A stretch of 20,465 nucleotides of DNA, from positions 1 to 20,465 of IMG/VR virus record IMGVR_UViG_3300013772_000054; one strand, 5' to 3'. Under the pieces are notes generated by a model. That model did not search any database and had not been told where the DNA came from. It saw only the letters and a program-made list of their open reading frames with translations. The stretch is from a virus. The number at the start of each line of letters is the position of its first letter. The first letter of the stretch is position 1. Made by a program: the position numbers and the translations under genes. Below are positions 1-20,465 of the stretch, piece by piece.

Positions 1-358
1 AGTCGGCATCCGTGACCAGCGTCAAATCTACCGTTTGCTGATCGCTGAAATACCAGCTCCGCGCGTCGTATTTCGCCAGGAACGCCACGAACGTCCCCTT
101 GTGGTACGTCAAACTTCCACCGATCAGACCGAGACAGGCATCGAGGTTGGCGAGCTGCGACTCATCCGGCACGTAAACCGTGAAATGCCGTTCAGCGTGT
201 TTCCGTCCGCCGGTCTGGACAATGTTGTAATTCCCGTGTGGCACATGGCGGACGGAGTAGGCCGCCTCGCGCGCTTGGCTGGGCGAGATGTTGAGCACGT
301 TGAAATTAGCCGTCGGCGCGCCTGGGACAGAGAAACTGTCGCTGGTCGGAATGCTCAT
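1..358 (-). CDS. Minor tail protein, N-terminal part (runs off the window)
   Basis: An open frame without stop runs from an ATG at 358 to the left edge, giving the first 119 residues (MSIPTSDSFSVPGAPTANFN...). The ATG has an AGGAGT Shine-Dalgarno (revcomp of 362-367) at good spacing, which fixes the start. The visible part looks like a small beta-rich domain. I do not recognise a named family with certainty, but the segment with VYVPDE and LTYHKGTFVAFLAKYD resembles proteins encoded just after the tape measure gene in siphoviruses, that is, distal or minor tail proteins. Its position directly after the tape measure gene supports a tail-tip role. It is separated from that gene by a plus-strand gene. 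The C-terminal part is not seen, so a longer multidomain protein is possible. Confidence 0.7.
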   Translation of the reverse strand, partial: MSIPTSDSFSVPGAPTANFNVLNISPSQAREAAYSVRHVPHGNYNIVQTGGRKHAERHFTVYVPDESQLANLDACLGLIGGSLTYHKGTFVAFLAKYDARSWYFSDQQTVDLTLVTDAD

Positions 359-401
359 CGGACTCCTGTCGGCGTGCTATGCTCGCGGCCGGAGGTGGCT
401 C

Positions 402-635
402 GTGCAGAAATGGGAATACGCGGTCCTCGAATGGGAAGGCGACTCCGTAGGGTTGCGTCGCGCGCTTTTATTCAGTCACGCACCGAAGATTGATAAACCG
501 GGTGGAACGCTCGCCCATATGCTGGCGACGCTTGGTGACGAGGGGTGGGAAGCGGTCAGTATGGTGGCCACAGCGCGAGCGAACGGGATTTTGCCATTCC
601 CGGTGTATGCGATGTTCAAGCGGCCCGCTGGCTAA
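402..635 (+). CDS. DUF4177-like small protein, only plus-strand gene
   Basis: A 77-aa protein beginning at GTG 402 (read as MQKWEYAVLEWEGD). GGAGG at 391-395 gives a strong Shine-Dalgarno at ideal spacing and selects this start over the longer frame to 288, whose extra codons lie antisense to the tail gene. The N-terminal KWEYAVLEW, the central LATLGDEGWEAVSM and the terminal MFKRP follow the layout of DUF4177 proteins: an N-terminal strand, a helix ending in GxEGWE, then strands ending in a basic motif. The function of that family is unknown. It is convergent with the tape measure gene and overlaps its stop by 4 bp. A TGCTATGCT extended -10-like element at 375-383 could drive it, though the leader would be only about 12 nt. 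Its orientation suggests expression independent of the late operon. Confidence 0.72.
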   Translation: MQKWEYAVLEWEGDSVGLRRALLFSHAPKIDKPGGTLAHMLATLGDEGWEAVSMVATARANGILPFPVYAMFKRPAG

Positions 636-3600
636 TAGCCGGGGTTGCTATTCCCCGGCAATTGAGACGGGGCGCTATTCGTCGTCGACGGGCCGGACTT
701 CAGGATGATATCGATAGCCTTCTGAGCCGCTGCATCCATATCGACCTGACTATTGACGGGACCGGTCGAGATGATCGGTGCATTGAAGTTCTGGTTGTTC
801 GTGTTCGTCGTCGTGCTGGATGCGCCCGGCGACGGATATTGAAAGCCGCCGCCGCCCTCGTGACTCCCTGATTGCGCGAAAGCTGGCGGCAGCGGCGCAC
901 GCAATAACGGCCCGAACATATCTTCCAGTTGACTGACCGCGTCACGGCCCTTTGCTATGAGTGAATCATAGGGATGGGACTGGGCAACCGTCTTGGTCAG
1001 TGCGTCAAGCATGACCTGAGTGTTAAGCGGAATCGGATCGAGACTCGCCTTGACCTGGCGCGTGAAGTCGCGGTAGGGGTTGATCAGACGGTCGAGATTG
1101 TCACCGGTGATCCCCCCGGCCGGAGGAGCACCGCCCCCACCCGCGCCTGATCCCTCGGGTCGCCCCGAGTCGGCCGCTCGCTGGATCGGGACATCGCGGA
1201 ACGGATTAATCGCCCGCAGCTGATTCAGATCCGCGAACGCGCCGGGCTTGCCGTAGATATTCCCGACGATCACCGCGATCGCCTTGGTCAGCTCGATCTG
1301 CCGCTCGTACTGGTGAATCTGCGTGGTGAGAGCGCGGATCCGGTCTTCCTCGGCGAGCACGGCGGGATTCCGTCCGGCCGAGGGAATCGGCAGCGTTGGC
1401 ACCCGCGGGACCCGGTTCGCCGCTCGCGCTGCGGCCGAGCCAAAACCAAACGGCGTCGCGATGGTCTGCTCGTGTTCGAGGATTTGCTTTTCGAGCTCAA
1501 GGCGAGGCAGCATCGACGTGGGCCGATTCGGATTGATCGGCCGCTTGATAATCCGGGCGTACGCTTTCTCAAGCTGCCCCAACTGAATCCGAGAGATCGC
1601 TTTGTCCACCGCGTCGATCTGCTGGGCGAACGGGCGGAAACCGGCCGCACCGGCCGCGCCCGCCTGACGCGCTTGCTCGCCGGCTAATCGTGCAGCATTG
1701 GCGGTATCGTGAGCAGCCGCGGTCGCATCGCCGGCCGTGTCCCGAAGATTGCCGAGGTTATCGCGCGCGTCGGTTAGCTGGTTCTTGAGAGCGTCGAGCT
1801 GGGCGTTTTGGTCATTGACGATTGCATTGGGATCAGCTTGTTCAACCGCGGCACCGGGCGATGCGGGTACGTTCGATCCCTTACCGTTGAATGCATCGAT
1901 GACCGATCCCATGATGTCGTTCGCTTGCTGACGAAGACCGGCGAATGGGTCCGAGGCATTGACGACGTTCGCAACCCCACGAAGGCTATCGGCCACGCTA
2001 CTCGGAATGTTGCCAAGCGAGGCGTTGACCGAGTCGATCCCCTGATTGATGCTGTCGGCGAACGGACTGGACTTCGACCCGAATGCGCCGCCGGTCAGGT
2101 AATCCAGCGGCCCGGCCAGCGACGCCATGCCCTGGAGGAGTCGGCCGATATCGCCAATGATAGCCGAGACGGTCGACGTCACGGTATCGCGAATCGCGGC
2201 CCAGTTGTCGATAAATGCTTTCGCGAGAGCGTAGACCGCCAGGCCGACCACGATAAAGGGAGCCAGAAGAAGAGCGAGGGCGGGCACCACCACGCCGGCC
2301 GCGTCAGCCACGGCGTTGAGCGCCCCGGCCACGACGGTCCGGACCTGATCCCAATGGGTCACAACGAGCGCTACCCCAGCCAGCGCCGCCACGACTCCGA
2401 GAATGACTGGAGCGGCCGCGACCAGCGCCGGGATGACGGCGGTTCCGACAACCGCCGATATCATCATAAATGCCGTGGGGAGAGCCGCGAGCGCGGGTGC
2501 CAGAAAGACGAGTGCGCCGCCGACAAGCGCGGCAGCGCCGGCGATCCCGACGAATGCGAAGATGGCGCCCTGGATCGGAGCGGGCAGGGCGTGGAACGCT
2601 TCGAGGACCTGCCGTCCGAACTGCATCACGGCGATGAGCGGACCGCCGACCAGCTTGGTGAAATCGATCCCGACGACTTGAGCCGCGTTGCTCAACAGTT
2701 GCGACTGCGCCGCAATCGTCGCCGTCATGGTCCGGAAGGCGCTGTCAGTCCGCCCGGCCACGCCACCCATTGACTCCAGGATGGAGTTGTAGGCTTCCCC
2801 TTGCGTTCCCGCCGTCGCGAGCACGTCTTTGAGACCGCGAATGTTGCCGAAGATCGGCGCGAGCACGTCGATATTGTTACCGGCGCGTCCGATCACGTCT
2901 TGCAAGAGTCCCGCAAGTCCCTTGTCTTTCAGTTCGGCACGGAGGTCGGCGACGGTCAATCCAATCTCTTTGAGGCCACCGATCATCTGCTTCGAAGGCT
3001 TGTCCATCGCATTCAGAACGCCAATAAGAGCCGTGACCGACTGGGGCACGGATGCGCCGATGCGACTCATCGTGGCGATGTTGGCCGTGACTTCTTCGAG
3101 ACTGACGCCCGTTGCCGCCGCGATGGGCAGCACTTTGCCGAGGTTCGCCGCGAGCGCGGCCGGCTCCATCTTCCCCTGGACGACGGCATTGGTAAACACG
3201 TCGGTAATGTGGCTGGCCTGATCCGCCGCGAGATGATAGGCGTTCAGACTCGACGTGACCGCGTCGGCGACGACCTTCGTCTCGCCGAGTCCGCCGACTG
3301 CGCCCTTGCTTGAGATCGTGAGAATGTTCATCGCCTGAGCGCCACTGAAACCGGCGGACACAATGAAATACAGCGCGTCGGCGAGGTCTTTGGGGGATTT
3401 GGCGACCGTCTGGGAGAGCTTGAGAATCTGATCGCTGTAGCCCTGGACGATCTGAGCCGAGGTACCGGTCAGCGCCTCGATTTTCGCGATCGCGGTTTGA
3501 TAGTCGCTGGCCGTCTTGATCGCGCCGGCGAATCCTAGCTCGATGGCCACGCCGATTCCGGCCAGAAGGAGACCGGCGCGCTGAGTCGCGCGGAACGATG

Positions 3601-3790
3601 CGCCCAGATTATTGACCGGCCCGGTCGCGTTCTGAGCCGCCGCGCCGACCGCGTTGATCTGGCCGCCGGCGACCCCGCCAGGCGCGCCCTTCCCGAGCAC
3701 GTTGACCTGATTCTGAAGCTGGCCGAGCGATGCAGCGGCTGGTCCGATGTTGGCCGAAACGGTGACCAGGAGATTACCGGATGCTGCCAC
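632..3790 (-). CDS. Tail tape measure protein, TP901 family
   Basis: A 1052-aa protein that sets tail length and is threaded through the tail tube. Residues about 85-400 match the TP901 tape-measure core: an ASDYQTAIAKIEALTG-type start, SPKDLADALYFIVSAGFSG, then AALAANLGKVLPIAAATGVSLEEV and IGASVPQSV. Residues about 400-530 are strongly hydrophobic with several helices able to span a membrane, as expected of a protein that helps DNA cross the host envelope. The rest is Ala/Gln-rich helix and a Gly/Pro/Asn-rich C-terminus. The start is GTG with GGAGGTGA just upstream. By the usual 0.15 nm per residue, the tail would be about 158 nm. It follows the tail chaperone frames directly, which is the canonical order. 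Confidence 0.95.
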   Translation of the reverse strand: MAASGNLLVTVSANIGPAAASLGQLQNQVNVLGKGAPGGVAGGQINAVGAAAQNATGPVNNLGASFRATQRAGLLLAGIGVAIELGFAGAIKTASDYQTAIAKIEALTGTSAQIVQGYSDQILKLSQTVAKSPKDLADALYFIVSAGFSGAQAMNILTISSKGAVGGLGETKVVADAVTSSLNAYHLAADQASHITDVFTNAVVQGKMEPAALAANLGKVLPIAAATGVSLEEVTANIATMSRIGASVPQSVTALIGVLNAMDKPSKQMIGGLKEIGLTVADLRAELKDKGLAGLLQDVIGRAGNNIDVLAPIFGNIRGLKDVLATAGTQGEAYNSILESMGGVAGRTDSAFRTMTATIAAQSQLLSNAAQVVGIDFTKLVGGPLIAVMQFGRQVLEAFHALPAPIQGAIFAFVGIAGAAALVGGALVFLAPALAALPTAFMMISAVVGTAVIPALVAAAPVILGVVAALAGVALVVTHWDQVRTVVAGALNAVADAAGVVVPALALLLAPFIVVGLAVYALAKAFIDNWAAIRDTVTSTVSAIIGDIGRLLQGMASLAGPLDYLTGGAFGSKSSPFADSINQGIDSVNASLGNIPSSVADSLRGVANVVNASDPFAGLRQQANDIMGSVIDAFNGKGSNVPASPGAAVEQADPNAIVNDQNAQLDALKNQLTDARDNLGNLRDTAGDATAAAHDTANAARLAGEQARQAGAAGAAGFRPFAQQIDAVDKAISRIQLGQLEKAYARIIKRPINPNRPTSMLPRLELEKQILEHEQTIATPFGFGSAAARAANRVPRVPTLPIPSAGRNPAVLAEEDRIRALTTQIHQYERQIELTKAIAVIVGNIYGKPGAFADLNQLRAINPFRDVPIQRAADSGRPEGSGAGGGGAPPAGGITGDNLDRLINPYRDFTRQVKASLDPIPLNTQVMLDALTKTVAQSHPYDSLIAKGRDAVSQLEDMFGPLLRAPLPPAFAQSGSHEGGGGFQYPSPGASSTTTNTNNQNFNAPIISTGPVNSQVDMDAAAQKAIDIILKSGPSTTNSAPSQLPGNSNPGY

Positions 3791-3793
3791 CTG

Positions 3794-4057
3794 TCACCTC
3801 CCGCGCCGCCTAGATTCGATGTCGGCTCGTTTCTTCGCCTGGTCCTGAGCGTGTTCCATCCGCCGGGATCGTTCCTCGAAGAAGGCGATCCAGTCGGAGA
3901 ACTCCTGAGATGGCATCGTGCGCCGTAGGTGGCGAACAGTCATATGGAGTTCAAGCGCTAACTCGTGCTCGAAATATTTATCGGGTTCAGTCTCGAAACG
4001 ATTCCCTTGCTCGCTCCAGCGCCGCCTTGTCGACGCCAGAGAGCCCCAACACGGCAT
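3794..4057 (-). CDS. Tail assembly chaperone, T frame (made by frameshift)
   Basis: This open frame overlaps the end of the upstream chaperone gene by about 70 nt and stops 3 nt before the tape measure start. The segment with LALELHMTVRHLRRTMPSQ and EFSDWIAFFEER is typical of the second frame of siphovirus tail assembly chaperones (lambda G-T type). The nominal ATG at 4057 has no good ribosome site, and its first residues are the other gene read out of frame. The protein is therefore probably made only as a G-T fusion after a +1 shift near 3998. The fusion would have 124 residues from the first frame plus 66 from this one, about 190 aa. The T part is thought to bind the tape measure protein and recruit tail tube subunits. 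It has a basic, arginine-rich C-terminus. Confidence 0.85.
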   Translation of the reverse strand: MPCWGSLASTRRRWSEQGNRFETEPDKYFEHELALELHMTVRHLRRTMPSQEFSDWIAFFEERSRRMEHAQDQAKKRADIESRRRGR

Positions 4058-4367
4058 CGATGATCCGCGCCACCGGCCCGGCGTTCTTCTCTGCTAGTTT
4101 GGCGAAATCCCCCATGTTGATGACGGGCTTCACCGTTGCCCAGCAGACAAGCCGCTTTTCGACTTCATCGACGTTAATCTCACCGCTCTTGCGGTCGGTA
4201 CCCTCGCGGTAGGCGCGCTTGATATCGCCCCGCGAGAGGGCGCGGACTTTGACCGCGCCCCCCCATTCCGGCAGATCAACGATGCGTGTCTCGAGATCAT
4301 CCGCTGCGAGAATATCCTCAAGCGTGAGGATCTTCGGCGCGCTATCCTGAGTCGATTCCTCGTCCAT
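3987..4367 (-). CDS. Tail assembly chaperone, G frame
   Basis: A 126-aa acidic protein starting MDEESTQDSAPKILTLEDIL. The run ILAADDLETRIVDLPEWGG followed by VKVRALSRGDIKRAY is the common signature of siphovirus tail assembly chaperones. The start chosen is ATG 4367, overlapping the tail tube stop as TAATG; a TTG nine nt upstream (4376) is possible but less likely. GGTG about 10 nt upstream may serve as ribosome site, and translational coupling is likely. By analogy to lambda gpG the product coats the tape measure protein during tail assembly and is absent from the finished tail. Most copies should stop at the TGA at 3989-3987, with a minority shifting into the T frame. Confidence 0.88.
   Translation of the reverse strand: MDEESTQDSAPKILTLEDILAADDLETRIVDLPEWGGAVKVRALSRGDIKRAYREGTDRKSGEINVDEVEKRLVCWATVKPVINMGDFAKLAEKNAGPVARIIDAVLGLSGVDKAALERARESFRD
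3995..3998 (-). other. Candidate +1 ribosomal frameshift site (TTTC)
   Basis: In the overlap of the two chaperone frames the first frame reads TCG TTT CGA GAC TGA. The second frame is +1 (equivalently -2) relative to it. At TTT C, tRNA-Phe with anticodon GAA could slip forward from UUU to the better-paired UUC while CGA waits in the A site, three codons before the stop. The codon order and frame relation are seen directly; the exact slip site is inference. Confidence 0.5.
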
Positions 4368-4753
4368 TACGCCCAATCACCGTTGACGACCAGATGCGCC
4401 GTCCACATCGCCGGGTTCTTCGCGTCGGTCTCCTCGTCGTAGTCGAGCAGGTAGGCCGTGCCGGTCCGCGTGTCCGCGCCGAGGGTGCCTTCGGGTTTGT
4501 AGGAGATCGGCACGGTGGCTGGTGTCGTGGCGACCGAGAGCGGATGGAAGACGGCGGTCACCGTCGGATCGATCCAGCCATTCATCGTCAGGTCGGTTTG
4601 GGCCGGTCCGACCAGGCGCGCGACCTGATTGGCGCCGAGGCGCGGCAGTTGCATATCCGCGCGTTTGATCGCGGCCGTCACTTTTTCGGTGTAGGCGGAG
4701 ATATCGACCGAGTTCACGAGAATTACCGCGTCATATCCAGGACTGAATGCCAC
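4367..4753 (-). CDS. Major tail (tube) protein
   Basis: A 128-aa protein starting MAFSPGYDAVILVNSVDISAY. The beginning with a short strand, V-D-I-S-A-Y-T, and later a GWIDPT segment and TAYLLDYDEETDAKNPAMW fit small siphovirus tail tube proteins, which polymerise as hexameric rings round the tape measure protein. The start is GTG with AAGGAG eight nt upstream. Its place directly before the chaperone pair and after the tail terminator candidate is the standard order. It is short for the family (often 140-200 aa), so it probably has the minimal tube domain without an added Ig domain. Family assignment rests on position and general pattern. Confidence 0.8.
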   Translation of the reverse strand: MAFSPGYDAVILVNSVDISAYTEKVTAAIKRADMQLPRLGANQVARLVGPAQTDLTMNGWIDPTVTAVFHPLSVATTPATVPISYKPEGTLGADTRTGTAYLLDYDEETDAKNPAMWTAHLVVNGDWA

Positions 4754-4780
4754 TTGATGACTCCTTGTTCGCTTGTGCGC

Positions 4781-5236
4781 TTACGCGCGCGTGTTCCACG
4801 TTTGACGCACCCGCACAAGCAGGGCGTAGATTCGATACGACTGATCCGCGACCGTCTGATAGGCCGGGACTTTCGCGAGGCTCAGATCGAGCTCGCTGGC
4901 GATCTTGCCCGGCACGGTGCCTCCGAGCGTGCGGTCGCGATAGAAGGCCGCGATGAATGCATCAATCGCGTTGGCTAGGGTCGTTTCCGCGATCGCCTGA
5001 TTCGGCGGCATCCGGTAGCCCATGCCGATGTAGTAGGACGTGTCGCGCTGGACGAGCCCGAACGTCACGTCGGAAATCTGCTGCTCCCCGAGCGCGACGA
5101 AGGCCGAGACGCGATCTTGGAAGGCGAGCGGCGCGCCCATCGTCACGCTCTGGAGAATGGTCGAACCGTCGGGTCCTTCCAGGTTGGTGAGGAGATCGAG
5201 CAGATAGGACATCGGTCCGAGCGTGTCAAAGGGCAT
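4781..5236 (-). CDS. Probable tail terminator / tail completion protein
   Basis: A 151-aa protein, MPFDTLGPMSYLLDLLTNLEG... No catalytic motif is visible. Size, alpha/beta composition and position between the head-closure gene and the tail tube gene fit the tail terminator (lambda gpU-like), which caps the tube and joins it to the head. The N-terminal helix followed by a strand-rich middle (ISDVTFGLVQRDTSYYIGMGYR) and a C-terminal helix-strand (SYRIYALLVRVRQTW) are consistent. The start ATG overlaps the preceding stop by 1 bp (TGATG). No residue-level signature proves the function, so positional inference carries most weight. It could be another neck protein. Confidence 0.6.
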   Translation of the reverse strand: MPFDTLGPMSYLLDLLTNLEGPDGSTILQSVTMGAPLAFQDRVSAFVALGEQQISDVTFGLVQRDTSYYIGMGYRMPPNQAIAETTLANAIDAFIAAFYRDRTLGGTVPGKIASELDLSLAKVPAYQTVADQSYRIYALLVRVRQTWNTRA

Positions 5237-5601
5237 CAGACTCCGATCCCCTCGCCCGGCGTGCTCGCGTGGGCCACGTCGTAGGAACGATAGACCGTCT
5301 CACCCGCTGGCCCGCGCGCCAGGCGATCGGTGCCCGCTTTGATGTTCCACCGATGGCCATTGACCATGATTTGACTGAGCGGATCGAGAATCGTGGTCGG
5401 TTGCACGATGAGCACCCGCGACTCGATCCCTTCCGCGCGGCTCAAGCCCGCCATCGTGTCGTACCGGCTCGCTTCGGCGAGGCGGCAGGGGAGCCCGGTC
5501 GCGGTCACGACGGTGTACGCGCCGGTATTGGCGTCGGCTCCGAAGACGTTCATCACGTCGTCGTACAGAAATGCCGGGAACGTCGCCGGCCGACTGTTCA
5601 C
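5236..5601 (-). CDS. Probable head closure / head-tail connector protein
   Basis: A 121-aa protein starting MNSRPATFPAFLYDDVMNVFGAD. A small beta-barrel is likely: VVTATGLPCRLAE, SRVLIVQPTTILDPLSQIMVNGHRW and a terminal strand. The ILDPLSQIMVNGHRWNIKA stretch is like the D-x-I-xx-xG-xxYxV pattern found in head closure or stopper proteins (SPP1 gp16 / HK97 gp7 type). These seal the portal after packaging and receive the tail. The start GTG overlaps the upstream stop as GTGA, so coupled translation is likely. It lies between the gp10-like gene and the probable terminator, as expected. The assignment is by pattern and order and not by a diagnostic motif. Confidence 0.6.
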   Translation of the reverse strand: MNSRPATFPAFLYDDVMNVFGADANTGAYTVVTATGLPCRLAEASRYDTMAGLSRAEGIESRVLIVQPTTILDPLSQIMVNGHRWNIKAGTDRLARGPAGETVYRSYDVAHASTPGEGIGV

Positions 5602-6056
5602 GGCAGCACCAGGAGATTGAGCGTATTCACAATCTCATCGCTCACCTTCTGCTCGTTCTTGAGGAGTGCCGGCACCAGGAACGGCCGCGGGGCCGTGCCC
5701 GGATGGTGGACGAGCCGCACCGGGTGAAGCGCGTCCGGCCACCAGAGCGCCGCTTTATTGCGCGGCTCAATGATGTGCGGTCGCGTGCCTTCCTCCATCA
5801 TCCGTCCGTAGTCGAGATCGGTCCCGACCTGAACATCGCAATGGACCCGATCGACCTCTTTGACCTCGGAATGGATCGACCGGCGAAGCGTGCCGGTTCG
5901 CACCGGAGCGGCTTCCTGGGCCGCGTTGACGACGATCTGCGCGCCGGCCAGGGTCGCCGTCCGGAGCGCGAGGGTCGCACCCGAGTCGGAAAGCGCGCCC
6001 AGCCTCGCGGCCAGGTCGCGGGTCCCCGAGACGGTGACGACAAAGCCGTAGGCCAT
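5598..6056 (-). CDS. HK97 gp10-like tail completion protein
   Basis: A 152-aa protein with the recognisable HK97 gp10 layout. An N-terminal segment is followed by a helix with AQIVVNAAQEAAPVRTGTLR, then a beta segment with GTDLDYGRMMEEGTRPHIIEP, a K-A-L-like segment, and HPGTAPRPFLVPAL with a final helix. The APVRTGTLR, YG..xEEGT and HPG..PRPFLxPA motifs together are characteristic of the family, which acts at the head-tail junction. The start ATG overlaps the previous stop by 1 bp and its own stop overlaps the next start by 4 bp. This tight coupling supports joint expression with the neighbouring connector genes. Confidence 0.88.
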   Translation of the reverse strand: MAYGFVVTVSGTRDLAARLGALSDSGATLALRTATLAGAQIVVNAAQEAAPVRTGTLRRSIHSEVKEVDRVHCDVQVGTDLDYGRMMEEGTRPHIIEPRNKAALWWPDALHPVRLVHHPGTAPRPFLVPALLKNEQKVSDEIVNTLNLLVLP

Positions 6057-6451
6057 CAGACCGCTCCCCGCTGGAATTGCTCGACGAGCCGTTCCCGTTC
6101 GCCCGAGACGTTCTCGACCATCTCGGCCCAGTCGAAGTCTGTTCCCGCTTCCGCGGCCGCTTCGTCGGCGCTCACCTGGGCCCGCAAGCTCGTCGCGTGC
6201 AGGCGCAAGGCGACGGCCAACTTTGGGCCGTCGGTCGTCAGGTCGAGGATCTTGATTGCCTTCTGAGTCAGGGCTTCATTGGTCGCGATGGTGTCGAGTG
6301 CCTGCGCCGCGCCCAATTTGATGTTGTCGTTTTCCATCGACAGGAACGCGGCGAGCTCCTCGTCCTGGAAGATCGGGTTCGCCACGTCGGAGTCGGAGAT
6401 GATCAGTCGCGTCACCCCAACATCGGTCCCCAGGTTATAGGTGACCGACAT
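6056..6451 (-). CDS. Head-tail connector (gp6-like adaptor)
   Basis: A 131-aa, mostly helical protein. The pattern is an N-terminal region (VGVTRLIISDSD), a FQDEELAAFLSMENDNIKLGAAQALDTIA helix pair, then a helix with KILDLTTDGPKLAVALRLHATSLR and a C-terminal helix. That corresponds to the gp6-like adaptor family that binds the underside of the portal ring and connects it to the closure protein. It follows the capsid genes and precedes the gp10-like gene, the usual position. Start ATG and the previous stop share bases (TAATG). The function follows from helical pattern and context; no enzymatic motif is expected. Confidence 0.75.
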   Translation of the reverse strand: MSVTYNLGTDVGVTRLIISDSDVANPIFQDEELAAFLSMENDNIKLGAAQALDTIATNEALTQKAIKILDLTTDGPKLAVALRLHATSLRAQVSADEAAAEAGTDFDWAEMVENVSGERERLVEQFQRGAV

Positions 6452-6783
6452 TAGAGACTGATCGCGGCCACGGTGACGGACGTCACGGCGGAAAAGTCGA
6501 CCTGGACTAAGCCGCCGGTCGTGTTGAACGGGTACGCCGGGAAGCTGCCGATATACCCCTCCTCAGCGGCGGCAATCGCCACGACGACCGGCGTCACGAC
6601 GTAACCGCCAGCCGTGCCTCCCGGCGTAATCGTGACGTTGATCGAGCTGGCCGAACCGTTTTTCACGATCAGGGCGGTCCGGCCGTTATTGACGATGGTG
6701 TGGCCGAGCGCGTCGGCCGCGGTGAAGGCGGCGTTGAGGCCGGCCACGACGGCCGGCTGAACGGCAAGAACACTACGAGCCAT
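6451..6783 (-). CDS. Small capsid-associated protein, hypothetical
   Basis: A 110-aa protein starting MARSVLAVQPAVVAGLNAAF. It is a beta-rich domain with strands such as ALIVKNGSASSINVTITP and LVQVDFSAVTSVTVAAISL and a YPFNTTGG loop, suggesting a small beta-sandwich. It has no cysteine and almost no charge. AAAGGAG upstream of ATG 6783 is one of the strongest ribosome sites in the window, implying high expression. Small beta proteins placed between the major capsid gene and the connector genes are often virion structural components such as decoration proteins. I cannot name a family. Expression strength and location suggest a structural role; this is inference. Confidence 0.7.
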   Translation of the reverse strand: MARSVLAVQPAVVAGLNAAFTAADALGHTIVNNGRTALIVKNGSASSINVTITPGGTAGGYVVTPVVVAIAAAEEGYIGSFPAYPFNTTGGLVQVDFSAVTSVTVAAISL

Positions 6784-6786
6784 CGG

Positions 6787-6942
6787 TCAGGCTCCTTTCG
6801 ACGCGAGGCGTCTAGGCGGTTGCGTCTTGGTCGTTGGCGGGAGAGCGGTCTGCTTTGGTTGGAGAGCGAGCCGGATGGCGCGGAGCTCGGCCAGGATGGC
6901 GTCGAGTCGCTGCTCCACGCCATCACGCGCGGGAGGGAGCAT
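6787..6942 (-). CDS. 51-aa microprotein behind the capsid gene
   Basis: A short frame from ATG 6942, overlapping the capsid stop as TAATG, to 6787. The product MLPPARDGVEQRLDAILAEL... has one amphipathic helix (about residues 8-28) followed by a Pro/Thr/Lys/Arg-rich tail ending RRLASKGA. The same frame is open much farther upstream, but there it is only the capsid gene read out of frame. The TAATG overlap and exact filling of the gap up to the next gene support translation by coupling. I do not recognise it; a small capsid-interacting or regulatory peptide is conceivable. Confidence 0.55.
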   Translation of the reverse strand: MLPPARDGVEQRLDAILAELRAIRLALQPKQTALPPTTKTQPPRRLASKGA

Positions 6943-8123
6943 TACGCCGAGCTTCCGTTCGACGCCACGGCCATTTTTGTGTCGAGTGCTGTTCCTCCCA
7001 GAACTGATCTCACCTTGTACTCGATCGAGTCGTTGAGGAAATCCCCTTGCATCGCATCCTCGCCGCCGCCGACGAGTCGCTGGTTCGGATTCTTGATGAA
7101 CACTTCCGGCGTTTCGTGGCCGCGCAGGAAGCCAATCTCGAAGGCCGGTCGTCCGGTCTTCGGGCTCGCGACCATGTACCAGGTCGTGTTCCCGTTCGTC
7201 GTCGAGACGATTGGCAGATAGTAATCGACGTTCAGATGGATCCGATTCTTCATCCAGTTCGCGACGTGGACCTGCTCGGTCGCGGTGCCACCGGCGCCGG
7301 ATAGCCACAGCTCCGTGGCGTTCAGGATGTTCAGCGCCGACACTTCGAGCGCGGGGGGCACGATCAACTCGACCGCGTCGATGAAGATCGGCTCGCCGTC
7401 CAGGTCCTTCTGCTGAGCCAGCACGGCGAAACCGTCCTGGAGCCCGGCAATCGAGAGCGGCGGATTGACGATCCCACCGATCGCGCCGTTCGTCGGATTG
7501 ATGATGTTCTTGTTGCCGACCGTGAAAAAGGTGCTGTTGAAACCGGCTGCCCCAGCGAGGAGCTGGGTCGCGAACTTCTCCTCGGTGCGCCGCGCCGCCA
7601 CGCCGAAGCGCATCGGAATGTCGCGCAATGCGCCCAGGTCGTCGTTCATGATCGCTTCCCACGAGAACGGGATCCGGCGACCATATTTCGAGACCTTGTA
7701 GGCGTACTGGAGGTCGGTCAGCTTGGATTCGGGGTATTCGTCTTGCTCGGGCACGATCGCCAGAGTCGCCTCTGCCCCGTTGATGGCAAAGCGGTGAACG
7801 GTTCGGAAGTCAGTCACGGTCGAGATGTGACACCAGTTCCGATAGGTCGCGTTGGTGTCGCGGTAGTTCTGCAACAGTTGGCGGTCCAGCACGTCGCCGA
7901 ACAGGTACGGGAAGTCGCTGGTGGTCATCGCCTCTTGCAGTTGATACAACGGGCGACGGCCCTTGTACACGTCGGCGATGAAGCCGGCAGCCTCGCTGAT
8001 CGCGGCGAGGTAGCGCGGGTCCTGGCGGCGGAGACTCCCGGCCGAGCGGCCTTCGCCGCCGAAGAGGGCCTGAACGCTCGCCTTGTCCTGGCTCACGGTC
8101 TCCAGGAGTTGAAGAAATTCCAT
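6942..8123 (-). CDS. Major capsid protein (HK97 fold)
   Basis: A 393-aa protein from ATG 8123 (MEFLQLLETVSQ). TAGAAAGGATC at 8140-8130 is an extended Shine-Dalgarno and fixes this start; the TTG at 8147 lies upstream of it. Recognisable features are an N-terminal helix (about the first 60 residues, possibly an N-arm or delta region), the segment GDVLDRQLLQNYRDTNATYR, then KYGRRIPFSWEAIMNDDLGAL and a final strand EYKVRSVLGG. These are typical of capsid proteins of the Mu gpT-like/HK97-fold group. The protein forms the icosahedral shell and associates with the cement protein encoded upstream. An intrinsic terminator ends only some 26 nt before the start codon. The stop overlaps the start of a 51-aa microprotein. 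Confidence 0.92.
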   Translation of the reverse strand: MEFLQLLETVSQDKASVQALFGGEGRSAGSLRRQDPRYLAAISEAAGFIADVYKGRRPLYQLQEAMTTSDFPYLFGDVLDRQLLQNYRDTNATYRNWCHISTVTDFRTVHRFAINGAEATLAIVPEQDEYPESKLTDLQYAYKVSKYGRRIPFSWEAIMNDDLGALRDIPMRFGVAARRTEEKFATQLLAGAAGFNSTFFTVGNKNIINPTNGAIGGIVNPPLSIAGLQDGFAVLAQQKDLDGEPIFIDAVELIVPPALEVSALNILNATELWLSGAGGTATEQVHVANWMKNRIHLNVDYYLPIVSTTNGNTTWYMVASPKTGRPAFEIGFLRGHETPEVFIKNPNQRLVGGGEDAMQGDFLNDSIEYKVRSVLGGTALDTKMAVASNGSSA

Positions 8124-8148
8124 TGGATTGATCCTTTCTACGGCCAAT

Positions 8149-8177
8149 AAAAAAGCGCCCTCGTGGTCGAGAGCGCC
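8149..8177 (-). terminator. Intrinsic terminator upstream of capsid gene
   Basis: On the minus strand a 9-bp stem GCGCTCTCG / CGAGGGCGC (one G-U pair) with the 4-nt loop ACCA is followed directly by six T. The stem occupies plus 8155-8163 and 8168-8176 and the T run 8154-8149. It lies between the cement gene stop (8200) and the capsid start (8123). On the plus strand there is no T run after the stem, so it acts in the direction of the operon only. Confidence 0.85.
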
Positions 8178-8199
8178 AAAGCGAGAGACGTGGCGAGCG

Positions 8200-8553
8200 T
8201 TAGTACCCGAGCTTCACGCGAATCGTCGTCGTGCTCACCCCAGAGACGACCGGATCGAGCGCATAGCCGAAGCGGACGCCGGTATTTTTCTTCGAGATGG
8301 GCGGTGTATCGGCGGCAGTCAGGTAGACGATGTCGCCCACCGCGACGGCGCTGTTGCCTACCTGGTCGATCCCGTTGACCAGCAGGTTATAGACGCCTTT
8401 GCTGTCGAGTGTCGTGGTGTTCGTGACCGCATCGGCGTCGATCTGGCAGACCCCGTAAAGGTTGCCGACGACGACCGGGTCACCCGACTTTTTGCCAGCG
8501 GTGACGACCAGGTTGAAATACCGGCCGTCCGCTCGCGCGCGATTCGTTGCCAT
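8200..8553 (-). CDS. DUF2190-family capsid cement protein
   Basis: A 117-aa protein starting MATNRARADGRYFNLVVTAG. The pattern of a barrel of short strands (KSGDPVVVGNLYGVCQIDA, DSKGVYNLLVNG, NSAVAVGDIVYLT, GVRFGYALDPV) is typical of DUF2190. Members are small trimeric beta-barrel proteins that decorate or stabilise the capsid surface. Its neighbour relations (protease/scaffold upstream, capsid downstream) are the classical ones. TAGAAAGGATC at 8571-8561 gives the same extended ribosome site as the capsid gene, so both may be translated at comparable high rates. A terminator follows the stop, so mRNA for this gene should exceed that for the capsid unless readthrough is high. Confidence 0.88.
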   Translation of the reverse strand: MATNRARADGRYFNLVVTAGKKSGDPVVVGNLYGVCQIDADAVTNTTTLDSKGVYNLLVNGIDQVGNSAVAVGDIVYLTAADTPPISKKNTGVRFGYALDPVVSGVSTTTIRVKLGY

Positions 8554-8579
8554 TGTTTTCGATCCTTTCTACGACGAAA

Positions 8580-9845
8580 TTAGCTGCGACCGGCGGCGGC
8601 TTGCTTCGCGGCCGACTCGGAGAAGCCGAGATCCTGAAACGACCGGGCCATCCGGTCCATCGACTGGGTATCGCTCGACGTCGGCGCCGCCGTGCCCATC
8701 CCGCGAATCGCGCCGCGTCCGGTCGCGGTTTCGAGATACTGCATCTCGCTCTTGGCGGTTTCTTTGATCTTCGCGCGGTAGGCATCCTGGTCGAGCTTGC
8801 CGTCCTTGACGACGGGCTCACGCGCCAGCGACTCGGCGATCCGGGTCCGGCTGATCGGCGGAAGGTCGATGCTGGCGAGCTCGGCCGTGGCGAAGTCGCG
8901 CGCATCCCGAAGCAGCAATGCCTCGGAAAGTCGCGCATTGGTCGCGTTGGCCTCGCTCAATTTGCGCTCCGACTCGGCGAGCGCGACCTGGGCTTCCTGC
9001 AATTCCACGGGATCGGTTCCTTTCCGCGCCAGGTCCCCTGGTCGCGCTGTCTCGAATAAGCTGACTATCTGGTTTCCGGTGAAGGGATGAGAATGCATCG
9101 ATCCATCAATTGGTCGCGCTGCCTCGAATAAGCTGACAATCTCGCCGCCCCGCCCGGGAACGGTTACGAAATCGACGGATTTACCCGCCGTGATCGCCTC
9201 GATAATCCGGCCTTTCCGACCTTCCGCCTCGCCATTTTTGGCGGAGCCGGTCGCCCGAATCGACACGCCAATGTGCGGCGCGAGGTCGTTGACGGCCTCT
9301 TTGTAGGAGCCAAAGACCTTCGCGTCGGCGTACAAGCCGGGCCCGGTCTTGCCGTTGTCCTCCCACCGCGCATCGGTGATGAGCTCGGCAGCGAGATCGT
9401 GCAGGCTGCGCTCGGGCCGCTCGGCTTCCTGAGTCGGAGTCGGATGATCCCAATAGGATTTGGTGCCTCGCGGGAACGCGGCCGGACCATCGCGCTTGAG
9501 CACGTCGGCGGAGTAATGGCCGCTCGAGCCCCAGCCGGGACTGACGAGCTTCATGGAGACGGTGCCGTCCTTGCGGACCGCGCCTTCGCTGAGGCTGACG
9601 AGATCGCCGGTCAACTCGACCGGCTGGGCGCTTTCCTTCGTGATCCCCGGTGGCGTCGCCTTCCCGGTATCATCGCCGTCCGGATCGGGACAGACGGCGC
9701 CCAGCGCCATCGCGTGATCGTGGACCGCCTGGATCATCGTGGCGTCGGTCGCGTTGTGGCGCTTGCCGGCCTCGACAACGTCGGCGAACTGCCCGCGGAT
9801 GGCGTCACTCTGAAGCTGGCCGATTGCCTCGGCTATCGTGGGCAT
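8580..9845 (-). CDS. Prohead protease fused to scaffold
   Basis: A 421-aa protein from ATG 9845, chosen by AAGGAGG seven nt upstream; the open frame beyond to 10007 would cross a terminator. Residues about 75-240 are the protease, with YWDHPTPTQEAERPERSL (His134) and HIGVSIRATG (Ser195), then VDFVTVPGRGG. The DHP and GVSI pairs match the catalytic His and Ser of phage prohead proteases of the assemblin-like group. Residues about 275-421 are helical and charged (coiled coil about 277-310) and fit an internal scaffold. Protease and scaffold in one chain mean self-cleavage can clear the scaffold during maturation. At the junction IVSLFE(A/T)ARP occurs twice. The cement and capsid genes follow. 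Confidence 0.85.
   Translation of the reverse strand: MPTIAEAIGQLQSDAIRGQFADVVEAGKRHNATDATMIQAVHDHAMALGAVCPDPDGDDTGKATPPGITKESAQPVELTGDLVSLSEGAVRKDGTVSMKLVSPGWGSSGHYSADVLKRDGPAAFPRGTKSYWDHPTPTQEAERPERSLHDLAAELITDARWEDNGKTGPGLYADAKVFGSYKEAVNDLAPHIGVSIRATGSAKNGEAEGRKGRIIEAITAGKSVDFVTVPGRGGEIVSLFEAARPIDGSMHSHPFTGNQIVSLFETARPGDLARKGTDPVELQEAQVALAESERKLSEANATNARLSEALLLRDARDFATAELASIDLPPISRTRIAESLAREPVVKDGKLDQDAYRAKIKETAKSEMQYLETATGRGAIRGMGTAAPTSSDTQSMDRMARSFQDLGFSESAAKQAAAGRS
9040..9142 (-). repeat. Two 31-bp direct repeats in protease/scaffold gene
   Basis: Plus 9040-9070 and 9112-9142 are identical except for two bases and lie 72 bp apart, an exact multiple of three. They encode IVSLFEAARP and IVSLFETARP at residues 236-245 and 260-269. 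The segment lies between the protease domain and the helical scaffold part. Confidence 0.85.
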
Positions 9846-9875
9846 CTGTGCGCCTCCTTGGGCGTTGGTTATTGG

Positions 9876-9915
9876 CAGAAAGAAAGGCCCGGTGTCATGC
9901 CAGCGCCACCGGGCC
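9876..9915 (-). terminator. Intrinsic terminator upstream of protease gene
   Basis: On the minus strand a perfect 9-bp stem GGCCCGGTG / CACCGGGCC (plus 9915-9907 and 9894-9886) encloses a 12-nt loop and is followed by TTTCTTTCT. It is in the 124-bp gap (9846-9969) between the coiled-coil gene and the protease gene. The rest of the gap holds a pyrimidine-rich stretch on the minus strand and the ribosome site AAGGAGG. Confidence 0.8.
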
Positions 9916-9969
9916 GGGAAGGAGAGAAGAGGAGAGGCGACGGGAGGTAACGCGCCGCCCGGATGTGTT

Positions 9970-10509
9970 CTACTTCGTCGGTCCGCTCGCCGCGACGTTG
10001 CCGCCAATGTTCTTGGAGGTTCCTCCGACGATGACTGGACCGGATGACTTCGTATCCGCGATCGCCACGGTTCCAGCCGGGTTGGCTGTCACCACGTTCG
10101 GTACAACACTCGGCGTCGGGGCGATCGTCCCGCTCGGCGGCGGCGTAGCTGGCGCAGCCGGCACCTGGCCCAAAAGAGTCTTGAGACCTGCCAGGGCCGC
10201 GTCAATCGCATCGAGCGCCTGCTGGTCCAGCGTTAGGGTATCGGTCTGGTCAGTGATGTCCTTGTTGTCGGCGTCCACTTCGGCTTGCTGCGCCGCCGTT
10301 TCTGCGTCGGCCTCGACCTGATTCCGCTTGGTCAGGTCGTCGATCGCGGCCTGGCGATTCCGCGCGGCCTCGTCGACGCGGGCCTGCGCCGCGACGATGT
10401 CGGCACGATCCGCGTCCCCTTGCGTGGTGCGGCTATTCATTGAGGAAAAGAGCGCGTCGCGTCCTTTCTGGGTCTCGTCGATCAGGGCTTGGAGGTCGGT
10501 CTTGTTCAC
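9970..10509 (-). CDS. Coiled-coil protein with Pro/Thr linker
   Basis: A 179-aa protein, MNKTDLQALIDETQKGRDAL... Residues about 1-112 are almost wholly helical and charged, rich in Ala, Asp and Gln with no proline, as in a long coiled coil. A Pro/Thr/Ser-rich linker (about 115-140) and a short Gly/Val/Ser-rich end (PVIVGGTSKNIGGNVAASG) follow. The GTG start has AGGAG eight nt upstream. I know no family for it. It is the last gene of the accessory cassette and a strong terminator lies behind it. An oligomerising stalk, as in a fibre or spike, would fit but is inference. Confidence 0.78.
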   Translation of the reverse strand: MNKTDLQALIDETQKGRDALFSSMNSRTTQGDADRADIVAAQARVDEAARNRQAAIDDLTKRNQVEADAETAAQQAEVDADNKDITDQTDTLTLDQQALDAIDAALAGLKTLLGQVPAAPATPPPSGTIAPTPSVVPNVVTANPAGTVAIADTKSSGPVIVGGTSKNIGGNVAASGPTK

Positions 10510-10531
10510 GGGTGTATCTCCTATTTATTGA

Positions 10532-10864
10532 TTAGGTGGCGACAATCTGAATCCACGTTTTCGCCGGACTGTTGGGAATCGTGACTCGCGTTCCATCGCC
10601 GAAGATGATCAGGAATTCGGCCAGGTAGTCACCAACCAGAGCGGTATCGGTCGGCTGCCAGCCATACGAGATATTCCCAGCCGTTTTCGGGGTGAGGATC
10701 GCGCAGGCGACCGATAGATAGAAGGCGTTGAGCCATTTCGAGCGGAGAATCAGCGTCACGCTCGTGGCGTTCGTCAGGTCGATTGGTCCGTTGACGTCGT
10801 CGAGTGTGCGCGTCAGGACCGGCAAAGTATCGCCCTGGCCGATCGTGAAATCTGGTATCGTCAT
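10532..10864 (-). CDS. Small beta-sandwich protein, BppU N-domain-like
   Basis: A 110-aa protein starting MTIPDFTIGQGDTLPVLTRTL. The sequence follows a common phage domain: DFTI-x-QGDT-P-L at the N-terminus, GPIDLTNATSVTLILRSK, then ISYGWQPTDTALVGDYLAEFLIIFGDGTRVTIPN. The same pattern is found at the N-terminus of baseplate upper proteins (BppU-like) and as stand-alone virion proteins, and has an Ig-like fold that attaches appendages to the virion. ATG 10864 overlaps the stop of the large repeat protein gene by 4 bp (ATGA), so the two are probably coupled and may act together, one as anchor and one as appendage (inference). Confidence 0.78.
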   Translation of the reverse strand: MTIPDFTIGQGDTLPVLTRTLDDVNGPIDLTNATSVTLILRSKWLNAFYLSVACAILTPKTAGNISYGWQPTDTALVGDYLAEFLIIFGDGTRVTIPNSPAKTWIQIVAT

Positions 10865-13101
10865 CCGTCCCTCGTCCGACCGCTATTTCCTGAGTCACTG
10901 GTCCGTCCGCCGACGCCGACAAGATCCGTCTTGCCGGTGGAGCCGCTGACTCGGGTCTGTCCGAACAGACCGGCGAGTCGGGTCAATCCCGCCTGGCCGA
11001 TCATCCGGAGAGGCTCGACGAGCGGCGGATGATTGCCGTTCAGGAGACGGGTGAGGCTCGCGGCCACGGCCTTGAATGACCGCGCCATCTGACGACTCAC
11101 GGTGTCCGATGCACTGCTGACCGCGGCGAGGGTACGCGCGCTCTGGCGAGCCAGAAGGGCGCTCGTGGCCGCGTTGCCCGCGAGCGTTCTCCCGATCGAG
11201 CGCGTCAGGTTCGTGGCTGTTCCCGCGACCGCCGCGAGGACGTGCCCGAATGCTCGACTCACGGTTGCCGTACCGATTGCCGAGACGCTGAGAGAACGCG
11301 CCACCTGCCGCAAGACCATCGCCGCGCTCGCGGCTGATCCGCTGAACGTCCTGGCCAGTTGCCGGCTCACGGTCGCCAGGCTTCCGCTCGCGGCAGAGAG
11401 GAAGCGCGACGGTGAGCGAGAGGCCGTCGCGATGCTGGCCGCGACCGTCGTCATCGTCCTGGCCGGTACTCGGAGCAGAGTGCCGATGGCGGCGCTCGCC
11501 GCGGCCTCGGTGCGCGCAACGGCGCGCGTTAGGAAAAGAGGGTAGACGCCCGCGACATAGGTAGCCCCGGTGATCCCCCCGTTGTAGCCATTCGGCCCCG
11601 AGTCCAGTGCCGTCGTGCCGCTGCCCTCGTCGAAGCGGTAGCGAAGCTGGAGACTGGTCGTGGACGGCTCGACGCCCTGGTAGAGCGACAGGATCTCCGC
11701 CGCCGAGAGCAGACGACCGTACAACGCCAGATTGTCGAGATAGCCGTCAAACGCGCGGTTGCCGGTCGACGTCGTATTGCCGATGACGATCGGCGTATTG
11801 GCGCTCGACGCCAGCGTTCCGGTCGGTGTCGCCACCGTCGTGACGGTGACGGCCACACCATTGACGTAGAACACCGGGACATTCGCGAGCGAGCTGTTGT
11901 CGTAGGTCAGCGCGACGTGGATCCACCGATTCAACAGCGCCGACGTGTCGATCGTCCATAGCCCGTTCGTGCCATTCGTCTGCTGGGCGTATCCCAGTCG
12001 ATCAGGCGTCCCGAAACACTGAAAAGCCAGGCCGTTTCGGACCAGCACCCGTCCGCCGGTGCCGCCACCCGACGACCGGATATACAGCCACCCGGCAGTC
12101 GTCATCTGCGAGAGCGTGCCGACCGCGGTCATCCCGGAGACAGCCACGTTGTCGGTCGTGACCCCGCCGGCGAATTGAAGCGCGGTCCGCGTGCCCTGGG
12201 CGCTCACCGCCGAGAGGGTTCGGGACAGCGCGCGTTGGATCGTCACCCCCCCGGGTGACGTGGTGGCGAAGAGTCGGCCGACGGCTCGAACGGGTAGCGT
12301 TGCCAGGGAAGCCGATACGACCCCGAGGACTTTACCCGGCGTGCGCGTGATTGTTGCCAGACCGGCGCTCGTCGCGGCCAGGGTCAACGTGAAAGCGTGC
12401 GCGCCGCCATTGACGACGGATGCGACCGTGGCCAGGCTCGCGCTCGCTGCCGATAGGACGCGGCTGAGACCACGGCCGATCGTGGCCGACGATGCAGAGG
12501 TTGTGCTTTGGATCCGGGTGAGTGCGCGTGGTCCAAGACTCGCCGCGCTCGCGCTCGCCGCTGCCAGAGTCCGACCAGGACCACGGATAATAGTTGCCGT
12601 TGCCGCACTCGCGGCGCTGAGCGTTCGCGGGATTGCTTTGTTGACTGTCGCCAGGCCCGCACTCGTACTGGCCAGGAGCCTGGTCAGGCCGCGTCCGATG
12701 GTGGCCGTGCTCGCACTCGCCGCCGTCAGGCTCCGGGCGAGCAGGCGTGGCCCCAGGGTCGAGACGGATGTGCTCACGGCGGAGAGGGTACGTCCCGGCG
12801 AGCGGAGCAGGTTCGCTGCCGATGCCGACGTGGCGGCCAGGATGCGACCAGAACCACGGATGATGCTGGCCGTCGCCGCCGACGTTGCCGCGAGAATCCG
12901 ACTCGGGGCGCGGACAAGCGCCGCGATACCCGCGCTGGTCGCCCCGAGGATGCGGGTCATGCCGCGCGCAACCGTGGCGACCGAGGCCGAAACCGCGACG
13001 AGGGTCTGAAAGTAGGCGGCTGGCCCGCCGCTCAGAAACGGAAGGATGCTCGGACGCCGCACACTCGGTCGGGGCGGTTGGCGATAGACCCCGCCCGGCA
13101 T
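10861..13101 (-). CDS. LamG-like protein with 18-residue tandem repeats
   Basis: A 746-aa protein. Residues 31-304 hold 15 copies of an 18-residue repeat, consensus xRxLxAxSASxATxxRxx, often with Pro-Gly at the joint. Residues about 305-523 form a concanavalin-A/LamG-like jelly roll: WLYIRSS, GLWTIDTSALLNRWIHVALTYD, FYVNGV, FDGYLDNLALYGRLLSAAEI, then LQLRYRFDEGSGTTALDSGPNG. Residues 529-688 hold nine more copies, and 701-745 five 9-residue repeats xGxxGxTxx. The N-terminal repeat block has no Asp or Glu and many Arg, so it is strongly basic. LamG domains bind glycans or polysaccharides; a virion appendage is likely. The gene is in the head module and not behind the tape measure gene. ATG follows the preceding TAA directly. 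No signal peptide is evident. Confidence 0.88.
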   Translation of the reverse strand: MPGGVYRQPPRPSVRRPSILPFLSGGPAAYFQTLVAVSASVATVARGMTRILGATSAGIAALVRAPSRILAATSAATASIIRGSGRILAATSASAANLLRSPGRTLSAVSTSVSTLGPRLLARSLTAASASTATIGRGLTRLLASTSAGLATVNKAIPRTLSAASAATATIIRGPGRTLAAASASAASLGPRALTRIQSTTSASSATIGRGLSRVLSAASASLATVASVVNGGAHAFTLTLAATSAGLATITRTPGKVLGVVSASLATLPVRAVGRLFATTSPGGVTIQRALSRTLSAVSAQGTRTALQFAGGVTTDNVAVSGMTAVGTLSQMTTAGWLYIRSSGGGTGGRVLVRNGLAFQCFGTPDRLGYAQQTNGTNGLWTIDTSALLNRWIHVALTYDNSSLANVPVFYVNGVAVTVTTVATPTGTLASSANTPIVIGNTTSTGNRAFDGYLDNLALYGRLLSAAEILSLYQGVEPSTTSLQLRYRFDEGSGTTALDSGPNGYNGGITGATYVAGVYPLFLTRAVARTEAAASAAIGTLLRVPARTMTTVAASIATASRSPSRFLSAASGSLATVSRQLARTFSGSAASAAMVLRQVARSLSVSAIGTATVSRAFGHVLAAVAGTATNLTRSIGRTLAGNAATSALLARQSARTLAAVSSASDTVSRQMARSFKAVAASLTRLLNGNHPPLVEPLRMIGQAGLTRLAGLFGQTRVSGSTGKTDLVGVGGRTSDSGNSGRTRDG
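10867..11001 (-). repeat. Five 27-bp period repeats at the C-terminus
   Basis: Residues 701-745 read IGQAGLTRL, AGLFGQTRV, SGSTGKTDL, VGVGGRTSD, SGNSGRTRD. This is a clean 9-residue period, half the period of the main repeat, with Gly at positions 2 and 5 and Thr at 7 (or nearby). Confidence 0.8.
11038..11517 (-). repeat. 54-bp period repeats, C-terminal block (9 copies)
   Basis: Nine further 18-residue units follow the LamG-like domain, for example ARTMTTVAASIATASRSP and SRFLSAASGSLATVSRQL. They share Arg at positions 2 and 16 with the first block, but Ala/Ser positions are more varied. Confidence 0.82.
12190..13011 (-). repeat. 54-bp period repeats, N-terminal block (15 copies)
   Basis: The encoded protein repeats every 18 residues, for example TRILGATSAGIAALVRAP and GRILAATSASAANLLRSP. 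A few units have 19 or more residues (GRTLSAVSTSVSTLGPRLL). The DNA copies have diverged and conserve only short words. Confidence 0.85.
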
Positions 13102-13560
13102 TTACTCCAGCTCTCGGAACTTGACTTGGGCGGTGAACGTGCCAGTTACAGCAACTGGCAGCTTCAAGCCAACAATGCCGCTAGGGGGCACCGGAATGCG
13201 CTCCTCGGGCACCGGCAAGTAGAGCCAGGGTGCCAGAAAATTAAACACGTCTTGCTCGACAATGTCGCTATCGGTGCCTTCGGCTGACGCGGTGATGCCG
13301 GTCGCCGTCGTGCCGCCAACCGCCTTGGCCGCGTTATCGCCACGAGCAATGGGGATTGGAGTGAACGCGGCCACGGTTGCCGCCGCGCTCTTGAAATTGA
13401 TCTGCACCGGCACCATCGTGCTCGTCGTTGAAAGGTGCTGGGCGACCTTGGCCGAGACGATCTCCAAGCCAGAGCTTGCGCCCGCCACGATCTGAATCAA
13501 GGTCAGCGCCGTGGTCGATGCCACCCGAGTCAGGTTGACGACGTAAAGGCGGCTGGCCAT
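13102..13560 (-). CDS. Hypothetical virion protein
   Basis: A 152-aa protein starting MASRLYVVNLTRVASTTALTLIQI. The composition is beta-rich and Ala/Thr-rich, with strands such as LTLIQIVAGASSGLEIVSAKVA, TMVPVQINFK and a C-terminal GIVGLKLPVAVTGTFTAQVKF. Between them are FNFLAPWLYLPVPEERIPVP and a DIVEQDVFNF segment, whose aromatic and proline residues look like a loop presented from a beta sandwich. Its TAA is followed immediately by the ATG of the repeat protein. I do not recognise the family. Position suggests a virion surface or appendage component. Confidence 0.75.
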   Translation of the reverse strand: MASRLYVVNLTRVASTTALTLIQIVAGASSGLEIVSAKVAQHLSTTSTMVPVQINFKSAAATVAAFTPIPIARGDNAAKAVGGTTATGITASAEGTDSDIVEQDVFNFLAPWLYLPVPEERIPVPPSGIVGLKLPVAVTGTFTAQVKFRELE

Positions 13561-13563
13561 CGG

Positions 13564-14202
13564 TCACATCCTGTAGACGGTGAAGTTTTGACGGGTCTGA
13601 TACTCGTTCGGCTGCATTGCGCCGTCGTCGGCGCTCAGGTTGGTCAGGTGATAGCTCGTCGTATCCGTGGCCGCCCCTGCCCCAAAACGTACCCCGACTC
13701 GTCCGGCCGCGGTGATCGTGCTATCGGTCGCCGTGACGGTCGAGACGCCATTGACCAGGAGTGTGAGAGCCGAGCCGACAATCGAGAACGTCAGGGTGTA
13801 GGTGTTCCCCACGGTTAAGGTCGCCGCGGCGCTTGCCAGGATAGTACCTTTGCCTGCTACAGATTTGGCAATCACCCACGAGAGAGTCGATCCCCGATAG
13901 CCGCTGATATAACTCGTGTCTGCTGCCGTGTCTAAGCGCAAAGATGGTCCCATCTCACCCGTGGTCGTCGTGATCGACGCGATGAACATATCCGCCGCCA
14001 TCACCTGATCTGGCCCGGCCGGGACGTTGCTCACGTAATAGATCGGGGCGGTGGTCGTCATCTGGCGAATCCGATTCGCGCTGGAGATGCCCGCGGTGCC
14101 CGTCGTGACCGTGTTTTTGATCCACGATCCCCCGACCTGCGGCGCGTGAGCGTTGAGGAGCACGCCCGCGGTGTCCACGGTGTTGTCCGAGAGGATCTGC
14201 AC
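13564..14202 (-). CDS. Jelly-roll (concanavalin-A-like) structural protein
   Basis: A 212-aa protein from GTG 14202 (MQILSDNTVDTAGVLLNAHAP). The N-terminal strand is followed by GGSWIKNTVTTGTAGISSANRIR and repeated short strands. The region with VGNTYTLTFSIVGSALTLLVNGVSTVTATDSTITAAGRVGVRFG is the usual back half of a concanavalin-A-like beta sandwich, as in LamG or 3-keto-disaccharide hydrolase-type domains of phage proteins. No catalytic residues can be assigned, so carbohydrate binding is more likely than hydrolysis. It is the second lectin-like protein of the cassette. A clear ribosome site is not visible; only two bases separate it from the upstream stop, so coupling is likely. Confidence 0.78.
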   Translation of the reverse strand: MQILSDNTVDTAGVLLNAHAPQVGGSWIKNTVTTGTAGISSANRIRQMTTTAPIYYVSNVPAGPDQVMAADMFIASITTTTGEMGPSLRLDTAADTSYISGYRGSTLSWVIAKSVAGKGTILASAAATLTVGNTYTLTFSIVGSALTLLVNGVSTVTATDSTITAAGRVGVRFGAGAATDTTSYHLTNLSADDGAMQPNEYQTRQNFTVYRM

Positions 14203-14204
14203 GG

Positions 14205-14606
14205 CTAGGCCGAGAAGTTGTTGGCGTCGAAATGGGTGTCGAGGAATTGACCGATGGCGTTGACGATCTGGCGCATCGTCGTCTGATGATTGATAAACGC
14301 CGTCGAGATTCCGAGCGTGGTCATTTCTGACTGAACCGCCGTTTGGATCGCGTGCGACACGGTGGACCAGAGCGCGTCAAGCGTGATCTGCGGCAACGGA
14401 TGATTCGTCGTGTCGTTGACCACGGTCGTGAGATCGACCGCATCGACCATGCAGATGCCCCAGGCAAACAGCGGCAAGCCGGTCGTCGGACTGCTCGGAA
14501 TGATCGACGTGCTCGATCCGCCAGCGATCTGATCGGTTGCATTGAGTCGAATCGGGTCTGCATCGGTGCCGGTGCCGATGACGGGCGAGATAACGTACTG
14601 CTGCAT
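14205..14606 (-). CDS. Hypothetical phage protein
   Basis: A 133-aa protein starting MQQYVISPVIGTGTDADPIR. The N-terminal half is beta/loop-like (FAWGICMVDAVDLTTVVND) and the C-terminal half is helical (LDALWSTVSHAIQTAVQSEM, MRQIVNAIGQFLDTHFDANNF). Mixed composition suggests a small globular virion protein; similar GTGTDADPIRP starts are common in phage proteins encoded beside tail fibre genes. The start ATG lies 3 nt after the upstream TAA, with GGCGGAT as a weak ribosome site. No family recognised. Confidence 0.75.
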   Translation of the reverse strand: MQQYVISPVIGTGTDADPIRLNATDQIAGGSSTSIIPSSPTTGLPLFAWGICMVDAVDLTTVVNDTTNHPLPQITLDALWSTVSHAIQTAVQSEMTTLGISTAFINHQTTMRQIVNAIGQFLDTHFDANNFSA

Positions 14607-14609
14607 GAT

Positions 14610-14990
14610 TTATCCGCCGGTCCATTGGGTCTTCCAGGTATACGTTATGGAATCCCCGTTGATCAGGTTCAGCGCAGCGAAGGTGCCGCGATTCGCCATA
14701 TTGCCGGTCGTCAGCGCGTCGAACGTGCCCGACTCGGTGATTGCCTGGGTCGAGCCGCTGGAGACGGTTCCGACCACCTGAAGGGTATCGTTGGTCGCGG
14801 TCGTGGTCACACGCGTCGGCGTTCCGACCGCACGCGCATCAGCCGAGGCCGTGCCCAGCGCGGTATCCGTGACCGCCGGCGCGACGACGCCGACCCCGTG
14901 GCCGATCCACTTGGGCACGGTGCCACCAAGGCCGGAGACGAGGTTACTGAAGATTGCGAGGCCCGCGTTGACGACCATCGGATTTGCCAA
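14610..14990 (-). CDS. Virion structural protein, fibre-associated type
   Basis: A 126-aa protein starting at TTG 14990 (MANPMVVNAGLAIFSNLVSGLGG). GGAAGGAG six nt upstream makes this non-ATG start convincing. The pattern is an N-terminal amphipathic helix (GLAIFSNLVSGLGG), PKWIGHGVGVVAPAVTDTALG, repeated Thr-rich strands (TRVTTTATNDTLQVVGTVSS), ITESGTFDA and a final strand NGDSITYTWKTQWTGG. This layout is frequent in small phage proteins near appendage genes, where it is assumed to be a virion or fibre component; its exact function is not known. It is the third gene of the accessory cassette, and its Thr/Ala bias matches the neighbours. Confidence 0.78.
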   Translation of the reverse strand: MANPMVVNAGLAIFSNLVSGLGGTVPKWIGHGVGVVAPAVTDTALGTASADARAVGTPTRVTTTATNDTLQVVGTVSSGSTQAITESGTFDALTTGNMANRGTFAALNLINGDSITYTWKTQWTGG

Positions 14991-14991
14991 C

Positions 14992-15240
14992 TTAGACTCC
15001 TTCCGTCGCTACGACTGGTTCGGTCACGGCCGGCGCATCCCCGACCATCGTGAGGTCCTCGCCGCGCAAGCGCTGGAACTCCGCCGATCCCTCGAATTGC
15101 ACCAGATACACGCCGGTGCCCGCGATCGCTTCAAGCGATGCGACGAACGCTTCCAGTGCGGCAGGAATCTGCGCCTCGGCGTCCTTGCCGGCTGCATCGC
15201 CGGGCGTGTCGCCGTGCACCGTTAATCGCCAGGTTGCCAT
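14992..15240 (-). CDS. Hypothetical small protein
   Basis: An 82-aa protein starting MATWRLTVHGDTPGDAAGKD. The predicted order is strand, Ala-rich helix (AALEAFVASLEAIAG), strand (GVYLVQFEGS) and an acidic, loop-like end. This is a small alpha/beta fold. CAGAAAGGAT upstream of ATG 15240 is an extended ribosome site like those of the capsid genes, so it may be well translated. Its TAA is separated by one base from the TTG of the next gene. I do not recognise it. Confidence 0.72.
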   Translation of the reverse strand: MATWRLTVHGDTPGDAAGKDAEAQIPAALEAFVASLEAIAGTGVYLVQFEGSAEFQRLRGEDLTMVGDAPAVTEPVVATEGV

Positions 15241-15246
15241 ATCGTC

Positions 15247-15492
15247 TTATCCTTTCTGCATCGCGGCTAAGCGCGCCCGCTCGTCAAGCGAGACGTGGCG
15301 CGGATCATTCTGACAGCGCTTGATGTAACGCGGCTTCGGAGGGAACAGTACTCGCCACATCCGCATCGGCGCGTTGCCGGTCGCGAACCCATCCGAGACC
15401 ACGCCAAAATCCACGACGCAGCCACACGCCTGCTCGATCGCGGCGGAGAGCTGGCACCGGCGCGCGCCGGTCGTCGTGGTCATGTCGGACAT
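15247..15492 (-). CDS. Hypothetical Cys-containing small protein
   Basis: An 81-aa protein starting MSDMTTTTGARRCQLSAAIEQ. It has four Cys (C-x8-C-x-C early, one more in IKRCQNDPRH), which is unusual beside the Cys-poor structural neighbours; together with His they could bind a metal, but no standard zinc-finger pattern is clear. The C-terminal half (WRVLFPPKPRYIKRCQNDPRHVS) is basic. ATG follows the MuF stop directly (TGA ATG), with GGGAG five nt upstream. It is the first gene after the head morphogenesis gene. Function unknown. Confidence 0.7.
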   Translation of the reverse strand: MSDMTTTTGARRCQLSAAIEQACGCVVDFGVVSDGFATGNAPMRMWRVLFPPKPRYIKRCQNDPRHVSLDERARLAAMQKG

Positions 15493-16359
15493 TCAGACTC
15501 CCGGAGCGCGCTTCAGCCGAAGGACGCAACGGCACTTCGGGTGCGCTAACGGCCGATCGTGGCCCGATTGAAAGACTTGATCGAGCGGAATCCAGCCCTC
15601 GGCCTCGTTCGGCTCGCACTGGTTCGGGTCGACGAGCTCGTCGTGAACCGTCAGCCAGGACTTCAGCATCGGCACGCCCGCCGCCTGTAATTCTTGAGCG
15701 GCGGCTAAACTCCCCGCGCTGTAGGCGTTCCCGGCTTCGGTCACCGCGATCAGTCGCGCCCGCTCGGCGCTCATCGTCGCGAACGCCTGCCGGAGCTGGC
15801 CGGCGATGGTGTCGTAACTGAGTCCCTGATCGACGCCGTCGGTGACAATCGTGCGGATCTGGGCGCGCGTCGTCTCGTCGATCTGGCGCACTCGATCCGC
15901 GCCGTACCGCGTCAGATAATGCACCGCGCGCGGATTGGCGAGGTCGAACGAGACGCCGACCGTCGCAGTCACGTCGGCTGCCGGAGCCGTCAGCATCGGC
16001 ACACGCGAGACGGTCACGCCCAGGTCAGCCAGCGTCTCCGTGGCACCTGCCAGCAGGGAGGCGGACGCGAGCTCGTCGATCGCGTCGATCAGGAGTGCAT
16101 CGACCATGAGCGCGGCGGTATCGAACGCCCGTTGCCAGTCATTCGTCGACTCAGTCTCGCGAAAGGCGGATCGGAGCCGGGCGAATCCTTCGAGGAACAT
16201 CTGCCCTTGCTGGCGAAATGCCGCCGCTATTTTACGGTCGGCCCGGTCGACGAGATGACCGAGCTTTCGATTGCGAATCAACGGCGCGGCATCGCTCAGA
16301 AAGCGCTCGACGATGGCGAGCGTTGCCGTGGCCGCGGCTCGCCGGTTCTCAGCCAGCAA
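15493..16359 (-). CDS. Phage head morphogenesis protein, MuF/SPP1 gp7-like
   Basis: About 288 aa. The C-terminal third carries the MuF-domain signature: SAERARLIAVTEAGNAYSAG, KSWLTVHDELVD, a Cys (NQCEPNEAEGW), and AHPKCRCVLRL at the end. The N-terminal two thirds are helical. Members are minor head proteins bound to the portal, often injected with the DNA. No ATG or GTG lies near the portal stop. The likeliest start is TTG 16359, overlapping the portal end by 11 nt, or the adjacent CTG 16356; AGG lies about 7 nt upstream. The frame stays open to 16761, but that part is a shadow of the portal gene (Arg-rich). Start uncertain, product call firm. Confidence 0.87.
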   Translation of the reverse strand: MLAENRRAAATATLAIVERFLSDAAPLIRNRKLGHLVDRADRKIAAAFRQQGQMFLEGFARLRSAFRETESTNDWQRAFDTAALMVDALLIDAIDELASASLLAGATETLADLGVTVSRVPMLTAPAADVTATVGVSFDLANPRAVHYLTRYGADRVRQIDETTRAQIRTIVTDGVDQGLSYDTIAGQLRQAFATMSAERARLIAVTEAGNAYSAGSLAAAQELQAAGVPMLKSWLTVHDELVDPNQCEPNEAEGWIPLDQVFQSGHDRPLAHPKCRCVLRLKRAPGV

Positions 16360-18079
16360 GGAGCGCCTGCAAGCTGGCTCGCATCTCCCGGACCGCCTCG
16401 ACCATCGCCGCTTCGTTATTAGCGCGGGCGTCCGCCGCCGTCGGCGCGCCGCCGCCCTTCTCCGCACTGCCGCCCTGCCCCGTCGACGCCAGTCGTCGCG
16501 CGCTGGTCGATGCGGGCTCGACGGGTGGCGCGGGCGGCAGAAGCGGCATACCCTCCTCGGGAGCCAGCCGGTCGAGCATCTGGTCGATGTCGTCTTCGGC
16601 GAGCGCCTGCAAGAGGAGCCGAACCGCGGTCTGCTTGTCGAACGTGCCGGCCGATCCGAATCCGTTGAGCGTGACCGCCGACACGACCGCCTCGACGCGC
16701 TCTTTAGCATCGCGCTCGAGCATCGGCGGGAAGTTGACCTCGACGATCGACGAGCGCTCATCGCCGGTCTCCGGGTTCAGCCCGTAGTCCCACGTTTCCT
16801 CGCCGTCCTGATCGTAGGTCAACGTCCCCTGCACCGTGCCGCCGAGTGCGGCCGCGGACCGTTCGATGGCGAAGGCCAGGATGTCTTTGAAGATGTCCGA
16901 CCAGAGCACCTGACGGTCGCGCATCTTCAATTCGGTCGGCCGGTCGAGCGTCTTGGCGGTCGCGTGAGATCCCACGCTTGCCTCGCCGAAGAACGTTTCA
17001 GGCAATCCCATCGCGCTGGCGACCATGAGCCAAAGTCGGCGGCCTTCGTCGGTGTTCGGTTGCGCGCCGACGGTCTTGATCGGGTTGAGCTGGGTTCCCT
17101 CGCCAGCGATGAACATCGATCCCGTGCCCGGCGGCGGGTTGGTCTCGATAAATGCGTCGCTCGTGGTCCCGATCGTCGTATTCATTTTGGTCTTCGCCGC
17201 GGCAACGCCTTTCGCGCCCCCCTTGGTCGTCATATTCCAAGCGAAGCGGGAGAGCGCGCGCTTGACGGTCGCGTAGTCTTCGAGGTCCGACTTGACCGCG
17301 CGAGCCCAGTCGAGCGCGGCGTAAATCTCTGGCACGCCAAAGCGCATATCGCGCAACCCACCCGTCTTGACGTGATACACCGGAATATCCCAATGGACCG
17401 TCGATGTGCCGATCGTCGCGGGCCGGGTGGCCGGCTGGTAACGCCAGTCGGGATAGTAGGCGATCTCGATGTTGTCACGGGTGATGCCGTTCTGAACGTC
17501 GAGGATGGCCCGGGTGTACTGGCGTTTGTAGTACCACGGCTCCTGACCGTCGTCCGGGTTGGTGATGATCTCGAGGACCTCATCGACCGGGATCGACCGG
17601 ACCCGCACGGTGCCGCTCGCCGGCCGAGTGAAGAAGCAGAAGAACAGATTGCCGGTGACGTGCAATTCCTTTTCACGCGACATGCGCGCTTCGTGGCTGG
17701 TCAGCTCGGATTGGTTCGACTTGTCGGCGAGGAACGCCTGGACGACCAGGTTGATCTCGTCATCGGGCGACCGAATGTCAACGCCCTGCCCCCAGACGTA
17801 ATACGCCTGGACGTTGACGCCTCGCTGGATCAGCGGGTTCTTGAGGTACGACAGCCGCGCGAGGCGGAGGATGCGCTTGAGTCCGTCGCGACTGAAGTCG
17901 CGATCGTTGTACGCGGCCTCGCGGAGCCACATGGCATCTTCGGTCGCAAACTCGAGCTCGGCGATGCGCTCGCTTAGGCCGACCGAGCGGTAGCCGTCAT
18001 CCGACTCGTGGACGCGGCCATTCGTCGGCCAGGGCTGGGGCGCCAGCAGGCCGGTCGAAGATTCGACGTAGTTGGGCAA
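16349..18079 (-). CDS. Portal protein
   Basis: A 576-aa protein beginning at TTG 18079 (MPNYVESSTGLLAPQPW), with GAGG about 6 nt upstream. The main part shows portal-like features: LSYLKNPLIQRGVNVQAYYVWGQGVDI early, an N-terminal clip/stem region with KELHVTGNLFFCFF, PVDEVLEIITNPDD, DIPVYHVKTG, and MVASAMGLPETFFGEAS followed by HATAKTLDRPTELKM. Portal proteins form the dodecameric ring through which DNA is packaged and ejected. The C-terminus (about residues 500-576) is Pro/Ala/Gly-rich and likely flexible. The terminase large subunit lies 11 nt upstream and the MuF protein overlaps its end, the standard order. Confidence 0.93.
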   Translation of the reverse strand: MPNYVESSTGLLAPQPWPTNGRVHESDDGYRSVGLSERIAELEFATEDAMWLREAAYNDRDFSRDGLKRILRLARLSYLKNPLIQRGVNVQAYYVWGQGVDIRSPDDEINLVVQAFLADKSNQSELTSHEARMSREKELHVTGNLFFCFFTRPASGTVRVRSIPVDEVLEIITNPDDGQEPWYYKRQYTRAILDVQNGITRDNIEIAYYPDWRYQPATRPATIGTSTVHWDIPVYHVKTGGLRDMRFGVPEIYAALDWARAVKSDLEDYATVKRALSRFAWNMTTKGGAKGVAAAKTKMNTTIGTTSDAFIETNPPPGTGSMFIAGEGTQLNPIKTVGAQPNTDEGRRLWLMVASAMGLPETFFGEASVGSHATAKTLDRPTELKMRDRQVLWSDIFKDILAFAIERSAAALGGTVQGTLTYDQDGEETWDYGLNPETGDERSSIVEVNFPPMLERDAKERVEAVVSAVTLNGFGSAGTFDKQTAVRLLLQALAEDDIDQMLDRLAPEEGMPLLPPAPPVEPASTSARRLASTGQGGSAEKGGGAPTAADARANNEAAMVEAVREMRASLQALLAG

Positions 18080-18090
18080 GGGGACCTCAG

Positions 18091-19332
18091 CTAATACGGA
18101 GAAATATTCACGTACTCGTCATAGGTGACGACCTCGTCAACCGGGGCCTGGTGCTCGGCACAGTGGACCGCAATGGCGGCGGCGATCACCGCATCCTGAA
18201 TAATCGCGCGGTCATCCCATTGGTACATCAGGCATTCCAACTTCAGCTGGTCGATCCCGTGCCTGAAGCGCCGTTGCTCGTGGGCCAGGACCAGAGAGGT
18301 TATCATCGCCTCTTTAGTCCGGGCGGTCGTGGTCCAGGCGAAGACCGGCACGGCCAGATTCTCGATGACCGGATCGCCCTGGTTATTCGACTCAATGTAG
18401 GTTTCGCCACGATACAACCGGGCCCGCGCCTCGATCGCTCGCTGCTGGACCGGGAACGGCACGCCGAGCATGCGCTCGAAGGCGACGATCTGGTAAACCG
18501 GATCGGTCACGTCGAGCGTAATCCCCACCGTCGCATCGTTGCGTCGGCCAATGTCCCAAGCGGTCACGTAGCGGCGGTTCAGCTCTGGCCCGTGCAGGCC
18601 CTTCCAACCATCCGCGCACGCTTCGACGTCGGCGGTGTTGAAGACCGCCTGGCCGGAGGCGACGAAGTCGCAATCGTATTCCGATGCCCAGCTCGCCGCG
18701 GTATATTTCGGCCGCTCGCGCTCGTACCACGCCTGGTCATAGGTCGGACACTCACGCCAGGGCACAACGTGCCGCGACCATCGGCCACCGTCGATCCCGG
18801 CGTAGAGCTGGTAGAAATGGTTGCCGCGGCCGTCGGGGGTCGAGCAGACCGTGAGTCGTCCGCCGTGGCCCAGGATCGGCGAGACGCCCCGGTAAATCTC
18901 GGCGGCGTATTCCTGGTAAGCGTATTCGTCGAGGTAGACCGAGCGCCCAGCGAAGCCGCGGCCAGTGCTCCGGTTCGCGGGCAGGCTCTTAATCCGCGAT
19001 CCGTTGGCGAAGCCCATCTCGGACTCGTTCGTTTTCGTAAGTTTTGGAACATCGTCGAGGCAATCGGAGATAGCCGCATAGCAGTAGGCTAAGAGATTGG
19101 TTGCCATGTCCCCATTACGGGAGACGAGTAGGATGGTCGAGTCTTTCCGGTAAATCGCTTCGTGAATCGCTTCGAGAGCTATGACCTGGCTAAACCCGAT
19201 CTGCCGCGCTTTCACGATCAGACGCCGTGGCGACCGATCCATCAGGAAGCGGGCCTGAAAGGGATAGGGTCGGAAGGGGATACGCCCGCGCATCGGGTGA
19301 ATCAGCGTCGCCTTCTCGCTCGCCCAGATCAC
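18091..19332 (-). CDS. Terminase large subunit
   Basis: ATPase and nuclease of the packaging motor. From the GTG at 19332 it has 413 aa: RPYPFQARFL, Walker A-like KARQIGFS (41-48), Walker B VYLDE (132-136), then a nuclease domain with Asp260 (TAWDIG), Glu314 (YIESNN) and Asp380 (IIQDAV) as plausible metal-binding acids. The start is uncertain: ATG 19401 has AGGAA upstream but would overlap the small subunit gene by 212 nt; ATG 19293 and ATG 19245 are shorter choices, the last losing the conserved FRPYPFQ segment. Even at 19332 the overlap is 143 nt, much more than usual. The ATPase and nuclease motifs themselves are in one intact frame. Confidence 0.92.
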   Translation of the reverse strand: MIWASEKATLIHPMRGRIPFRPYPFQARFLMDRSPRRLIVKARQIGFSQVIALEAIHEAIYRKDSTILLVSRNGDMATNLLAYCYAAISDCLDDVPKLTKTNESEMGFANGSRIKSLPANRSTGRGFAGRSVYLDEYAYQEYAAEIYRGVSPILGHGGRLTVCSTPDGRGNHFYQLYAGIDGGRWSRHVVPWRECPTYDQAWYERERPKYTAASWASEYDCDFVASGQAVFNTADVEACADGWKGLHGPELNRRYVTAWDIGRRNDATVGITLDVTDPVYQIVAFERMLGVPFPVQQRAIEARARLYRGETYIESNNQGDPVIENLAVPVFAWTTTARTKEAMITSLVLAHEQRRFRHGIDQLKLECLMYQWDDRAIIQDAVIAAAIAVHCAEHQAPVDEVVTYDEYVNISPY

Positions 19333-19813
19333 CGGGCTTGAGGCCAAGAGCCGCGAGGTAGTGGAGCTCGGCGGCTCGGAGCGCGAGAGCGTGGCCGGCA
19401 TAGTCGATCGTTCCTGTCGGGTCGGTGGAGGCGACCTTGACCGGCGCTTCGAGTCCGAGCACCTTGCCGATGCTGTCCTCAGCGGTCTTAATGTTGTTCA
19501 AGAAAGCGGGTTTATTCGGACTCGTGGCACGAGCGGTCTTGAACTCCTGCCAGGCAGCCTGTTGGACGTTCCGGTAGACCGCGACGGATCGTTCTTTCTG
19601 TTCCTGGACCTTGTCGCCCGCGCGCTCCTGCCAGAAGACCTTGAGGCGCGCCAAGTCGCGGTACACGGTCCGCCGATCAATGCCGAGTGCGGCGGCGATC
19701 TCGGTATCGTGCGCTCCCTGGAGGTGGAGCGTTTCAACTTTGGTCAGGCGGTCGAGGATGATGGGATCGCTACGCCAGGGGGGACTCGGATTCCTTGTCG
19801 GCACGAATGACAA
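19190..19813 (-). CDS. Terminase small subunit
   Basis: A 207-aa protein with an N-terminal helix-turn-helix (DTEIAAALGIDRRTVYRDLARLK, residues 36-58), a long helical central region (WQERAGDKVQEQKERSVAVYR, then NIKTAEDSIGKVLGL) and a loose C-terminus. This is the build of small terminase subunits, which recognise the packaging site and load the large subunit. The start is TTG 19813 or GTG 19804; neither has a strong ribosome site. The last 45 or so residues (after LKPGDLGERE) lie over the start of the large subunit gene and look non-conserved. The upstream control region and the activator-like gene fit the start of a late operon. Confidence 0.85.
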   Translation of the reverse strand: MSFVPTRNPSPPWRSDPIILDRLTKVETLHLQGAHDTEIAAALGIDRRTVYRDLARLKVFWQERAGDKVQEQKERSVAVYRNVQQAAWQEFKTARATSPNKPAFLNNIKTAEDSIGKVLGLEAPVKVASTDPTGTIDYAGHALALRAAELHYLAALGLKPGDLGEREGDADSPDARAYPLPTLSLSGPLPDGSVATASDRESAADRV

Positions 19814-19859
19814 CCCATGTGGGACACAATCGACGATGCGTTCAAGATGTCCAGCCTAC

Positions 19860-19888
19860 ACCGTAAACCCTCTTGACACGCGAGTCAA
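19860..19888 (-). promoter_or_regulatory. Candidate late promoter
   Basis: On the minus strand TTGACT (19888-19883) and TACGGT (19865-19860) are 17 bp apart, an ideal spacing. The -35 matches five of six consensus bases and the -10 three of six. Transcription would start near 19853, about 40-50 nt before the small terminase gene. The -35 lies inside a palindrome, so regulation there is likely. Weak -10; an activator may be needed. Confidence 0.4.
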
Positions 19889-19889
19889 G
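19872..19889. promoter_or_regulatory. 18-bp near-perfect palindrome, probable operator
   Basis: CTTGACACGCGAGTCAAG reads the same on both strands except for one central pair. Such dyads are typical binding sites of dimeric helix-turn-helix regulators. It overlaps the candidate promoter -35 and spacer. Confidence 0.6.
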
Positions 19890-19915
19890 GTCAAAACTGT
19901 CAAAACTGTCAAACT
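19890..19915. repeat. Three 8-9 bp direct repeats (GTCAAAACT)
   Basis: GTCAAAACT at 19890-19898 and 19899-19907 and GTCAAACT at 19908-19915 lie head to tail, directly beside the palindrome, which itself ends with GTCAAG. The shared GTCAA core suggests a multi-site binding region for a single protein. Confidence 0.7.
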
Positions 19916-19921
19916 CCCTAT

Positions 19922-20428
19922 TTACCGCCACAAATCGTCGATCAACCGATGTAGTCCATCCCGGATGCGTCGATTCAGCGTCGACTCGGAGATCCCCAGT
20001 TGGCTCGCCGCGATCGGAATATCATAATTCCGTCCATAGACCCACCAGAGCGGATAGTACCAGTCCGCCCGGTCATGCTGCAACGCGGCGACCGCCTGAG
20101 TGACCTCGATCCGCGTGACCATCCGGCCGTTGATCGGCAGGCCCACGGCAGAGGATCCCTCGCGCGAGGTCGTCCTATCCGCGAACGCATCCGGGCTCGA
20201 CCAGAGCAGATTGAGGACGTACATCACCGCTTTGCGGTTCGGAGCGGTCCGGTGGCCGGCGTGCGGATCCGCGTCCACGCCCAGCGGATAGCGCCGGGCG
20301 GGCGCTTGCGGCTGCTCGTTCTGGCGATACGGAGCGCGCTGGGCGATCAACTCGCGTTCGGCGCGGGTCAATGGCGGATGCGTTTCCTCGTAGGCGTCGA
20401 TCCGCCGCCTGATCTGGGATGGGTCCAT
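19922..20428 (-). CDS. HTH protein, probable late transcription regulator
   Basis: A 168-aa protein, MDPSQIRRRIDAYEETHPPLT... The C-terminus has a clear helix-turn-helix resembling sigma region 4 (IPIAASQLGISESTLNRRIRDGLHRLIDDLW). The middle with ADWYYPLWWVYGRNY is rich in aromatics. The gene ends 108 bp before the small terminase gene, the place occupied by ArpU- or RinA-type late activators in Gram-positive phages. The repeats and palindrome in between are plausible targets. The start ATG follows the previous TAG with no gap and has GGAA just upstream. The residues do not let me assign the exact family; a packaging accessory role is the main alternative. Confidence 0.72.
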   Translation of the reverse strand: MDPSQIRRRIDAYEETHPPLTRAERELIAQRAPYRQNEQPQAPARRYPLGVDADPHAGHRTAPNRKAVMYVLNLLWSSPDAFADRTTSREGSSAVGLPINGRMVTRIEVTQAVAALQHDRADWYYPLWWVYGRNYDIPIAASQLGISESTLNRRIRDGLHRLIDDLWR

Positions 20429-20465
20429 CTACGTTCCGATCCGCGACAGCAGGTACATGAGTGCG
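20429..20465 (-). CDS. C-terminal end of an upstream gene (partial)
   Basis: The frame ending TAG at 20431-20429 reads ALMYLLSRIGT before the stop, running off the right edge. The TAG abuts the next ATG exactly, as in other junctions here. Only 11 residues are visible, so no function can be given. Confidence 0.4.
   Translation of the reverse strand, partial: ALMYLLSRIGT

Follow-up and report, generated by a model that had tools for sequence, protein, structure and literature searches.

A basic array of 18-residue repeats with an inserted lectin-type domain as a candidate shaft of a viral surface fibre

The fibre I/fibre-tail-adaptor cassette of podophage GP4 comprises Gp80 (PF23140) and Gp77 (PF23148; PDB ID: 8jou), and Bcep22-like phages keep the same gene order around a middle gene, i.e., gp55-gp56-gp57 in BcepIL02 and gp53-gp54-gp55 in JC1. 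Mass spectrometry of purified JC1 virions detected the Gp80 and Gp77 homologues gp53 and gp55; gp54, encoded between them, is absent from the list of detected proteins (PMC9144972). In Anabaena phage A-1(L), gp82-gp81-gp80 make up a long repetitive fibre that is hooked to the neck and carries a distal carbohydrate-binding module (PMC10966104). Lactococcal siphophages carry BppU and a neck passage structure, and carbohydrate-binding modules on the virion assist adsorption; the text searched on these two appendages describes no 18-residue array (PMC9863714). Here, we report a gene for a repeat protein in a virus record from IMG/VR that is 20,465 bases long (the whole stretch that was analysed, hereafter the window). 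We propose, with a probability of roughly 0.58, that its product is the shaft of a fibre on the virion surface which is anchored through an adaptor at the neck or tail and presents exchangeable lectins; such a fibre would most likely belong to an undescribed class.

The genes of the window run on the minus strand in the order TerL, portal, MuF-type head protein, small genes with the array gene, prohead protease, major capsid protein, and a long tape-measure-like protein (Table 1). By portal and capsid, the nearest named virus is Methanoculleus virus L4768/Blf4 (41–42% identity), which infects an archaeon and has only three genes separating portal and capsid and carries no array. The window portal (16349–18079) is 93 to 96% identical to those of four short IMG/VR contigs (L011–L014), none of which reaches the array, and no array was found in the 14 loci retrieved via capsid or portal proteins (L003–L016), several of which are short contigs. 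Two of the small genes upstream of the array gave faint signals: gene 13564–14202 has a weak LamG_3 match below the cut-off (E = 0.014), and gene 13102–13560 aligned with the gene just upstream of the L149 and L160 arrays at an hhalign probability of 18%.

Table 1. Coordinates of the array gene, its parts, and its cassette partners (window positions unless a locus is named)
Feature	Position	Strand	Remarks
BppU_N-like small protein	10532–10864	−	overlaps end of array gene; in many relatives, homologues lie immediately after the array
Array protein with inserted LamG domain, 746 aa	10861–13101	−	ATG start, ORF 13101 to 10861
C-terminal Gly/Ser/Thr/Arg tail, residues 691–746	10864–11031	−	like tails of L137, L157
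Block B, 9 units, residues 523–690	11032–11535	−	low-confidence helices in model
LamG (concanavalin-like) region, residues 301–522	11536–12201	−	Pfam PF13385 at residues 316–470
Block A, 15 units, residues 32–300, without Asp/Glu	12202–13008	−	predicted two short β-strands per unit, pLDDT mostly 70–88
N-terminus, short, basic, Pro-rich, residues 1–31	13009–13101	−	leaders alike in L149, L150, L160
Three small genes between Gp80-like gene and array	13102–14606	−	13102–13560, 13564–14202, 14205–14606
Gp80 (podophage GP4 fibre I)-like protein	14610–14990	−	upstream cassette partner
BppU_N-like protein with head-tail adaptor-like C-terminal fusion	L106:2971–3960; L099:625–1572		also L149, L107, L150 by alignment

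The original prediction counted about 24 copies of the repeat, 15 and 9 on the two sides of a LamG-like domain, and our count is the same, with the first core of block A near residue 32 and the last near residue 294, and block B lying between about residues 530 and 674. BLOSUM62 autocorrelation peaked at lag 18 in block A, with a value of 1.00 compared with a mean of 0.09 and a maximum of 0.41 for the best lag in 1000 shuffles. The values for block B were 1.46 (lag 18) and 1.57 (lag 54, i.e., 3 × 18), with a shuffle maximum of 0.61. The period had been described as near-constant; 18 is indeed dominant, but occasional longer linkers occur so that it is not strictly kept, the spacing in block A being 18 except for single values of 19, 19, 25, and 19, and that in block B being 18 throughout. 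The unit consensus is R-T-L-A/S-A-T-S-A-S-x-A-T-L/I/V-x-R-x-x-G. An Arg near each end of most units and a first block free of Asp and Glu had also been noted, and both features are borne out: Arg occupies unit position 0 in 18 and position 14 in 15 of the 21 aligned units, and the 274 residues from 27 to 300 contain 26 Lys plus Arg and not a single Asp or Glu (P ~1e-13 relative to the 10.3% Asp plus Glu in the other window genes). The net charge of the full chain is +49. Pairs of units share on average 44% of their nucleotides and 34% of their residues, and at identical residues their codons agree in 34% of cases, against a chance expectation of 33%. Codon agreement at chance excludes a recent tandem expansion or duplication of units and indicates that they are old copies held by selection, i.e., the amino acid pattern is, to judge from codon usage, old and maintained. 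Together with the homologues described below, this selection also rules out a spurious reading frame or an artefact of composition.

Between the blocks, LamG_3 (PF13385) matched over profile positions 4 to 150 of 151 with E = 1.7e-18 and 67.7 bits against a curated cut-off of 27.6, and on this profile match the predicted LamG-like region is a Laminin_G_3/concanavalin-like lectin domain. After the match lies YRFDEGSGTTALDSGPNGYNGG (window 11497–11650, residues about 485–535), which we take to be a motif that usually precedes LamG_3 domains; it is possibly a truncated second LamG copy or part of a permuted domain. LamG_3 was found elsewhere in a gene near the L122 array (1.5e-9) and in one further array protein (9e-12). 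In relatives, the β-sandwich or lectin-like module is N-terminal, inserted, located in a nearby gene, or not recognised, and most members of the family have no lectin recognised by Pfam. LamG is therefore variable among relatives and was rejected as a defining element of the family. The earlier idea of an arm presenting a lectin holds insofar as the lectin-type domain is real, but a lectin is not a constant part across relatives; the constant partners are instead a Gp80 homologue and a gene for a BppU_N or Gp77 adaptor.

Working from shallow alignments, AlphaFold predicted two short β-strands in each unit of block A, with a pLDDT that self-fragments among the alignment rows of the window model may have raised (Table 1), and for the L150 array, modelled with homologues, an all-β structure of two strands per unit (pLDDT 60–69). 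Block B was modelled as helices of low confidence (pLDDT up to 73) and the LamG domain was not folded (about 30), presumably because homologues were lacking. A repeated fold is predicted for block A, and from these models we regard the repeat as probably β-structured. Foldseek found no PDB match with E < 0.001 for the array models, the best being left-handed β-helix enzymes (E at least 0.23, TM about 0.1); among predicted viral proteins, the uncharacterised phage protein A0A6J7VQK1 is a good fold match (E = 3.5e-5, 24% identity).

BLAST searches of 50,697 phage records with the protein or its repeats gave no matches, most likely owing to masking of the repeats by low-complexity filters. Relatives were sought with degenerate DNA patterns (three units at 54-base spacing) followed by a profile HMM filter; the first pattern returned mostly 9-residue and collagen-like repeats and was tightened afterwards. 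These scans identified some 20 homologous arrays on viral contigs, whose cores read, for example, KTLTATVTSTATMVRSVG or RTLTASATGIATLVRSLS, so that homologues of the same period, which the original prediction proposed to seek in viral metagenomes, do exist. Applied to bacterial and archaeal genomes (257 Gb), a closely matching pattern, which catches 14 of the 23 known arrays, produced 109 matches, none of them an array. The repeat family is common in uncultured viral DNA and not private to the window virus. Despite this commonness, no Pfam, PHROG, or PDB entry describing this repeat was among those found, standard searches most likely having been defeated by the same kind of filter.

The family trait is a period of 18 with a conserved R/K-x-L-x-A core, which the window array fits. 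Lys plus Arg make up 5 to 13% of 22 arrays and Asp plus Glu mostly at most 1%, and 45 arrays found via Gp80 have a mean of 11.2% Lys plus Arg and a median of 0.0% Asp plus Glu; these values come from HMM-covered residues only, with a bias toward typical units. The basic, acid-poor character is accordingly kept across homologous arrays, and so are Lys/Arg near the unit ends. Many members have a longer unit (19–21 residues) every third (L106, L149, L122, L099) or fourth copy (L088, L134), a pattern that is regular in some arrays (L106, L088, L149) and not in all (L129, L306); the window array has it twice, four units apart. Rather than structure, the super-repeat could mirror a duplication of blocks of 56 or 74 residues. 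Several arrays end in short G/S/T/R-rich repeats, e.g., GRTSDSGNSGRTRDG (window 10864–11031, L137, L157), possibly a contact site for the adaptor.

Three named phages have an array in the cassette arrangement. In MW202796, a Gp80-like gene is followed by the array UOF82047.1 and a gene with a Gp77 match (31.2 bits, cut-off 27). In MW202615.1 (L277), a 1000-residue array frame on the plus strand (4710–7709) is unannotated, and the gene called over the same stretch is on the opposite strand (UOF79353.1, 5774–7585, minus), probably a misannotation. The third is QIG66716.1 of Rhizobium phage RHph_TM16 (L278:9188–14173, 1661 aa), a phage recorded with the bacterial host Rhizobium sp. R693; the protein, annotated only as "DUF4082 domain-containing", consists of an array, modules that look by eye like β-sandwiches, and another array, with periods of 18 and 56.

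The Gp80-like gene of the window has homologues beside arrays in L058, L106, L122, L150, and L166. Its own match to PF23140 is weak and below the Pfam cut-off (E = 0.046), and its identity rests on these homologues: the window protein matches those of L106 and L150 with 9e-16 and 1e-14, five of the six Gp80-like array neighbours scanned match PF23140 (best 6.3e-9), and the family profile weakly matches PDB 8jou. On these matches we assign it as a homologue of Gp80 (GP4 fibre I). Among the best 80 of 433 Gp80-like viral loci, 57 have an array on the same strand, a count that is not fully independent since a few contigs had been found earlier via the repeat, and in many loci the array frame begins 3 to 24 bp past the Gp80-like frame or match. 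A Gp77- or BppU-like gene lies within 2.5 kb downstream of 37 of the 70 arrays with room for it, usually overlapping the array frame. The downstream gene of the window is of the BppU_N-like type, not Gp77, although many relatives do have Gp77; BppU_N (PF10651) is matched by four of eight family members (best 1.5e-4); the window member is not one of them and is assigned through its homologues. Merging the BppU-like and Gp77-like proteins into one family was rejected, as their profiles do not match each other. A single Gp77 match among 34 proteins of A9, suspected to be an array-Gp77 fusion, could be assigned to no member and was not used as evidence. L106 and L099 carry the BppU-like part in fusion with a head-tail adaptor (phrog_442, E ~1e-13 and 1e-10), which suggests anchoring of an appendage on the connector. 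Cassette and array family alike are established here from sequence.

From this we propose the following picture. The units would stack into an elongated basic arm, which the downstream BppU_N/Gp77-type protein would anchor to the virion, perhaps at the neck; the LamG module on the arm would bind a host-surface glycan, and the arm, with a surface that is positive and free of acids, would more readily lie along anionic envelope polymers in early, reversible adsorption. The parts of this picture differ in strength. It is quite likely, judging from the neighbours, that the array protein is a fibre component attached to the virion, and anchoring of the array by an adaptor seems probable. Placement at the neck rather than the tail tip is tentative, and is suggested because relatives have the BppU_N-like domain joined to a head-tail adaptor. 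Actual contact with an anionic polymer we hold to be possible but doubtful, polyanion binding by the array, which the original prediction had raised for an acidic envelope polymer or DNA, being a reasonable reading of the family-wide exclusion of acids. It is rather unlikely, though worth stating, that the arrays form a widespread, undescribed class of fibres, i.e., an 18-residue acid-free β-unit of which every third or fourth copy is longer, encoded near fibre-I and adaptor genes, with a positive arm along anionic host envelope polymers and exchangeable lectins for specificity. If the array is a fibre, it would account for what lies between fibre I and the adaptor in many viruses, and would provide a modular shaft for lectins and give basic repeats without acids a part in the adsorption of phages.

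Other readings have to be weighed against a fibre shaft. The array may be a pure spacer that has no binding role and holds the LamG or another module off the virion, its charge serving solubility only. The wide variation of array length, the exchange of modules, and the scarcity of Pfam-recognised lectins would fit such a spacer; however, arrays that differ greatly in composition keep their near-zero acid content, beyond what solubility needs, and Lys/Arg near the unit ends are conserved, so that we consider this reading unlikely, if not strongly so. An interior role in the head, in which the basic array would coat packaged DNA or exit with it and the LamG domain would be incidental, draws on the lack of acids in block A, the net charge of the chain, and the location of the gene between the MuF-type head gene and the prohead protease. 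We find it improbable, since the conserved neighbours are homologues of fibre-I and fibre-tail-adaptor proteins, not DNA proteins, lectin or β-sandwich modules recur with the array, and the gene position varies, the array gene preceding TerL in L134 and L160 but tail genes in L106 and L099.

Similarly improbable is an α-helical repeat, in which the blocks would be long helices or helical hairpins of a coiled arm. The original prediction had pointed out that 18 residues equal five helical turns, and block B is modelled as helices. Nevertheless, block A and the L150 homologue are modelled as β, which disfavours the five-turn reading; in addition, small and hydrophobic residues alternate, Pro/Gly occur at the joints, and some relatives are rich in Thr and Val (L106, L314) or in Ser and Thr (L319, L360). 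The idea of a product outside the virion, e.g., an adhesin secreted or displayed on the cell surface during infection, agrees with the absence of JC1 gp54, which occupies the equivalent slot, from the proteins reported for virions. Yet structural genes surround the array gene in all contexts that were examined, and BcepIL02 gp56, likewise in the equivalent slot, is annotated as virion-associated, which makes this the least credible of the readings.

A fibre shaft also has to be set against the described systems. The window cassette follows the GP4-type order, i.e., Gp80-like protein, repeat protein, and small adaptor, with a BppU_N-like protein where the GP4-type cassette has Gp77. In BcepIL02, JC1, POI1126, and Itty13, a protein of about 280 to 290 residues lies between the Gp80 and Gp77 homologues, and a significant period of 20 residues, as opposed to 18 in the window array, occurs in BcepIL02 gp56 (L280:8278–9135) and POI1126_16 (L284:5270–6112), the units of the latter having paired Arg. 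BcepIL02 gp56 gave no significant match to the array HMM (E = 0.063) and has no Pfam match; no PDB chain matched the middle protein, and no lectin domain was found in the slot protein of Bcep22-like phages. We therefore claim for the gp56-type protein and the array an equivalent position, with homology not proven.

β-Solenoids with 18 residues per coil include the RTX β-roll and the left-handed β-helix, and they have both the period and the here predicted β-structure in common with the array. The RTX β-roll, however, is built of Gly-rich, calcium-binding GGxGxDxUx nonapeptides; the window array has no such Gly-Asp motif, and membership is ruled out by the absence of Asp from block A. For the left-handed β-helix, the Foldseek matches of the window array are not significant. 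Compared by description, the neck fibre of A-1(L) likewise combines a repetitive fibre with a carbohydrate-binding module, but its repetition comes from a separate bead protein, which is trimeric and present in about 14 copies, whereas the window protein repeats an 18-residue unit along a single chain. A BppU_N-type anchor, putative in the window cassette, is common to it and the appendages of lactococcal siphophages; lactococcal BppU sits on the baseplate protein Dit, whereas the window gene is in the head region and the domain in relatives is fused to a head-tail adaptor.
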